Source: Maribellus maritimus
Lineage (GTDB): Bacteria; Bacteroidota; Bacteroidia; Bacteroidales; Prolixibacteraceae
DNA length: 64,000 bases
Direction of reading: 5' to 3'
Assembly (NCBI RefSeq): GCF_022267315.1
Contig: NZ_JAIKLE010000007.1
Location: forward strand, 124,001-188,000
Below the pieces are notes generated by a model. That model ran no database searches. It saw only the letters and a list, made by a program, of their open reading frames with translations, and was not told the origin of the DNA. Within the stretch, counting starts at the first letter, position 1, and every line of letters begins with the position of its first letter. Below, piece after piece: positions 1 through 64,000 of this stretch. The position numbers were made by a program, and so were the translations under genes.

Positions 1-378
1 TTGTGTTTACTTCTCCAAAAAAGATGGGAAGACGAAAAAGGAAATGTTTATGCTACAAGAATAGGAGGAGTACGAAATTTTTTCGACGACACAAATAATT
101 GCTGGCTAAAAGACACTATTATTGATATAAAATACGGAGATATAACAAACGAACTGTTTTATGATTCGGCGACAATGGGCTTAATTCCAAGTGTAAGTGA
201 ATTATATGTCAAAAATAGTCAGGGGAAAATGGTTCCTCTAATCGAAACAGGATGGGATACAAAAAATGAAAATCCTACCCATCTGGTATTGTATTTCACG
301 TCAAGCTACGAAGGAATTGAATTTATTGGATCGCCCGAGTCAGTTTTATGGGTTGATGACATTCAGTTTGTCTATTAG
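1..378 (+). CDS. PCMD-like surface protein, C-terminal fragment
   Basis: Only the last 125 codons lie in the window. The frame is open at base 1, so the TTG there is probably not the real start. The end of the protein (SSYEG, then SVLWVDDIQFVY) resembles the C-terminus of the Bacteroidota 'putative carbohydrate metabolism domain' (PCMD) proteins, a beta-sandwich found in exported lipoproteins near polysaccharide-use and adhesion genes. No signal peptide can be judged because the N-terminus is missing. It is followed by 510 bases without a protein gene and is not obviously part of the glycogen locus downstream. The family call comes from a short C-terminal signature and is tentative. Confidence 0.55.
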   Translation: MCLLLQKRWEDEKGNVYATRIGGVRNFFDDTNNCWLKDTIIDIKYGDITNELFYDSATMGLIPSVSELYVKNSQGKMVPLIETGWDTKNENPTHLVLYFTSSYEGIEFIGSPESVLWVDDIQFVY

Positions 379-599
379 CAGCATTTTAAATTATGATAAT
401 TTTTTAAACAAAGCGGCTAAAAAACCTTATTTACAAAAAATCGTTTCTACATAACCTAAAATTATAGAATCCAAACAACTTACTAGAATATTCGACTTAT
501 AAATTCGACTATGTTCATTACAGCTTTCAAAAAATCGTTTTTTTTCCATTTTTATCAAAAAATATACAATTCACGTTAGGGTTAAACTAAACTTAATTG
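379..599. other. Intergenic, nothing recognised
   Basis: AT-rich spacer after the PCMD-like gene. I see no convincing reading frame, terminator or repeat here. The interesting part of the spacer begins near 600. Confidence 0.5.
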
Positions 600-737
600 T
601 AAATTATATGTCAGTTTCCAGCTGAAAGATGCAATTGTGGTATAATTATTGCATTTCAAACATTGGTTTTAAATTAATAATTAAACAGCATTAAGAAACC
701 AATTTTAAGCCATGGTGTCCCCCACCATGGTTTTTTT
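600..737 (+). ncRNA. Candidate structured small RNA, copy 1
   Basis: The spacer contains three consecutive stems: a perfect 7-bp stem at 629-635/648-654, an 8-bp stem at 662-669/696-703, and a terminator hairpin at 710-717/723-730 followed by a T run. A block at 658-677 (AAACAT, two bases, GTTTTAAATTAA) recurs with the same internal spacing at 14104-14123. The downstream marks ACAGC (685-689) and TTTTAAGCCAT (703-713) also recur there in the same order, again leading into a terminator. This suggests two copies of one RNA family. The 5' end is a guess. I do not recognise a named family; a 6S-like RNA of this phylum is one possibility. Confidence 0.45.
707..737 (+). terminator. Intrinsic terminator of candidate small RNA 1
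   Basis: Perfect 8-bp stem CCATGGTG (710-717) / CACCATGG (723-730), extendable by flanking A-T pairs, with a 5-base loop and seven Ts directly after. Confidence 0.8.
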
Positions 738-888
738 ATTTTCTTCAACTAAAAAAACAAAAAGATTAAATATTTCATTTCAAACCTTTTGTACAAATCC
801 GACCCGAAAAAACAAATAATTTCAAAGTTGTTTTTACTTCAACTTGATGGACTTTATGTGCTATTCTTTATCTTTATAAAAAAAGAAT

Positions 889-2907
889 ATGAGTAGCATA
901 CTTCCAAAGCTTATCCAAGATGATCAATGGCTGCAACCATTTACCGGATTTATTCAACATTGGATAGAACTGGCAGAAAAAAAAGAAAAAGAACTGATAG
1001 GAAAAGGTTCTCTGGACGATTTTGCTTCAGGTTATCTTTATTTTGGTTTACACAAAACCGAAACAGGGTGGGTTATCAGAGAATGGCTTCCAAATGCCAC
1101 CCACATTTTTTTAATTGGCACTTTTAACAACTGGCAGGAAGAGAAACAATACGAATTCAAACCTTTGGGTAACGGAGTTTGGGAGTTACAACTTGAAAAA
1201 ACCGCACTAACCCACGGCGATTTATATGCTTTAAATGTACATTGGGCTGTAAATTTTGGGAAAAGGATACCGGCCTGGGCTACCCGTGTAGTTCAAGATT
1301 CGGAAACAAATATATTCAATGCTCAGGTGTGGGCGCCCGATAAATTTTATGAATGGAATTATCCTGAATTTAAAAAAGCAGAAGAACCTCCGTTAATTTA
1401 TGAAGCCCACATCGGGATGGCTGGAGAAGAAGAGCGCGTGCATACTTATAATGAATTCAGAGAAAAAATGCTGCCGCGAATTAAAGCCAACGGCTATAAC
1501 ACGGTCCAGTTAATGGCTATCCCGGAACACCCGTATTATGGTAGTTTTGGGTACCATGTTTCCAGTTTTTTTGCAGCATCTTCGCGTTTTGGAACTCCCT
1601 TCGAATTAAAACAGCTGATAGACGAAGCACATGGAATGGGGATGGCTGTCATCATGGATTTGGTACATTCTCACGCCGTAAAAAATGAAATTGAAGGTTT
1701 GGGAAAATACGACGGAACGCGTTTCCAGTTTTTTCATGACGGCCCCAAAGGCGAGCATCCGGCATGGGATTCTTACTGTTTTAATTATTCTAAAAACGAA
1801 GTTCTCCATTTTCTTTTGTCAAATATTAAATACTGGCTTGAAGAATATAAATTTGATGGATTCAGGTTTGATGGCGTAACAAGTATGTTGTATTTTGATC
1901 ATGGTCTGGAAAAAGCATTTACAAACTACCATGATTATTTCGGGTCAAATACCGACCTGGAGGCAACCACATACTTTCGGCTGGCCAATAAATTAATCAA
2001 ACAAGTAAAACCGGATTCAATTGCCATTGCAGAAGATGTTTCCGGGATGCCGGGTTTAGCTGTTCCTGTTGAAAGTGGCGGATTGGGGTTCGACTATCGG
2101 ATGGCGATGGGAATGCCAGACTTCTGGATTAAAATTATAAAAGAAAAATCAGATGATGAATGGGATGTAGGTGATATTTTTCACCAGCTTACTTCGAAAC
2201 GAATGGACGAAAAAGTGGTAAGTTATGCCGAATCTCACGACCAGGCACTTGTTGGCGACAAAACAATCATTTTTCGCCTCATTGATAAAGAGATGTATTT
2301 CAGTATGCGAAAAGATCAACCCAATATGATTGTTGATCGGGGCATTACCCTGCACAAAATGATTCGTTTGGCCACAGCAACAACAGCGGGGGGAGCCTAT
2401 TTGAATTTTATGGGAAATGAATTTGGACATCCTGAATGGATCGATTTTCCACGGGAAGGAAACGGATGGTCGTATAAACACTGCCGCCGAATCTGGAGTA
2501 TCGCAGAAGATTCGGAGTTAAAGTTTCACTGGCTTTATGATTTTGACAAAGAAATGATTCAACTCATCAGTAAAAATAAGCTGTTAACTATTCCCGAAGT
2601 AAATATGGTTATGGAAAACAAACCGGACAAAGTTTTTGCCTTCCACCGTGGTTTATTCCTATTTGTTTTCAATTTTAATCCTTCTCAGTCATTTACCGAT
2701 TTTGGTATTCCGCTGGGGCCCGGAAAATACAAAATTGTTCTAAATACCGACTCCGGTCGGTTTGGCGGTAATGATCTGGTGGATGAAGACATCAGTTATT
2801 ACACATTGCCCAGCGGTGGGATTACCAGCCAACATTATCTGAAGTTATATTTGCCTGCACGTACCGCTTTGGTTCTCAAAAAAATTGATTTTCCCAAAAT
2901 AAAATAA
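889..2907 (+). CDS. glgB: 1,4-alpha-glucan branching enzyme
   Basis: Makes the alpha-1,6 branch points of glycogen in the cytoplasm. The 672-residue protein has an N-terminal CBM48-like region (GTFNNW near residue 80), then a GH13 catalytic barrel. The GH13 signatures are present: nucleophile D328 in GFRFDGVTS, general acid E382 in AEDVSGMPG and the third carboxylate D451 in ESHDQ, followed by FMGNEFGHPEW and a C-terminal beta domain. The shape is that of the eukaryote-like branching enzymes common in Bacteroidota rather than the longer E. coli type. The stop codon abuts the ATG of the GSCFA gene, so the two are surely co-transcribed. First gene of the glycogen locus. Confidence 0.93.
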   Translation: MSSILPKLIQDDQWLQPFTGFIQHWIELAEKKEKELIGKGSLDDFASGYLYFGLHKTETGWVIREWLPNATHIFLIGTFNNWQEEKQYEFKPLGNGVWELQLEKTALTHGDLYALNVHWAVNFGKRIPAWATRVVQDSETNIFNAQVWAPDKFYEWNYPEFKKAEEPPLIYEAHIGMAGEEERVHTYNEFREKMLPRIKANGYNTVQLMAIPEHPYYGSFGYHVSSFFAASSRFGTPFELKQLIDEAHGMGMAVIMDLVHSHAVKNEIEGLGKYDGTRFQFFHDGPKGEHPAWDSYCFNYSKNEVLHFLLSNIKYWLEEYKFDGFRFDGVTSMLYFDHGLEKAFTNYHDYFGSNTDLEATTYFRLANKLIKQVKPDSIAIAEDVSGMPGLAVPVESGGLGFDYRMAMGMPDFWIKIIKEKSDDEWDVGDIFHQLTSKRMDEKVVSYAESHDQALVGDKTIIFRLIDKEMYFSMRKDQPNMIVDRGITLHKMIRLATATTAGGAYLNFMGNEFGHPEWIDFPREGNGWSYKHCRRIWSIAEDSELKFHWLYDFDKEMIQLISKNKLLTIPEVNMVMENKPDKVFAFHRGLFLFVFNFNPSQSFTDFGIPLGPGKYKIVLNTDSGRFGGNDLVDEDISYYTLPSGGITSQHYLKLYLPARTALVLKKIDFPKIK

Positions 2908-3933
2908 ATGGTAAAAACAAAATTTCAGACGGTAGTTGAAATCCCCATGTTTAACCGGAAAACGAGTTATTCAAAAAAGAATGTTTTTTTAGGATCGTGT
3001 TTTACCGAAAATGTGGGCAATAAAATGGCTGAGCTGAAATACAATGTGGACATCAATCCTTTTGGTATTTTATACAATCCGGCATCTGTTGCAAACGGAA
3101 TTAATATTCTTTTGGAAGAGTTGCAAATTGATGAAAAGGAACTCGTGCATCACAATGGACTATGGCACAGTTTTTTTCATCACGGAAAATTTTCTGATTC
3201 AGATAAGAACAAAACACTCGAGAATATAAATTCAAGACTCCGATTTTCATCCGAGTATCTGAAATCAACTGATTTCCTTTTTGTAACATTTGGAACAGCA
3301 TGGATTTTTGAATATAAAAAAACAGGAGAGGTGGTTTCCAATTGCCATAAAATACCTGCTGCTGAGTTCGAGCGTCGCCGATTGAGCCCGGAGGAAATTG
3401 TGAACAACTACCTTCAATTGTTGCCAAAAGTATGGGAGCAAAATCCGGAATGTAAAATTATTTTTACAGTTAGTCCGGTTCGGCACTGGAAAGATAGTGC
3501 TATTGAAAATCAGCGCAGCAAAGCAACACTGATTTTGGCAATTGATAGCATCATTCGGAAATTTGGAACAGAAAAATGTAATTATTTTCCTTCTTACGAA
3601 ATAATGATGGATGAATTACGCGATTACCGGTTTTATGCCGACGATATGATTCATGTTTCTGAAGTTGGAATAGACCACATCTGGAATTTGTTTGAAGAGA
3701 ACTTGATAGATGAAAGCAGTAAGTTCCTAAAAAACAGAATTCAAAAAATAAAAAAGGCATTCCTGCATCGTCCCTACAACCGTGTTTCAAAAGAATATTT
3801 AGACTTTTTGAACATCGCGTTAAAACAAGTTAAAGAGTTGCAAAAAGAATTCCCCAATCTTAATTTTGAGTTAGAAAAAAATCATTTTAAGGTTGAATTT
3901 GATGAAATCAAAAAGAAGTTCGAACAATTCTGA
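2908..3933 (+). CDS. GSCFA-family SGNH-hydrolase-like protein
   Basis: A 341-residue protein with the defining GSCF motif near its N-terminus (S30 in FLGSCFTENVG). Near residue 246 there is a D-x-x-H pair (D246, H249 in ADDMIHVSE). In SGNH/GDSL hydrolases the nucleophilic serine lies in the first block and the D-x-x-H in the last, so this is probably an esterase-like fold. The GSCFA family itself has no established substrate that I know. There is no signal peptide, so it should act in the cytoplasm. It starts on the base after the glgB stop codon and precedes the debranching enzyme, which points to a role linked to glycogen. That role is inference from position. Confidence 0.85.
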   Translation: MVKTKFQTVVEIPMFNRKTSYSKKNVFLGSCFTENVGNKMAELKYNVDINPFGILYNPASVANGINILLEELQIDEKELVHHNGLWHSFFHHGKFSDSDKNKTLENINSRLRFSSEYLKSTDFLFVTFGTAWIFEYKKTGEVVSNCHKIPAAEFERRRLSPEEIVNNYLQLLPKVWEQNPECKIIFTVSPVRHWKDSAIENQRSKATLILAIDSIIRKFGTEKCNYFPSYEIMMDELRDYRFYADDMIHVSEVGIDHIWNLFEENLIDESSKFLKNRIQKIKKAFLHRPYNRVSKEYLDFLNIALKQVKELQKEFPNLNFELEKNHFKVEFDEIKKKFEQF

Positions 3934-4017
3934 AACTAAAAAGTTACATTTGAATACAGGAAAGACTCCTTCCCTGTTTCTGACTATACCAATAATCATT
4001 ATCTCTTATTTTAGATC

Positions 4018-5964
4018 ATGAATTACCTCAAATTTGACAAAGAGCAACTTATTAACCTCGAGTATTCACTCGACAAGGAAGTGCTGCGATCAAACCGGGC
4101 CGGTTCGTATATGAGTACCACATTAAATGGTTGTAACACCAGGAAGTACCACGGATTACTGGTTAGTCCGATAGAAAACTTCGGAGGAGAAAAACACGTG
4201 CTTCTGTCCTCACTCGATGAAACGGTGATTCAAAACAACGCCGAGTTTAATTTGGGGATACACAGGTTTAAAGGTGGTGTTTACGAGCCCAAAGGACACA
4301 AATATATCCGGGATGTAAAATTTAATCGTATTCCAAAAATTACCTATCGTTTAGGCGGAGTTGTTCTGAGCAAAGAGAGATTATTGGTTGAAAAGGAAGA
4401 ACAGGTTTTGATCCGTTATACCCTTGAAGAAGCCCATTCTCCAACTACTTTAAGGTTTAAACCATTCCTGGCTTTCAGAAATATCCATCAATTGAGCAAG
4501 GCCAACATGTTCGCCAACTCAAAATTTCATACAGCCAACAATGGAATTTTTATAAAACTTTACGATGGGTATCCTGATTTATATATGCAATTTAATAAGG
4601 AAGTGGAATTTATTCCTGTTCCCGATTGGTATTACAACATCGAGTATATTGAAGAGGCGAGACGTGGTTACGAATATCTGGAGGATTTATTGGTTCCCGG
4701 ATATTTTGAAATCCCGATTAAAAAAGGCGAATCAATTGTTTTTGCAGCAGGATTAAATGAAACAAAACCGGTTTCGCTAAAACAACGATTCACAAAGGAA
4801 GTAAACAAACGGCCTGAAAGGGACACTTTTTTAACATCGCTCGACAATGCAGCAGAACAATTTATTTTACAACGCAGCGACGAAACCGACATTGTTGCCG
4901 GATTTCCATGGTATGAAAGTATCACTCGCCAAACTTTTGTTTCGCTTCCCGGGTTGTGCATTTCGCTGAGTGACGGATACAGTTGCCGACGTATCCTCGA
5001 CACCTATGTAAAATTTCTTAAAAACGGTTTTTTCCCCGACCATATTCACAATTCAAATCCAACATATCATTCAGCAGATGCTTCTCTTTGGTTTATTTGG
5101 GCTATTCAGCAATATTTCAAAAAAAACAGCAATCCTAAAGAGGTATGGAAAAAATACGGAAATGCTATTATTGAAATATTTGAAGGGTATAAAAATCCTG
5201 CATTGGACTATATCAAATTAACGAACGAAGGACTCATCTATGCAGAAAAAGCTGGCACAGCCCTTACCTGGATGGACTCCTATGTTGACGGGCAACCAGT
5301 AGTCCAGAGAGGAGGTTTTGCTGTCGAAATAAACGCTCTCTGGTTTAATGCACTTTGTTTTGCGCTGGACCTAGCTGACCTTGCCGGTGAATATAATTTT
5401 GTTGAACAATGGAAAAATATGGTTGAAAAAGCAGGAAATGCCTTTTTGAACACGTTCTGGGATAATCGCCATGAACATCTGGCCGATGTAGTAAACAACG
5501 GAATTGCAGATTGGGCTGTAAGACCCAACATGGTTATTGCTGCTGCAATGGATTATTCTCCACTCTCTACAGAACAAAAAAAATCATTGTTGAGCGTGGC
5601 CAAAAGAAAACTGTTAACAAAACGAGGATTGAGAACGCTCTCGCCCGACCATTTGAGATATAAAGGTGTTGTTGAAGGTGGTCCCCGCGAACGCGAAATG
5701 GCGATGCATCAGGGAACTGTTCATCCCTGGCTTATCCAATTTTTTGCAGAAGGATATTTAAAAATTCACAAAAGAGGCGGTCTCCCTTTTGTGAAACAAA
5801 TTATGGAAAGTTTTGAAGACGATATAACAGAGCATTGTATTGGTACAATGGCTGAGATTTATAACGGCAACCCGCCACATAAAGCACGCGGCGCAATATC
5901 GATGGCTTGGAGTGTGGCTGGAGTTGTTTATGCAACACATTTGGTTCATAATTTTAAAGAATAA
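4018..5964 (+). CDS. Glycogen debranching enzyme (amylo-alpha-1,6-glucosidase, GH133)
   Basis: 648 residues matching the bacterial/archaeal debranching enzyme layout: an N-terminal beta-sandwich (GDE_N, roughly residues 15-240, with the typical RAGSYMSTTLNG and RKYHGLLV stretches) and a C-terminal (alpha/alpha)6 barrel (GDE_C, roughly 280-645). The barrel carries SADASLWFIWA, LTWMDSYVDGQPVVQR and NALWFNAL, which line the active site of this family. It should hydrolyse alpha-1,6 branch points left after phosphorolysis. It lies 84 bases after the GSCFA gene and 10 bases before the glycogen synthase, in the same direction as the rest of the locus. Confidence 0.92.
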   Translation: MNYLKFDKEQLINLEYSLDKEVLRSNRAGSYMSTTLNGCNTRKYHGLLVSPIENFGGEKHVLLSSLDETVIQNNAEFNLGIHRFKGGVYEPKGHKYIRDVKFNRIPKITYRLGGVVLSKERLLVEKEEQVLIRYTLEEAHSPTTLRFKPFLAFRNIHQLSKANMFANSKFHTANNGIFIKLYDGYPDLYMQFNKEVEFIPVPDWYYNIEYIEEARRGYEYLEDLLVPGYFEIPIKKGESIVFAAGLNETKPVSLKQRFTKEVNKRPERDTFLTSLDNAAEQFILQRSDETDIVAGFPWYESITRQTFVSLPGLCISLSDGYSCRRILDTYVKFLKNGFFPDHIHNSNPTYHSADASLWFIWAIQQYFKKNSNPKEVWKKYGNAIIEIFEGYKNPALDYIKLTNEGLIYAEKAGTALTWMDSYVDGQPVVQRGGFAVEINALWFNALCFALDLADLAGEYNFVEQWKNMVEKAGNAFLNTFWDNRHEHLADVVNNGIADWAVRPNMVIAAAMDYSPLSTEQKKSLLSVAKRKLLTKRGLRTLSPDHLRYKGVVEGGPREREMAMHQGTVHPWLIQFFAEGYLKIHKRGGLPFVKQIMESFEDDITEHCIGTMAEIYNGNPPHKARGAISMAWSVAGVVYATHLVHNFKE

Positions 5965-5974
5965 AACCGCAAAT

Positions 5975-7273
5975 ATGAAAGTATTAATGTTTGGATGGGA
6001 ATTTCCCCCACATATTTCAGGAGGATTGGGGACAGCGTGTTACGGACTTACAAAAGGTCTGACAGAACTGAAAAACATTGATGTAATTTTTGTTGTACCA
6101 AAAGCATTTGGTGATGAGGATCAGACAGGAATGCAATTGATTGGCGCAAACAATGTTGCAATCAATCAACGAGTTGTTCAATTCGATGATATTCAAAAAA
6201 AAATCGACTATTACGAAGTAGACTCGAGCATTGTTCCTTATGTATCAGAAGATGAATTCTGGAAACTAAAAAGCGGAAAATATTCAAAAGAAACCAAATT
6301 TATTCAAACCGATGAAGGGTATAAAATTGATTTTAGCGGTTCGTATGGTGTAAACCTTTTTCAGGAAATAAAAAATTATGCCTTTGTTGCTGAAGTAATT
6401 GCCAAAAAAAATAGTTTTGATATTATTCATGCCCACGACTGGCTGGCCTACCCGGCAGGTATGGCAGCAAAAAACACAACAGGGAAACCGCTGATTATTC
6501 ATGTTCATGCCACAGAGTTTGATCGAAGTGGAGGTAACGTCAATCCGGGTGTTTATGCTATCGAACGCGAAGGCATGGAAGTGGCCGACAAAATTATTGC
6601 AGTAAGTAACCTTACACGAAATACAATTATTGAAAAATACAATATCCCACCTGAAAAAATTATAACGGTTTACAATGCTGTTGAACCTGTTGGTGATACA
6701 AGACTCCCTATTATAAAAAAAGGTGTAAACGAAAAAGTAGTAACATTTTTAGGACGAATTACCATGCAAAAAGGACCGGAATATTTTATTGAGGCAGCGA
6801 ATCTGGTGCTCCGGAAAATGAACAACGTACGTTTTGTTATGGCGGGCAGTGGTGATATGATGGATGGAATGATAAGCCGGGTAGCAGACCTTGGCATAAC
6901 TGACAAGTTTCATTTTACAGGTTTTCTTCAGGGTGATGATGTTTTTCAAATGTTTGAAATGACCGACGTTTTTGTTATGCCCTCGATATCAGAACCATTT
7001 GGGATTGTTCCGCTTGAAGCGATGCAATCGGGTGTTCCGGTAATTATTTCAAACCAGTCGGGTGTGGCGGAGATACTTGAAAATGCCATGAAAATTGACT
7101 TTTGGGACACACACGCCATGGCCGACGCAATGTTTGGATTATTAAATTACCCATCGCTTGCAGAGCATTTTAAAATGGAAGGAAAGCAGGAAGTCGACAA
7201 CTTAAAATGGATAAACTCTGCCGCGCATGTTAAAGAAGTGTACGAAAGCACACTTAGTTCAGTAAACATTTAA
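5975..7273 (+). CDS. Glycogen synthase-like glycosyltransferase
   Basis: 432 residues. The N-terminus MKVLMFGWEFPPHISGGLG has the K/G-x-G-G donor-binding loop of starch/glycogen synthases and GT4-type enzymes. The C-terminal Rossmann domain has SISEPFGIVPLEAMQSG, the E-x7-E motif that holds the nucleotide sugar. It should extend alpha-1,4-glucan chains from ADP- or UDP-glucose; the donor cannot be read from sequence. The frame is open 45 codons further upstream, but the ATG at 5975 is chosen because it sits just behind the debranching-enzyme stop and begins the conserved N-terminus. No glgC homologue lies in this window, so the donor must be made elsewhere. Confidence 0.88.
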   Translation: MKVLMFGWEFPPHISGGLGTACYGLTKGLTELKNIDVIFVVPKAFGDEDQTGMQLIGANNVAINQRVVQFDDIQKKIDYYEVDSSIVPYVSEDEFWKLKSGKYSKETKFIQTDEGYKIDFSGSYGVNLFQEIKNYAFVAEVIAKKNSFDIIHAHDWLAYPAGMAAKNTTGKPLIIHVHATEFDRSGGNVNPGVYAIEREGMEVADKIIAVSNLTRNTIIEKYNIPPEKIITVYNAVEPVGDTRLPIIKKGVNEKVVTFLGRITMQKGPEYFIEAANLVLRKMNNVRFVMAGSGDMMDGMISRVADLGITDKFHFTGFLQGDDVFQMFEMTDVFVMPSISEPFGIVPLEAMQSGVPVIISNQSGVAEILENAMKIDFWDTHAMADAMFGLLNYPSLAEHFKMEGKQEVDNLKWINSAAHVKEVYESTLSSVNI

Positions 7274-7283
7274 AACCAGCTAA

Positions 7284-8594
7284 ATGAAATCAGTTTGTTT
7301 GTTTTTTCAGGTACACCAGCCGTTCAGACACCGTCGTTACCGTTTTTTCGACATTGGCAACGATCACTATTATTATGACGATTATAGCAACGAAACAATA
7401 ATGCGGAAAGTGGCAGAAAAAAGTTACCTGCCAACCAATAAACTACTGTTAAACCTGGCCGACAAGTTAGAGGGAAAGTTTAAAGTTTCCTTTTCAATTA
7501 CCGGATTGGCACTCGAGCAGTTTGATTTGTATGCACCCGAAGTAATCGATTCATTTAAAGATCTTTCAAAAACGGGTTGTATTGAGTTTCTGTCAGAAAC
7601 CTACTCACATTCTCTTTCTTCATTAAAAGACAAACACATTTTTAAAAAGCAGGTAAAACTTCACGACGAACATATTTTTGCATTATTCGGACACAGACCG
7701 AGAGTGTTCAGAAATACAGAAATGATTTATTCTGATGAAATCGGAGCTCAGATCGCTGAGATGGGTTACCAGGGAATTTTAACCGAAGGCGCAAAACATA
7801 TTTTGGGATGGAAAAGTCCAAATTTTATGTATGTAAATGCGATAAATCCAAGACTTAAAGTTTTAATGAGAAACTTTAAACTCAGTGATGATATCTCTTT
7901 CCGCTTTTCAAATAAAGACTGGTCAGAATTTCCCTTAACCGCCGAAAAATTTGTAGGCTGGCTGGAAAGTCTGGATGCAAAAGAAGAAGTTATAAACATA
8001 TTTCTGAGTTATGAATCTTTTGGCGAACGTCAACCCAAAGAAAGCGGGATATTTGATTTTTTTGAAAACCTCGCGAAAAAAATTGTTGAAAGCCCGGAAC
8101 TTAAATTTGCAACTCCGTCTGAAGTAATCGAGGAGTTACAACCTGTTTCCGCGGTAAACGTTCCCCATGCCATTTCCTGGGCCGACGAAGAAAGAGACCT
8201 CACCGCATGGCTGGGAAACAACATGCAAAAAGAGGCTTTTGACAAGTTATATGAACTCAGAAAAAGAGTGGAAAAATGTAAAAACGAAGAAATAATAAAA
8301 GACTGGAACTATCTTCAGGTTAGCGACCACTTCTACTACATGTCTACAAAATACTATTCTCACGGAGCAAAATCAAACCAGTTCAACCCTTTCGACACTC
8401 CTTACGAGGCTTTTATTAATTACATGAACGTATTGAGCGATTTTAAAATTCGACTTAATTCTGTTGTCCCGGAAAGTGAAGTTGAAAATGAAATTGCATC
8501 ATTACATAAAATTATTGACGAAAAAGAGAAAAAAATAAAAAAAATGGAGGCCGATATACAGCGGCTGAGAAAGGGAAGAAAAAGAAAATCCTGA
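7284..8594 (+). CDS. GH57 family alpha-amylase-like glycoside hydrolase
   Basis: 436 residues beginning with KSVCLFFQVHQPF, whose HQP is the first conserved region of GH57 (retaining alpha-glucan-active enzymes with a (beta/alpha)7 barrel). Later family-like blocks include EFLSETYSHSL, FRNTEMIY and SYESFGERQ. There is no signal peptide, so it should act on internal glycogen or maltodextrin. The last 35 or so residues are strongly charged and heptad-like (EKEKKIKKMEADIQRLRKG), probably a coiled coil used for oligomerisation. It starts 10 bases after the glycogen synthase. Whether it is an amylase, a branching enzyme or an amylopullulanase cannot be settled from sequence alone. Confidence 0.88.
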   Translation: MKSVCLFFQVHQPFRHRRYRFFDIGNDHYYYDDYSNETIMRKVAEKSYLPTNKLLLNLADKLEGKFKVSFSITGLALEQFDLYAPEVIDSFKDLSKTGCIEFLSETYSHSLSSLKDKHIFKKQVKLHDEHIFALFGHRPRVFRNTEMIYSDEIGAQIAEMGYQGILTEGAKHILGWKSPNFMYVNAINPRLKVLMRNFKLSDDISFRFSNKDWSEFPLTAEKFVGWLESLDAKEEVINIFLSYESFGERQPKESGIFDFFENLAKKIVESPELKFATPSEVIEELQPVSAVNVPHAISWADEERDLTAWLGNNMQKEAFDKLYELRKRVEKCKNEEIIKDWNYLQVSDHFYYMSTKYYSHGAKSNQFNPFDTPYEAFINYMNVLSDFKIRLNSVVPESEVENEIASLHKIIDEKEKKIKKMEADIQRLRKGRKRKS

Positions 8595-8657
8595 ATATCG
8601 CAAACAAGTTTTTGGATTTGCAGTTTTAGTATCAGGTTAATTTACAATCGTTTTTTT

Positions 8658-8686
8658 ATTGTATGTAATATTTAAAACTATTTTTG
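8658..8686 (+). promoter_or_regulatory. Putative promoter of the phosphorylase gene
   Basis: TATTTTTG at 8679-8686 fits the Bacteroidota -7 element TAnnTTTG, and ATTG at 8658-8661 could be the -33 element with a 17-base spacer, a little short of the usual 19. It would let the phosphorylase be made separately from the synthesis genes. Confidence 0.45.
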
Positions 8687-8726
8687 CAGATTCATTTTTA
8701 GTAAGTTATAGTAAGATTAGAAAATT

Positions 8727-11312
8727 ATGAATATGAATTCAGAAGGTGTAAGATTTATACAGAAGCCGGTTGTTGAACAGCCGGTCTGGAAAAGAATAAT
8801 CGTAGAATCGAGCCTGCCGGAAAGTTTAAATCCACTTCGTGTTTTATCGAAAAACCTTTGGTGGGTTTGGAACAACGAAGCGCGCGAACTATTTCAATAT
8901 ATTGATCAGGAAATATGGGAAGAATGTGCTCACAACCCGATTGTTCTTCTGGATGAAGTGAGTTACAACCGCTTTAAAGAGCTGGAAAATGACGAAATAT
9001 TTGTATCAAAGATGCACCATGTCTATGGTAAATTCAATCAGTATCTCGAAGAAAGAAACCATCTTAAAGGACCACAGGTTGCCTATTTCAGCATGGAATA
9101 CGGGTTACACGACAGTCTGAAAATTTTCTCAGGGGGTCTTGGTATTCTGGCCGGCGACTATTTAAAAGAAGCCAGCGACGCCAAAGTAAACCTCGTTGCT
9201 GTCGGTCTCCTTTACAGATACGGTTATTTTAAACAAACCCTGAACCTGCATGGCGAACAAATGGCAAATTACGAAGCGCAGCAATTCTCTAAGATACCCG
9301 TTCAACCCGCTCTGGATGCAGAGGGGAACTGGATAGAAGTTTCTGTTGAATATCCTGGAAGAACCCTTGTAGCCAAGGTGTGGCAGGTAAATATCGGTTC
9401 TGTAAAACTATATCTGCTCGATGCTGATCATCACGAGAACCCGGCGGAACAAGACCGTTCAGTTACCCATCATTTGTATGGTGGCGACAACGAAAACAGG
9501 TTAAAGCAGGAAATGTTGCTTGGACTTGGAGGAATCAGAGCGCTTCAAAAACTGGGATATAATTCTGACATTTACCATTGTAATGAAGGACATGCCGCGT
9601 TTATAGGTATTGAAAGAATTGCCGACTATGTAGAAAACACAGGGCTTTCGTTCGAAGAAGCAAAAGAAGTGGTGCGTGCATCAACCATCTTCACTACGCA
9701 TACACCTGTGCCAGCAGGCCACGATTCATTTCACAAGGATATGTTCAGGCATTACATGAATCACATTCCACCCAAAATTGGTTTGGAATGGAATGAGTTC
9801 GAGATGCTTGGTAAAGCTTTCGAATACGAGGACCATTTTAATATGAGTTTCCTTGCAAGTAACCTTTCTCAAGGGATTAACGGTGTGAGTATGCTTCACG
9901 GTGAAGTTAGTAAAACTGTACTAAAAGATTTATACCAGGGATTTTTGGAAGAAGAGCTCGAAATTGGCTACGTTACCAACGGAGTTCATTATTCAACCTG
10001 GACTGCCCCGGAATGGAAAGAAATCCATAAAAAATATTTTGGCGAAGAGTTCCCTGCCAATCAGCTCAACTTTGAAATTTGGAAAAATATTTACCAGGTT
10101 CCGGATAATGAAATATGGCAAATACGAAAAGCCCTTCGTTTAAAGTTAATTAACTACATTAAACAAAGATTTGCCGACAACTGGATTAAAAGAAATGAAA
10201 ACCCAAAACTAATTAACGATGTAATGGGCAAATTAAATCCCAATGCGCTGACAATTGGTTTTGCCCGTCGGTTTGCAACCTATAAAAGAGGTTATCTTCT
10301 TTTTAGAAACCTGGAACGCCTGGCCAAGATCGTAAACAATCCTGAACGTCCGGTACAATTTATTTTTGCAGGGAAAGCGCATCCGGCTGATAAAGCCGGG
10401 CAGGATTTGATCAAACATATTGTTGAGATTTCCAAACGCCCTGAATTCAGAGGAAAAATTCTATTTGTCCAGAATTATGATATTAACCTCGCCAAAATGC
10501 TCCTGCAGGGTGTCGATGTTTGGTTAAACACTCCTACCCGTCCGCTTGAAGCTTCAGGGACAAGTGGTGAAAAAGGAGTAATGAACGGAACCCTCCACTT
10601 TTCAGTTCTTGATGGCTGGTGGGTTGAAGGCTACCAGAAAGATGCCGGCTGGGCACTTCCGGCAGAGCGAACTTACGATGTACAGGATTTTCAGGATGAA
10701 CTGGACGCAGAAACCATTTATTCTATTCTTGAAGACGAAGTTATCGAGGCATACTATGATCGCAACCACGAAGACATTCCTGAGAAATGGACTGGATTTA
10801 TCAAAAATACTATCGCCAGGGTTGCTCCTAATTTCACAACAGGGAGAATGATAAAAGACTATCAGGACAGGTATTACAATCCACAATTCCAACGTAGTCA
10901 GCTTGTAACAAACGATGGATTCAAAATGGCTAAAGAAATGGCCGCCTGGAAATTCCATGTTAGTTCAGCCTGGAAAAATCTGGAAGTAAAAAGTATTGAA
11001 ATTCCCGATGGCATTACCAATAAAATGAGCATTGGGAAAGAGTACCCTATAGTTGTAAAAGTAGATATCAAAAATCTTTCGAGTGAAGATGTCAGACTTG
11101 AGTTAATAATTACCGAAAACGAAGGAAGCGAAACTCCAAAAATTACAGACATTATTGAATTTGAAAACCTGGGATGCGAAAATAGCATTTGTACTTTCAA
11201 ATATAATCTTCATCCAAATCATCCGGGGTCATTCAATTATGGATTCCGTCTGTTACCCAAAAACCAAAATCTTCCACACAAACAGGATTTTGGATATGTT
11301 AAATGGATTTAA
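8727..11312 (+). CDS. glgP: Alpha-glucan (glycogen/maltodextrin) phosphorylase, GT35
   Basis: 861 residues. It releases glucose-1-phosphate from alpha-1,4-glucans using PLP. The N-terminal hundred residues (SLNPLRVLSKNLWWVWNNEA) match the DUF3417 domain of the shorter bacterial phosphorylase subfamily. The active-site core follows (YFSMEYGL, SGGLGILAGDYLKEASD, NEGHAAF). The PLP-binding lysine is most likely K616 in EASGTSGEKG. The C-terminal 110 residues form an extra beta-rich region. A second in-frame ATG lies two codons in, so the exact start is uncertain by two residues. It follows the GH57 gene after 132 bases containing a promoter-like sequence and ends at a strong terminator. Confidence 0.93.
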   Translation: MNMNSEGVRFIQKPVVEQPVWKRIIVESSLPESLNPLRVLSKNLWWVWNNEARELFQYIDQEIWEECAHNPIVLLDEVSYNRFKELENDEIFVSKMHHVYGKFNQYLEERNHLKGPQVAYFSMEYGLHDSLKIFSGGLGILAGDYLKEASDAKVNLVAVGLLYRYGYFKQTLNLHGEQMANYEAQQFSKIPVQPALDAEGNWIEVSVEYPGRTLVAKVWQVNIGSVKLYLLDADHHENPAEQDRSVTHHLYGGDNENRLKQEMLLGLGGIRALQKLGYNSDIYHCNEGHAAFIGIERIADYVENTGLSFEEAKEVVRASTIFTTHTPVPAGHDSFHKDMFRHYMNHIPPKIGLEWNEFEMLGKAFEYEDHFNMSFLASNLSQGINGVSMLHGEVSKTVLKDLYQGFLEEELEIGYVTNGVHYSTWTAPEWKEIHKKYFGEEFPANQLNFEIWKNIYQVPDNEIWQIRKALRLKLINYIKQRFADNWIKRNENPKLINDVMGKLNPNALTIGFARRFATYKRGYLLFRNLERLAKIVNNPERPVQFIFAGKAHPADKAGQDLIKHIVEISKRPEFRGKILFVQNYDINLAKMLLQGVDVWLNTPTRPLEASGTSGEKGVMNGTLHFSVLDGWWVEGYQKDAGWALPAERTYDVQDFQDELDAETIYSILEDEVIEAYYDRNHEDIPEKWTGFIKNTIARVAPNFTTGRMIKDYQDRYYNPQFQRSQLVTNDGFKMAKEMAAWKFHVSSAWKNLEVKSIEIPDGITNKMSIGKEYPIVVKVDIKNLSSEDVRLELIITENEGSETPKITDIIEFENLGCENSICTFKYNLHPNHPGSFNYGFRLLPKNQNLPHKQDFGYVKWI

Positions 11313-11336
11313 AAACAATCGTTGATAACGTAAATA

Positions 11337-11370
11337 AAAGAGGCTGTTTTTACAATAGCCTCTTTTCATT
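11337..11370 (+). terminator. Terminator of the glycogen locus
   Basis: Perfect 9-bp stem AAAGAGGCT / AGCCTCTTT (about 11337-11345 and 11357-11365) with a T-rich 3' flank, 25 bases after the phosphorylase stop. Confidence 0.8.
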
Positions 11371-11532
11371 TTATATATTCGTTTTCATTTTTAAATCAAA
11401 GGTTTAAATTTGCAATCAATTCATTCTTATAATAAAGAATGTGTTTATTAGAATAGCAGCAATAAATCAATTTCCGGGGATTTTACTGGTTGGATCCTGC
11501 ACAAACTTTGAAAACTATAAATTCTTTTTGAA

Positions 11533-12108
11533 ATGAATTCGAAAAATAAAATCGGAAAAAAAATCAAAGCCTTTCGCGAATTTCGTCAGGTAAACCGTGA
11601 AGATTTGGCGTTAAAAGCAAATCTGGATCCTAAACAACTTGAATATATTGAGGAAAAAGGAACAGTCCCGTCATTGGGACATCTAATAAAAATTACAAGG
11701 GCACTTGGAGTTCGAATCGGTACTTTCCTTGATGATCTGGATCATGTGGGCCCTGTTGTTGTCCGGGCCGGAGAGGAAAAATCGACTTTAAGCTTTTCAA
11801 CCAAAGACAAAAAAACCAGGGAGCATTTAAATTTTTACTCGCTCGCTCCTGATAAAACAGGCAGGCACATGGAGCCTTTTATGGTAGAAATAGAGCCTGC
11901 GAACGAGTCTGATTATAAATTATCTTCTCATGAAGGAGAAGAATTTATCTACGTTCTGGAAGGAGCAATTGAAATAAATTATGGGAAAAATATTTACCAG
12001 TTAGATAAAGGAGACAGTATTTATCTCGATTCAATTGTTGCGCACAATGTTCATGCAGCGGGTAAACAAGCTGCAAAAATAATGGCAGTTATTTATTATC
12101 CTGTTTAA
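11533..12108 (+). CDS. XRE-family HTH / cupin transcriptional regulator
   Basis: 191 residues. The N-terminal 65 or so (IGKKIKAFREFRQVNREDLALKA and what follows) form a Cro/C1-type helix-turn-helix. The C-terminal half (about residues 115-190) is a single cupin barrel with HEGEEFIYVLEGAIEI and the second cupin stretch DKGDSIYLDSIVAHNVH. Proteins of this type are small-molecule-sensing repressors or activators and often sit directly in front of the acyl-CoA synthetase they are thought to control. Here the synthetase begins 34 bases downstream. The ligand is unknown; an acyl or organic acid is plausible. Confidence 0.9.
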   Translation: MNSKNKIGKKIKAFREFRQVNREDLALKANLDPKQLEYIEEKGTVPSLGHLIKITRALGVRIGTFLDDLDHVGPVVVRAGEEKSTLSFSTKDKKTREHLNFYSLAPDKTGRHMEPFMVEIEPANESDYKLSSHEGEEFIYVLEGAIEINYGKNIYQLDKGDSIYLDSIVAHNVHAAGKQAAKIMAVIYYPV

Positions 12109-12142
12109 ATTAATATTTAAAATAAACTGAACCAAGGATCAA

Positions 12143-13795
12143 ATGCAGCTAATCGATTACACCTTAGGCGAGATTCTGGAAAAATGGGCACTTGAAACTC
12201 CGGATAAAGAATTTATGATTTATCCTGACAGGAATTTAAGATTTACCTATCAGGAGTTTAATGAACGTGTCAACAACCTGGCAAAAGGACTTTTATATAT
12301 TGGAATAAAACCCGGAGACAAAGTTGGAATCTGGGCTAAAAATGTACCCGACTGGACAACTTTTATGTTTGCCACAGCAAAAATCGGAGCTGTTCTGGTA
12401 ACCATAAATACAAGTTACAAATTAGCGGAACTAGAGTATTTGCTGCATAATGCCGACATCAACACGCTATGTCTGGCCGACGGATACCGTGACAGCGATT
12501 TTATAGAAATGATATTTAATCTTGTCCCGGAGCTGAAAGAACATGCCAGAGGAGAATTGGTTTCAAAAAAATTTCCCGAACTAAAAAACGTCATTTTTAT
12601 CGGTCAGGAGAAACATCGCGGAATGTTTAACACATCTGAATTGATATTGCTGGGAAATCATGTTGACGATATTGAACTTGAAAGTGTAAAAGAAACGATT
12701 CAATGTCACGATGTTGTTAATATGCAATATACATCCGGCACTACAGGATTTCCAAAGGGAGTTATGCTTTCGCATCACAACATTTTAAATAACGGACTTG
12801 CAACCGGCCAATGTATGAACTATACCGCTGATGAAAAACTATTGGTCTGTGTTCCTTTATTTCACTGTTTTGGTTGTGTTCTTGCTGTTTGTGCAATTAT
12901 AACTCATGGTTCAACAATGGTATTTACCGAGGAATTTGATCCGTTAATGGTACTGGCCTCGGTGCAAAAAGAAAAATGCACTGCTTTATACGGAGTACCA
13001 ACTATGTTTATCGCTGAATTACATCACCCGATGTTTGATATGTTCGACTTGTCGTCATTGCGAACAGGAATTATGGCTGGTGCGCTGTGTCCGATTGAAA
13101 CAATGAACCAGGTGATGACAAAGATGTACATGAAAGATATCATTATTGTATACGGATTGACAGAATCTTCTCCGGGAATGACGGCTACACGAACTCATAA
13201 TTCACCTGAAGTAAGATCAACAACGGTTGGATATGAGTTTCCAAATGTTGAAGTAAAAATTATTGATCCGGAAACAGGAAGTGAATGCCCGGTTGAAACA
13301 CAGGGTGAAATTTGCTGCCGCGGTTACAACGTAATGAAAGGATATTATAATAACCCGGAGGCAACCAGGGATGTTATTGACAACGAAGGTTGGCTCCATT
13401 CCGGTGACCTGGCTGTCAAAACAAAAAACGGATTTTACAGAATAACAGGCCGAATCAAGGACATGATTATACGGGGCGGTGAAAATATTTACCCCCGGGA
13501 AATTGAGAATTACCTTTACCGAATGCCACAGATTGAAGCAGTAGAAGTCGCAGGTGTCCCCAGCCCAAAATATGGTGAACAAATTGGGGCATTTATTAAA
13601 ATAAAAAAGGGGGCTGCATTGACAGAAGAAGAAGTGAGAGATTTTTGCAGAGGTCAAATAGCCCGTTTTAAAACACCAAAATATATCTTTTTTGTCGATG
13701 AATTTCCAATGACTGCAAGTGGTAAGATTCAAAAATATAAATTAAGCGAGCAAAGTATAGAAATGTGCCGTAAAAAAGGAATTGAAATTATTTAA
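12143..13795 (+). CDS. AMP-dependent acyl-CoA synthetase
   Basis: 550 residues of the ANL superfamily. It activates a carboxylic acid to an acyl-adenylate and transfers it to CoA. The P-loop-like [18 protein letters not shown], the YGLTESSPG motif, the hinge stretch [19 protein letters not shown] and the catalytic lysine in [10 protein letters not shown] are all present. The overall pattern resembles medium/long-chain fatty acyl-CoA ligases, but substrate length cannot be read directly. It is in an apparent two-gene operon with the XRE-cupin regulator. The synthetase gene is followed by an AT-rich spacer with a weak 9-bp palindrome at 13881-13899. Confidence 0.9.
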
Positions 13796-14083
13796 CATCT
13801 ACAAAACTACACCATTGTTAACTCATTGTTAAAAATGACAATTCTCATATAAAAATTTAAAAAAATGCAGCAAAAGCCCCAACTTTCAAATTGAAAGTTT
13901 TCTGTATTCCTAAATTTATTTCTCTCAGAAATTTGCTTTAAATATTTTTTATTTTCAATAAAAACTTAATCTTTGACAAAACCAGTATTTTAGCACACTC
14001 TAACGATTTCAAATTCCTAATTTTTGTCAGGTTTTAAATTTAAGTTTCACCTCTATTTTGTACCAGTTATTAGAATAATGTAA
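13796..14083. other. Intergenic, mostly featureless
   Basis: AT-rich spacer behind the acyl-CoA synthetase. The only structure seen is AACTTTCAA-A-TTGAAAGTT at 13881-13899, a weak hairpin that may end the upstream transcript. The candidate small RNA follows. Confidence 0.45.
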
Positions 14084-14208
14084 GCCTTCCCCTATAAAAG
14101 GCGAAACATAAGTTTTAAATTAACCGATTTTACCAATCTATGAAGGGTAAAAATTTAGACAGCGCAGATTTTTAAGCCATTTGTCAAATACAAATGGCTT
14201 TTTTTATT
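14084..14208 (+). ncRNA. Candidate structured small RNA, copy 2
   Basis: Counterpart of the element at 600-737. A 5-bp stem GCCTT/AAGGC (14084-14088/14098-14102) holds TATAA in its loop. It is followed by AAACAT, two bases, GTTTTAAATTAA (14104-14123), identical in word and spacing to copy 1, then ACAGC (14159-14163) and TTTTAAGCCAT (14170-14180) running into a terminator. The middle sequence differs between the copies, as expected for an RNA with conserved single-stranded boxes. The 5' end may lie further upstream. Function unknown. Confidence 0.45.
14174..14208 (+). terminator. Intrinsic terminator before pyrH
   Basis: Perfect 10-bp stem AAGCCATTTG (14174-14183) / CAAATGGCTT (14191-14200), 7-base loop, then a long T run. 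No protein gene ends just upstream, which supports a non-coding transcript here. Confidence 0.85.
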
Positions 14209-14288
14209 TTTTGATAAAACCTATCTTTAGAAAATCGGAATTGGTCCAATAGATATAAACTTTTCTCTATTCGAAATAAAAAATATAA

Positions 14289-14999
14289 ATGAAAAAATAT
14301 AAAAGAATACTACTTAAGTTGAGCGGCGAATCGTTGATGGGAGATCAAAATTATGGAATCGACAGTACCCGTTTGAATGATTATGCAGAGCAAATTGCTG
14401 AATTGACGAAGGTGGGAATTGAAATTGGAATTGTTATTGGTGGTGGAAATATCTTCAGGGGACTAAGCGGCTCTGCCAAAGGCTTCGACAGAGTAAACGG
14501 AGATCAAATGGGAATGCTGGCCACAACAATTAACAGCCTGGCTCTTAATTCCGCATTAAAAAATCTGGGCATTAAATCAAAAATGCTTACCGCTATAAGA
14601 ATGGAACCGGTTGGGGAATACTATTCGAAAGGGAAGGCTGTTGAAGCCCTTTCCAATGGTGAAGTAGTTATCATATCCGGGGGAACGGGTAACCCTTATT
14701 TTACAACAGATACAGCAAGTGCTCTGAGAGGAATTGAAATCGAAGCTGAAATTATGCTAAAAGGTACGCGTGTTGATGGAATTTATTCTGCAGACCCCGA
14801 AAAATTTCCCGACGCAATAAAATATGATAAAATAAGTTTCGATGAAATTTATAAGAAGAATCTAAAAATTATGGATTTAACCGCAACCACTTTATGTAAA
14901 GAAAACAATTTGCCGGTAATGGTATTTAATATGGATAAAAAAGGAAATTTAGCAAAGGTACTTAACGGAGAAAGCATTGGAACTATTGTTTATAATTGA
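14289..14999 (+). CDS. pyrH: Uridylate kinase
   Basis: Phosphorylates UMP to UDP in pyrimidine nucleotide synthesis. The 236-residue length is typical of bacterial hexameric UMP kinases. Family marks are KLSGESLMGD at the N-terminus, IGGGNIFRG in the phosphate-binding region and the stretch GTGNPYFTTDTASALR. It is followed by frr, the usual pairing in Bacteroidota and many other bacteria, although the common upstream partners rpsB and tsf are absent here. Confidence 0.97.
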   Translation: MKKYKRILLKLSGESLMGDQNYGIDSTRLNDYAEQIAELTKVGIEIGIVIGGGNIFRGLSGSAKGFDRVNGDQMGMLATTINSLALNSALKNLGIKSKMLTAIRMEPVGEYYSKGKAVEALSNGEVVIISGGTGNPYFTTDTASALRGIEIEAEIMLKGTRVDGIYSADPEKFPDAIKYDKISFDEIYKKNLKIMDLTATTLCKENNLPVMVFNMDKKGNLAKVLNGESIGTIVYN

Positions 15000-15038
15000 C
15001 ATTTTTTCAACCTTTTTAGAATAAATTAAGTAAAAAAT

Positions 15039-15068
15039 TTTCACGTATTTATATTTTTTCTATATTTG
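15039..15068 (+). promoter_or_regulatory. Putative promoter of frr
   Basis: TATATTTG at 15061-15068 matches TAnnTTTG exactly, with a TTTC (15039-15042) about 18 bases before it as a poor -33 match. It lies 37 bases ahead of the ATG chosen for frr and supports that start over upstream in-frame codons. Confidence 0.5.
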
Positions 15069-15104
15069 CTAACAGTCCATGGTTGGAAACTCAGGCTTAA
15101 TTTA

Positions 15105-15668
15105 ATGCACGAAGAAGTAGAATTAATTTTAGAAGATTGTAAAGAAAAAATGGGGGCTGCAATAGAGCACCTGGAAAAAGAGTTACTGCACATTAGGGCT
15201 GGCAAAGCGTCTCCAGCTATGCTGGATGGAGTAGTGGTAGAATATTACGGAAGTATGGCTCCGCTTAATCAGGTTTCAAACATAAGTACTCCTGATGCAA
15301 GGACGGTAGCTATTCAACCTTGGGAAAAAGGATTGATTCCTGTCATAGAAAAAGCTATATTGGCGGCGAATTTGGGTTTTAATCCAGATAATAATGGTGA
15401 AATTATCCGTATAAATATTCCGGCACTCACCGAAGAAAGAAGAAAATCACTTGTAAAACAAGTGCATCAGGAAGGTGAAAATGCAAAGGTGAGCATAAGA
15501 ACAGCAAGAAAAGACGCCAATGAAATGTTGAAGAAGTTGTTAAAGGACGGACTATCTGAAGATATGGAAAAAGATGCGGAAGCAGACGTTCAAAAATTAA
15601 CTGACAACTTTGGCAAAGAAGTAGATGACTTAGTTGATACTAAGGAAAAAGATATTATGACTATTTGA
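15105..15668 (+). CDS. frr: Ribosome recycling factor
   Basis: Releases mRNA and tRNA from post-termination ribosomes together with EF-G. From the ATG at 15105 the protein is 187 residues, the usual RRF length. The frame is open 13 codons earlier, but that would overlap the promoter-like element. Family marks: LLHIRAGKASPAMLDGVVVEYYG near the N-terminus, ISTPDARTVAIQPWEKG, and the helical QVHQEGENAKVSIRTARKDAN with the C-terminal KEKDI. Encoded behind pyrH and followed by a strong terminator. Confidence 0.97.
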   Translation: MHEEVELILEDCKEKMGAAIEHLEKELLHIRAGKASPAMLDGVVVEYYGSMAPLNQVSNISTPDARTVAIQPWEKGLIPVIEKAILAANLGFNPDNNGEIIRINIPALTEERRKSLVKQVHQEGENAKVSIRTARKDANEMLKKLLKDGLSEDMEKDAEADVQKLTDNFGKEVDDLVDTKEKDIMTI

Positions 15669-15722
15669 TTGTTTCTAGTTTTCTGTTTTCTGAACATTGT
15701 TTAATTGTTTTCATGGCTTTGA

Positions 15723-15750
15723 GGCAGCTTGTAGAAGCTGCCTTTTTTTT
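15723..15750 (+). terminator. Terminator of pyrH-frr
   Basis: Stem GGCAGCTT (15723-15730) / AAGCTGCC (15735-15742), GTAG loop, eight Ts. Confidence 0.9.
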
Positions 15751-15769
15751 GTGTTTTTATATTCTCCTG

Positions 15770-15802
15770 AAAACAAAAAACCTGCCAGATACTGACAGGT
15801 CT
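15770..15802 (-). terminator. Terminator of the minus-strand operon ending at 15832
   Basis: Hairpin 15780-15788/15792-15800. Read on the minus strand it pairs fully (one G-U) and is followed by a T run, as expected for the operon transcribed from 21814 down to 15832. Confidence 0.75.
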
Positions 15803-15831
15803 TTTACTTACTTTCAATAATTAAAAACCAT

Positions 15832-16077
15832 TTACTTTTTCTTTTTGCGAAGAAGTAAAAATGCGACAACCGCAATTATAACCACAGCTACAATTACGAT
15901 TACAATTGTATTTGAGCCAGAAGTTTGCTCAGCACCAGCCAATACGTCTTGTTGCATATATGAGCTGTCCTGAGAACTAAGATTGTCAATATAAGTACCA
16001 TCGTCCTGAGCCAAAAGATTTGGCATCTTTAACAATACAAGAATTACAAATGCTGATAAGTTTTTTAACAATTTCAT
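15832..16077 (-). CDS. Small exported membrane-anchored protein, unknown function
   Basis: 81 residues. The N-terminus (MKLLKNLSAFVILVLLKMP, then LLAQDD) is a signal peptide. A short polar, Asp/Ser/Gln-rich segment follows, then one transmembrane helix (about residues 54-76, rich in V/I/A) ending in RKKKK, a stop-transfer signal. The mature protein should be anchored in the inner membrane with its polar part in the periplasm. It is the last gene of the glycosyltransferase operon, 12 bases after the GT-C gene. No family recognised; the layout resembles LPxTG-type anchors but there is no sorting motif. Confidence 0.65.
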   Translation of the reverse strand: MKLLKNLSAFVILVLLKMPNLLAQDDGTYIDNLSSQDSSYMQQDVLAGAEQTSGSNTIVIVIVAVVIIAVVAFLLLRKKKK

Positions 16078-16089
16078 ACTTTCATTTTT

Positions 16090-18036
16090 TTAGTTTATAT
16101 CTAATTTATCTTTAACCTCTTGCAATAATAACTTTGCTGGCTTATAGCGTCTGTTAATCTGAATTAGCTCTTCCAATTTTGCATATGAAGCACGAAAATT
16201 ATTTTCATTATATAATTTCTGCGCTTCCAAAAGATAAAATGGTTCGTATAAGGGATAAATCTCACGACCTTTTTGAACATATTTATTAAAATTTTCCCAA
16301 TCGCCTTTCAACAGGTATATTTTAGCAAGTTGCACCATTAGCCAAACATTTTGCGGATCTTCATCCAGCGAACGAATTAATTCATGTTCTGCCTCAACGT
16401 AATTTCCTTTTTCAAGTTCGGCAATTCCATAGTAATCATCTTTACTTTTTCTTATTAACAAAACAGCAATAGGATTTCCTTTGTGATAAAATGTTTTTAG
16501 GGCTGTTGTCGATTGCCATTTGTCGTTTTTTAACAAATACGGATGAATATAATTTATACCAAAAATACCATAATCCCAGTTGTAAGAACTTCTCTCCAGA
16601 TACTTCACGTATCGATATTTTACATTTGGCAAATCATCAAAATAATTTGAAAGATTGCAATTTGAAGCAACGATGATCTTATTCTCACCAGTCATTTCTT
16701 TCAGCAAACCAGCCGGTTCTTTTAATCCGTGAAAATAGTAATCGTACTCATAGTTACTCCACGCATTTTTGTTACCACCCGAAAAAGAATTAAAATAAAT
16801 GTAATCCACGGGAAATGTCTTTGCCTGATGCCTAAAAGGCAACAACATCAACAAAAAAAATAATGTTGTTCCTGCGTACCTGTAACTAGGCTTTATTTTG
16901 AGCTTAAAAAACCGGTGTATTCCGAGAGAAGAAATAATTGCCAGAGAAGGCAAAACAAAGAATAACTGCCGAACACCACTGTATAAATTTGATTTGATAA
17001 GCAGCACATAAACGATTGGAAAAAGAAAACTGAAAATCAAAAAAGATTCATATAAAACCCCTTGGACATTCTGCTGAAAAACAGACTTAAATAGTAAAAA
17101 CAGATAGCTAAAAAGCCCAAGAAATATAAACTCTGGTGTAGAAATCAGGAGCCACTTGGGCCAATAATACCAAGGCAACTGAGTACTCCACATAACATCA
17201 CCTTCAAAAATCTGACGGATACTAACCTTGTAGTGTTCCATTACACCTAGACTTTCGAACGGATTCTTAAAAACATTTTGCAAGGCATAGGGCCAGAACA
17301 ATAATCCAGCAAAGTAGCCAATTATAACGATTACAATTAACTGGCCCGTTAGCCTGACAAAACAAGGTCTAGTTGAAACTATATGTTTAAGTTCAAAAGG
17401 CTTCAATATAAAATACAGTACACCAAAAAGTCCGAGGTAGCCAAACAAAATTAATCCGCCAATTCGGACGGAGCAAGTAAAAGCAATAGCTGTTCCAAGT
17501 AAAACTGCTGTTTTCCAACCGGGTCTGGGTAGTTCCTTCAAATATCGGATAATCAAATATACACCTGCAATATAACCTGCAGCAAAAGGTATGTCTTTTA
17601 AGTTCCCAAATGCTTGTCCAAACAGCCGGGGCATAAAAACCAACACCAAAACTGTAACACTTGAAATCCAGTAAGAATTTGTTAACTGATGTGAAACCAA
17701 ACCGGAAAAGAAACACAACAATAAAAAAAAGAAAGCCCCAGTATAATGCCGTATGAGAAACTCATTTTCAAAATGAAATACCCTATTTACCAATGCAGTA
17801 AAATTATCTACTGACTGGCCATAGTATTTTAGATTTGTAATCGGAGTATCCAGACATGATTTGTCTTTACCACCAGTAAAATACCAGTTTACTACTTTTT
17901 TTGCGTGCGGATAATGCAACTGTTCATCAACGTTTACAGCTGCCCTCGGAGCCAAAATGACTAAAACCACTGCAACTAAAAGCAAAATGGCAAAAAAAAC
18001 ATTCTTTGACTGAACTATATTTAACTCCTTAGTCAT
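16090..18036 (-). CDS. GT-C (GT39-like) membrane glycosyltransferase with C-terminal TPR region
   Basis: 648 residues. About ten to twelve hydrophobic segments occupy residues 13-400. The first outer loop contains NVDEQLHYPHA, whose D-E pair sits where GT-C enzymes keep the catalytic acidic residue. Such enzymes transfer a sugar from a polyprenyl-phosphate donor on the outer face of the inner membrane. The last 130 residues (IAELEKGNYVEAEHELI onward) are TPR-like helical repeats, unusual for plain PMT/ArnT proteins and possibly a protein-interaction arm. The gene overlaps the GT2 gene by 8 bases, implying that the GT2 makes the lipid-linked donor this enzyme uses. Acceptor unknown. Confidence 0.8.
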   Translation of the reverse strand: MTKELNIVQSKNVFFAILLLVAVVLVILAPRAAVNVDEQLHYPHAKKVVNWYFTGGKDKSCLDTPITNLKYYGQSVDNFTALVNRVFHFENEFLIRHYTGAFFFLLLCFFSGLVSHQLTNSYWISSVTVLVLVFMPRLFGQAFGNLKDIPFAAGYIAGVYLIIRYLKELPRPGWKTAVLLGTAIAFTCSVRIGGLILFGYLGLFGVLYFILKPFELKHIVSTRPCFVRLTGQLIVIVIIGYFAGLLFWPYALQNVFKNPFESLGVMEHYKVSIRQIFEGDVMWSTQLPWYYWPKWLLISTPEFIFLGLFSYLFLLFKSVFQQNVQGVLYESFLIFSFLFPIVYVLLIKSNLYSGVRQLFFVLPSLAIISSLGIHRFFKLKIKPSYRYAGTTLFFLLMLLPFRHQAKTFPVDYIYFNSFSGGNKNAWSNYEYDYYFHGLKEPAGLLKEMTGENKIIVASNCNLSNYFDDLPNVKYRYVKYLERSSYNWDYGIFGINYIHPYLLKNDKWQSTTALKTFYHKGNPIAVLLIRKSKDDYYGIAELEKGNYVEAEHELIRSLDEDPQNVWLMVQLAKIYLLKGDWENFNKYVQKGREIYPLYEPFYLLEAQKLYNENNFRASYAKLEELIQINRRYKPAKLLLQEVKDKLDIN

Positions 18037-18943
18037 AAAACTCTTTTACAAAATATATGGGTCGGTTTTGCACTTCCTTAAAAATTCGATATATATACTC
18101 GCCAATAATTCCCAGAAAAGTCAATTGAACCGATCCAAAAAAGCTAATTGCCAAAAATGTTGAAGACCATCCTGTTGGAGCAAACCCAAGAAATTTTGAA
18201 GCTACGGTGTAAATTATTGCGCCCAAAAACACAAAGATTCCAATTATTCCGAGATACAGGCAAACCTTAATTGGCCATTTTGAGAAAGAATAAATAGCAT
18301 CTGCTGCCAAAGCAAAAAGTTTTTTCCTGCTCATTTTGGCGATTCCTCCCAACCTCTCCGGGCGCTCAAATAAAATAATGTCTTGTTTGAACCCGATAAA
18401 ACTTCTGATACCTGGTAAATATCTGTTTCGTTCGGCAAATTTTAGAATTGCCTGATGGGCATTCCTTTTCATTATACAAAAGTTCCCGGCATTGGAAATT
18501 TGTTTTTCCTCAGTAATGCTGCTAAATATCTTATGAAAAATATTGATGTATAATTTTTTGGAAAAACGCTCGTTTCGGCTTTCACGCACCGCAGTAACAA
18601 TATCTACATTTGTTTCTACTACCTTATTATATAAATCCGGAATCATTTCAGGTGGATCCTGAAAATCACCATCCATCATAATAACATATTCGCCGTTTGC
18701 GTATTCCAATCCAGCTGTAAGAGCAGCCTGTAAGCCAAAATTTCTTGAAAGGGAAACAACTTTTAATTGTTTGTTATTCTTTTTAAATTCTAACAACTTT
18801 AAAAGAGTAGAATCTGTACTTCCGTCGTCGACACACACCACTTCAAACGAGTCACTCAAAGACTTCAAATTAAAAAATACCTCTTCCAGTAAACGGTTTA
18901 CCAACACGTTTTCATTATAAAGCGGTATGACAACAGAAATCAT
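18029..18943 (-). CDS. GT2 polyprenyl-phosphate glycosyltransferase (GtrB/DPM1-like)
   Basis: 304 residues. An N-terminal GT-A domain with VVIPLYNE, the metal-binding CVDDGSTDST and MDGDFQDPPE, then SKKLYINIFHKIF and two C-terminal transmembrane helices (about 225-250 and 260-285). This layout is that of the GtrB/DPM1-like group, which loads a hexose onto undecaprenyl phosphate on the cytoplasmic face. Translationally coupled by overlap to the GT-C gene downstream and 10 bases after the Gfo/Idh gene, so both transferases probably work on one exported glycoconjugate. Confidence 0.9.
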   Translation of the reverse strand: MISVVIPLYNENVLVNRLLEEVFFNLKSLSDSFEVVCVDDGSTDSTLLKLLEFKKNNKQLKVVSLSRNFGLQAALTAGLEYANGEYVIMMDGDFQDPPEMIPDLYNKVVETNVDIVTAVRESRNERFSKKLYINIFHKIFSSITEEKQISNAGNFCIMKRNAHQAILKFAERNRYLPGIRSFIGFKQDIILFERPERLGGIAKMSRKKLFALAADAIYSFSKWPIKVCLYLGIIGIFVFLGAIIYTVASKFLGFAPTGWSSTFLAISFFGSVQLTFLGIIGEYIYRIFKEVQNRPIYFVKEFYD

Positions 18944-18953
18944 TTCTCCATAT

Positions 18954-20297
18954 TTAAGCTTTATGCTGGATGCCCGGAACAGGAACCGGGAATTCCATAT
19001 CTACTACCGGGCCCATCACATATTCTTCAGGGCCTAATCTTTCTGTGGAATTCATCATTTCTTCCCATTCAATCTTTCTTCCTGTATAAGCAGCAGTCCG
19101 CCCCATTATCGCAGTCAGTGTTGAGATTGCAGTTCTTTCAGCTTCAACAACCGGCACATTTGTACGAATAGCTGTTACCAAATGTATATGTTCCTGTATA
19201 TAAGGTGAAATTTTCACAACTTCTGTGGATTTGCCATCTTTGTTTTTGGGGTATTCGTATTGCCATTTAACGGAACCATCCAGATTATAAACTGTATTCA
19301 CACAGTTCGTATAGCCTTCTGTTCCCATAATAAGTTCCCCTAGCGAGTTCGCACACCCGTCCACCTGACGTGACATACTATGTGAGAAAATACCATTTCC
19401 GAAATCAAAATCAATACTAAAAAAATCGTACTGGTCGCCGGTCAACCGATGAGCTCTGCCGCCAAAACCAATAGCCCCTTCCGGATGTTTTCCAAGAAAC
19501 CAGTTTACAACATCGATGTTATGCACATGCGTATCCAGAATATGGTCTCCACATAACCAGCAGAAATTATTCCAGTTTCTGAGCATGTACTCCATATCAC
19601 TCCAACCTTCTTCCCTTGTCCGGAACCATACATGCGATTGTAACCACATTGCTTTTGCAGAAAGAGGCTCTCCTATCGCTCCGGAAGCGACTTGTTTGTA
19701 CGTTTCTACATAATCACGTTGATGACGGCGCTGGGTTCCTGTAATCACAGTCAACCCCATATTCTCGGCCTTCCTTGATGTTGCAATTATTTGCCGGGCT
19801 CCAACCGGATCCACACAGACAGGCTTTTCGAGAAATACGTTCTTTTTCGCCTGTATACATGCATCAAAATGCTCAGGCCTAAAATGAGGAGGAGTAGCCA
19901 GTATAACCACATCTACATCAACCTCCAGCAATTTCTTGTATGCGTCAAATCCCCAAAAACAGTTATTTTCAGGCACTTCTACTTTTTGTTTCTGAAGCTT
20001 GCTCCTGCAATCCCACACCTTGTCTTCGAATACATCAGCCAAGGCTACTAACTCCAAATTATCTCCTGCGGCTAAAAAATTTAAAGCCGCTCCGGTTCCC
20101 CGGTTTCCACAACCTACTAACCCCGCCCGTAAAGTTTTACCATCAGGTGCTTTATCCAACAGAGGGGGGAATTCGTAATCAACTGTGCTTCTTTTACTTC
20201 GACAGGAATTCAACGCGCTAATTCCTGCCAAACCAGCTGCTCCAATTAAAGCCGATTTTTCAAGAAAATTCCTGCGGGATAGTTGATTTTTTTCCAT
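18954..20297 (-). CDS. Tat-exported Gfo/Idh/MocA family oxidoreductase
   Basis: 447 residues. The N-terminus (QLSRRNFLEKSALIGAAGLAG) is a twin-arginine signal ending in ALNSC, which may also be lipidated. The Rossmann domain follows with AGLVGCGNRGTGAALNF, and the catalytic-type EKPVCVDP lies about residues 155-162, so NAD(P) binding is intact. Exported Gfo/Idh proteins of Bacteroidota include sugar-modifying enzymes such as GH109-like glycosidases that use tightly bound NAD. This one could act that way in the periplasm. It is 17 bases from the cytochrome/SUMF1 gene and 10 bases from the GT2 gene. Confidence 0.88.
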   Translation of the reverse strand: MEKNQLSRRNFLEKSALIGAAGLAGISALNSCRSKRSTVDYEFPPLLDKAPDGKTLRAGLVGCGNRGTGAALNFLAAGDNLELVALADVFEDKVWDCRSKLQKQKVEVPENNCFWGFDAYKKLLEVDVDVVILATPPHFRPEHFDACIQAKKNVFLEKPVCVDPVGARQIIATSRKAENMGLTVITGTQRRHQRDYVETYKQVASGAIGEPLSAKAMWLQSHVWFRTREEGWSDMEYMLRNWNNFCWLCGDHILDTHVHNIDVVNWFLGKHPEGAIGFGGRAHRLTGDQYDFFSIDFDFGNGIFSHSMSRQVDGCANSLGELIMGTEGYTNCVNTVYNLDGSVKWQYEYPKNKDGKSTEVVKISPYIQEHIHLVTAIRTNVPVVEAERTAISTLTAIMGRTAAYTGRKIEWEEMMNSTERLGPEEYVMGPVVDMEFPVPVPGIQHKA

Positions 20298-20314
20298 AAT
20301 TCTTCTTGGTGTTT

Positions 20315-21814
20315 TTATTGAAAATCATTCGGGTCGTATTCACATACAACACGGAAACCTACATTTTTACTATCGGAATACCACCAAATACTTTTGGGTA
20401 TTTGCGGGTCGGTAACCAACCACTCTTTGGTTTTTGTAAAATCACGACGTGCTACACGTACATCCTTTGCTGAATTATTATAAGAACCGCCCCGAACAAC
20501 ATGTTCCTGGCCAGTTCTTGGCCCGCGCGGATTTTTGACTATCCCTTGAGGATATTTTCCATAAACCTGAGGATCATAATAATCCAGACAAAATTCAGCA
20601 ACGTTGCCCAACATATTCTTTAAACCAAACGGATTCGCCTTTACTTTTTCCGGTTGTTGTGTTTTATACGGACTGTTTTCCTGGTATATAACATAGGAAT
20701 TAATCACAGTAGTATCAACACCAAATATTTTCTTAAAAAATCCGTCTGATTCGTAATCTTTAGGTGAGCCTTCAAAGAAGTATGCTCCCTGAGTTCCTCC
20801 TCTTGCAGCATATTCCCATTCAGCTTCTGTGGGCAGGCGATATTCTTTGCCTGTCACACTGCTCAACCACCTGCAATAGGTTTCTGCAGCGTGAAAACTC
20901 ATGGTAATCGCCGGGCGACTCCCCTTTCCCCACCCTTGATCGGGTGCGCCCCAAGGAGGTGTCGCTCCGGTAATTCCATCTACATCTTGATTTGTTTCCA
21001 ACTCTGCTTCTTTTCTTCCCTGGGAACTGGTTGCATTAAAAAACGCCAGATATTCGTCCCAGGTAACCTCCACTTCAGCCATCCAAAAACTGTCAACTTC
21101 TACTTCACGAACAGGTCCTTCAGTTGGTTGACGGTAAGCTTCATTTGCCGGGCTTCCCATATTGAATTGTCCTCCCGGAATGGCAACCATTTTGAAAGAA
21201 ACCGAAGTTTCAGGGATTTTTTCAACAAAGTCAGAGAACTCATTTATTTTAGTTGAATGTTGGTAAATTTCCTTATTCTGTGCGATTCGATCTTCTACAA
21301 CTGTTAAACTGGTTTCACCTCTGTAATGCCCAACTCCCGGGTGGCACTTTAAACAGGATGTAGATTCCGGGTCCCGCAGATATTTCAAATGCGATTCGCT
21401 ACCCAATGAGTTTAATGTCGACGGAAATAAATTTGTATGGCACTTTTTACATCCGTCTTCATAAACAAATCTTTTTGCTGCTTCCAGCGTTCTTTTATCT
21501 TCCCAGTTAATTTCATTCACATCCTTTGTCATATAAACATACAAATCATGAATTCCATGATATGCTTTACGTGTTAGAAAACGAACCGTCTGATCCTCTG
21601 GTGGCAAATGACAATCAACACAATTTACCGACACTCCGCTGGGTGTGTTATGATGTATTGAAAGTTTCCAACTTGCATCTGCATGCGGATGAACATGACA
21701 AGATGCACACGATTCGTTCGTTGATGTATAGTGAACTACTTTTTGGGACGCAGTTAGTAACAATATAAAAGTTAATCCTCCCGCGATAAAAATCAAATAA
21801 TACTTTCGCCTCAC
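20315..21814 (-). CDS. Tetraheme NapC/NrfH-like cytochrome fused to a SUMF1-like domain
   Basis: 499 residues starting at a GTG. One N-terminal transmembrane anchor (about residues 5-22) is followed by four CxxCH heme sites at C36/C39-H40, C65/C68-H69, C122/C125-H126 and C154/C157-H158, as in NapC/NrfH quinol dehydrogenases. Residues about 205-495 form a formylglycine-generating-enzyme-like (SUMF1) domain: MVAIPGGQFNMGSPANE, EVEVTWDEYLAFF, YRLPTEAEWEYAARGG, RGGSYNN, NVGFRV. The RGGSY region has no cysteines, so formylglycine synthesis is unlikely. The protein should sit in the inner membrane facing the periplasm. First gene of the operon and divergent from the LamG regulator. Confidence 0.85.
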   Translation of the reverse strand: MRRKYYLIFIAGGLTFILLLTASQKVVHYTSTNESCASCHVHPHADASWKLSIHHNTPSGVSVNCVDCHLPPEDQTVRFLTRKAYHGIHDLYVYMTKDVNEINWEDKRTLEAAKRFVYEDGCKKCHTNLFPSTLNSLGSESHLKYLRDPESTSCLKCHPGVGHYRGETSLTVVEDRIAQNKEIYQHSTKINEFSDFVEKIPETSVSFKMVAIPGGQFNMGSPANEAYRQPTEGPVREVEVDSFWMAEVEVTWDEYLAFFNATSSQGRKEAELETNQDVDGITGATPPWGAPDQGWGKGSRPAITMSFHAAETYCRWLSSVTGKEYRLPTEAEWEYAARGGTQGAYFFEGSPKDYESDGFFKKIFGVDTTVINSYVIYQENSPYKTQQPEKVKANPFGLKNMLGNVAEFCLDYYDPQVYGKYPQGIVKNPRGPRTGQEHVVRGGSYNNSAKDVRVARRDFTKTKEWLVTDPQIPKSIWWYSDSKNVGFRVVCEYDPNDFQ

Positions 21815-22011
21815 CTGGTTTCTAATTCATTTCAAAGTTTAATGCCGCCAATATAGTTTCCTGCTATTAGCTACTTATTAACACCTTTAGTAACCAGTAT
21901 TTAATTCATTCTTAATTTGAAATTAATCCAAACGACAAAATTATTGATTTAAAACAACTTATACTTGCAATCCATTTTATATAAAAAATTCTTCATTCTT
22001 AAAAAAAAATA

Positions 22012-22019
22012 TATATTTG
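22012..22019 (+). promoter_or_regulatory. Putative -7 element of the LamG regulator gene
   Basis: TATATTTG matches TAnnTTTG 58 bases before the ATG; no clear -33 element is seen. The 263-base divergent spacer (21815-22077) must hold the promoters of both this gene and the cytochrome operon. Confidence 0.35.
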
Positions 22020-22077
22020 AACTGAAAATAATAGAAAATTAAGTGGTAAACCGTACACCTATTAGCTTTATAATCGA

Positions 22078-24597
22078 ATGTTTTCTTTATTTAAGGTCAT
22101 AGCATTTATCAATATAATCCTGTTTCTTCTTTTTCCAAAAACCGGAAAGACGAATGATTTTATCGATTATTCTTTTTTGGTTGTGGAGGCCAGTGAGGAA
22201 AACATTAATAACAATTCTTTCTGGTCTTTTTTAAAAAACAACACTTATTCAGGTATTGAAGTAGAAGTTGTTGAAAAAAACGAAAACATTGTTTTAAAGG
22301 AGAACGCCCAGAATTTTAATTTTCTGCTGGAAAAAATTAACGAACTTTTAAACGAGCAAAACGAGGCGATAGTTCCGGTATTTTTGAATTTTAATGATAA
22401 TATAAATAAACTCGATTCTGTAATAAAAAATTCGCTGATAGCCGAGAAAATATTTTATCTGCCTTTGGGAGAAACATGGCCAACTTATGAGTACCTGGTT
22501 CAGGCAAACCGCAGAATAATCTTTTTTGTTGCCGGAAATTATGCTGGAGAAAGCAGGATTCTTCATAAACTGGACAACTATGTGATAAAAATTTCGGGAA
22601 ACAATATCGTTGGAACAAATTTGGTTAGTAATCTAAATACCGGCTTAAATCAAGAGCTGTTTATGATAGATAACCTTGACAAACTGCCGGTGAGGTCTGC
22701 CCCAAATACTTTGAGTAACAATGTTGTTCCTGATTATGTAAATTACCTGCTCGAAGTTTGGACAAGCCATGGGAAAAGGCCCAATTTTCTATTTATTGGC
22801 GAAAGGTACCGGAACTATAACCTTATGGTCTCTCAACTGGGATCTTTTTCGTGGGTGGACGGTACAGTAAAATACGCTGGTAAAATTTTAGAAAAAGTAT
22901 ATTGGAGAAATCCCGAAGTTACTGTAACAAATGGCAGATTTAGTTTCCCGATACGGGGAGGAGAAGAAATAATGCTTTCTCCGTTTGCTCCGGGATTTAA
23001 TATGACTCCAGAACAAATAGTTGTGACAGGTGAAATGGAGGTCCCGGAGAGTTACTCCATAATAGCAACACCCGCACTTTTATCAGAAGGGCTTTCCGGG
23101 GTATTTAGTTTTGAAAACGATTTATTAAATACAATTGATCCATCAAAAACTTATGTTGGCGAAAATTATTCATTTACTCAGGATATTGAACGGGGAAATG
23201 TTTTAAAGCTACCGGAAAATTCGAATATTAACCTGGGAAATCCCGAAAATTACGGGCTGCGAAACGGGAGTTTTACGGTTAGTTGTTTTGTGAAATTTAC
23301 AGACATATTGGAGTTTGGCGATAATGCAATAATAGGGAACAACGAAAGTGGATACAGAAAAGGATTTCATTTAATCCTGCGCTCCGGGCATCCTTATTTT
23401 GGACTTTATGCAAATGACTATGTTTCAGAGGAAGTGCTGCAACCAAATATTTGGTATCACTTGGTTTGGAGGTACATCATTGAAACAGGTGAACAAGCTA
23501 TTTTTCTGAACGGGAAAAACATAGGGATTTCTGATGGTCATCCGCCATTTTCAGGTACCGGAAACATTCACATTGGAAGCGCATTATCTAGCGGTGCCAG
23601 TCTGCGGGGTTATATCGACGATCTATATTTTTGGGACCGCCCCCTGGGAATTGAAGAAATTAATCGTCTTGCTTTAAACGAAAATGTGGTCATACCTCCG
23701 GAAAGTGAAGCAAGTATCCCTGCTGAAAGCATCAACGTAAAACTGATTATTGGAATTCTATCATTTCTGCTCCTCATAGCAATTGCCTTTATCTTTATCA
23801 AAAGAAAAAAATCGGAAATATCTTCAACAACAGTCCAGCCTCCGGCTTCCAATTCGGCAAATCAGCTCAGGTTATTCGGAACATTCTTTGCCATCGATAA
23901 AAATGCGAATGAAATATCTGACCTTTTTACACCCAAAGTACGTGAGCTATTTCTCTTTATTCTGATTCATTCGGTAAAAAACGGTATTGGAGCAAAAGTA
24001 AGCGATATTAACGAGAATTTGTGGCCTGCTATTTCTTCAAAAAAGGTGGCAAATAACAGAGCTGTTACTTTAAATAAACTTCGAAGAATTTTAAACAGGA
24101 TTAATGGAATTGGAATCGTTACACAAAATGGTTTTATACAGATAACTACAAATCCTGACTTTTTTTGTGATTTTAATGAAGCATTTCAGTTATGTCAAAA
24201 AACCGGTGAAATGACAAAATCGGAATTGGAATCTTTCTATCAATTGGTAAAACGGGGAAGATTCTTAAAAGAGATGGACTGGCCCTGGCTCGACGAAACA
24301 AGGGGACTTATCGGAAACCAGGTTATTGACAACTTGCTTAAACTTGGAAATATTTATTTTAAGGAGAATAAGTTAGATAAGATTGAGGCTATTTCGCGAA
24401 GAATTTTGGAATACGACGATATGAGTGAAGAAGCGGTTTATATGCAAATTCTGGTACTACAAAAAACCAACAACACACATCTGGCGAAATTTAACTTTAA
24501 ATCATTCCTGACAAAATACAAGGAAAACATGGGAGAAGAATACCCCTTTGATTTTGAAAAATTCAATAAACATTATTCAGGACTGTTGCAGTTTTAG
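22078..24597 (+). CDS. Membrane-spanning regulator: PI-PLC-like and LamG outer domains, SARP-like winged helix inside
   Basis: 839 residues. After a signal peptide, residues about 25-300 resemble the X-domain of PI-PLC enzymes (WPTYEYLVQANRRIIFFVAG is the clearest stretch), but the usual catalytic histidine motif is not evident. Residues about 370-520 look like a LamG/concanavalin-type jelly roll (GSFTVSCFVKF, WYHLVWRYI, IDDLYFWDRPL). One transmembrane helix spans about 555-577. The cytoplasmic part has an OmpR/SARP-type winged helix (RLFGTFFAID, TPKVRELFLFIL, NKLRRILNRI) and a BTAD-like helical tail. It therefore looks like a one-component sensor reading an extracellular ligand and binding DNA. 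The divergent operon at 15832-21814 is the obvious candidate target. Confidence 0.8.
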   Translation: MFSLFKVIAFINIILFLLFPKTGKTNDFIDYSFLVVEASEENINNNSFWSFLKNNTYSGIEVEVVEKNENIVLKENAQNFNFLLEKINELLNEQNEAIVPVFLNFNDNINKLDSVIKNSLIAEKIFYLPLGETWPTYEYLVQANRRIIFFVAGNYAGESRILHKLDNYVIKISGNNIVGTNLVSNLNTGLNQELFMIDNLDKLPVRSAPNTLSNNVVPDYVNYLLEVWTSHGKRPNFLFIGERYRNYNLMVSQLGSFSWVDGTVKYAGKILEKVYWRNPEVTVTNGRFSFPIRGGEEIMLSPFAPGFNMTPEQIVVTGEMEVPESYSIIATPALLSEGLSGVFSFENDLLNTIDPSKTYVGENYSFTQDIERGNVLKLPENSNINLGNPENYGLRNGSFTVSCFVKFTDILEFGDNAIIGNNESGYRKGFHLILRSGHPYFGLYANDYVSEEVLQPNIWYHLVWRYIIETGEQAIFLNGKNIGISDGHPPFSGTGNIHIGSALSSGASLRGYIDDLYFWDRPLGIEEINRLALNENVVIPPESEASIPAESINVKLIIGILSFLLLIAIAFIFIKRKKSEISSTTVQPPASNSANQLRLFGTFFAIDKNANEISDLFTPKVRELFLFILIHSVKNGIGAKVSDINENLWPAISSKKVANNRAVTLNKLRRILNRINGIGIVTQNGFIQITTNPDFFCDFNEAFQLCQKTGEMTKSELESFYQLVKRGRFLKEMDWPWLDETRGLIGNQVIDNLLKLGNIYFKENKLDKIEAISRRILEYDDMSEEAVYMQILVLQKTNNTHLAKFNFKSFLTKYKENMGEEYPFDFEKFNKHYSGLLQF

Positions 24598-24605
24598 ATG
24601 GATTT

Positions 24606-24974
24606 CTACAACACTTTTCTGACACTATCTTTCAAAAAATCACGGGTATAATAATCCTGATCCACAATTTCACCGTTCCAAACCACAAGATCCAAATCAA
24701 TACAACGAGGTCCAAATTTTGGTTGGCTACGATCCCTGCCCATTTCGTTCTCAATGGATTTTAGCAATTTGATTAAATTTTCCCGATTTAATTCTGTTTC
24801 AAGCTTAACGGCACCATTTGTAAAATCAGGTTGATTTTCAATTCCTATCGGTTTTGTTTTTACTAAAGGTGAGACTTTAATTACATTTACTTTCTGTTTC
24901 AAGTTTGTCAACATATTTTTGATATTCGTTTCAGCATCAATATTGGAACCGATACCAATAATTGCGTAATTCAT
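24606..24974 (-). CDS. folK: 6-hydroxymethyl-7,8-dihydropterin pyrophosphokinase
   Basis: Transfers pyrophosphate from ATP to hydroxymethyl-dihydropterin in folate synthesis. The N-terminal AIIGIGSNI, the central EMGRDRS and the signature GPRCIDLDLVVW are all present. At 122 residues it is shorter than E. coli FolK (about 160), mainly because the C-terminal part after the signature is reduced. The ATG overlaps the TGA of folX by four bases (ATGA), so the two are translationally coupled. Converges with the LamG regulator gene, with only 8 bases between stop codons. Confidence 0.88.
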   Translation of the reverse strand: MNYAIIGIGSNIDAETNIKNMLTNLKQKVNVIKVSPLVKTKPIGIENQPDFTNGAVKLETELNRENLIKLLKSIENEMGRDRSQPKFGPRCIDLDLVVWNGEIVDQDYYTRDFLKDSVRKVL

Positions 24975-25324
24975 CTTTTTGCCTCCATTTCAATAGAAAC
25001 TGACTCTGCAAACCGAAGTGCATGTGGTTTATCTACTTCCACCCTCGCCCATTTAACTTTTTGATCCTCCATGATTAAATCCAAAATACTTTGAGTAAGT
25101 ACCTCCAGCAATTTGAAACGTCCTTCCTGGACGTGAGAGATTACTCTTTTTGTAATGGTTTTATAGTCGAAAATATTATCGGGTTCGTCTTTTTCCATCG
25201 CACCTTCCGGAATTTCAGCTTCAATTTCCATATTTATTATTACATCCTGTTTGTTAACCAGTTCGTCAGGATTAAACCCAATATAGGTTCTTATAAGCAA
25301 ATTTTTTATTCTGATTTTTGCCAT
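24971..25324 (-). CDS. folX: FolB/FolX-family pterin enzyme, most like FolX epimerase
   Basis: 117 residues of the tunnelling-fold pterin family. From memory it resembles E. coli FolX (dihydroneopterin-triphosphate 2'-epimerase) much more than FolB: IRIKNLLIRTYIG, the NKQDVIIN stretch, RFKLLEVLTQ.LD and VDKPHALRFAESVS all have close counterparts in FolX. In FolX the product feeds monapterin synthesis, and the next gene upstream looks like FolM, which reduces it. A FolB-type aldolase function cannot be excluded because the gene also sits with folK, and many members do both reactions in vitro. Three bases separate it from folM. Confidence 0.8.
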   Translation of the reverse strand: MAKIRIKNLLIRTYIGFNPDELVNKQDVIINMEIEAEIPEGAMEKDEPDNIFDYKTITKRVISHVQEGRFKLLEVLTQSILDLIMEDQKVKWARVEVDKPHALRFAESVSIEMEAKR

Positions 25325-25327
25325 CTT

Positions 25328-26056
25328 TTAAGCGTTTTGTCCAAGGTTTTCTCCGCCGTCAGCAAAAAGGAGCTGACCTGTTAAATGTTCATTCTGAATA
25401 ATATAATCTAAACTTTGCAATACAGGCAACAAACCACCCGGCTTTTTCATCGGGATGTTGTCGGCCAGTTTCTGCAGGTATTTTTCATCTTTATCTTCGG
25501 GAGGTAAAGTTACACCGGGCGCTATTGCATTCACCCTGATTTCCGGAGCAAACTCCAATGCGGCCATTTTTGTCAGCGCCCACAATGTTTTTTTGGAGAG
25601 AGAATAGGCTGAAAAATTTGATTGATTGCTTGTAATCCGGGTATCTACAAAATTGATAATGCTTCCCTCTTTACACACCCTGGCAAAATCCCGGATTAGA
25701 AAAAAAGGAGCTTTCAGGTTTACATTCATTTGTGTATCAAAAAGATTAACGTCGGTTTCCTTTATATCCCCGGGGTCAAATACCGATGCATTATTGATTA
25801 ACAACTGAAACCTGCCATACTCTTTTACAACTTTGGATATCACCTCTTCCACTTCTTCTATTTCAGAAAGATTGGTTTTTACAGTTTCAAAAAATTGTTT
25901 TGGAAATTTTTGTTGTAACGAATCAGCCAATTCCTGTGCCTCTTTTTCAGATCTGTTGTAATGAATAACAACATTCCAACCGTTTGAAGCCAGGTGTTCG
26001 GTTAAGGCTTTTCCCACCCGTTTGGATGCCCCGGTAATTAATGCTGTTTTTTTCAT
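25328..26056 (-). CDS. folM: FolM-like pteridine reductase (SDR family)
   Basis: 242 residues, short-chain dehydrogenase fold. The cofactor motif reads TGASKRVGKAL, i.e. TGxxxRxG with arginine in place of the usual middle glycine, a mark of pteridine reductases (PTR1) and FolM. The catalytic YxxxK is present in SAYSLSKKTLW and the structural NNAS is intact. FolM reduces dihydromonapterin and dihydrofolate with NADPH. Its place directly in front of folX and folK supports a pterin substrate over a generic SDR. First gene of the three-gene cluster. Confidence 0.82.
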   Translation of the reverse strand: MKKTALITGASKRVGKALTEHLASNGWNVVIHYNRSEKEAQELADSLQQKFPKQFFETVKTNLSEIEEVEEVISKVVKEYGRFQLLINNASVFDPGDIKETDVNLFDTQMNVNLKAPFFLIRDFARVCKEGSIINFVDTRITSNQSNFSAYSLSKKTLWALTKMAALEFAPEIRVNAIAPGVTLPPEDKDEKYLQKLADNIPMKKPGGLLPVLQSLDYIIQNEHLTGQLLFADGGENLGQNA

Positions 26057-26124
26057 TGTAAAAAGTTAACGATTTCAGTTTAAAAAATAAACAGAATTTG
26101 TTTATTTATGTTCAAAAAACAATA

Positions 26125-26152
26125 AACAAAAAACCCGGTAAAAACCGGGTTT
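26125..26152 (-). terminator. Terminator of ribE
   Basis: Perfect stem AAACCCGGT (26131-26139) / ACCGGGTTT (26144-26152) with an A run on the plus side at 26125-26130, which gives the T tail for the minus-strand ribE transcript. Confidence 0.85.
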
Positions 26153-26175
26153 CAAAATATATAAATAGATTCATT

Positions 26176-26787
26176 CTATTGAACAAAAGAATTTAATTTG
26201 CTCAGATATTTTCCAATAATATCAAATTCAAGATTCACAACTGTGCCTTCGGTAAAAGTATGAAAGTTGGTTACTTCCTGCGTAAAAGGAATGATGGCCA
26301 CCTGAAACGAATTATTTTTTGAATTTACCACTGTTAAACTAACTCCGTTTACGGTCACCGACCCTTTTTCAACGGTCATATAGCCCTGTTTTGCCTTTTC
26401 AATATCAAAGGCATATTCAAATGTATAATACCAGCTTCCATCTGCTTCTTCTACTTTTGTGCAGCTTGCTGTTTGATCCACATGCCCCTGAACAATGTGC
26501 CCGTCGAGCCGGCCATTCATCATCATACTCCGTTCCAGATTTACTTTTGAACCTTCTTCCAGCAAACCTAAATTTGATTTTAAAAGCGTTTCCTTTATCG
26601 CGGTAACCTTATATGTTTTCGCATCCTTATCTACTGCAACTACAGTTAAACAAACACCGTTATGCGAAAGGCTTTGATCTACTTTCAATTCTCCGGCAAA
26701 AGAACAAGTCAGCGTGAAATGTACATTTTCCTGCTCTTTTTCGATTTTTACTACTGTTCCAAATTCTTCTACAATTCCTGAAAACAT
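26176..26787 (-). CDS. ribE: Riboflavin synthase, alpha subunit
   Basis: Dismutates two molecules of dimethyl-ribityllumazine to riboflavin. It has two tandem lumazine-binding barrels, each with the expected marks: MFSGIVEEFG and SHNGVCLTV in the first, GHIVQGHVD and SVTVNGVSLTV in the second. The family nearly always begins with MFSGIV, so the ATG at 26787 is preferred over the one two codons earlier at 26793. About 203 residues, normal for the family. No FMN riboswitch was recognised upstream; it stands alone between folM and cysS. Confidence 0.95.
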   Translation of the reverse strand: MFSGIVEEFGTVVKIEKEQENVHFTLTCSFAGELKVDQSLSHNGVCLTVVAVDKDAKTYKVTAIKETLLKSNLGLLEEGSKVNLERSMMMNGRLDGHIVQGHVDQTASCTKVEEADGSWYYTFEYAFDIEKAKQGYMTVEKGSVTVNGVSLTVVNSKNNSFQVAIIPFTQEVTNFHTFTEGTVVNLEFDIIGKYLSKLNSFVQ

Positions 26788-26903
26788 GATCATTTATTTT
26801 TAGGTTTCCTGAATCCCCTCTGAGGAAATCAGAAATATTATTTTTAAAACTAAAACGGCCAAAAAAAGTGTCGTTTCTCCCTTTTACGAAGTTCAAAAGG
26901 CTT

Positions 26904-28379
26904 TTATTTTAACGACCACTCAAATCCATCTTTGGTGTCTTTAATTTCCACCCCCAGTTCGTTCAACTCATTTCTGATTTTATCTGCCGTTCCCCAATCT
27001 TTATTCGCTTTCGCTTCCTGTCGTAATTTTAACAACAAATCAACGGCTCCTTCCAAAACTTCATTGCCCTGAGTATTTTTACTATTTTCTTCCTTCAATC
27101 CCAAGATATCAAATACTGCTGTCTCATAAAAAGCCTTTAGCTCTTTTAAATCTTCACCTGAAATCGTTTCATTTCCGGCCTTTAATGAATTAATCATTTT
27201 AACGCCTTCAAAAAGATGTGCAATGGCAATCGGGCTGTTCATATCATCGTTTAAAGCAGCAAGACAGTTTTCTTTTAACTCAGAAACATTGACAGTGGAC
27301 TGTTTTGAGCCTGTAAGTTTATCCAGTGTTTTTAAGGCAGTCATCAAACGCTCCAGGCCTTTTTCCGATGCCTGCAAAGCTTCATTTGAAAAATCAATCG
27401 TACTGCGGTAGTGCGCCTGTAAAATAAAAAACCTGATGGTCATCGGAGAATAAGCCTGTTCGAGCACCTCATGATTTCCGGTAAATAATTCATCGAGCGT
27501 AATAAAATTTCCCAACGAACGGGCCATTTTCTGACCGTTTATCGTAATCATGTTGTTGTGCATCCAGTAGCGAACGGCCTCTTTCCCCTGACTGGCTGTT
27601 GACTGTGCAATTTCGCACTCGTGATGAGGGAATCTCAAATCCATCCCTCCCCCATGAATGTCAAACTGTTCGCCCAAATATTTTGTACTCATGGCCGAAC
27701 ATTCCAGATGCCACCCCGGAAAACCATCACTCCATTTGGAAGGCCAGCGCATAATGTGTTCCGGTGTCGCCTTTTTCCACAAAGCAAAATCAAAAGAATT
27801 TTTCTTTTCACTTTGCCCGTCAAGTACACGGGTGTTTGTTTTTATATCTTCAAGGTTTCTTCCTGAGAGTTTTCCGTAGTTATATTCTTTATTATACTTC
27901 TCAACATCAAAATAAATCGAACCGTTCGACTCATAAGCATAACCATTTTCCAGAATCGATTCGATCATTTCCTGTTGCTCAATAATATGCCCTGAAGCTC
28001 GTGGCTCAATACTTGGTCTGATAACATTTAATTCATCCATATTCCGATGGAAAGTATTCATATACATCTGAACCACTTCCATGGGTTCGAGCTTTTCCAG
28101 CCGGGCCTTTTTTGTAATTTTGTCTTCGCCCGTTTCCTCTTCCTCATCCTCCAGGTGTCCAACATCTGTAATGTTCCTGACATAACGCACCTTGTATCCC
28201 AAATGTGTAAGGTACCTGAAAAGCAAATCGAATGTGATATATGCGCGGGCATGCCCCAAATGCGAATTGCTGTAAACGGTTGGACCACAAACATACAATC
28301 CTGCTTTCCCCGGAACGAGGGGTTCAAATACTTCTTTTTTTCGTGAAATTGTGTTGTAAATGACAAACTGATTTTCCAT
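26904..28379 (-). CDS. cysS: Cysteinyl-tRNA synthetase
   Basis: Class I aminoacyl-tRNA synthetase, 491 residues. The zinc-site cysteine lies in [10 protein letters not shown], followed by the HIGH-type SHLGHARAY. Further zinc ligands sit in GWHLECSAM and HHECEIAQS, and the KMSKS counterpart is QKMARSLGN. The C-terminal DALR-type helical domain is complete. The preferred start is the ATG at 28379 ([10 protein letters not shown]); another ATG lies two codons upstream. Transcribed apart from ribE, with 116 bases between. Confidence 0.96.
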
Positions 28380-28457
28380 AATCATAAAAATGAAGTAGCG
28401 CTTACAAAGGTAAAATAAATTGAAGGATTCAGAGGATTTTAGCCCATTGAAAAACGT

Positions 28458-29135
28458 TTAGTTTTCTACTTTAGCCTCTTCTGTTTTTGATGTATCTTCT
28501 TCTTCGGAAACCGGTTTCTCATCCAGTTTATTAAAATATTTGCGGTAAAAAATTAGTATCGAAAAAATTCCAACTGTTATAGCAGAATCAGCAATATTAA
28601 AAACCGGTCTGAAAAACAAATAGTCGTTTCCACCTACAACAGGCAACCAGTTGGGATAGGTACCGCTAAACAGCGGAAAATAAAACATATCCACCACCCT
28701 ACCATGCAAAAAGCTGGAATATCCGCCACCGTCGGGGAACAAAGTTGCTACCTGACCGTAACTGTGGTTAAATATCATTCCGTAAAACAAACTATCGATA
28801 ATATTGCCAACAGCTCCCGCCAGAATAAGAGAAATACTTGCAATAAATCCAAAAGGAATTTCTTTCTGCCTGTATAATTTTGACAAATACCAGCCAATGG
28901 CAACGACCGCTAAAATCCGGAAAACGCTTAAAAACATTTTCCCGTATTCACCGGCAAATTCAAAACCAAAGGCCATTCCGTTATTTTCGACAAAATGAAG
29001 AATAAACCAATTTTTAAAAATCACAATTTCATCGCCAAGAGACATGCTTGTTTTTATCCAAATTTTCAGAATCTGATCAACAATCAGAATTAAAAATATT
29101 ATAGACAATGATTTGCTGCGTCGTGAAAAATTCAT
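28458..29135 (-). CDS. lspA: Lipoprotein signal peptidase II
   Basis: Aspartic membrane protease that removes signal peptides from prolipoproteins. The motifs NNGMAFG, AGAVGNIIDSL and FNIADSAITVG are present; the aspartates of the latter two form the catalytic dyad. The protein is 225 residues, longer than E. coli LspA because of an insertion between the dyad motifs (around HGRVVDMFYFPLF to FFRPV) and a charged C-terminal tail ending in EE/KTEEAK, both usual in Bacteroidota. The ATG at 29135 is preferred over a TTG three codons before. It follows the dksA-like and ileS genes, as often seen in this phylum. Confidence 0.94.
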   Translation of the reverse strand: MNFSRRSKSLSIIFLILIVDQILKIWIKTSMSLGDEIVIFKNWFILHFVENNGMAFGFEFAGEYGKMFLSVFRILAVVAIGWYLSKLYRQKEIPFGFIASISLILAGAVGNIIDSLFYGMIFNHSYGQVATLFPDGGGYSSFLHGRVVDMFYFPLFSGTYPNWLPVVGGNDYLFFRPVFNIADSAITVGIFSILIFYRKYFNKLDEKPVSEEEDTSKTEEAKVEN

Positions 29136-29220
29136 CTTAATCAAATAAAAAAGCTCCCGGATTTTTCAAATCATTGAATATTCCGAAGAGCAAAACTTAA
29201 ATATTATTGTAATTTATAAA

Positions 29221-29598
29221 TTACTTCTGGCTGTTTTTTGCATCAATACTTAATGTAGCATGTGGCACGGCACGCAACCTCTCTTTGGAAATCAGCTTTC
29301 CGGTTTCACGACAAATACCATATGTTTTATTTTCAATGCGAACCAAAGCAGCCTGCAAGTGCTGAATAAATTTTAGTTGACGTTGTGCCAGTTTCCCGGC
29401 TTCTTCTTTTGACAATGTAGCAGCTCCTTCTTCCAATACTTTGAAGGTTGGCGAAGTGTCCTGCGTATCATTCCCGTCGCCAAGAGTAATGGAATTTCTG
29501 TACATCTCATAATCTTCCTGAGCTTTTTTAAGCTTTTTCTGAATGAGCTCTCTGAATTCCTTTAACTCTTCATCTGAATATCTGTTTTTCTCTCCCAT
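29221..29598 (-). CDS. TraR/DksA-like protein lacking zinc cysteines
   Basis: 125 residues: a helical N-terminal two thirds (SDEELKEFRELIQKKLKKA onward, coiled-coil-like, as in DksA) and a C-terminal region in the place of the C4 zinc finger. The usual pattern is C-x2-C ... C-x2-C. Here only the first cysteine remains (GICRETG), and the second pair is replaced (TLSIDAK). The rest of the finger (ISKERLRAVPHATL) is well kept. DksA proteins bind in the RNA polymerase secondary channel and support the ppGpp response; loss of zinc ligands is common in this phylum. Lies between ileS and lspA. Confidence 0.88.
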   Translation of the reverse strand: MGEKNRYSDEELKEFRELIQKKLKKAQEDYEMYRNSITLGDGNDTQDTSPTFKVLEEGAATLSKEEAGKLAQRQLKFIQHLQAALVRIENKTYGICRETGKLISKERLRAVPHATLSIDAKNSQK

Positions 29599-29640
29599 GA
29601 TAAAAGGGTTTAATAATTTCTTCCCGATTTTTTATTGTGC

Positions 29641-29673
29641 CCTAATTTAGTAAATTTTTAATACCTAATTTAG
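29641..29673. repeat. Direct repeat upstream of the dksA-like gene
   Basis: CCTAATTTAG occurs at 29641-29650 and 29664-29673, 23 bases apart, between ileS and the dksA-like gene. Possibly a binding site for a regulator; weakly supported. Confidence 0.3.
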
Positions 29674-29689
29674 GCCAAACAACATATCG

Positions 29690-32600
29690 TTAGTTCAATC
29701 TTTCTACAAGAATTTGCGTTGCAACATCCTTGTCGATTTCAACTTCTTTGGCATCAGGATTATCCAAATTTTCAACCAATTTAAGATCATTCGCCAAAGT
29801 TTGCGTGCAAATATAATCTTTATGACTTAAAACGGCATCATTTATTTTTTCGTGCTTTTCAATCACAAGATTTATTCTGTCAGTTACTTCAAAATTGCTT
29901 TCTTTTCGTAAATTCTGAATTTTGTTGATGAACTCACGGGCAATTCCTTCCAGTTTCAGTTCTTCTGTCACATTGATATCCAGCGCAATGGTCATCTGAC
30001 CTTCGGTTGCCAGTGTCCACCCCTGAATATCTTCTGTTTGTATTTCAACATCTTCTTTTGTGAGTACAATTTTCTCTTCACCCACTGAGATTTCTATACC
30101 TCCATTGCTTTCCAGCTCCGAAATATCGGTTTGATTAAATTGATTTACCGCTCCTGCAATCTGTTTCATCAGTTTCCCGTATTTTGGCCCAAGCGTTTTA
30201 AAATTGGGTTTTATCTTCTTTTTTATGATACCCGTTGTATCCTCCAGATATTCAACGTCTTTTACGTTAACTTCGGTTAAAATGATATCTTTTACCGCGT
30301 TAAACTGATCGCGAAAATGCGGATTTAATACCGGAACCATAATTTTTGCAAGCGGCTGGCGCACTTTCAGCTTTTCCTTCCGGCGCAATGCCAAAATCAT
30401 GGAGGAAGCGCGTTGTGCAATTCCCATTTTTTCTTCCAGATCTTTGTCGATTACTTTCTCGTCGAAAGCAGGGAAATCGACTAAATGAACACTCTGATCA
30501 GCTTCCCGACCGGTTATTTTATTTAAGTCGGCATAAAGCAAATCGGCGTAAAACGGTGAAATCGGCGACATCAGTTTTGCCACATTTACCAAACAGGTAT
30601 ACAGGGTTTGATAAGCAGAGATTTTGTCCTCTGAATATTCACCTCCCCAGAACCGCTTCCGGCTCAACCGCACAAACCAGTTACTCAGGTTTTCAGTTAC
30701 AAATTCTGAAATGGCCCGCCCTGCCCGGGTGGGTTCATAACTTTCGTAGCTTTCCCCTGCTTCTTTTATCAATGAGTTGAGCAGCGACAATATCCAGCGA
30801 TCCAATTCCGGGCGTTTCTCCAACGGGATTTTATTTTCTGCATAGCTAAAATCATCCACATTGGCGTATAAAGCAAAAAAGTTGTAGGTGTTATAAAGTG
30901 TTCCAAAAAACTTCCGTTTTACTTCTTCCACACCGGCAACATCAAATTTCAGATTATCCCAGGGCTGTGCATTGGTAATCATGTACCAGCGCAAGGGGTC
31001 GGAACCGTATTTTTCGATTGTAGCAAACGGATCAACCGCATTCCCTAAACGCTTCGACATTTTATTGCCGTTTTTATCCAGCACCAATCCGTTGGATATA
31101 ATGTTTTTAAAAGCTACCGATTCATCCGTCATGGTAGCAATGGCGTGCAATGTAAAAAACCATCCGCGTGTTTGGTCAACACCTTCAGCAATAAAATCGG
31201 CAGGGAAAAGGCCAGCCCCTCCCAGCCCCTCCCCGAGGGGGAGGGAGTTAAGGACAGTGGTAATTTCATGAAGGACACTGTCAATATTGTTAATTACTTC
31301 TTCGTTGGTAAACCGGATTACTGTGAATCCTAATTTTTTCAATATTTCTGTGCGTTGTTCATCTGAAACCTGAACTTCTGGCAATGAGTGATAACCACCA
31401 TCAACTTCAACGATCAATCTTTTTTCCAAACAAACAAAATCTGCAATAAACTGATCAATAATATGCTGTCGTCTAAACTTGTATTCCAGTTGTTTCCCCT
31501 TCAAATTATTCCAAAGAAAAACTTCCGCATCTGTTGGATTCTCTTTTTGTTTTTTTGTCAACTCCTTTAACAAACCGTGACTCGAATCTCTCGCAGTTTG
31601 CCACTTTGGAACACTTCCTCCCCCCTGGGGGGAGGTCAGGTGGGGGCCTTCAAACGGGTAGTGGTGTTGGGCATAGGGCATTGATCCGGAATCAAACCAT
31701 ACATCAATCAGGTCAGGTTCACGGAACATTTTTTGTCCACCCGGAGAAACCAGCACTACTTTATCTACATACGGTTTGTGTAAGTCTATTTTATCGTAAT
31801 TCTCCTTCGTATTATCCCCCGGTTCAAACCCTTCGTACGGATTTTCAGTCATAAACCCGGCGTCGATAGCTTTTTCTATTTCTGTTGTCAATTCTTCGGC
31901 AGAGCCGATACAAATCTCTTCGGAGCCGTCTTCTGTTCTCCAGATAGGCAGAGGTGTCCCCCAGAAACGGGAGCGGCTCAGGTTCCAATCCACCAGATTT
32001 TCCAGCCAGTTTCCAAAGCGGCCGGTACCCGTACTTTGGGGCTTCCAATTGATGGTGTTGTTTAACTCCACCATTTTATCTTTAACAGCCGTTGTTTTTA
32101 TAAACCAGGAATCCAACGGATAATACAACACCGGTTTATCGGTACGCCAGCAATGCGGGTAGCTGTGCACATGCTTTTCAATTTTAAACGCTTTGTTCTC
32201 CTGTTTTAACATGACCGAAATATCGATGTCAACAGTCGGAGCATCTTCATCCAGTTTATCGTCGTATTCGTTTTTTACCGACCGGCCTGCAAAGTCATGG
32301 TATTTTTCAACATTCACAAAGTCAGCAACAAAATCCGGATCGAGGTTGGCTGTTGGATAGAATCTTCCCTTCCGGTCAACCAGTGCCTGGTTTTTTCCGT
32401 CGGCATCCACTACAATCAGCGGAGATATGCCATGTTGTTTTGCCACACGGTCATCATCGGCACCAAAAGTCGGAGCGATGTGTACAATCCCGGTACCGTC
32501 TTCAATGGTCACAAAATCGCCGGTGATTACCTCAAAAGCTTTTCCTTTTGGTTTTACCCACTCAATCAGTTGTTCGTACGCTACGCCGGCAAGTTCTTCA

Positions 32601-33544
32601 CCGGAATATTCTGCCAGTAATTTGTAGGGAATATTTTTATCACCCGGTTTGTATTCATCAAAAGACAGGCCTTCGTTCTTTTTGTTAAAATACAAAGGGC
32701 ATAAATCTTTTGCCAGGATAACCGTTACCGGCAATCCGGTATATGGATTAAACGATTTTATTTTTACATATTTTATAGCCGGCCCCACACAAAGCGCGGT
32801 GTTCGACGGCAGGGTCCACGGAGTAGTTGTCCAGGCAAGAAAATACAAGTCGGTATCTACTCCCTCATATAAAAACTCTGATTTCCCGTTACGAATGGCT
32901 TTAAACTGCGCCACAGCCGTGGTATCTTTAACATCGCGGTAACACCCCGGCTGGTTAAGCTCGTGCGAACTCAAACCGGTTCCTGCTGCGGGCGAGTAAG
33001 GTTGTATGGTATAGCCCTTGTACAACAAGCCCTTTTTATAAATATTTTTCAGCAACCACCAAACGGTTTCAATATAGCGGTTATCAAAAGTAACATAGGG
33101 GTCATCCATGTTTACCCAGTAGCCCATTATGCGGGTCAACTCTTCCCACTCACGGGTATATTTCATCACCTCTTTGCGGCAGGCGTTGTTGTACTCTTCA
33201 ACCGAAATCTTTTTGCCGATATCTTCCTTGGTAATGTTCAGCGATTTTTCCACACTCAGCTCCACCGGCAAACCATGGGTATCCCATCCTGCTTTGCGGT
33301 GCACACGAAATCCTTTCATGGTTTTGTAACGGCAGAAAATATCTTTAATGGCCCGTGCCATCACATGATGAATACCCGGCATTCCGTTGGCCGAGGGAGG
33401 GCCTTCATAAAATACAAATGTAGGGCGCCCTTCACGTGTAGAAATACTTTTATGAAAAGTATCATCGGCTTCCCAACGTTGTAAAACTTCCTTGTTTATT
33501 TGAGATAAATCTAACTGCTTATATTCCTGAAACTTATTACGCAT
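29690..33544 (-). CDS. ileS: Isoleucyl-tRNA synthetase with in-frame DUF559 nuclease insertion
   Basis: 1284 codons, uninterrupted. Typical class I marks are present: the HIGH counterpart GIHHVMAR near the N-terminus, the editing domain, WFDSGSMPYAQ and NKMSKRLGNAVDP. Residues 633-778 (146 residues) are foreign to the family. They replace a short loop between MPYAQHHYPFE and FPADFIAEGVDQTRG and carry a complete DUF559 domain (about 658-761: TDAE, KFRRQH, ADFVCLEKRLIVEVDGGYH, GFTVIRFTNEEV). Without them the enzyme would be 1138 residues, the usual size in this phylum. This is the only ileS in the window and all catalytic motifs are intact, so the protein is probably functional. See the mobile element entry. 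Confidence 0.95.
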   Translation of the reverse strand: MRNKFQEYKQLDLSQINKEVLQRWEADDTFHKSISTREGRPTFVFYEGPPSANGMPGIHHVMARAIKDIFCRYKTMKGFRVHRKAGWDTHGLPVELSVEKSLNITKEDIGKKISVEEYNNACRKEVMKYTREWEELTRIMGYWVNMDDPYVTFDNRYIETVWWLLKNIYKKGLLYKGYTIQPYSPAAGTGLSSHELNQPGCYRDVKDTTAVAQFKAIRNGKSEFLYEGVDTDLYFLAWTTTPWTLPSNTALCVGPAIKYVKIKSFNPYTGLPVTVILAKDLCPLYFNKKNEGLSFDEYKPGDKNIPYKLLAEYSGEELAGVAYEQLIEWVKPKGKAFEVITGDFVTIEDGTGIVHIAPTFGADDDRVAKQHGISPLIVVDADGKNQALVDRKGRFYPTANLDPDFVADFVNVEKYHDFAGRSVKNEYDDKLDEDAPTVDIDISVMLKQENKAFKIEKHVHSYPHCWRTDKPVLYYPLDSWFIKTTAVKDKMVELNNTINWKPQSTGTGRFGNWLENLVDWNLSRSRFWGTPLPIWRTEDGSEEICIGSAEELTTEIEKAIDAGFMTENPYEGFEPGDNTKENYDKIDLHKPYVDKVVLVSPGGQKMFREPDLIDVWFDSGSMPYAQHHYPFEGPHLTSPQGGGSVPKWQTARDSSHGLLKELTKKQKENPTDAEVFLWNNLKGKQLEYKFRRQHIIDQFIADFVCLEKRLIVEVDGGYHSLPEVQVSDEQRTEILKKLGFTVIRFTNEEVINNIDSVLHEITTVLNSLPLGEGLGGAGLFPADFIAEGVDQTRGWFFTLHAIATMTDESVAFKNIISNGLVLDKNGNKMSKRLGNAVDPFATIEKYGSDPLRWYMITNAQPWDNLKFDVAGVEEVKRKFFGTLYNTYNFFALYANVDDFSYAENKIPLEKRPELDRWILSLLNSLIKEAGESYESYEPTRAGRAISEFVTENLSNWFVRLSRKRFWGGEYSEDKISAYQTLYTCLVNVAKLMSPISPFYADLLYADLNKITGREADQSVHLVDFPAFDEKVIDKDLEEKMGIAQRASSMILALRRKEKLKVRQPLAKIMVPVLNPHFRDQFNAVKDIILTEVNVKDVEYLEDTTGIIKKKIKPNFKTLGPKYGKLMKQIAGAVNQFNQTDISELESNGGIEISVGEEKIVLTKEDVEIQTEDIQGWTLATEGQMTIALDINVTEELKLEGIAREFINKIQNLRKESNFEVTDRINLVIEKHEKINDAVLSHKDYICTQTLANDLKLVENLDNPDAKEVEIDKDVATQILVERLN
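31208..31650 (-). mobile_element. DUF559 mini-element inserted in ileS
   Basis: Foreign segment inside ileS; the inserted codons occupy 31211-31648 (438 bp, exactly 146 codons). AAGGCC at 31208-31213 and GGCCTT at 31645-31650 are inverted ends. Just inside each end is a GC-rich palindrome: 8-bp stem 31227-31234/31238-31245 and 9-bp stem 31617-31625/31627-31635. The two ends are about 40 bases long and imperfect inverted copies of each other. The enclosed DUF559 domain keeps the acidic residues expected of a PD-(D/E)XK/Vsr-like nuclease (E674, D702, E713, D715, with H719). No transposase or intein motifs are present. Movement by nuclease-assisted copying is an inference. Confidence 0.75.
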
Positions 33545-33581
33545 ATAAATCGGCTTTCTATACTGATTTTTAAAAAATATG

Positions 33582-33589
33582 CAAATATA
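33582..33589 (-). promoter_or_regulatory. Putative -7 element of ileS
   Basis: Reads TATATTTG on the minus strand, about 40 bases before the ATG. No convincing -33 element. This would start the ileS transcript. Confidence 0.4.
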
Positions 33590-33712
33590 GGAATTTTTTC
33601 AGGGTGGTGGTTTTCTATTCCTGTTTATGTTGTTTTAACTTCAATATAAACCGATTGGTAAAAATGGTTGCCCGGTATGCGGTGCACACTCCGCTCTGTT
33701 TTTTTACAACAT

Positions 33713-34387
33713 TTACAACAGTTTTAACAAAACCGGAATGGAATTAAAAAGGGCATGAATGAGTATGGAATAAACAATTCCCCGTTTGAATTTTACACGA
33801 AGAAATCCCAGGTATAATCCCATCAGCAGCTGGTAAAATACAATTACCGGGGTAAAAAAATATTGTGTGCTACTCAACTGGTCGAAATTGGTAATATGTA
33901 CACCCCCAAACAACAAGGCCACAAGGTAAAAAACAAAGGGATAATATTTTTTAATGGTGTTGTTTACCGAATTTTCAAAGCGGGTTATCAATCCGGGGAT
34001 ATAAGGTAAGGCAACAATAACTGCAGAAACGACGATGGCAAAGGGCATTCCAAGTGCCGTTTTTGCTGCCATATAAAAGAAAATGGCCAATGGAAAAAAC
34101 ATATTCCTGAAAAAATTCCGCAGAGGCAACCTGAAAATAAGTTCCTCGATAAACGGTGCCCAAACCACAATATATTTTACTTCAGACATTGTATACCCCG
34201 GATGTTCGGGAAGCAAATCCAGCAAGGCCAGCGGGATAAGCAGAAAAGTACAAAATACGATAAACAGAAAAAACACGGGAATGTTTTTAATCAAAAGTAA
34301 AAGCGATTGCCCCAAAGATAAAACCACCGGAGGCGCGATTTCGGGCCTTTTTAAAAAACGGAGGAATTGTTTCAACAGATTCATCAT
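33713..34387 (-). CDS. CPBP-family intramembrane metalloprotease
   Basis: About 224 residues and six to eight hydrophobic helices. The metal-binding motifs of the CAAX-protease/bacteriocin-processing (Abi) family are present: EELIFRLPLR (E-E-x3-R), FGGVHITN and HALFNSI. Such proteases cleave within the membrane; many bacterial members have unknown substrates. The frame is open 43 codons further upstream, but those codons are poor in hydrophobic character. The double ATG at 34387/34384, just before LLKQFLRFLK, is a more natural start. It stands alone between ileS and the PASTA-like gene. Confidence 0.85.
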   Translation of the reverse strand: MMNLLKQFLRFLKRPEIAPPVVLSLGQSLLLLIKNIPVFFLFIVFCTFLLIPLALLDLLPEHPGYTMSEVKYIVVWAPFIEELIFRLPLRNFFRNMFFPLAIFFYMAAKTALGMPFAIVVSAVIVALPYIPGLITRFENSVNNTIKKYYPFVFYLVALLFGGVHITNFDQLSSTQYFFTPVIVFYQLLMGLYLGFLRVKFKRGIVYSILIHALFNSIPVLLKLL

Positions 34388-34740
34388 GTATTCATGTTTG
34401 GTGGAATGTAAATCAAGACTAAAAATAGAAAAAATTTGGAATTTTCCTGAATTGAATAATAATGTATAGAGCGATGCAACCTTTTCCCCTGAGATGGCAT
34501 GCTTTGTTAACCGCAACGATTAAAAGGTTGGGGGTTATCCATTATTAAATTTAAAATATTGGCTTATTTAGAATCCCTATTGCGGATAACATTGCGTCGA
34601 AAGATACCATTCCGCAATATAAGGACAGCTAGGTATTTATTATCTTTTGTTCGTTAATTAATCAAGCACTGGTGCTATTATCTTATGCGGATACTTTTTT
34701 AAAAAATCTTTTTTGATAAAATTAAAAGAACGTAAAAAAT
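34388..34740. other. Intergenic with one inverted repeat
   Basis: About 350 bases without a gene. TATTGCGGA (34578-34586) and TCCGCAATA (34611-34619) form a perfect 9-bp inverted repeat separated by 24 bases. It is not followed by a T run. Nothing else stands out. Confidence 0.5.
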
Positions 34741-35430
34741 CTAATTGTTTTTATACAAATCAACATTTGCCCAAACATTCTTATGCAACCCAATATTCAT
34801 TCTTACTTGTTTAATATGAATACTATCTCCTTTCTCACCAAAAAAATGTTTTATTACATCTTCTTCTTTTAGTTTGGATGTTATGCGATTGGGATGTGTT
34901 TTTCTGAGATTTATCTTATTTATATCGATAACTACTGTGCTTCCTTCTAATTTATCTGGAACAATGCTGTAATCTGATAATTTAATATTCGATGTTTTCC
35001 AATATCCTTTTTTAAAGGCCCCTAACTGAATCCATCCACCACCTGTTAAGTAATAATTACGATCACTTTCTGTTTTGTGTTCATTTTCCTTCCTTTTTGA
35101 AACCCGGAGAATAATTTCATCTCCTAATTTAACTTTTGTATTAGGCTCAGGCTTTTGAATAACCACCACATCGGAATTAACACTATCGACAACTACATAA
35201 TTTATTTGATAATTAAGTTCCTGAGATTCCAAAATCTCTGTCGCTTCTTTGATTGGCTTATTAACGACATCAGGAGTTTCAACTTTAGCAGGAAAAATAC
35301 TATCTCTAAATACGCCCAATGTTCCTATAAGAACAATGAGTGCTGCAATAAGGGCATTAAATTCTTTTATAAAATCGGTAACTCTACGTAAGAAATACCT
35401 TTTTTCAGACTGTAAATTATTGTGTGGCAT
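34741..35430 (-). CDS. Membrane protein with one PASTA-like domain
   Basis: 229 residues. A basic cytoplasmic N-terminus, one transmembrane helix (about residues 25-45, FNALIAALIVLIGTLGVF), then a PASTA-like unit at about 50-112 (TPDVVNKPIKEATEILES ... VVIQKPEPNTKVKLGDEIILRVS), which usually contacts peptidoglycan or wall precursors. The remaining 115 residues have no recognised family; GGGWIQLGAFKKGYW suggests a beta-rich domain. The predicted topology places PASTA in the periplasm. No kinase or penicillin-binding protein is nearby, so its partner is unknown. Confidence 0.65.
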   Translation of the reverse strand: MPHNNLQSEKRYFLRRVTDFIKEFNALIAALIVLIGTLGVFRDSIFPAKVETPDVVNKPIKEATEILESQELNYQINYVVVDSVNSDVVVIQKPEPNTKVKLGDEIILRVSKRKENEHKTESDRNYYLTGGGWIQLGAFKKGYWKTSNIKLSDYSIVPDKLEGSTVVIDINKINLRKTHPNRITSKLKEEDVIKHFFGEKGDSIHIKQVRMNIGLHKNVWANVDLYKNN

Positions 35431-35790
35431 GGATATAGATTAATTGTTTTACATCTATTTAACACATTAATGCTCAACTGGTTTAGTTTAAGCCAACTTT
35501 TTTAATTTACTTTTGTCTTTCTTTTTTAACATTACAAAGAAGCAAGCAAAAATATGTTCTGCAAAAGCAAAGATTGCATTTTCGCCTCTCTTTTCCTATC
35601 TTCAAACCAGTAATACACAAAACCCTGCAACAAAATCAAATTAAAATGAAAAAAATACCCTTACATTTCTTTTTTGCCGCACATTGCGTGTAAAATTTCT
35701 ACGGACTTTATAAAAATCTCCTTCGCTGTTTTCCAACGGCGTTAGAGGTGTTTTTAATTCAATTACTTACAAACCCTAAAAACTAAAAAC
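35431..35790. other. Intergenic, nothing recognised
   Basis: 360 bases between the PASTA-like gene and the 106-residue protein gene. No clear hairpin terminator, promoter or repeat was found. Confidence 0.5.
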
Positions 35791-36111
35791 ATGACCACCT
35801 TAAATGAAAAGGAAAAACGCGATTTTGTTTCGCAAACGATTGTGATTTTGCAACAAAATGAACCGGCACTTACAGAAGCCGGCTTTGACCCAGGCAAGCG
35901 GATTTCTGCGCTAAAAGAAAAACAAACCGTTGCCGATGAAGCAGAGGGAAAACAGAAAAAAGCGCAAGCCGCTGCCATTAAAGCCACAAACGAGTCGAAC
36001 AATGCGCTGAAAGCAGCTTACAAGGATGCATCATCAATTATCAGTTTGATTGAAGGCCTGCTGGGCAAAGACAATGAGCTGGTACACAAACTTCGTCAGT
36101 TGAGAGCATAA
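35791..36111 (+). CDS. Small soluble helical protein, unknown function
   Basis: 106 residues, no signal peptide. The sequence is Ala/Lys/Glu-rich and strongly helical (EGKQKKAQAAAIKATNESNNALKAAYKDA), so it probably forms a coiled-coil or helical bundle. Clean ATG start, normal codon use and a defined end make a real gene likely. I do not recognise a family. It lies just before the 21-bp repeat array but nothing links the two functionally. Confidence 0.65.
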   Translation: MTTLNEKEKRDFVSQTIVILQQNEPALTEAGFDPGKRISALKEKQTVADEAEGKQKKAQAAAIKATNESNNALKAAYKDASSIISLIEGLLGKDNELVHKLRQLRA

Positions 36112-36228
36112 TCCTGCAGTTCTTTTGGATTCTGTCTGTTGCGAGACAGGCAGAATCTTTCCCCTTCCTTTTTATCTCCTCCGCTTCCGTCCCAATTCCA
36201 TTTTACACACTTCTTTTTATGCAGGACA

Positions 36229-36456
36229 GCATCATTCTATCCAGGGATACGGTCATTCTATCTTGAGATATGATCATCCTATCCTTGGATATGATCGTTG
36301 TAGCCCGGGATATGATCATCCTATCCCTGTTTTTTGCAACAAAAACTGCTGTTTTATGACGAAAAACCGGGATATCATCACGCTATCCCTGGATATAATC
36401 ATTGTAGCCAGGGATAGAATCACTGTATCCCGCGCCAGGATCGTCCTATCCCTCTT
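36229..36456. repeat. 21-bp tandem repeat array, each unit with a dyad
   Basis: Nine units of a 21-bp repeat near the consensus TGATCAT-YCTATCC-nnGGATA. Clean units start at 36250, 36271, 36292, 36375, 36396 and 36417; the unit at 36313 is cut short. An AT-rich interruption (about 36331-36366) leaves the phase nearly unchanged (62 bp from unit start to unit start). Most units contain TATCC-2 bases-GGATA, a 12-bp dyad. In one unit both arms changed together (TATCT/AGATA). 21 bp is two helical turns, so a protein binding every unit would sit on one face. No gene function is supported for the reading frames through it. Confidence 0.75.
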
Positions 36457-36752
36457 TCCGAAGCTTTCAAAATCCGCTAATGACGGCACATTGAACAGTT
36501 TTCTACAAAATAAGCATCCCCCGTGCCAAATTTTGCGGAACAGGAAGAAACTCCTTGGTTTTGAAATAAATGATTGTTATTTTTAATGCACAAAAAATCA
36601 GTAACTCATGAACTAAACCTGTTGTGCCACCCATAAACCCACCTCAAAATGAATCGTTCCAAAACACTTCTTAAGATGATTATCCATGGCCTTTCTGAAA
36701 ACATAGATCTCAAAAAAGTTGGTCTATCCACCCGAAATTGCAAATTGCCTTG
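36457..36752. other. Intergenic between repeat array and repeat A
   Basis: No supported gene. It contains CCCGAAATTGCAAATTGCCTTGCGGG near 36731-36756, which can fold into an imperfect hairpin leading into repeat A. The open frames here on both strands have no recognisable protein. Confidence 0.4.
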
Positions 36753-36845
36753 CGGGATTCGTGCTATGTCCTTGCTGGATTCTCCCATCGCAGCTCGGTC
36801 CGGACGTGAACGCTCTCCGATTCCGCTCCGCAACATAGTGTGCCG
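36753..36845. repeat. Dispersed palindromic repeat, copy A
   Basis: About 93 bases that align with copy B (38967-39068). Shared words, in order: CGGG, TTCG, GGATTCTC, CATCG, GACG, CTCTCCGA, CCG and AACAT. Lies ahead of the T9SS-sorted protein gene. Confidence 0.55.
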
Positions 36846-36966
36846 GGAAGTAAAGAATCGGCATTTTTTTAGTCCTTTGCGTACTGTAGTTAAGTTGGTG
36901 GAACCGATCCGATCCAATAAGATCATTATACTTACATTAAATACTAACTTTTAAATTTAAATTATC

Positions 36967-37692
36967 ATGAAAAAAATTACATTTATTATTGGACTTTCCT
37001 TAATGACAATTATTTCTTATTCCCAGGATATTTTCAAAAAGTCTTATTTGCATTATACAGACAAAGTTGAAGTTGAGGGTACAAATAGTTCTTGGACTGC
37101 GTCTGGATATCATATTGCCTCAGGAGATAAAATTTCAATTGTTGCAAATGGTTTCGTAAAATATAACTCAAACATTAATTATTGTAATCCTACGGGTTTG
37201 GGAGTTCTTGGAAAATCAAGTTATGTAAGTGAAGATTTTCCTCAAGTTGCTCTATTAGGAAAAATTGGAGAAAGTGGTACTCCGTTTTTAGTTGGAGAAG
37301 AAATTACTTTTGATGCAAATGTGTCTGGAGAGTTGTTCCTTATCGTAAATGAGTATATTTTTAGTGACAATGATGGTGAATTTGTTGCATTTATCTTTAA
37401 AAACGAAGTATCGGATAATACTTCATCTACAATGACAACAGAATCAATTAATTCATTTGTAATTTATCCAAATCCATCCCAAAATTTAATAAATATTGAT
37501 TTTGAAGATTTCGGGAGAAAAGCAACTGTGCTTGAGGTTTTCGATGTTCAAGGTAAAAAACTATATTACAACGATGTTTTGCACACAAAAATAACAATTG
37601 ATATTTCTGATTTTCCTGTTGGTACTTATATTGCAAAATTGAAGGATAATGACGGGATTATTATGGGCACATCAAGATTCATCAAAAATTGA
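36967..37692 (+). CDS. Secreted protein with type IX sorting domain
   Basis: 241 residues. A signal peptide (MKKITFIIGLSLMTIISYSQ) is followed by a beta-rich region of about 125 residues (GYHIASGDKISIVANG, GELFLIVNEYIF). This region resembles the small PA14/LecA-like beta-sandwich modules that bind sugars, but I cannot name it. The last 75 residues are a type A T9SS C-terminal domain: FVIYPNPSQNLINID, LEVFDVQGKKLYY, FPVGTYIAKL. The product should be exported across the outer membrane by the type IX system and attached or released at the surface. Flanked by dispersed repeats on both sides. Confidence 0.85.
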   Translation: MKKITFIIGLSLMTIISYSQDIFKKSYLHYTDKVEVEGTNSSWTASGYHIASGDKISIVANGFVKYNSNINYCNPTGLGVLGKSSYVSEDFPQVALLGKIGESGTPFLVGEEITFDANVSGELFLIVNEYIFSDNDGEFVAFIFKNEVSDNTSSTMTTESINSFVIYPNPSQNLINIDFEDFGRKATVLEVFDVQGKKLYYNDVLHTKITIDISDFPVGTYIAKLKDNDGIIMGTSRFIKN

Positions 37693-37701
37693 GCGCAGAT
37701 C

Positions 37702-37884
37702 ACAACATTTTTTTTGAGTAGTTTGTATGTAATGGTTTGATTATTAGGATTTATATCCCGATTAGGCAGCGCAGCGTTTGACAGGACGTGACTGATAAGT
37801 CAGACCTTTCGCTCGCTTTTTTAGGGGCTGGCTGAATTTCTTTTTCAAAATTCCTCCGACAACATGTATTAACTGTTACCAACT
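37702..37884. repeat. Dispersed palindromic repeat, copy C (partial match)
   Basis: Fills the space between two orphan genes. Its right end (CTCCGACAACATGTATTAACTGTTACC) matches the right end of copy B (CCCCGATAACATGTATCAACCGT) with few changes. Inside lies a hairpin TGACT-GATA-AGTCA within longer imperfect arms. The repeat ends about ten bases before the next start codon. Confidence 0.5.
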
Positions 37885-37893
37885 ATTTTGAAG

Positions 37894-38934
37894 ATGAAGC
37901 AAATACTATCGATATTATTTTTAATCAGTTGTTTCGGACTAATATCCTGTTCTGAGAAAAACAATTTAAATGATGGATACTATTTCTCAACTGAAGAACT
38001 GGATCATTTAATTTATATTAAAAGTGACACTTTAATTTTTGAGAATATCTTAGGCATCGATACTTTCACCTATTTGTTTCAGGGAAAAAATCAAATAATT
38101 TTGTCTCCAATAAACATTAAAGATTCAATAATTATCTTTGAATATAACTTCCACTCCGACGGTTTAGAATTATTCGTGGGAGACACGTTGATGAGATTTA
38201 AACAAACTTCCTTTAACAATGCGACTGACTTTTATATTAATTCCAAAGGTTTTCAAATAAACGTACCTTATTTCGAAAATCCTCAATTTATTGCAAAGCA
38301 AAATCTTGTTGTTACTCTTCTTGTTGCAACAAAGAACGATTCCTTAGAGCTGGAACTAGATGAAAATCAAACTGATATTGGGAGTATAAAAAACGATTTT
38401 CAATCTGCTCTTGACAAGTTTGACGAGGTCGAAAAACCTCTTGTAACCTTGAGATTATTTGTTGATAAAGATTTTGAAGTTAAAAGGTTGGAACCAATTC
38501 TTAGGAAAACAACAGGTTTGTTTCGGGAGATTGCTTTTGTAGTTAAGCCATCATTTAAACAACATAAAAGATACGGTTCTCAATATTTTTCATTCTTTGA
38601 CTATGTATTTTTTGCAAACGATTCAATACATATTAAATTCATCGACAAACATAATTTTCAAATTAATACCAAAGACAATATAAATTCAAATAGTATTAGT
38701 GCAAAAATGGAGAGTGCTGAGTACACTTTTATAAAACTACTGTTAAAAGATGGAATGAGTGTTCAAGAATACATCGAAGTAAAGAATGTAGTTTATTCAA
38801 CAATTGACTCATTAAGAGATAAATATTCTCTTGAAACTGTTGGTTGTTTATTTAATGAAATAGATAGTGAAATTGAGCATAAAAATATTAGGGAAAAATA
38901 TCCAAGATTGGTAATAATTGAAAATGAAAAATAA
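37894..38934 (+). CDS. Lipoprotein, unknown function
   Basis: 346 residues from the ATG at 37894; a TTG two codons earlier is in frame but less likely. The N-terminus KQILSILFLISCFGLISCSEK is a lipoprotein signal with cleavage before the cysteine. A central segment (KPLVTLRLFVDKDFEVKRLEPILRKTTGLFREIAFVVKP) resembles the paired beta-strand units of ExbD/TolR-like periplasmic domains, which is only a suggestion. No firm family. It is packed tightly between repeats C and B like a gene cassette. Confidence 0.65.
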   Translation: MKQILSILFLISCFGLISCSEKNNLNDGYYFSTEELDHLIYIKSDTLIFENILGIDTFTYLFQGKNQIILSPINIKDSIIIFEYNFHSDGLELFVGDTLMRFKQTSFNNATDFYINSKGFQINVPYFENPQFIAKQNLVVTLLVATKNDSLELELDENQTDIGSIKNDFQSALDKFDEVEKPLVTLRLFVDKDFEVKRLEPILRKTTGLFREIAFVVKPSFKQHKRYGSQYFSFFDYVFFANDSIHIKFIDKHNFQINTKDNINSNSISAKMESAEYTFIKLLLKDGMSVQEYIEVKNVVYSTIDSLRDKYSLETVGCLFNEIDSEIEHKNIREKYPRLVIIENEK

Positions 38935-38938
38935 AAAC

Positions 38939-39068
38939 TGGTGGTAGCACGTGGTATAAGAAATAACGGGTTCGGTAGTACGCCAATTGCGGATTCTCGC
39001 ATCGTCGTTCAGTTCTGACGAACAGGAAAGCTCTCCGAAATCCGCCCCGATAACATGTATCAACCGTC
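38939..39068. repeat. Dispersed palindromic repeat, copy B
   Basis: Begins about five bases after the lipoprotein stop codon. The outer ends are imperfect inverted repeats (GGTAGCACGTGGTAT at the left; ATAACATGTATCAACC at the right). Inside them GCGGATTCTCG (38989-38999) pairs with CCGAAATCCGC, and a central hairpin TCGTTCAG/CTGACGA lies between. The layout of nested arms resembles an integron attC site, though no canonical core site was found. Homologous to copy A over about 95 bases. Confidence 0.55.
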
Positions 39069-39209
39069 AGATTGTCTTCTAAAAACCGTGTAATTCGCTA
39101 AAATAGTTTGACAGATTTATACTTAATTTTAAAAAATCTGCAATCCGTCTCAACAGAAGTTTCCGGGGGAAGGTGGATTTACTCCTGCTCGTTTTACTTT
39201 ATCCCTGCT

Positions 39210-40364
39210 TTATTTCTTATATTTCATTAGCATGATTACAGGATTTGATTCCTCGTTCAGGCCAGCTGCAATTTCCTTTAATTTGCCCTTTAATTCATCA
39301 TTTTTATAAGCTTCGGCAAGTTGGAAGGCTTCCAGGTTTTGGAAGGCCGCAATTTCACTATTTAACGGGTGTGAAGTCATATCTACTGTTTTTCTTTTAA
39401 CAAAATCTCCATTGAGTACAGCCGGTTTAAATACAGCATTTTCCTGCCTGTCGTACATTAAATCGTTGATCGGAAATCCTCTTCCTGTTGTAAAGTCAAA
39501 TATTTTTTTTACGGTTTTCATAAAATAAAAACGGTCGGTAAGGGCCCCCATCGTAAGAAATATTTCAGGATTTGTAGTGGTTTTTTTTACAAGAAAGGGG
39601 ATTAGTTTATTTTCCTTAGCGATATAGTTATAAACGGTATCAGAGGATGTTTCAACAAGCAGCCAATTGTTCTGATATGGAATTAACGGGGGCACAAAAG
39701 TTGCTGCAAACCCATCTCCTTCCTGTACAGCCGGTGTTTTAATCACATCAAAAGGAATTGAAATATTCCGGGTAACACTCCCATCTTGTTTTGATATAAT
39801 CATATGGAAAGAATCATTCCCTTTGTTCCCGCCATCTTTGTATAACGTCAGCTCGTTGTAACAAATCAGATTGTCCGTATCATAATTGAATACATTTACA
39901 TACCTGATGTTTTCCGCATGGTTAAAACTTCGTTTGAAGTTGCCAAACAAGTCATACACCAATATCTTTTTCGTTGAAAAACAATTGATAAATAGTTGAT
40001 TGTTCTCTTCATCCAGAACAATATCAGTTAAATGACCATATTCTTCAGGACCTTTGCCCATTCTGTTTATCTTTCTTAATGCTTTACCTGTTTTTCTGTC
40101 AAAAACAAAGATATTCCCATCGTTGCTCCAGTTTTTTGTTAATATAAATTGCTCGCCTATTGCCATTACAACCCCCTGAGTAACAAATTTATCATTCGTT
40201 TCCAACGGGATGTATTCTACATCCATAAAATCCTGAAGAATCAGCTCCATCTCAGGATAAGTTGCTGTCGGGTCAATTGAGATAAGAACATCCTGTGTGT
40301 CAGATTGCCTGCAGCCTGCCAGTACAAAAAGGATGACTGCCAAAGTTGTAATTTTGTTTTTCAT
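39210..40364 (-). CDS. 6-bladed beta-propeller lipoprotein
   Basis: About 384 residues from the ATG at 40364, which begins the lipoprotein signal KNKITTLAVILFVLAGC; ten further codons upstream are in frame but lack signal character. The mature part follows the Bacteroidota 6-bladed beta-propeller (DUF5128/NHL-like) pattern: VEYIPLETNDK, ILTKNWSNDGNIFVFDRKTGKALRKI, GKGPEEYGHLTDIVLDEENNQLFI, ILVYDLFGNFKRSF. Such proteins are surface or periplasmic lipoproteins of unknown ligand. It stands alone, facing the repeat-flanked genes. Confidence 0.85.
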   Translation of the reverse strand: MKNKITTLAVILFVLAGCRQSDTQDVLISIDPTATYPEMELILQDFMDVEYIPLETNDKFVTQGVVMAIGEQFILTKNWSNDGNIFVFDRKTGKALRKINRMGKGPEEYGHLTDIVLDEENNQLFINCFSTKKILVYDLFGNFKRSFNHAENIRYVNVFNYDTDNLICYNELTLYKDGGNKGNDSFHMIISKQDGSVTRNISIPFDVIKTPAVQEGDGFAATFVPPLIPYQNNWLLVETSSDTVYNYIAKENKLIPFLVKKTTTNPEIFLTMGALTDRFYFMKTVKKIFDFTTGRGFPINDLMYDRQENAVFKPAVLNGDFVKRKTVDMTSHPLNSEIAAFQNLEAFQLAEAYKNDELKGKLKEIAAGLNEESNPVIMLMKYKK

Positions 40365-40920
40365 TCGTTTACATTGTCTATTTAGTACGGTCACTCGTGG
40401 AATCCATATGTAATTTTAATATCATCTTATATGTAAATATCAATATTTGCTTGTTTCATTGCAGTATTTATATTGACCTGCTTTATATCTTGATGTAAAA
40501 CAAACTCTTACATTATCCGCGAAAAGAACAAAAGTCAAAATATTTATTTCTTTTTTTGTCAACATTTTCCGTTACAACGCTTGCGGGATTTAGCTTGCAG
40601 GTGCCTTGTCTTTTTTTGTAAAAATATAAAATTCAACTTGTTTTATTCGTTGCCGGCAAAAGAATATAAACTAAAGTTTGATATTTAGGGATGTTAGTTG
40701 TTCAGTTTATAAATAGTCATTGTTGTATCATGCATATGGATTTGATATTTTTGTTTTGGGATTAAGCATTAAAAACCGGCTCTAAAAATTTCAGGGCGTT
40801 AAAAAAAAGCCCAACTTCGCTGACACAAAATTGCAACCGATGCTTACCAAAATTTATAAGAAAAAGTATCAATGAAAAAATCAGCGGTGGAACTAAAAAA
40901 TGAAAAAGTAAATAAAACAC
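40365..40920. other. Intergenic with repeat fragments
   Basis: About 550 bases without a gene. TTGCGGGATTTAGCTTG near 40580 resembles part of repeat copy A. GGGC-GTTAAAAAAAA-GCCC near 40794-40813 is a small hairpin. Probably remnants of the same repeat family; no gene seen. Confidence 0.4.
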
Positions 40921-41349
40921 ATGAAAATATATAAAGCAACGCATATTACTGAAAACATTGTAAATGCTTTTAGCAAGTTAATTCCACAACTTTCGCCTGA
41001 TAGCCCAATTCCTTCAAAATCTGACCTTGAAGCACTGATCAATTCAGATAACACCATGATTTTTTTAGCCGAAGAAGAAGATATTATTGGCACTTTAACG
41101 GTGGTTCTGAATAGAATTCCAACCGGTAATAAAGCCTGGATTGAGGATGTGGTTGTGGATGAGTCAGCAAGAGGCAAAGGAGTTGGAAAAAAGCTGACAG
41201 CGTTTGCCATTGCATTTGTTTCCGGCAAAGGTATAAGCCAGATTAATTTAACATCTACTCCCGAACGGGTGGCGGCAAATCAACTGTATCAGCAATTAGG
41301 TTTTCGGAAAAGAGAGACAAATGTATACCGGCTAACCTTAAAAGAATAG
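40921..41349 (+). CDS. GNAT-family N-acetyltransferase
   Basis: 142 residues with the GNAT fold: MIFLAEEEDIIGTLTVVL, AWIEDVVVDESARGKGVGKKL (the R/Q-x-x-G-x-G/A acetyl-CoA loop, here RGKGVG), LTSTPERVAANQLYQQLGFRKR. It transfers an acetyl group from acetyl-CoA to an amine; the substrate is unknown. Single gene; the spacer before it is AT-rich and lacks a clear promoter. Next to the DUF2490/CotH operon but with its own context. Confidence 0.88.
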   Translation: MKIYKATHITENIVNAFSKLIPQLSPDSPIPSKSDLEALINSDNTMIFLAEEEDIIGTLTVVLNRIPTGNKAWIEDVVVDESARGKGVGKKLTAFAIAFVSGKGISQINLTSTPERVAANQLYQQLGFRKRETNVYRLTLKE

Positions 41350-41374
41350 AAACACACACAACAACAAAGTGTTT

Positions 41375-41405
41375 TTTGTAACGATTTTTTCTTTCGGTAT
41401 ATTTG
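41375..41405 (+). promoter_or_regulatory. Bacteroidota-type promoter of the DUF2490-cotH operon
   Basis: TTTG at 41375-41378, exactly 19 bases, then TATATTTG at 41398-41405: a full TTTG-N19-TAnnTTTG match, 26 bases before the ATG. Confidence 0.75.
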
Positions 41406-41431
41406 TAAGCATATTTATTTTTTAGTTTTAT

Positions 41432-42136
41432 ATGAAACTTGGCTTCCGGCACTTTAACATAAAATTAAACTTACTTTTTTGCCTGCTTTTATTGTATGTT
41501 TTTTCTTCGGCACAGGAAGAAAAGACGGTACGTGATTTAAATTTGTGGACAGAAGTAAAACTCGAAAAGAAGATAGTTAAAGGTTTGTATTTATCGGCTG
41601 GCCAGCATCTGCGGTTGTTTAAAGATTTTACACAAGTTGACGATTACATCACAGAACTGGAACTTGAGTACAAAATCAACAAAAATTTTACGCTGGGGGC
41701 AGCCGGTCGTTATACAAAAAACAGACATTACAACGACATTGTTGAAAATGATTACCGGTATGATTTTTATCTGGGCTACGACGGAAAACTCAGTCCAAAA
41801 ACCAAGTTATACTACCGGTTTAAATATCAAAAGGAATTTTACGGCTCGGGAGTTTTTGATCCTCATCTGCATTATTATGAAACAACTTTCAGAAATCGTA
41901 TAAAAATCGGATGGGAGTTAAACGATAATCACCGCTTTTATTCATCGGCAGAAATATTCAGGTTAAGCAAAAAGTCGAGAGAGCCTTTTTTTGACAAATA
42001 CAGAATCTTTATCGGTGATGATATTTCGACCGGCTTTGGTGAATTTGATTTGGCTGCCGGCCTTGATCATGAGTTAAACACTAAAAATCCGTGTACCTGT
42101 TTTATTTTGAAAGTAGTGTATAAAATCAGTTTATAG
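41432..42136 (+). CDS. DUF2490 outer-membrane barrel-like protein
   Basis: 234 residues with a signal peptide ending near SSAQ. The mature part is an alternating beta pattern (DLNLWTEVKLEKKIVKGLYLSAGQHLRL, DDYITELELEYKINKNFTLGAAGRYT, DFYLGYDGKL, LYYRFKYQKEF) typical of the DUF2490 family, predicted outer-membrane barrels of unknown role. The C-terminus ends ...YKISL with alternating hydrophobics as in outer-membrane proteins. It is followed after 3 bases by the CotH gene, so the two likely form one unit. Confidence 0.85.
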   Translation: MKLGFRHFNIKLNLLFCLLLLYVFSSAQEEKTVRDLNLWTEVKLEKKIVKGLYLSAGQHLRLFKDFTQVDDYITELELEYKINKNFTLGAAGRYTKNRHYNDIVENDYRYDFYLGYDGKLSPKTKLYYRFKYQKEFYGSGVFDPHLHYYETTFRNRIKIGWELNDNHRFYSSAEIFRLSKKSREPFFDKYRIFIGDDISTGFGEFDLAAGLDHELNTKNPCTCFILKVVYKISL

Positions 42137-42139
42137 CCG

Positions 42140-43636
42140 GTGAGAAAGAAATGGGTCATATATTTTTTAGTGATTTTTGTAACGGGGTGTTATAGGAGCG
42201 AAATTGTTTTTGACACAACGCCGACATCTGATTTGCAAATTGCCCCGCTTATTAAACTCGATGGTAAAAGTTGTTATGCTGATACCGAATTAAATCTGAT
42301 TCGATATTCCATTTCAAAGGATTCGGTTTCCGGTTTTTCTCCTTTAGTTGAATTTAAGGAAAAATCGGAATTATATTTTAACGGCCTGAAGCTGCAAAAC
42401 AACAAAGTAAATCAGCTGGGAGATATGGAAGCAGGCGCAACCAACATTGTTGTTATTAAAAACGGGAATAAGTCGCGTGAGTTTGAATTTGTATTTACAA
42501 CATCGCCGATTGTTCAGGTAATTTATGATTCTGAAATTTATGATGAACCCAAAACCTTGGTTCGAATACATATTTCAGATCCGGAAGAAACAACTGATTT
42601 TTTATCATTTGCAGGGATTGAACATCGCGGGACTTTTTCACGCGGATTCGATAAAAAATCGTTTGGATTTACCTTGTGGAAAAACATGAATAGTACGAGT
42701 GAATATTCAACTTCGCTGTTAAACTTTGGTCGGAACAATGATTGGATTTTGAATGGCGCTATTGTCGATCCTGCCCGCATCAGGAATATGGTTTCTTTTG
42801 AAATATGGAAGGACTTAAAAAACGGGAAGGAAAATGATGATTCGAAACATATCGGAATTCACCCCCGCCCGGTAGAGTTGTTTATGAATAACAGGTTTTG
42901 GGGATTGTATATTTTCTCCGATAATTTAAATCAGGCATTTTTATCTGCCGGAAATGAGGCTGTTTTATACAAAGCGTATGATTGGGCAGACGGTGCTACG
43001 CGGTTCGAAACATACGATTCAAAAGTTTCGCGTAATCGATTCTGGAATGGGTGGGAGCAAAAGATACCCTATTATAAGGAAAAAATCAACTGGGAACCTT
43101 TGAATAAACTATACGAGGTAGCGGTCAATTCCAGCGACGAAAGTTTTAAAAATGATATTTCAGAACTTATTGACATTGATAATTTTATCGATTATTACTT
43201 GTTTTTGAACTTAACATCCGCAATCGATAACACCGGGAAAAACATTTTCCTCTACAAAGAAAATAAACAAGCTCCTTTTACAATTATTCCCTGGGATTTG
43301 GATGGCAGTTGGGGGCTGGTTTACGACGGGACACGAATGGGATACAATTCAGTGTTGTCGAATCGTTTGTTCCAAAGATTATTTGAGACAAATCCCGGCA
43401 ATTTTATTTCAAAATTGAAAAACAGGTGGTTTTATCTGCGGCAGAACAGCTTCAACGAAGTAAATTTGAATGCTGTTTTTGATTCATCTTTTTATAAGCT
43501 GATTTCCTCAGATATTATTCAGATGGAAAATAAAATATGGAATCAGAATCTGAACATGCAGGAAGAACAGGAATACATTCAAAACTGGACAAAAAACCGA
43601 CTGGATTATCTGGATGGGTATTTTGAGAGTTTGTAA
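42140..43636 (+). CDS. CotH kinase-like lipoprotein
   Basis: 498 residues starting at a GTG three bases after the DUF2490 stop. The N-terminus KKWVIYFLVIFVTGC is a lipoprotein signal. The rest matches the CotH family of atypical protein kinases: GIEHRGTFSRGFDKKSF (with the ATP-contacting R/K), DWILNGAIVDPARIRNMVSFEIW, VELFMNNRFWGLYIF, the catalytic-loop-like DIDNFIDYYLFLNL and IPWDLDGSWG (metal-binding D). Spore-coat CotH phosphorylates coat proteins; a surface lipoprotein in a non-sporulating Bacteroidota must have another target. The neighbouring barrel is a plausible partner. Confidence 0.87.
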   Translation: MRKKWVIYFLVIFVTGCYRSEIVFDTTPTSDLQIAPLIKLDGKSCYADTELNLIRYSISKDSVSGFSPLVEFKEKSELYFNGLKLQNNKVNQLGDMEAGATNIVVIKNGNKSREFEFVFTTSPIVQVIYDSEIYDEPKTLVRIHISDPEETTDFLSFAGIEHRGTFSRGFDKKSFGFTLWKNMNSTSEYSTSLLNFGRNNDWILNGAIVDPARIRNMVSFEIWKDLKNGKENDDSKHIGIHPRPVELFMNNRFWGLYIFSDNLNQAFLSAGNEAVLYKAYDWADGATRFETYDSKVSRNRFWNGWEQKIPYYKEKINWEPLNKLYEVAVNSSDESFKNDISELIDIDNFIDYYLFLNLTSAIDNTGKNIFLYKENKQAPFTIIPWDLDGSWGLVYDGTRMGYNSVLSNRLFQRLFETNPGNFISKLKNRWFYLRQNSFNEVNLNAVFDSSFYKLISSDIIQMENKIWNQNLNMQEEQEYIQNWTKNRLDYLDGYFESL

Positions 43637-43652
43637 CAATTGACAGGTTTGA

Positions 43653-44234
43653 TCAGAAATATTTATCAATTCCACCAAACCCGATTTGTTTATTCTCCTT
43701 TGTTTTTTTGATAAAATTATTGAGCCTTTTTTCAAATTCTTCCGGGCGTATTCGCGCGATATCAACATAAGCAATCCGAATTCTTTTATAAGCATCAGAA
43801 TACCTGCTGTAGTTTTCCCATACAGTCTTGTCGGATTTTAAACGCTCTAAAATATCATCGGGAAAAATAAATTCTTCCTGCTGAATTTTTCTTGCAGTTT
43901 CCGTTACCGAAGGATGTAGCATATTGTTTTCCAGCAGCCACTTTATTCTCTCCTTATTTTGTTGCGAAAAACTGCTTTTGGGATTTCGGGGAGTAAACCG
44001 CTGCATGCTGCTGTTTTTGTCGTACGTTTTTATGGTGCTGTCAATCCAGCCAAAACAAAGTGCTTCCTCAACAGCGTCGTTATATACGATTCTTGGCTTT
44101 CCGGAATCTTTATGCGGATATATCAACCATATGGATTTCTCTTTGTCGAAATTATTTTTCAGCCACTTTCTCCAGTCTTTTCGGTTTGAAACATAGAGCG
44201 TTTTTATTTCTTTTGCGTTTGATGATGGTACCAT
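43653..44234 (-). CDS. YdeI/OmpD-associated family protein
   Basis: 193 residues with the typical YdeI pattern: an N-terminal domain with WRKWLKNNFDKEKSIWLIYPHK, VYNDAVEEALCFGWIDSTIK and RFTPRNPKSSFSQQNKER, and a C-terminal bacteriocin-protection-like tail (WENYSRYSDAYKRIRIAYVDIARIRPEEFEKRL). The molecular role of the family is not established; in enterics it is tied to antimicrobial peptide resistance. Converges with cotH, with 16 bases between stops. Confidence 0.88.
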   Translation of the reverse strand: MVPSSNAKEIKTLYVSNRKDWRKWLKNNFDKEKSIWLIYPHKDSGKPRIVYNDAVEEALCFGWIDSTIKTYDKNSSMQRFTPRNPKSSFSQQNKERIKWLLENNMLHPSVTETARKIQQEEFIFPDDILERLKSDKTVWENYSRYSDAYKRIRIAYVDIARIRPEEFEKRLNNFIKKTKENKQIGFGGIDKYF

Positions 44235-44249
44235 GAAGTTTTGTTTTTG

Positions 44250-45353
44250 TTATACAAGGAGCTGCTTCCCTCCAAAATATTCTTTCAGAAATCGTATAAA
44301 ATTCCCGTGCATTATATTTTCGATGTCAACCGATTTGTATCCCCTGTTTTTTAACAAGCCGGGCAGTTTTTGAATGTCAGCAATGGTGTCCAAATCGTAC
44401 GGACACTGTTCTGTTCCAAAAGCGCCATCCAGGTCACTGCCTACACCCGCATGCAGCGAGTCGCCTGCCAGCTGGCAAATGTGGTCGATGTTGTCGGCCA
44501 TAATTTCCAGGGTTACATTTCGTGCTTTGGGTGTTGATTCGCCGCGAATCCAGTCGGGTACCATCATCCAGGCATCCAGTGCAACTCCAATAACAGCGTT
44601 GTGTTGAATTAATTCGTTGATCATTTCGTCAGAAAACTGGCGGTTATGGTTGACAAATTTCCGGCAATTATTGTGGCTCGCCCAAACCGGCCCATTGTAT
44701 ATTTCCAAAGCATGCCAAAATGCGTCATCATTCAGGTGGGTGGCATCCAGAATCATATTTAATTTTTCCATGGTTTTGAGCAGTTCAACTCCTCGTTCAT
44801 TCAGGCGACCGGAAGAATCAGTTCCGTTGGCATAAATTCCCGGACCGTAATGCGCCGGGCCAACGGCTCGCAATCCATGGTTGTAGGCACGAAGCAAGTG
44901 CTCCATTGAAATAATTGAATCCGCACCTTCCAGACTCAGGACGTAACAAATGGGGGATTTTTCATTTGGAATTTCCCAGAGTTTCAGACTTTCTTCCAGC
45001 GATTTTGCATCGGTGATTTGTTTCATTTCACCGGCTTCTTCCATGGTGCGGTACCACTGCAACTGCCCCTGTGTCTGCGCCCAGGCCTGTTCCTGTGAAT
45101 ACCATCCGGGTATCGGACTTCCAGGTTTTACCACCCGGCTGATTTGTGTGGCAACCACCAATCCCACTTTTCCTTCTCTTAATGCCGGAAACGAAACGGT
45201 GTTTCGTCCGCGATCCGGTTTATCCGTCATCCCCTTTTCGCTGGCACGGATTTGCTGCACTGTCCAGCGCTGATCACGGTTCCATTCCATCGCGTTCATC
45301 GCAATATCCAGATGCGCATCAAAACAAAGTATTTTCTCTTTTTTATAACTCAT
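44250..45353 (-). CDS. Membrane dipeptidase-like M19 peptidase
   Basis: 367 residues, metal-dependent amidohydrolase fold of the renal dipeptidase family. Metal-site motifs are visible: CFDAHLDIAM (HxD), SLEGADSI (bridging E), LDATHLND, WASHNNCRK and VGSDLDGAFG. M19 enzymes hydrolyse dipeptides and often accept a D-amino acid at the C-terminal position. No signal peptide is seen, so it appears cytoplasmic. It is the last gene after the D-amino acid enzyme, RidA and GntP permease, separated from the former by a 136-base spacer with palindromes. Confidence 0.9.
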   Translation of the reverse strand: MSYKKEKILCFDAHLDIAMNAMEWNRDQRWTVQQIRASEKGMTDKPDRGRNTVSFPALREGKVGLVVATQISRVVKPGSPIPGWYSQEQAWAQTQGQLQWYRTMEEAGEMKQITDAKSLEESLKLWEIPNEKSPICYVLSLEGADSIISMEHLLRAYNHGLRAVGPAHYGPGIYANGTDSSGRLNERGVELLKTMEKLNMILDATHLNDDAFWHALEIYNGPVWASHNNCRKFVNHNRQFSDEMINELIQHNAVIGVALDAWMMVPDWIRGESTPKARNVTLEIMADNIDHICQLAGDSLHAGVGSDLDGAFGTEQCPYDLDTIADIQKLPGLLKNRGYKSVDIENIMHGNFIRFLKEYFGGKQLLV

Positions 45354-45414
45354 TTTAATGAAGATATGTTGGTTGTTTTAATATTATATCCTACTTTTTA
45401 ACTCTCCCTCTTTT

Positions 45415-45471
45415 CCCTCTCTTTTAAAAGAGAGGGACGATTGTATCCCGATAGTTATCGGGGCTGCAATC
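45415..45471. repeat. REP-like palindrome cluster within the operon
   Basis: A perfect 22-bp palindrome CCCTCTCTTTTAAAAGAGAGGG (45415-45436) is followed by a second hairpin CCCGAT-AGTT-ATCGGG (45447-45462) nested in GATTG/CAATC arms (45439-45443/45467-45471). Its general make-up (CACCCTGATT then CCCTCTC palindrome on the minus strand) recalls the ends of the DUF559 element in ileS. Confidence 0.55.
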
Positions 45472-45489
45472 AGGGTGAGTTTGATTTTC

Positions 45490-46599
45490 TTATCTCCACT
45501 CACTATAAAAATCAAAAGTTCTTTTTCGGGCAATAACGTCCCATGTTTTCACTGCTTTCCGGTTTTCAACTACATAAACCTGTTCGTGCAATGCAATGGT
45601 GGGGCAAATATGGATGGGGATGGCATAAATAAAATCACCGGGATTTAGCTTTTCAGCATGTGGAGTTGAAAGAACCAGATGTTCTTCACTTTGGTTTTCG
45701 ACACCGTTCACCAGAAGATCCATAAATTCCAATCGCGGATGCGGCATTTCCGACGCCATGGCTTTGTGCCCCAAATCCAAACAAACCTTTCCGTAAGGTT
45801 TACTGATTATGCGGCCAGCAAGAACAGCAGCGTTTAAAAAATCAAGGTCGGATATGTTCTTTTTATAGCCAGCGTCCCACAAAATTGGTGTTCCCGGGCA
45901 AAGTGTCCTGTTTTTGTATTTTGCATGAATGGGAAACGTAAATGTTCCTCCGCAAGCCAGTTCGTTGATTTCAATTCCCGCATTTTTCAGATTCAGAATC
46001 AATTCATCTACTGACTTAAAATCATTTTCACATTGTGTCTCTCGCGTTTTTAAATCCGAAACATGAATGTGCCCGTCGTAAATATGTAATCCGGTTAATT
46101 CTAACCAAGGCCTTTTTGAGATTGTTTGTGCAAGCTGAAAGGCGGGCTCCGGTTCAATTCCGGTTCGGTGCATTCCGTTATCGATATCGATAAAAACATT
46201 TACCTTCTGTTGTTGTTTTTTTGCTTCTTCCGTTAAGTCGGCAACTGCTTTTTTATGATCAACAAGTACAGAAAATTTTACCCGGGGAAATTTAGTTACA
46301 ATACTGAAATACTTTTTGATATCGGGCCCAAGAAGAGGGTAAGCCAGTAAAATATCTGTTCCGCCGTTGGCTGCGGTCATCTCCATTTCGGTAAGTGTGG
46401 CACATTTAAATTTGGTGATCTTCTGCTGGACCTGAAGCCGGACAACCTCGGCCATTTTATGTGTTTTTACATGAGGCCGTAACCGCGAAACATCGTCTGC
46501 AACTTTTATCATCCTGCGAATGTTTTCCTTTATCCGGTTGGGATAGATCAAAACAGACGGCGTAAAAACCTCGCTTTCATTTTTTATCTTGTACCACAT
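45490..46599 (-). CDS. Fold-type III PLP enzyme, D-serine dehydratase or D-threonine aldolase
   Basis: 369 residues with an alanine-racemase-type barrel and a C-terminal beta domain. The PLP lysine should be K45 in RPHVKTHK. Near the C-terminus HICPT gives H330 and C332, an H-x-C pair that, from memory, matches the zinc ligands of the eukaryotic-type D-serine dehydratases (DSD1). D-threonine aldolases are close relatives and cannot be ruled out. Either way the enzyme would break down a D-hydroxy amino acid. RidA next door, which hydrolyses the 2-aminoacrylate that dehydratases release, favours the dehydratase reading. Confidence 0.85.
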   Translation of the reverse strand: MWYKIKNESEVFTPSVLIYPNRIKENIRRMIKVADDVSRLRPHVKTHKMAEVVRLQVQQKITKFKCATLTEMEMTAANGGTDILLAYPLLGPDIKKYFSIVTKFPRVKFSVLVDHKKAVADLTEEAKKQQQKVNVFIDIDNGMHRTGIEPEPAFQLAQTISKRPWLELTGLHIYDGHIHVSDLKTRETQCENDFKSVDELILNLKNAGIEINELACGGTFTFPIHAKYKNRTLCPGTPILWDAGYKKNISDLDFLNAAVLAGRIISKPYGKVCLDLGHKAMASEMPHPRLEFMDLLVNGVENQSEEHLVLSTPHAEKLNPGDFIYAIPIHICPTIALHEQVYVVENRKAVKTWDVIARKRTFDFYSEWR

Positions 46600-46610
46600 A
46601 GTTTTTGATT

Positions 46611-47075
46611 CTACTCTTCTTTCAATTCAAAAATACACTCCACTTCTACAGCAATATTCCCGGGCAGTGACATTCCAACAGCGCTTCGTGCTCCTTTCCC
46701 GTTTTCTTCTCCAAAAATATCAACCATCAACTGGCTAAACCCATTAATTGTCTGCGGATGTTGTTCAAATTCTGGGTAGCAGTTTACCATTCCCAGTGTT
46801 TTTATCAGGCGTTTGATTTTTCCTAAATCACCAATTTGTGCCTTGATGGTTGCGAGCATAGTAAGCCCAACCTGGCGGGCAGCCAACTGCCCTTCTTCCA
46901 AAGTAAGATCTTTTCCTACTTTCCCTTTGATTAATATTCCGTCGCTTTGTAAAGGCCCCTGGCCGGAAACGTACAACTGGTTACCCGCGATTACTACCGG
47001 ATGATATATCCCTCCCAGCGGAGGAGCGGGCGGAAGTTCAAGTCCTAAAGCTTTAATTTCTTCTTCTACATTCAT
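46611..47075 (-). CDS. RidA-family enamine/imine deaminase
   Basis: 154 residues, slightly longer than E. coli RidA (about 128). The conserved stretches are HPVVIAGNQLYVSGQGPL, EGQLAARQVGLTMLATIKAQ and GARSAVGMSLPGNIAVEVE, with the arginine (R130) that corresponds to the catalytic R105 of E. coli RidA. It hydrolyses reactive enamines such as 2-aminoacrylate. In this operon it would clean up the product of the neighbouring PLP enzyme. 11 bases separate it from that gene and 12 from the permease. Confidence 0.88.
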   Translation of the reverse strand: MNVEEEIKALGLELPPAPPLGGIYHPVVIAGNQLYVSGQGPLQSDGILIKGKVGKDLTLEEGQLAARQVGLTMLATIKAQIGDLGKIKRLIKTLGMVNCYPEFEQHPQTINGFSQLMVDIFGEENGKGARSAVGMSLPGNIAVEVECIFELKEE

Positions 47076-47087
47076 GTGATATATGAT

Positions 47088-48407
47088 TTAAATAAAGTTA
47101 TTCAACAATAAAATTACAAGGATTCCAACAATTGAAATGGTGGTTTCCATCACAGTCCAGGTAAAAAATGTTTCTTTTACTGAAATGTTGAAATATTCCT
47201 TAAACATCCAGAAACCGCCATCATTTACATGCGAAAGCATAAGACTTCCCGAGCCGATTGCCAGTACCATCAGTTCAGGAGAAACGCCGGGGTTGGAAGC
47301 CAGCGGCAAAACAATTCCGGCCGCTGTCATTCCGGCAACTGTTGCAGAACCAACCGAAACTCTTATAACAGCAGCTATTAACCAGGCCAAAATTAAGGGC
47401 GACATTCCCGATTGGCTTAACAGCCTGCCTAAATAATCGCTGATTCCGCTGGCCACCAAAACTTCTTTTAATCCGCCTGCGCCTGCCAGAATCAGCAAAA
47501 TCATAGCAATGCTCGAAATGGCCTGGACCATGCCATCCATCACTACTTTCATTCTTTTTCCTCTCCTTATCCCCAGCGTGTATATCGCAAACAATACAGA
47601 TAACAGCATTGCAATTACCGGATCTCCGATTCCCTTTATAAATGGGTAAAATATTGTGTCCTCATTAATAACCTTTGTAAATAATCCTGAAAAACCAATC
47701 AAAATTACCGGCATCAAAGCAGTTATAATGCTGATAAGAGTTGACGGCAATTCTTTTTCATCCAAAATATTTTGACCTGTAAATTCTTTAAGCGGAGTCG
47801 CTTTTATTTTTTTGAACCGTGGAGAAAGAACCGGCCCGGCAATAATTATCGCCGGAATAGCCACCAGAAATCCGTAAAAAATAGTTTTCCCCATACTAGC
47901 ACCAAACATTCCGGCAATGGCTGTTGGAGCAGGGTGAGGCGGCAAATAACCATGCGTAACCGACAAAGAGGCCAGCATGGGTAAGCCAACAAAAATCAAA
48001 GGCAATCCGGTTGAAGCAGCAACCGTAAAAACAATTGGAACAAGAATGACAAACCCAACGGAGTAAAACATAGGAATTCCAACTATAAATCCTGTTAACA
48101 TCAGTGCCCAGTGAATTTTTTTCAGACCAAATGTTGCAATCAGCGTTTGCGTTATTTTTTGTGCGGCGCCGCTGTCGGCGACCAGTTTCCCCAGCATAGA
48201 TCCAAAACCAAGGATCAAAACAAGCAAACCCAAAGTGTCACCCATCCCTTTTTTGATTGCCTCTACAATTGTTTCGATCGGAAGCCCCATCATTACCCCC
48301 ACATAAATACAAACCAGGGTGAAAGAAATAAACGCATTGATTTTTGCAATAGTTATAAGGATGAGAAGAATTACTACTCCCGTGAAAACGATAATTAAAG
48401 GCATCAT
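47088..48407 (-). CDS. GntP-family permease (gluconate / D-serine type)
   Basis: About 439 residues from the ATG at 48407, close to the length of GntT/DsdX. About twelve hydrophobic helices; family marks include GFGSMLGKLVADSGAA, LPPHPAPTAIAGMFGA and GSGSLMLSHVNDGGFWMFKEYF. A GTG 21 codons upstream is in frame, but a TATCTTTG promoter element lies at 48459-48466 between the two, so the shorter form is preferred. The GntP family includes gluconate and D-serine (DsdX) carriers; the downstream D-amino acid enzyme and RidA favour D-serine or a relative. First gene of the operon. Confidence 0.87.
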   Translation of the reverse strand: MMPLIIVFTGVVILLILITIAKINAFISFTLVCIYVGVMMGLPIETIVEAIKKGMGDTLGLLVLILGFGSMLGKLVADSGAAQKITQTLIATFGLKKIHWALMLTGFIVGIPMFYSVGFVILVPIVFTVAASTGLPLIFVGLPMLASLSVTHGYLPPHPAPTAIAGMFGASMGKTIFYGFLVAIPAIIIAGPVLSPRFKKIKATPLKEFTGQNILDEKELPSTLISIITALMPVILIGFSGLFTKVINEDTIFYPFIKGIGDPVIAMLLSVLFAIYTLGIRRGKRMKVVMDGMVQAISSIAMILLILAGAGGLKEVLVASGISDYLGRLLSQSGMSPLILAWLIAAVIRVSVGSATVAGMTAAGIVLPLASNPGVSPELMVLAIGSGSLMLSHVNDGGFWMFKEYFNISVKETFFTWTVMETTISIVGILVILLLNNFI

Positions 48408-48458
48408 AACAAACCAAATAACAGGGAAAATGAAATAGATTCCCTTCGTTACGTATCT

Positions 48459-48466
48459 CAAAGATA
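48459..48466 (-). promoter_or_regulatory. Putative -7 element of the GntP-RidA operon
   Basis: TATCTTTG on the minus strand, an exact TAnnTTTG match. A transcript from here would begin near 48452 and exclude the upstream GTG start. Confidence 0.5.
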
Positions 48467-48565
48467 ACACGCTAATCTTATTTTTGTGAAAAAAATATCG
48501 GTTAACTTTATCAAAAATTGTCGGTTTGTGAGAAAAAGAATAATCGATTTGGCAAAATCCGGCAG

Positions 48566-48595
48566 TTTGAAAAGATCAAATTATTTATACTTTTG
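48566..48595 (+). promoter_or_regulatory. Putative promoter of the 31-residue membrane peptide
   Basis: TTTG at 48566-48569, an 18-base spacer, and TACTTTTG at 48588-48595. Confidence 0.6.
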
Positions 48596-48633
48596 AAAAA
48601 CAAAAGTCAAATCAAATTTAAATTCCGGAGTCC

Positions 48634-48729
48634 ATGTATTTTATAAGAATAATAATTCTGCTGGTAATAATTCTACTTCTGGTCTTTATTGTATGGGGAA
48701 TAAAAAGTAAAAAAAATAATCGTTTTTAG
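48634..48729 (+). CDS. 31-residue single-helix membrane peptide
   Basis: MYFIRIIILLVIILLLVFIV, then WGIKSKKNNRF and a TAG stop. One hydrophobic helix fills most of the peptide, flanked by a positive tail that should stay in the cytoplasm. A CGGAG lies three bases before the ATG, and a good Bacteroidota promoter lies 38 bases upstream; both are unusual for a chance frame. It resembles other single-helix regulatory peptides only in form. No partner is evident. Confidence 0.45.
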   Translation: MYFIRIIILLVIILLLVFIVWGIKSKKNNRF

Positions 48730-48805
48730 TTGAACTGGACTTCCGTTCTGCATATTGTTTCTCTAAAACAATTTTGCATGGTAAGTTCCCGATTTTGGCA
48801 GAGTT

Positions 48806-48840
48806 GAATAAAAATAGCTCCCCATCAACATGAGGAGCTA
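48806..48840 (-). terminator. Minus-strand terminator-like hairpin
   Basis: TAGCTCC-.-CAT / ATG-.-GGAGCTA at 48815-48840; with a G-U pair on the minus strand the stem is 11 bp and is followed by a T run. Confidence 0.55.
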
Positions 48841-48999
48841 CAAGTCGGTTAGTAAAAAATATTTTTTCACTTAACTAACTAAACCTTTATTAGGACTTCG
48901 CTTGTCAAGATAGGTTTAATCATATGTTCTTTATTTTTTTTCTCAGCATTATTTTATTGATAAAATTTGTTTAGGCTGTATCTTCAATCATTTGTAACA

Positions 49000-49044
49000 T
49001 TATTAAATAGAAAAGCCATCTCAAAACATACTTTGAGACGGCTT
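49000..49044 (-). terminator. Terminator of the nucleoside transporter gene
   Basis: Stem 49013-49025/49032-49044 (AAGCCATCTCAAA with TTTGAGACGGCTT). The one non-Watson-Crick position is G-U on the minus strand but A-C on the plus strand, so it serves the minus strand; a T-rich tail follows. Confidence 0.65.
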
Positions 49045-49240
49045 CTTAAAAGTTTAAGTTAGTTATTAACTAAAATAACTAACTTAATAGATTTTCTTAA
49101 TTGCTATTGGTTTAATCAGACATCCAATTTTTTTTCTTATCCTATGATTTAATCGACTGTCGTTACTTTATAAAGCGATAATATTTTTGTAGCTACTCCG
49201 CCCGGTTATCGGGTAATCAAATATTAGGTGTTTTTTGGCT

Positions 49241-50701
49241 TTACCCCAGTATCATCCCAATAATTGTTGCGCTCATTAAAGAAGCCAGTGTTCCGGCCAG
49301 CAGCGCAGGAATTCCATATTTTGAGAGCAATACGCGCCGGCCAGGAGCCAGTGCACCAATTCCGCCGATTTGAATGCCAATGGAAGAAAAATTTGCAAAA
49401 CCACACAATATATACGTAGCCATTATTACCGACTTGGTTTCGGTAAATACGCCGGTAGCTTTTAAATCGGCTAAACTGATGTAGCCAATAAACTCGGTAA
49501 GAATCAGTTTTTCACCGAGAAGACGACCAACGGTGATTATGTCTTCAGGGCAAACACCAATCAGCCACATAAGCGGTGCAAAAGTATAACCAAGAATAAA
49601 TTGCAGCGAAAGACCATCATACCGGCCATTTGTTCCACGTGCGATAACTTCGTTTAAAGATGTCCATTCGCCAATTTTGCCTACAATAAAATTAAACATT
49701 GCAATAAAGGCGATAAAAGCCAACAACATTGCAGCAACATTAACAGCCAGTTTTACACCTTCGCTGGTTCCGTTTGTAATCGCATCCAAAACATTACTGC
49801 CAATTTTATCTCTGCTTACTTCAATTTCTTTGTTTATTGCATCAGTGGGAGGAACAAGCATCTTTGAAAAAATAATAGCAGCGGGTGCCGCCATAACTGA
49901 GGCTGTTAAGAGATGTTTGGCAAACTCAAGGCGTAACATCGGGTCGTCGCCGCCAAGCAGCGCGATGTATGCAGCCAAAACCCCACCCGCTAAAGTAGCC
50001 ATTCCACCGGTCATCACGAGCAAAATTTCTGATTTACTCATTTTTTCAAGATAGGCTTTGATCATCAATGGCGATTCTGTTTGGCCGAGAAAAATATTGC
50101 CGGCAACCGATAGCGCCTCAGCACCTGAAATTTTGAGGGCTTTTGTAAATACCCATGCCAACCCGTATACTACCTTCTGAATAATTCCCCAATAAAACAG
50201 AAGGCTGGTCAGTGCAGAAAAGAAAATAATGGTAGGCAATACCTGAAATAAAAATATATATCCATACGTTTCGGCATCCATTAAATCGCCCAATAAAAAT
50301 GTACTTCCTTCTTTTGTGAAATCAAGAATTTTGACAAATATTTTTCCCAGAAATTCAAAAATTATCCGAATAAAAGGAACGTATAAAACTCCGATTGCCA
50401 GCAAGACCTGAATCAGTAAACCGATAAAAACGGTACGCCATGGAATATTCCGACGACTGGTGCTGAACAACCAACCTAAAAATATAAGTACAGTCATTCC
50501 AAGTAGTCCTCTGAAAATAGTAGTTATTGAAAAAGGCTTTTCTCGTTCTTTTGAAAGTAAAAGAACCGAAGTGTCGGTTTTATCTTGCTGGGGAGAAACC
50601 TGTTCTGTTTGATTATCTTCTGAATCGGCGGGTTGTGCAAAAGCGGGTTGAACAAATAAAAAGCCGGTAAAAATTACCAGCAATACTATAAGGTGTTTCA
50701 T
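49241..50701 (-). CDS. Concentrative nucleoside transporter (CNT/NupC family)
   Basis: 486 residues. An N-terminal signal-like segment and a polar Gln/Asp stretch of about 50 residues, then the CNT core with about ten helices. Conserved motifs for nucleoside and sodium binding are present: GNIFLGQTESPL and the C-terminal CGFANFSSIGIQIGG. It should take up nucleosides with Na+ or H+. The exported N-terminal extension is longer than in E. coli NupC. Starts 11 bases after the BFN/UVR gene, so it shares that promoter. Confidence 0.92.
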   Translation of the reverse strand: MKHLIVLLVIFTGFLFVQPAFAQPADSEDNQTEQVSPQQDKTDTSVLLLSKEREKPFSITTIFRGLLGMTVLIFLGWLFSTSRRNIPWRTVFIGLLIQVLLAIGVLYVPFIRIIFEFLGKIFVKILDFTKEGSTFLLGDLMDAETYGYIFLFQVLPTIIFFSALTSLLFYWGIIQKVVYGLAWVFTKALKISGAEALSVAGNIFLGQTESPLMIKAYLEKMSKSEILLVMTGGMATLAGGVLAAYIALLGGDDPMLRLEFAKHLLTASVMAAPAAIIFSKMLVPPTDAINKEIEVSRDKIGSNVLDAITNGTSEGVKLAVNVAAMLLAFIAFIAMFNFIVGKIGEWTSLNEVIARGTNGRYDGLSLQFILGYTFAPLMWLIGVCPEDIITVGRLLGEKLILTEFIGYISLADLKATGVFTETKSVIMATYILCGFANFSSIGIQIGGIGALAPGRRVLLSKYGIPALLAGTLASLMSATIIGMILG

Positions 50702-50712
50702 CTATTGTGACA

Positions 50713-51306
50713 TTATTTTTTTCTTTTCTTTAACTCATCCCGAATAACAGAGGCTTTTTCATAGTCTTCATTTTTTACCGCTTCGTCAAGCATCTCATTT
50801 AATTCGTTTAACGAATATTGGGCATAGGTTGACGATTCTGACTCTTCCATCTCCTCTTCATCGGCATAGCTTCTTACCGGCGAATTTTCGTCGTCGATTT
50901 CAAGAACAATTCCCGCTTTCTTTAAAATATCTTCCGATGTGTAAATTGGGCATCTGAAACGCAGGGCAAGCGCAACTGCATCAGATGTTCTGGAATCGAT
51001 TTTTATCTCTTTCCCTTCCATTTCGCACAACAACTCCGAATAAAAAATGCCTTCTTCCAGTTTATAAATGGTTACTTCCAGCAATGCAATATTAAAAGCC
51101 AGTGCCATGTTTTTTATCAGATCGTGTGTAAGCGGACGCGGTGGTTTTAACCCTTCCAATTGAATGGCAATTGCCTGGGCTTCAACCGGGCCAATAATAA
51201 TAGGAATTCTTCTCTCTCCATTTTCTTCTGCCAAAACCAATGCGTAGGCTCCTGATTGTGTTTGACTTACTGAAAGCCCCAGAATGTTCAAACGAATTTT
51301 TTGCAT
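50713..51306 (-). CDS. Bifunctional nuclease (BFN) domain protein with UVR motif
   Basis: 197 residues from the ATG at 51306; 16 codons upstream are in frame but lie across the promoter. Residues about 1-135 form the BFN/DUF151 domain: LGLSVSQTQSGAYALVLAEENGERRIPIIIGPVEAQAIAIQLEG, SRTSDAVALALRFRCPIYTSE. The C-terminal 35 residues (SLNELNEMLDEAVKNEDYEKASVIRDELKK) are a UVR motif, which binds UvrB-like or ClpC-like partners. Its physiological role in bacteria is not settled. Possibly coupled to the transporter downstream. Confidence 0.9.
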   Translation of the reverse strand: MQKIRLNILGLSVSQTQSGAYALVLAEENGERRIPIIIGPVEAQAIAIQLEGLKPPRPLTHDLIKNMALAFNIALLEVTIYKLEEGIFYSELLCEMEGKEIKIDSRTSDAVALALRFRCPIYTSEDILKKAGIVLEIDDENSPVRSYADEEEMEESESSTYAQYSLNELNEMLDEAVKNEDYEKASVIRDELKKRKK

Positions 51307-51338
51307 ATTAGTATAATAGGCTTTTTTTACCGTGAAAG

Positions 51339-51371
51339 CAAATATAACAATCATTTTTGTTTATTGTCAAA
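51339..51371 (-). promoter_or_regulatory. Promoter of the BFN-nucleoside transporter pair
   Basis: On the minus strand TATATTTG (51346 to 51339) with TTTG 21 bases before it (51371 to 51368). Transcription would start near 51332, supporting the ATG at 51306. Confidence 0.55.
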
Positions 51372-51580
51372 TAACACAATTGGAAATGTGGTTTGCATAA
51401 AACTAAGTTATTGATTTTCTATTTGTTTTGTTCATCTTGTTTTTTTCAGTGTTCGATAACATGTGATAAAAAACTAAATCGGGTATTTTCCAATAGAATT
51501 GCCGGCTTTGTTTTAAAGTTTTACTCCGGATGTAGTTTTTAGAACTTTATTTCGACTAATTATCAGGAATTCATGAGAAA

Positions 51581-52078
51581 ATGAAAAAGCAAAAACCAAA
51601 TAGGAAGACCTTTAGCGAACTGCTTGAAAAGAATCAGGGACTTATTCATAAAATCACATTAATATATGTCGATAACCCGGCCGATAGAGAAGATCTGTTC
51701 CAGGAAATTTGTTTGCAGCTCTGGAAGTCATACCCAAATTTCAGAGAGGAATCGAAGTTTAACACCTGGATGTACAGAGTAGCATTAAATACGGCTGTTA
51801 GCAATATACGGAAAACCAAAAATAGTTTTGCTTTTGAATCCATGGGCAATTATAAACAAATTCCGGCTGAACCTGCGGATGATAACGAGGATATTCTGCA
51901 ATTATACAGAGCCGTTTCAAAACTGAACCTAATTGACAAAGCAATTATCTTGCTCTGGCTGGAAGAAAAAAGCTATGACGAAATCGCATCGGTTACGGGG
52001 CTTACAAAATCGAATGTAAGTGTAAAACTAATGCGTATTAAGAGAAAATTGGAAGAAATGATAAACGATGCAAATTAG
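51581..52078 (+). CDS. ECF-type RNA polymerase sigma factor
   Basis: 165 residues with region 2 (DNPADREDLFQEICLQLWKSYPNFREESKFNTWMYRVALNTAVSNIRK) and region 4 (LNLIDKAIILLWLEEKSYDEIASVTGLTKSNVSVKLMRIKRKLEEM) of sigma-70 proteins. There is no regulatory extension. It is followed 8 bases later by a membrane protein gene, as sigma/anti-sigma pairs are, though that protein is not a standard anti-sigma factor. Its regulon cannot be read here. Confidence 0.92.
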   Translation: MKKQKPNRKTFSELLEKNQGLIHKITLIYVDNPADREDLFQEICLQLWKSYPNFREESKFNTWMYRVALNTAVSNIRKTKNSFAFESMGNYKQIPAEPADDNEDILQLYRAVSKLNLIDKAIILLWLEEKSYDEIASVTGLTKSNVSVKLMRIKRKLEEMINDAN

Positions 52079-52086
52079 CAGAAGTC

Positions 52087-52824
52087 ATGAATGAAAAAAA
52101 ATTAAAAGAAATGTGGAACAAAACTGAGAATCTATTTGAAATTTCCGGTTACGGAAGTTCAGATATTGAACAGTTTCTTTCCGGCAGATCAAAAAGTACT
52201 GCCCGGGGAGTACGAAAAATAATTATAATGGATCTGATTGTAAAAGCACTTGTTGTTGTGACGCTTGGAGTAGATTTTATTCTTTATTACGACACAACAA
52301 ATGTGACATTTGTATGCATCGCCGGTATTTTATTACTCGCAGGCTTATTGTTTTTTCAAAGAAGAATGCTTGTACATTTTAACAAAATTGCGGATCATGG
52401 ACAAACAACCCGCGACACGCTTATTTCAATGCTTACCTATCTGAAAACCAAATTCAACCTTACACTTCTGGCTGTTTCAATAACCTATTTATTTTTGTTT
52501 ATAGCCGGAATTCTCATCTACTTCTATTTGGTTTACGAAAAAGTGCGACCTTTTGACGGAACTGATATAGTTGTATTTGCCGGGTTTATTGTTTTGGGTA
52601 TTGTTTTTAATTTTGTTGCCAATAAAGTTCTGATTAAATACCAGATAAAACATTTGGAACTTTGTTTGAATGACATGAACATGAATGAGGATGCGATGAC
52701 AATAGTATCTCAAAATATTGAAACACAGAAAAAACAGAACAGAACAAATCAGTTTTTGCTGGGAATAGTACTTTTGATTGGATTTTTATTGTTGGTCGGG
52801 GTTTTTAAGAATGTGTTGGGTTAG
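52087..52824 (+). CDS. Membrane protein paired with the ECF sigma factor
   Basis: 245 residues. A short cytoplasmic N-terminus (EKKLKEMWNKTENLFEISGYGSSDIEQFLSGRS) is followed by two helices, a soluble loop, two helices, a further loop and a final helix, about five in all. The N-terminal piece could bind the sigma factor, as the small anti-sigma domains do, but lacks a ZAS motif. Position and spacing are the main reason to link it to the sigma factor. No named family recognised. Confidence 0.6.
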   Translation: MNEKKLKEMWNKTENLFEISGYGSSDIEQFLSGRSKSTARGVRKIIIMDLIVKALVVVTLGVDFILYYDTTNVTFVCIAGILLLAGLLFFQRRMLVHFNKIADHGQTTRDTLISMLTYLKTKFNLTLLAVSITYLFLFIAGILIYFYLVYEKVRPFDGTDIVVFAGFIVLGIVFNFVANKVLIKYQIKHLELCLNDMNMNEDAMTIVSQNIETQKKQNRTNQFLLGIVLLIGFLLLVGVFKNVLG

Positions 52825-52962
52825 CCTGTATTTTACAGGGAGAACTTATGTTGGGGGCTATTCGAATGATAAGTTTAAAAGACATATTACGGTAACAAAA
52901 AAAGTAGTTTAACCATCTTTGTTTACCCCTCTGTTTTTAAATTGAAAGAAAATTTATTTTTA

Positions 52963-52993
52963 TTTGCTAAATAGTTTAAAATAACTACTTTTG
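52963..52993 (+). promoter_or_regulatory. Promoter of rplU-rpmA
   Basis: TTTG at 52963-52966, a 19-base spacer, then TACTTTTG at 52986-52993: an exact consensus. A leader of about 80 bases precedes the rplU ATG and contains GCGG-GAATT-CCGC, a small hairpin. Confidence 0.8.
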
Positions 52994-53079
52994 CAGTCCG
53001 AATTTTGAATCGTTCAGGCTCAAAAAAGAGAAATCCAGCGGGAATTCCGCCTGACGGTGGTAACAATAAAAGTGAAATT

Positions 53080-53391
53080 ATGTACGCGATTGTTGAAATT
53101 GCTGGACAGCAATTCAGAGTTGAGAAAGACAAAAAACTTTTTGTACATCAGCTTACCGCCAAAGAAGGCGACTCGGTTGATTTTGAAAAAGTTTTACTGG
53201 TAGACAACGACGGTAAAGTTGCCGTTGGAACTCCAACCGTAAAAGGTGCAAAAGTAACAGCCAAAGTGCTGGGACATGTAAAAGGTGATAAAGTAATCGT
53301 TTTCAAAAAGAAAAGAAGAAAAGGTTACCAAAAAATGAATGGTCACCGTCAACAGTTTACACAAATTCAGGTAGAAACCATTGTTGGATAA
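53080..53391 (+). CDS. rplU: 50S ribosomal protein L21
   Basis: From the ATG at 53080 the protein is 103 residues, the normal L21 length: [57 protein letters not shown]. The frame is open for 25 more codons, but those lie in the leader and would disturb the conserved MYAIVEI start. Many Bacteroidota have a C-terminal extension on L21; here that extension is absent and a similar domain sits on L27 instead. 16 bases before rpmA. Confidence 0.96.
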
Positions 53392-53407
53392 CTAAAAAAA
53401 ATTTACC

Positions 53408-53986
53408 ATGGCTCATAAGAAAGGTGTAGGTAGTTCGAAAAACGGACGCGAATCGGAAAGTAAACGACTGGGAGTAAAAATTTACGGAGGTCAGTTTGCA
53501 AAAGCTGGTAATATTTTAGTACGCCAGCGCGGAACACAACATTACCCGGGTGAAAATGTAGGAATGGGAAAAGATCATACCCTTTTTGCATTGATTGACG
53601 GAACAGTTGTTTTCAGAAAAAGACAAAAGAACCGTTCATTTGTATCGGTTGACCCAATTGTAGACGTTGATGTAGCAGTTGCTGAAGCTCCGGTTGCAGA
53701 AGAAAAACCGGTAAAAAAAGTTGAAGTTACAGAGGAAGCTCCAACTAAAAAAGAGGCTCCAAAAGCTGAGACCTCAGAAGCAGAAGAAGCTGATGACTTG
53801 AAAAAGCTGGAAGGTGTTGGCCCCAAATTGGCTGAAATTTTAGCTGAAGGTGGTTTTACAAATTATGCTTCTATTGCAAGTGCGTCAGTTGAAGATATTC
53901 AGAAGGTTTTGGAAGCTGCAGGAAGCCGTTATGCTTCAAAAGATCCTGCTCCATGGATTGAACAAGCAAAAGAACTGGTAAAATAA
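53408..53986 (+). CDS. rpmA: 50S ribosomal protein L27 with C-terminal HhH domain
   Basis: 192 residues, over twice normal L27. The first 88 are ordinary L27 ([46 protein letters not shown]). An Ala/Glu/Lys/Pro-rich linker of about 40 residues (about 92-130) leads to a helix-hairpin-helix domain ([21 protein letters not shown], then [14 protein letters not shown]). In Flavobacteria and relatives a similar HhH domain is found on L21. The frame is continuous, with no sign of error, and ends just before a strong terminator. The role of the tail is unknown; nucleic-acid binding is plausible. Confidence 0.93.
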
Positions 53987-54015
53987 GAACCAGATATTTT
54001 TATAAAAACATTGAG

Positions 54016-54049
54016 ACGCTTACCGGGAAAACGGTAGGCGTTTTTTTTG
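54016..54049 (+). terminator. Terminator of rplU-rpmA
   Basis: 10-bp stem ACGCTTACCG (54016-54025) / CGGTAGGCGT (54032-54041), one G-U pair, GGAAAA loop, then a T run. Confidence 0.88.
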
Positions 54050-54251
54050 TGATGTTAAAACTGTCGAACTATAATAAAGATTATGATATTTGAACATTAG
54101 GCAATAATACTTTTTCTTTTTGGTCTAATCTGATGAAACCGATTGATAAACAGAGGTTAATAATATATATATTTTTTTCAAATTCGCGTTATTGTCTCTT
54201 GTTTTTTTGCTTTGATTCACTACTTTTATAATCTTGCGAATTGTTAGAAAT

Positions 54252-56519
54252 ATGTTAAAACCTCTTGTTTTCCTTTTTCAGTTTTTGCTGGCAGTCCCTT
54301 TAATTGTTAATGGGGGTGCTTTTTCTTTTGATGAAGATAGAAATCTTGCAGAGAAAGAAGATACTGTAAGTTTGAATAATGCGCTTTTAAAGGCAAAGAA
54401 ATTTAATAAAAATAATTCTGATTCTTCATTTTTTTATTTTGATAGTGCATTAAAAATGGCTGATGAGATCATTCAGCAAAAACGACTTTCCAATGATGAT
54501 TTAGTTGAAATAAAGTTAAAAAAAGCGGGGGCGTTGGAAGGTTTAGGGCTTTATTACAATAATTCTTCTGACTTAGGCAATGCGCTGAATTATTATTTGC
54601 AGGCATCAAATATTTTTAAAGAGCTTATCGATTCCGAAAAGGAAAAAGACAGAAGAAATAAATATCTGAATTTACATGGAAATGTGACGCTTACGATTGG
54701 TGCTTTGTATTTTGAAGAAGGTGAATATGCATTGGCGTCGAAAAATTACAGTTACACGCTGGAAACTGCAAAGATACTTGGAGATAGTTTAATGCAATCG
54801 AAAGCTTTGCTTAACCTTGGAATGATTTACAATAACCAGGGAAGATATGACGATGCAATTGATAATTATTACACTGCCATAGAAATTTTTGAAAGGGCTA
54901 AAGACAAAAGAGGTATTGCTATTTGTCATTTAAGTATAGGTAACATACTTCGAAAACAAAGTACTACCGATAAGGCCATTGAAAGCTATAAAAAATCTTT
55001 GCAGATATTTCAGGAGATGGAAGATGAAAGAGGCGTATCTTTTTGCTATAATAATCTGGGAATTTGCTATACCAACACGGAAAATTATGAACAGGCACTC
55101 TTTTATTATACAAAAGCAGTAGATATTCATTTAAAGAATAACAATGAAAGGAATTTGGCCCTCCTGTACACCAATATAGCGGCTTTGTATGAAATAAAGG
55201 GAGAGTTTGATAAATCGATAGAATATATTGAAAAGTCACTGACGATAAATGAAAAAAATAATTACAAGAGGAATCTTATTGGTTCTTACCTGAATCTTTC
55301 AGGGACGAACCTTTCAAAGTTGGAAAACAGTCAAGAAGTTGTCCCTTCGTCTGCCAACGTGCTTGATACAATTGTAAATTATGCAGAAAAAGCACTTGCA
55401 TTGGCCGATTCTCTTCAACTTATTCAGGAGCAGGCTGCTGCATTGTCGGTTCTTAAAAAAGCATATTTTCACAAAAGAAATTACAAAAAGGCCTATGAAT
55501 CGGCTGATCTGCTCTTGGAGCGAAAAGATTCAATTTATAACAATGAAAAGACAAAAATAGTTGCCGACGCCGAAAGCAAATATAAAGCTACCGAGAAGGA
55601 GCAGCAAATTGAACAACAAAAACATCAACTGGAACATCAAACTGAAAGGCTGAATAATGCACGGATTTTTAGAAATTTTTTAATTGCACTGGCCGCTTTA
55701 ATGGTTGTTGTTGTTGTATTGATATACTACTATTACAAACAAAAGATTAAAGCAAATAAAATACTTGATGAGAAGAATAAATTAATTGAAAAGCAAAACG
55801 AAGAGATATCGATTCAAAAAGAAGAATTGCAGCTAACCAATCGGGAGTTGACTGAACTTATTCGATTCAAGGAAAAAATGACCGGAATGATTGTTCACGA
55901 TCTAAAAAACCCTTTAAATAATATTCTGAACAGTTATGATATAGACGACGAAAATTTCAGGAAAGAGTTAATAAAACAATCGGGCTATGATATGTTGCAT
56001 CTCACACAGAACATTTTGGATGTTTATAAACTGGAGGAGGCCAAATTAAATCTAATCCGGACACAGGTTGATGTTACGCAGTTGTTAAAAGAATGTGTTA
56101 TGGAATTTGCATTATATATTTCAGAAAACGATTTGAAAATATCTTATCCGGGCTCGGAAGTCCCATTGATAGATGCTGACAAAAGGCTTTTAAAGCGTAT
56201 TTTTTCGAATTTATTAAGCAATGCGGTAAAATATGCCCCTCCGGGAAGTAATATAGCATTAAACTGGAAGATGACTGACAAAAAGAATACCTGGTTCAGT
56301 GTACATAATATTGGTCCCGCAATACCCCGGGAGCAGCAATCAAGTATATTTCAGAGTTTTAGACAACACGATTCACGCGAAATGGGGGTCACTGCATCAA
56401 CCGGACTGGGTTTGTCGTTTTGTAAAATGGCAGTGCATTTGCATGGTGGCGAAATCGGAGTGACATCCTCTGATGAGGAAGGAACCGAATTTTGGTTTAC
56501 TTTACCTCAAAACGGTTAA
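54252..56519 (+). CDS. TPR-containing sensor histidine kinase
   Basis: 755 residues from the ATG at 54252 (a TTG six codons earlier is in frame). Signal peptide, then six to eight TPR units (about residues 60-400; LLNLGMIYNNQGRYDDAIDNYYTA is a typical one), presumably periplasmic. One transmembrane helix (about 470-493, LIALAALMVVVVVLIYYYY) is followed by a coiled coil and the kinase. The H-box is MIVHDLKNPLN, the N-box FSNLLSNAVKYAPPGS and the G-box STGLGLSFCKMAVHLHGG. The usual D-x-G-x-G reads NIGPA, so the aspartate is missing. No response regulator gene lies next to it. It probably senses a periplasmic protein or peptide. Confidence 0.88.
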   Translation: MLKPLVFLFQFLLAVPLIVNGGAFSFDEDRNLAEKEDTVSLNNALLKAKKFNKNNSDSSFFYFDSALKMADEIIQQKRLSNDDLVEIKLKKAGALEGLGLYYNNSSDLGNALNYYLQASNIFKELIDSEKEKDRRNKYLNLHGNVTLTIGALYFEEGEYALASKNYSYTLETAKILGDSLMQSKALLNLGMIYNNQGRYDDAIDNYYTAIEIFERAKDKRGIAICHLSIGNILRKQSTTDKAIESYKKSLQIFQEMEDERGVSFCYNNLGICYTNTENYEQALFYYTKAVDIHLKNNNERNLALLYTNIAALYEIKGEFDKSIEYIEKSLTINEKNNYKRNLIGSYLNLSGTNLSKLENSQEVVPSSANVLDTIVNYAEKALALADSLQLIQEQAAALSVLKKAYFHKRNYKKAYESADLLLERKDSIYNNEKTKIVADAESKYKATEKEQQIEQQKHQLEHQTERLNNARIFRNFLIALAALMVVVVVLIYYYYKQKIKANKILDEKNKLIEKQNEEISIQKEELQLTNRELTELIRFKEKMTGMIVHDLKNPLNNILNSYDIDDENFRKELIKQSGYDMLHLTQNILDVYKLEEAKLNLIRTQVDVTQLLKECVMEFALYISENDLKISYPGSEVPLIDADKRLLKRIFSNLLSNAVKYAPPGSNIALNWKMTDKKNTWFSVHNIGPAIPREQQSSIFQSFRQHDSREMGVTASTGLGLSFCKMAVHLHGGEIGVTSSDEEGTEFWFTLPQNG

Positions 56520-56618
56520 AACTTTATATCACAGGTAAACCTGATTTTTTATCCAAACTTCTTACGTTATAAATAGCAATTTCCATTTATCATTTTAATA
56601 CTATGCCGCAACATTTAT

Positions 56619-56626
56619 TAAATTTG
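56619..56626 (+). promoter_or_regulatory. Putative -7 element of serS
   Basis: TAAATTTG, an exact TAnnTTTG match, 22 bases before the ATG; no good -33 element. Confidence 0.45.
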
Positions 56627-56648
56627 CAGCTTATTTAAAGAAATAGAC

Positions 56649-57923
56649 ATGCTCAATCTGAAATTCATTCAAGATAATCCGGACCTGGTAATTGAAAAGC
56701 TTAAAACGAAAAACTTTGATGCTGCCGGAATTGTAGGAGAAATTATTGATTTGTATAGCGAAAAGAATAAACTTCAGGGCCAGGCCGACCAGGCCAAAGC
56801 CGAGATGAATAAAATTTCGAAAGAGATTGGCCTTTTATTTCGGGAAGGGAAAAAGGAAGAGGCCAACGCAGCCAAAGAGCGGACATCAGAATTAAAAGAA
56901 AATATCAAACAGTTTGACCAGCAGTTTTCAGCAATTGAAGAACAAGTGAATGAATTGTTGGTTTTACTCCCTAATTTACCACACGACACTGTTCCTCAGG
57001 GAAAAGGAGAGGAGGACAATGAAGTAGTTACTTCGGCAGGCGAGATTCCGGCTTTAGATGAAAATGCTCTTCCTCACTGGGAATTGGCTCAAAAATATAA
57101 TTTGATTGATTTTGAGTTAGGCGTAAAACTTACAGGAGCGGGTTTTCCTGTTTATCGGGGAAAAGGTTCACAATTGCAACGCGCACTTATCAATTTCTTC
57201 TTGGACGAAGCGAGAAAAGCAGGCTACGAAGAAGTACAGCCGCCTCTGGTTGTAAACGAAGCTTCAGGTTTTGGAACAGGTCAGTTGCCTGATAAAGAAG
57301 GACAAATGTATCACGTAGCTGCCGATAATCTTTATCTTATTCCTACTGCCGAGGTTCCGGTAACCAATATTTATCGCGATGTAATTTTGGATGCAAAAGA
57401 CCTTCCGTATAAAAATACTGCTTACAGTGCCTGTTTTCGTCGCGAAGCTGGCTCGTATGGGAAGGATGTACGTGGATTGAACCGTTTACACCAGTTCGAC
57501 AAAGTGGAAATAGTACAGATAGCTCACCCTGAAAAATCGTATAAAGTGCTCGATGAAATGGTAAAACATGTATCCTCTTTGGTTGAGAAACTGGAATTGC
57601 CTTATCGGGTTTTACGTTTGTGCGGCGGAGATATTAGTTTCACCGCAGCCTTAACTTTTGATTTTGAAGTATATTCAGCAGCTCAGAAAAAATGGTTGGA
57701 GGTAAGTTCAGTATCCAATTTTGAGTCGTTTCAGGCCAATCGGTTAAAATTACGATTCCGAGAAGAAGGGGTGAAAAAAACACAGCTGGCTCACACGTTA
57801 AATGGAAGTGCATTGGCTTTACCCCGAATTGTAGCTGCTTTACTTGAGAATAATCAGACTTCCAAAGGGATAAAAATTCCAAAAGTTCTGGTTCCTTACA
57901 CCAGTTTTGAAATAATCGACTGA
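56649..57923 (+). CDS. serS: Seryl-tRNA synthetase
   Basis: Class II synthetase, 424 residues. The N-terminal tRNA-binding coiled coil occupies about residues 28-110, followed by the catalytic domain. Motif 2 is visible in YSACFRREAGSYGKDVRGLNRLHQFDKVE, the serine-site TAEVPVTN, and motif 3 in NGSALALPRIVAALLENNQ. All expected parts are present. Own promoter-like element and a terminator after it, so it is a single-gene unit. Confidence 0.97.
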   Translation: MLNLKFIQDNPDLVIEKLKTKNFDAAGIVGEIIDLYSEKNKLQGQADQAKAEMNKISKEIGLLFREGKKEEANAAKERTSELKENIKQFDQQFSAIEEQVNELLVLLPNLPHDTVPQGKGEEDNEVVTSAGEIPALDENALPHWELAQKYNLIDFELGVKLTGAGFPVYRGKGSQLQRALINFFLDEARKAGYEEVQPPLVVNEASGFGTGQLPDKEGQMYHVAADNLYLIPTAEVPVTNIYRDVILDAKDLPYKNTAYSACFRREAGSYGKDVRGLNRLHQFDKVEIVQIAHPEKSYKVLDEMVKHVSSLVEKLELPYRVLRLCGGDISFTAALTFDFEVYSAAQKKWLEVSSVSNFESFQANRLKLRFREEGVKKTQLAHTLNGSALALPRIVAALLENNQTSKGIKIPKVLVPYTSFEIID

Positions 57924-57949
57924 GAAATAACTTAAATATTTTAAAATCA

Positions 57950-57983
57950 AAGCTGTTCAGAAATGGACAGCTTTTTTTTTTAT
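57950..57983 (+). terminator. Terminator of serS
   Basis: 9-bp stem 57950-57958/57965-57973 (AAGCTGTTC / GGACAGCTT, one G-U), then ten Ts. Confidence 0.88.
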
Positions 57984-57993
57984 GTTTTATTGT

Positions 57994-58001
57994 TAATTTT
58001 G
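57994..58001 (+). promoter_or_regulatory. Putative -7 element of the CHAD gene
   Basis: TAATTTTG, matching TAnnTTTG, 25 bases before the ATG; the -33 position overlaps the serS terminator tail. Confidence 0.35.
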
Positions 58002-58026
58002 TAATGCCTGAAAAACCAATAGAACT

Positions 58027-58896
58027 ATGATTCAGGACAAGGGGAACAGACTTATTTCAGCAATTGAAAAACAGACAGAAAAAATCATTTATTTTTGTTC
58101 TGCAGAGAATATTTCGCCTAATCTGGCGGTTCACGAAATAAGAAAATCGTATAAACGACTGCGTGCTTTATTACAGCTGTTTTCGGAGTGTAACGAAACT
58201 CAGACCGACCAATTCAGAAGAGAGATCAAAGCCGCAGGAAAGATTTTATCCCCTATCCGCGAATCGTTTGTAAATGTGCAGCATTTTGATAAGATTACAG
58301 CTGGGAGCAATTTAATTTCAGAACGGAAAATAAAACAGGTAAAAGATTCCCTCTTAGAAAAAAACAGGGTTTTGGTTGAAGATGAATTTACATCGAAAAA
58401 TGTTGTTTCAGATATTGTTCAGTTTGTCAAAAACATTCAGGTTCAGCTGATTACCCTGAAGTTAAACTGCCCGTCTGTTTTTCAGATCAAGACTCAGCTC
58501 TCATCCACATTTGTAGAGGGGTATGAAGTTTACCAAAGTATTGAACCTGAGCTTTCCCCTGTGGTGATGCATGAACTCCGAAAGATACTAAAACGGCTTT
58601 GGTACCAGCTTGATTTTGTAAAATTTATGCATCCGCGGTATTTCAGATTAAAATCGGATCAGTTAAATAAAATAACAGAACAATTGGGTGTAGACCATGA
58701 TTTGTTTGTCTTTTTTGAAGACCTCAAATCCGATGATTTTAATTTTAGTAACGAAGAGTTACTTATCCTGGACAACCAAGTACAACATCAACGTGAATTA
58801 AATATGGTAAAACTCCTGCCGCGATTAAAACAGTTTTTTAATGAACCACCGGAAATTTTTGACCGGAAGCTGGGCAAAATTTTTAAATTGAGTTAA
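58027..58896 (+). CDS. CHAD domain protein
   Basis: 289 residues of helical CHAD type. Both halves contain the basic motif: AVHEIRKSYKRLRALLQLF near residue 40 and VMHELRKILKRLWYQLDF near residue 180. The conserved histidines and Arg/Lys line a positively charged groove that, in characterised members, binds inorganic polyphosphate. No signal peptide; it should be cytoplasmic, where it may associate with polyphosphate granules. No polyphosphate kinase or CYTH domain lies nearby. Converges with the SSS transporter gene, with 8 bases between stops. Confidence 0.85.
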   Translation: MIQDKGNRLISAIEKQTEKIIYFCSAENISPNLAVHEIRKSYKRLRALLQLFSECNETQTDQFRREIKAAGKILSPIRESFVNVQHFDKITAGSNLISERKIKQVKDSLLEKNRVLVEDEFTSKNVVSDIVQFVKNIQVQLITLKLNCPSVFQIKTQLSSTFVEGYEVYQSIEPELSPVVMHELRKILKRLWYQLDFVKFMHPRYFRLKSDQLNKITEQLGVDHDLFVFFEDLKSDDFNFSNEELLILDNQVQHQRELNMVKLLPRLKQFFNEPPEIFDRKLGKIFKLS

Positions 58897-58904
58897 ACGG
58901 AATT

Positions 58905-60293
58905 TTATTTTTTCAGCAAATAATTTCCCATTCCGCAAACTGCTAAAACAATCATTAAAAATAAATCCATTCGCACTGTTCCTAAAAATTTGGGCAACAC
59001 ACCGGCCTCGGAGAGCACAAAAGCTGCCAATCCCAACCCCGACATCAAAATCATAAACCAACCTTGTGGTTTTTTTGAAAGGATAGCCAAAATAACCAGC
59101 GGCCCCATCATTGCTGTTCCTGCAAAGCTTGTGCGGGCTAAAAGTACCAGTTGATCAGAGCTAACCAGCGAAAAGACCAGCGCTGCAATTGCAAAGCTGA
59201 TTATTGCAATCCGGATAGGGGCAAGAGAATCACTTCCTTTATGCCCCAATAATCCCCGCAGTTCATTTCCCAGGGCAAACAGTTGCGAATCGGACGTTGA
59301 CATGGCAGCAGCAAATAATCCGATGATTGCCGCTGCAGCAATAAATTCAACCTGATCGCGAATAAGCACATTCCCCAAAAAATCAGCAGTTGATGCATCG
59401 GCATATTTTATTGCGCCGTATAATCCGATAATAATTGTGGGAAAAATAACCAGCATGGCAAAAGTTCCAACCGCAACGGCCATACGATGCATTTTTTTTG
59501 TACTTTTCATAATTACCAGCCGGGTTGAAAGTTGTGGTTGCGTAACCGGAATCATTAAAATTGCAAGAAAGGAGGCAATTAAAAACTGGGCACTTAACAA
59601 ACTGTTTGGTCCGGGTGTGCTTAATAATTTTGGATCAGTATTTTCAACCTGAGAAAACATTTCTGTCCATCCTCCAATATGATTTAAACAGGTTAGGGCA
59701 ATCACCCACACAACAATCAGCAACATGGTGCCTTGCATAAAATCGGCGTATATAATTGCTTTTAAACCGCCAAACTCGGAATAAAGAAGCATAATTACTA
59801 CAATCATCAGCGACCATGCCCAGGCCGGCAATGCAGAAGGGAAAGCCTGTTCCAGAAAAATAGCAACTCCCCTGATTTGAATGGCTACGTAGGGTACAAG
59901 AAAAATAAATACCGCAAGGAAATAAATATACCCGGCCCATTTGTTTTGGTAGCGGTTTTGCAACAGACCTGACATCCCTTTAAATCCGCTTTTGGCAACT
60001 TGCTTGCGCAAATGGTAGCCAAACCATACAATCAGAAAAACCATTCCTGCATCGGAGAATGCGAGAAAGATCCAGGCGCCAACTCCGTGTGTTCGCGAAA
60101 AATCGGGCATTCCCATTAAAGTAAAGGTACTAAAAAGCGTGGCAGCAAAAGTCATAAATCCCAGAACCAGCCCAACGTTTGAACCAGCCATCATAAAATC
60201 TTCGTTGGATTTAATTTTTTTACGCGAACGCCACGACAGAAAGAACAGAATTGCAACGTAAATGGTACCAACAATTATAAGCCAATGTAACAT
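58905..60293 (-). CDS. Sodium:solute symporter (SSS family)
   Basis: 462 residues from the ATG at 60293; a GTG nine codons upstream is in frame but less likely. About thirteen helices of the SSF fold, with GGLKAIIYADFMQG as the family signature stretch and VTQPQLSTRLVIMKS later. It imports an organic solute with Na+. Together with the small membrane protein, SDR, Gfo/Idh oxidoreductase and rhamnogalacturonan lyase upstream, a sugar acid or uronate-derived substrate is likely, but not provable from sequence. Confidence 0.9.
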   Translation of the reverse strand: MLHWLIIVGTIYVAILFFLSWRSRKKIKSNEDFMMAGSNVGLVLGFMTFAATLFSTFTLMGMPDFSRTHGVGAWIFLAFSDAGMVFLIVWFGYHLRKQVAKSGFKGMSGLLQNRYQNKWAGYIYFLAVFIFLVPYVAIQIRGVAIFLEQAFPSALPAWAWSLMIVVIMLLYSEFGGLKAIIYADFMQGTMLLIVVWVIALTCLNHIGGWTEMFSQVENTDPKLLSTPGPNSLLSAQFLIASFLAILMIPVTQPQLSTRLVIMKSTKKMHRMAVAVGTFAMLVIFPTIIIGLYGAIKYADASTADFLGNVLIRDQVEFIAAAAIIGLFAAAMSTSDSQLFALGNELRGLLGHKGSDSLAPIRIAIISFAIAALVFSLVSSDQLVLLARTSFAGTAMMGPLVILAILSKKPQGWFMILMSGLGLAAFVLSEAGVLPKFLGTVRMDLFLMIVLAVCGMGNYLLKK

Positions 60294-60393
60294 TTTTTTA
60301 GGTTTTAAACTTTGTGTCACTTATTGAACCTTACTTGGCCCCTTGATAAAAATTAGCTACAGAAGGCACAGCGTTTCACAAAGAGATTAGTAT

Positions 60394-60609
60394 TTAGTCG
60401 TCGTTGTCATCATTCAAATGGACACGCCCGCCGATATAGGTTAAAACTACCAGTGCAATTGTGATTAAGATACTTGTCCACAATGTGTAGGGCATCGAAA
60501 ACAATTTTGGATCTGTTTTCCCGGGAGCAATTACAAGTGGTGTAAAAGTTAACAGTATCAGTAAAACCGCAATCGCTGCTGTAATTCTCCAATATATTTT
60601 TTGTTTCAT
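60394..60609 (-). CDS. Small two-helix membrane protein (DUF3311-like)
   Basis: 71 residues with two hydrophobic helices (about 10-28 and 42-61) and an acidic tail (HLNDDNDD). The layout and the central PKLFSMPYTLWTSI resemble the small DUF3311-type proteins that accompany SSS transporters. It lies 100 bases before the transporter in the same direction. Real gene likely because of its position and clear topology; family assignment is by resemblance. Confidence 0.65.
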   Translation of the reverse strand: MKQKIYWRITAAIAVLLILLTFTPLVIAPGKTDPKLFSMPYTLWTSILITIALVVLTYIGGRVHLNDDNDD

Positions 60610-60641
60610 AATCAGGTTTTTTGTTTTGATAAAATCAAATA

Positions 60642-61412
60642 TTACAAACGTTGAACAGTCATTCCGCCGTCAACAAGAACGACCTGTCCGGTGGAATAGG
60701 GCATCATTCCGGTGGCCATTGCAGTAGCTACTTTTCCAATGTCTTCCGGGAGCCCCCAGCGTTTTTGGATACTTAAGCCTTCTTCAAACAATTTATCGTA
60801 TTTTTCGGTGACTCCTGAAGTCATGTCTGTTTTAATAATACCGGGCTGAATTTCGTAAACAGGAATATCAAATTCACCCAAACGGGCCGACCAAAGTTTC
60901 GTAGCCATGGCGATACCCGCTTTTGAAATACAATATTCACCGCGGTTCACCGAAGCTACTGTTGCCGAAACTGAGGAAACATTAATGATGCAGCATGAAA
61001 ATTCAGGATCTTCCTTTTTTTGCAGAATCATATGGTTGGCAAATAATTGTGTAAGAAAATACGGTCCTTTCAGGTTAATTTCCATTACTTCATCATAGAT
61101 TTCCTCTGAGGCTTCCAGAATATCTTTTCTTTCTCTGGGGGCAACTCCGGCATTGTTTACCAGAACATTAAGTTGGCCAAACGCTGAAATTACTGTGTCA
61201 AATATTTTTTGTCTGTCGTCTTTTTTTGAAATGTTCCCCTGCGCATAAATTGCTTTGGCTCCAAACATTTTTAACCCATCCAAAATGGGTTGAACGGTTT
61301 TTTGCGGACGAACGCCGTTTAATGCGAGATTAAATCCGGCTTTAGCCAACTCTAGGGCGATTCCGAATCCAATTCCCCGCGAGCCTCCGGTTATTAGTGC
61401 TGTCTTTCTCAT
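60642..61412 (-). CDS. Short-chain dehydrogenase (3-ketoacyl-ACP reductase-like)
   Basis: 256 residues. Classical SDR with TGGSRGIGFGIALEL, NNAGVAP, the catalytic serine in INVSSVSA and YCISK (YxxxK) at the active site. In carbohydrate loci such enzymes usually oxidise or reduce a sugar acid or polyol rather than acyl-ACP. It lies 59 bases after the Gfo/Idh gene and 32 bases before the small membrane protein gene, so it is probably part of one catabolic unit. Confidence 0.88.
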   Translation of the reverse strand: MRKTALITGGSRGIGFGIALELAKAGFNLALNGVRPQKTVQPILDGLKMFGAKAIYAQGNISKKDDRQKIFDTVISAFGQLNVLVNNAGVAPRERKDILEASEEIYDEVMEINLKGPYFLTQLFANHMILQKKEDPEFSCCIINVSSVSATVASVNRGEYCISKAGIAMATKLWSARLGEFDIPVYEIQPGIIKTDMTSGVTEKYDKLFEEGLSIQKRWGLPEDIGKVATAMATGMMPYSTGQVVLVDGGMTVQRL

Positions 61413-61471
61413 TTATCTTTTTATTTAGAAGTTAGAGATTCCCGAATACCGGGAATGACACTCAAAAAGTA

Positions 61472-62617
61472 TCACTGAATTTTTGGTATTTCCACCCATG
61501 TTTTTTTATCCCAGCTCTCCAGTCCTTTTTCAGCCAGTTGTACTCCCTTCGCTCCTTCCAGCAAGTTCCATTTAAAGGGTTCATCTTTTACTACGTGTTT
61601 CAGAAATAATTCCCATTCTGCTTTAAAAGCATTGTCAAAATTTTCCTGTTCGGGAACTTTGCTCCATCCTTCATAAAAATCAATGGGTTGTGAAATATCC
61701 GGATTCCAGACCGGTTTGGGCGTATTTCCGTAATGCTGTGTCCAACACTCGCGTAATCCTGCAACTGCAGAGCCTTTTGTTCCGTCTACATGAAGGGTGA
61801 GCAAATCATCGCGGCGTACACGTGTGACCCACGATGAATTAAAATGGGCAATTACTCCGCCATCAAGTTCAAATGTTGCATAGGCCGCATCGTCGGCGGT
61901 ACAATTGTATGGTTTTCCCTGTTCATCCACACGTTCAGGAATATGAGTCGCTCCCAAACAAAAAACACCTTTTACTTCACCAAACAGATTATCCAGAACA
62001 TAACGCCAGTGGCACAGCATGTCAACAATAATACCTCCATCGTCTTCTTTACGGTAATTCCAGCTTGGGCGCTGAGCAGGAACAGAGTGTCCTTCAAAAA
62101 CCCAGTACCCAAATTCTCCCCGAATAGAAAGAATCTTGCCAAAGAACCCGTTTTCCATCAAGCGTTTTAGTTTTAAAAGTCCCGGAAGCCAGAGTTTATC
62201 CTGCACAACACCGTGTTTTACACCGGCGTCTTCGCAAACTTTATATAATTCAAGAGCGGTAGCTGTATCGGTTGCAATGGGTTTTTCGCAATATACGTGT
62301 TTGCCCGCTTTGGCAGCTTGTTTTACAGCGGCAGCGCGGCGCCCGGTTGTTTGTGCATCAAAATATATTTGGTAATTCGGGTCGTTTATTACTGAATCCA
62401 GGTCGGTAGTCCATTTCTCTACTCCCGACATTTCGGCCAGCTTTTTTAACTTGATCTCGTTTCGGCCTACCAAAACCGGATCAGGCATAATAAATTCAGA
62501 AGGGCTTACCTGCACTCCTCCCTGTTTTATGATTTCCACTATCGACCGCATTAAGTGTTGGTTTGTACCCATCCGGCCCGTAACGCCGTTCATTATTATT
62601 CCTACTTTATGAATCAT
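61472..62617 (-). CDS. Gfo/Idh/MocA family oxidoreductase
   Basis: 381 residues, cytoplasmic (no signal). The Rossmann start is VGIIMNGVTGRMGTNQHLMRS, which departs from the plain GxGxxG but keeps the glycines. The catalytic motif CEKPIATDTATA (EKP) is intact, and the C-terminal beta-sheet domain is complete (GGVIAHFNSSWVTRVRRDDL). It probably oxidises a sugar or uronate derivative with NAD(P). Part of the set with the lyase upstream and SDR and SSS transporter downstream. Confidence 0.88.
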   Translation of the reverse strand: MIHKVGIIMNGVTGRMGTNQHLMRSIVEIIKQGGVQVSPSEFIMPDPVLVGRNEIKLKKLAEMSGVEKWTTDLDSVINDPNYQIYFDAQTTGRRAAAVKQAAKAGKHVYCEKPIATDTATALELYKVCEDAGVKHGVVQDKLWLPGLLKLKRLMENGFFGKILSIRGEFGYWVFEGHSVPAQRPSWNYRKEDDGGIIVDMLCHWRYVLDNLFGEVKGVFCLGATHIPERVDEQGKPYNCTADDAAYATFELDGGVIAHFNSSWVTRVRRDDLLTLHVDGTKGSAVAGLRECWTQHYGNTPKPVWNPDISQPIDFYEGWSKVPEQENFDNAFKAEWELFLKHVVKDEPFKWNLLEGAKGVQLAEKGLESWDKKTWVEIPKIQ

Positions 62618-62654
62618 ATCTTGAGTTTAAAATTCCGTGTTAAAATTTAAGCGA

Positions 62655-64000
62655 TTATTTAAATCCGACCTGTGGTGTATTGTAATATCCCATTGTTGCA
62701 TCAGCAACGGCCATCCTGTATAAATGATTTTGCATTAGACAAACTTTCTTTTTATCCGATAAAATATTTGTAGAATAAATGCGCAGCTCACCTGGAAGAC
62801 TGGTCACTATTTCTTCACGCCAGTCACCCAATATATCAGCAACAATTAATACTTTTCCTTCAACTTTTAAATGGGTTTCGCCATTGTAGTCAAAAACTTC
62901 ATTTTGGAAACAAATCTCCTTCAAATCGTCGGCATCCCACCAAATGGCTTTTGGTGCCAGGCCCCAAAGATTTTTATCCGAAAGCCGTTTCCCATCAGCA
63001 GTATACAGAAAGAATTTGTCGCCACCTTTTGCTTCTCCTGCATAACATTCTATGCCGGGATATTCATCAGTAATGTCGCCAATCATTGCCTGGCTGTGTA
63101 CGTGAACCGTGCTTCCTTCATAACCCCAAATAATTTCACCTGTTTTGGCATCCACCAGACAAACACCGTTTTGAGGAGATCGGCTTTCTATCCCGTAAAA
63201 TATTTCGTACCCCGGACGCTCGGGAAGAATGTCAGCAATATATCCGGCATCGTTGTGTCCCAATCCTGTGTGCCACATTGGAACTCCATTGTCATCAAGT
63301 GCTGATGTTCCAAAAACAAGCTCGTCCTTACCGTCCCCGTCAATATCTCCGGTCATAATGGCGTGGGCACCCTGTCCTTTGTATTTTTCGTCTTTGCCGG
63401 TACTTTCCCATTTCCAGATTGGCTTAAGTTCTTTGTCCAGCGCTTCTGTTTTAATCACCGTGTAAGTTCCCCGCTGCATTACGAGCGACGGATTGACCCC
63501 ATCCAAATAGGCAACGGTGAGAAAATTACGGCTCCAGTAGTTGTAGGATTCAAACCCTTCTTTTGAAATCCAGCTTTGTTTTTTTAATATTTTGCCTGTT
63601 AATGGATCTATTTTTACCAGATATTCCGGTCCGTTTAAAACATGGCCATCCATTTCACGCGGGTCTCCCTCGCCTGCTTTGGCATATACCTCTGCTTTTC
63701 CATTCTGATCCACGTCAAAAACCATGTAAGGTGAATACCATGTTCCGGTTTCAATGGCCCAGCCCATGTCATGCCGCCACAAAAATTTTCCTTTTGATGA
63801 ATAGGCATCCAATTTATACGATTCGGGGCTGCGTTTCCAATATCCCGGACGATAATATGGGTCTACGTTAAAATCGGGATGTTGCAACACAAAATCATAG
63901 GCACCGTCGCCATCCAGGTCTCCAATTCCGATTCTTTTTAATGTAACCTGGTCTTTTAATTTAATTGAAATCCAGGGTTGACTTCCCGTTCGCGTAAAAA
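62655..64000 (-). CDS. PL11-like rhamnogalacturonan lyase, N-terminus outside window
   Basis: The frame is open to base 64000, so the 5' part is missing; a GTG at 63890 is only an internal valine. About 448 codons are present. The pattern is that of the PL11 beta-propeller lyases, with calcium-binding D-x-D/N-x-D/N repeats (GIGDLDGDGAYD, VDQNGKAEVYAKAGEGD, TGDIDGDGKDELVFG) and the family stretches LNGPEYLVKIDPLTGK, AYLDGVNPSLVMQRG and ILGDWREEIV. It should cleave rhamnogalacturonan I by beta-elimination. Secretion cannot be judged. Defines this end of the window as a pectin-use locus. Confidence 0.85.
   Translation of the reverse strand, partial: FTRTGSQPWISIKLKDQVTLKRIGIGDLDGDGAYDFVLQHPDFNVDPYYRPGYWKRSPESYKLDAYSSKGKFLWRHDMGWAIETGTWYSPYMVFDVDQNGKAEVYAKAGEGDPREMDGHVLNGPEYLVKIDPLTGKILKKQSWISKEGFESYNYWSRNFLTVAYLDGVNPSLVMQRGTYTVIKTEALDKELKPIWKWESTGKDEKYKGQGAHAIMTGDIDGDGKDELVFGTSALDDNGVPMWHTGLGHNDAGYIADILPERPGYEIFYGIESRSPQNGVCLVDAKTGEIIWGYEGSTVHVHSQAMIGDITDEYPGIECYAGEAKGGDKFFLYTADGKRLSDKNLWGLAPKAIWWDADDLKEICFQNEVFDYNGETHLKVEGKVLIVADILGDWREEIVTSLPGELRIYSTNILSDKKKVCLMQNHLYRMAVADATMGYYNTPQVGFK

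Follow-up and report, generated by a model that had tools for sequence, protein, structure and literature searches.

The isoleucyl-tRNA synthetase gene (ileS) of Maribellus maritimus contains, within its open reading frame, a DUF559 nuclease domain bordered by inverted GC-rich palindromes. Related nucleases are found in frame at the same position, and at fixed positions in other housekeeping genes, across the Bacteroidota. With a little more confidence than doubt, we interpret the insert as a selfish element of homing type that is faithful to its site, does not splice and remains in the host protein.

An in-frame nuclease domain in ileS

The window (the whole stretch of 64,000 nucleotides that was analysed) encodes the features listed in Table 1. 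The original prediction of a DUF559 domain in frame inside a single ileS of 1284 codons is confirmed by the frame and by a match to PF04480 (E 6.8e-33), with which Pfam agrees. That prediction had placed the insert at residues 633-778 (146 codons, 438 bp); the domain stands, whereas the limits, refined by comparing relatives with and without the insert, are now approximately residues 633-777 (145 codons, 435 bp), between HHYPFE(632) and LFPADFIAEG. A frame-preserving invader landing in a loop had been proposed, and the ileS of empty relatives indeed has a short, variable loop at this position, for example HYPFEWKENFKSVFPADF, while in the solved IleRS structure 8c8w three residues separate the aligned flanks. 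The element takes the place of the native loop and does not merely interrupt it. An AlphaFold model of IleS residues 1-1080 with the insert (mean pLDDT 70.4, pTM 0.43) is too weak for domain placement.

Table 1. Features of ileS and its insert in the window
Feature	Position	Strand	Basis
ileS, isoleucyl-tRNA synthetase, host of the insert	29690..33544	-	one 1284-codon open frame, Pfam
In-frame element, codons 633-777, replacing a short native loop	31214..31648	-	comparison with relatives, most without the element
Terminal palindrome, upstream (N-terminal side), translated GPHLTSPQGGG	31616..31648	-	
Terminal palindrome, downstream (C-terminal side), inverted relative to the first, translated SLPLGEGLGGA	31214..31246	-	
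DUF559 nuclease domain, Vsr-like, kin of I-Bth0305I, with E674, D702, E713 and D715	31250..31564	-	

Identity as an intein or an intron was considered and rejected. No intein family appears among the Pfam matches at 1e-5 for the window protein and six others, in keeping with the predicted absence of splicing motifs, and no intron family was matched in Rfam at E 1 across window positions 29000-34000. The element ends in palindrome-encoded linkers where an intein would need splice-junction residues, and the ileS frame is unbroken throughout, unlike that of a gene interrupted by a self-splicing intron. Because the frame is open and intein and intron signals are lacking, the nuclease probably stays inside the host enzyme without excision. 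Two alternatives raised at the outset were not borne out. A second intact ileS is rejected, the genome having one ileS above the family cut-off, and an assembly chimera is unlikely given that the insert is also present in a single-contig genome of the same genus (G036, L072) and that named isolates carry inserts at the same ileS position.

The acidic residues that were expected to be retained, E674, D702, E713 and D715, are kept in 108, 109, 109 and 109 respectively of 109 rows from housekeeping genes, a count that includes six second reads of the same contig. The dN/dS ratio lies at 0.03-0.26 in 14 of 15 hand-picked pairs, some with saturated dS, and the pair that includes the window gives 0.76 from only four changes; the mostly low ratios suggest purifying selection on the nuclease. 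A profile of the inserts matches the structures 3hrl (4.4e-28), a putative endonuclease not recorded as a homing enzyme, and, less closely, 3r3p, the catalytic domain of I-Bth0305I (6.7e-7). The same two structures rank first against the predicted nuclease fold (pLDDT 85.8), with Vsr next at E 0.05; the comparison with I-Bth0305I gives 8.5e-5 and TM 0.67/0.79. By profile and predicted fold, the DUF559 insert is kin of the homing endonuclease I-Bth0305I. A DUF559 gene is also assigned to the EDxHD homing family in PMC9403480.

Distribution, site fidelity and transfer between species

A match to the insert's nuclease is present in at least 175 of 395 Bacteroidota genomes searched phylum-wide. 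The copies retrieved comprise 48 with long frames from the phylum-wide search and the best 80 of at least 565 named relatives; the counts for housekeeping genes are lower bounds, with eight second reads of a contig removed. There are at least 29 copies at ileS site 1, 26 in recG, 22 in valS, 13 in metH with one more at a second metH site, 12 at leuS site 1 and three at leuS site 2, followed by two each in icmF and a RecB-like helicase gene and one each at ileS site 2, in metG and in purL. Representatives of the host genes were confirmed by NCBIfam or Pfam and the remaining ones assigned by motif. Read from motifs, the valS site, leuS site 1 and ileS site 2 appear to correspond to one another at the start of the editing domain. 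In viral contigs 79 loci were matched, one of them at 51% along the full query and the others weaker or partial; two phage records and 39 plasmid records (all below 60%) also have a match.

In-frame DUF559 domains, most of them belonging to other lineages, were also seen within restriction-modification genes (HsdR, HsdM, type ISP and other methylases; loci L054, L077, L078, L080, L081, L187, L189-L196, L199 and L206), often bordered by palindrome peptides, with some of the host names given by motif only. N- or C-terminal fusions of DUF559 to HisF, RNase HI, guanylate kinase, HisD, TrpF and HutG-like proteins were seen at L068, L076, L079, L197, L202, L204, L209, L270 and L294, several with palindrome-like linkers. 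In the genome that supplied the window, contig C120 (L002, ~1330-1940) has a stand-alone DUF559 gene between two similar ABC-permease-like gene ends; the repeat covers the final ~60 bp of that gene and gives the impression of a duplicated target end.

Copies cluster by host site. A tree of 178 rows requires 39 changes of host-site label, compared with 126 for shuffled labels, and a quick tree of 106 rows places all 58 housekeeping-gene copies in one group of 63 (SH-aLRT 98), which also holds one of 17 stand-alone copies and four others. Lineages at a single site can differ between close hosts: the flanks of valS in G021 and G022 are 98% identical in protein and the inserts 53%, and these are therefore diverged lineages at one site. 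The 33 ileS and valS copies of the family set described below lie on one side of a branch with support 95/87, which suggests that a lineage of the element moved between genes at some time. The 18 valS copies, including that of G037, lie on one side of a branch with support 75/99. Multiple origin of the valS copies was discarded: the AU test giving p 0.009 omitted the G037 copy, and with all 18 included one origin is not rejected. For the ileS copies, too, a single origin could not be rejected (p 0.245).

Within the family set of 140 Prolixibacteraceae genomes, the ileS junction was located in 129 and the valS site in 130. The empty site predicted for near relatives is found in most of the family genomes examined, one match spanning the ileS site in 102 of 129. 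At least 15 of the 129 have DUF559 at the junction, and in 12 it is split by shorter inserts, contig ends or divergence; six of these 12 were inspected, of which four have short in-frame linkers and two were unreadable by motif search. Among the 102 continuous genes, G006 matches only to query residue 75, G004 has a longer loop and G052 a palindrome scar. The valS site, directly before TIATTRPET, is occupied by DUF559 in at least 18 of 130 genomes and by short inserts in five. G021 has a second, uninterrupted valS match besides its occupied valS. The valS of G037 (L215) contains the element in a broken frame, and these are the only valS matches in that single-contig genome; sequencing error, decay and a split enzyme are the options. 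On a host tree of 15 occupied and 30 empty ileS rows (the 30 best-matching of 102, not a random draw), insert presence needs 12 changes, compared with 12.8 for shuffled labels. On the valS host tree it needs 10, compared with a shuffled mean of 14 (5 of 500 shuffles were as low), and presence at valS therefore shows partial clustering among the hosts, which a degree of vertical descent would produce.

Comparison of copies at the same site covered 619 pairs, three of which have inserts at least 94% identical in DNA. All three have inserts more similar than the surrounding gene. In ileS of Psychroflexus planctonicus and P. salis, the domain differs at 8 of 330 nucleotides (2.4%) and the flanks beyond 120 bp at 14-21%. 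The inserts of a Tenacibaculum recG pair differ at 20 of 348 positions, against 11-15% in the flanks, and recG of G223 and G428 differs at 10 of 600 positions around the insert, in a stretch picked after looking, against 7-8% in the remaining recG. Protein identity in the three interspecies same-site pairs is 109/113, 113/119 and 118/119 (up to 99%). At the level of aligned sequences, these comparisons show that the element has spread at the same site between species independently of the host gene. A Marinilabilia pair has an insert more diverged than its flanks (22% vs 12-15%), and the window and G036 diverge evenly, by ~2%, across insert and gene; the window insert looks to have been vertically inherited since the split from G036.

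Evidence for co-conversion of flanking DNA is weak and mixed overall. Between genera, none was detected at ileS and valS, where occupied alleles do not have more similar flanks than empty alleles do, and in G016 and G022 the inserts are similar and the adjacent flanks are not. For the Psychroflexus flank beyond the element, a bin selected after looking yields p 0.017; co-conversion is suggested for Psychroflexus ileS and for recG of G223 and G428.

The original prediction further held that the element copies itself into coding DNA. The evidence speaks against such copying around one genome: among 19 pairs of retrieved copies that occupy different sites within a genome, protein identity does not exceed 55%, and no pair is near-identical. 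Occupation of the same gene position across species, transfer independent of the host and clustering by site make the behaviour homing-like, rather than that of an element copying itself around one genome.

Palindromic ends and alternative explanations

Both ends of the element are inverted GC-rich palindromes through which the frame stays open, a feature absent from the original prediction. Left and right ends have a median inverted-match score of 17 (88 copies), compared with 9 for 83 controls taken from coding DNA 750 nt further out; one of 89 in-gene copies was omitted as too near a contig end. The score exceeds the control maximum of 16 in 48 of the 88 copies and does not in 40, and the same-orientation median is 11. 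Within the genome that supplied the window, the palindrome core has two exact matches in 7.3 Mb and a longer end pattern, allowing up to three mismatches, also has two, so a high-copy dispersed palindrome family is rejected for that genome. A search for the same ends elsewhere in that genome found two cases. Contig C111 (L382, ~1490-1610) holds an inverted palindrome pair with the same ends and no nuclease, apparently intergenic and MITE-like, and C88 holds a solo element end. No target duplication was seen at the insert sites, where native loop residues are missing; old events could hide one. Our guess is that the nuclease binds the palindromes.

Remnants of the element are also seen. At the valS site, G034, G048, G071 and G063 keep both palindrome ends in frame with the nuclease core gone, and short palindrome-like remnants occur at the ileS site of G052, G048 and G054. 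These remnants fit the cycle of gain, decay and loss known for inteins (PMC3229294).

In the homing-type interpretation, the element would be a DUF559/EDxHD nuclease gene with inverted GC-rich palindrome ends, residing at one fixed position of an essential gene and, judging from the unbroken frame and missing splicing signals, produced as an additional domain of the host enzyme. When DNA of an occupied allele enters a related cell, the nuclease would cut the empty allele, and repair off the occupied allele would copy the element in with little flanking DNA, a proposed route for the interspecies transfer described above. Occupied alleles would persist because removal must be in frame. Decay of the nuclease, followed by in-frame deletions, would leave palindrome remnants such as those observed. 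The sites are presumably short loops or junctions between domains, able to accommodate a folded domain, and splicing would therefore not be needed. This interpretation is favoured by the site clustering, the horizontal transfer and the kinship to a homing endonuclease. Counting against it are the terminal inverted repeats, which are a transposon trait, the nuclease-less pair on C111, the replaced native loop, the weak co-conversion, the partly clustered presence at valS, the Marinilabilia pair and the vertically inherited window insert.

The strongest competitor, which we regard as unlikely though well worth weighing, is a terminal-inverted-repeat transposon in which DUF559 acts in a transposase-like manner on the palindromic ends and the element inserts wherever possible; only in-frame insertions in tolerant loops would survive, and the same loops would therefore recur. 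The terminal repeats and the missing co-conversion in several comparisons favour it, among them the inserts of G016 and G022 with their dissimilar flanks, and so do the nuclease-less pair and solo end. Two equal-score stand-alone DUF559 matches ~1.4 kb apart, possibly in tandem, were also noted among the matches listed for G114 (C1, 1205761-1207507), as a transposon might leave. A transposon is harder to reconcile with the clustering of copies by host-gene site, the 19 within-genome pairs lacking near-identical copies, native residues that are missing rather than duplicated, and just two exact palindrome cores in 7.3 Mb.

It is improbable that the insert is a host-beneficial nuclease domain, acquired by essential enzymes and kept for a function such as regulation or defence. 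The purifying selection on the nuclease would be expected of such a domain, and related DUF559 copies do lie inside restriction-modification genes; most examined family genomes nevertheless lack the insert and others hold remnants, the host functions are unrelated (IleRS, ValRS, LeuRS, MetH, RecG and IcmF), and neither the terminal palindromes nor transfer independent of the host gene suits a domain retained for its benefit. That an ordinary domain was inserted in frame long ago, then inherited vertically and lost many times, is very improbable, as is an artefact of annotation or assembly: the window and G036 share an insert with uniform divergence, valS presence is partly clustered and some family genomes are fragmented, but different insert lineages occupy one site in the near-identical hosts G021 and G022, interspecies inserts are far more similar than their flanks, and the insert is present in single-contig and isolate genomes.

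Relation to known elements and significance

Homing endonucleases occur as free-standing genes or within introns and inteins. According to a review, it is the link to self-splicing that lets them invade conserved sequences (PMC3943268). The element described here shares a homologous catalytic domain with the EDxHD homing endonuclease I-Bth0305I (PDB 3r3p), and with EDxHD homing endonucleases the occupancy of fixed sites combined with horizontal spread. I-Bth0305I, however, is a mobile-intron protein with extended DNA-binding regions (PMC3943268), whereas the present search found no intron, and the element consists almost entirely of the nuclease domain, embedded in the host enzyme. In-frame residence in conserved essential genes, patchy distribution, transfer across species and decayed copies are also features of inteins that carry homing endonuclease domains (PMC3229294); the present element differs in having no splicing domain that could be found, no visible exit from the protein and GC-rich palindrome ends.

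In-frame palindromes without a nuclease are already known (PMC3733652). The palindromic elements of Rickettsia and REPs resemble the element ends in lying within genes, including those for tRNA synthetases and repair proteins (PMC3733652), but they are short repeats; the present palindromes enclose a conserved nuclease, and few other such ends were found in the genome. REPtrons, in which REP ends accompany a RAYT transposase, also have palindromes flanking an enzyme gene (PMC3733652); RAYTs are HUH tyrosine transposases, in contrast to the Vsr-like DUF559 at fixed sites inside genes. VsrA of Caulobacter is a DUF559 protein with a predicted Vsr-like fold and a link to the DNA damage response (PMC12907096). 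It is encoded by its own gene and has a proposed role in mismatch repair, and the passages of that paper dealing with it do not describe an insertion.

No description of DUF559 as an in-frame mobile element was found in the literature searched (open-licence PMC). The element would be a kind of homing element, possibly a class of its own. The chances seem evenly balanced that such elements constitute a distinct form of selfish DNA in the Bacteroidota: non-splicing homing elements at fixed sites of essential genes, which stay on as permanent additional domains, move from one species to another and degenerate into palindromic linkers. Some of the lineage-specific insertions found in tRNA synthetases, MetH and RecG would then be fossils of nuclease invasion.

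A homing-type nuclease thus appears to inhabit conserved essential genes without splicing, at places where the enzyme can accommodate an entire additional domain. If this is true, the occupied positions would amount to a natural inventory of places where essential enzymes permit insertion, and the elements would be a source of new protein domains and linkers. They would also make it possible to test how a selfish element fares when locked into an essential gene, and would indicate a likely role for DUF559, a common domain of unknown function.
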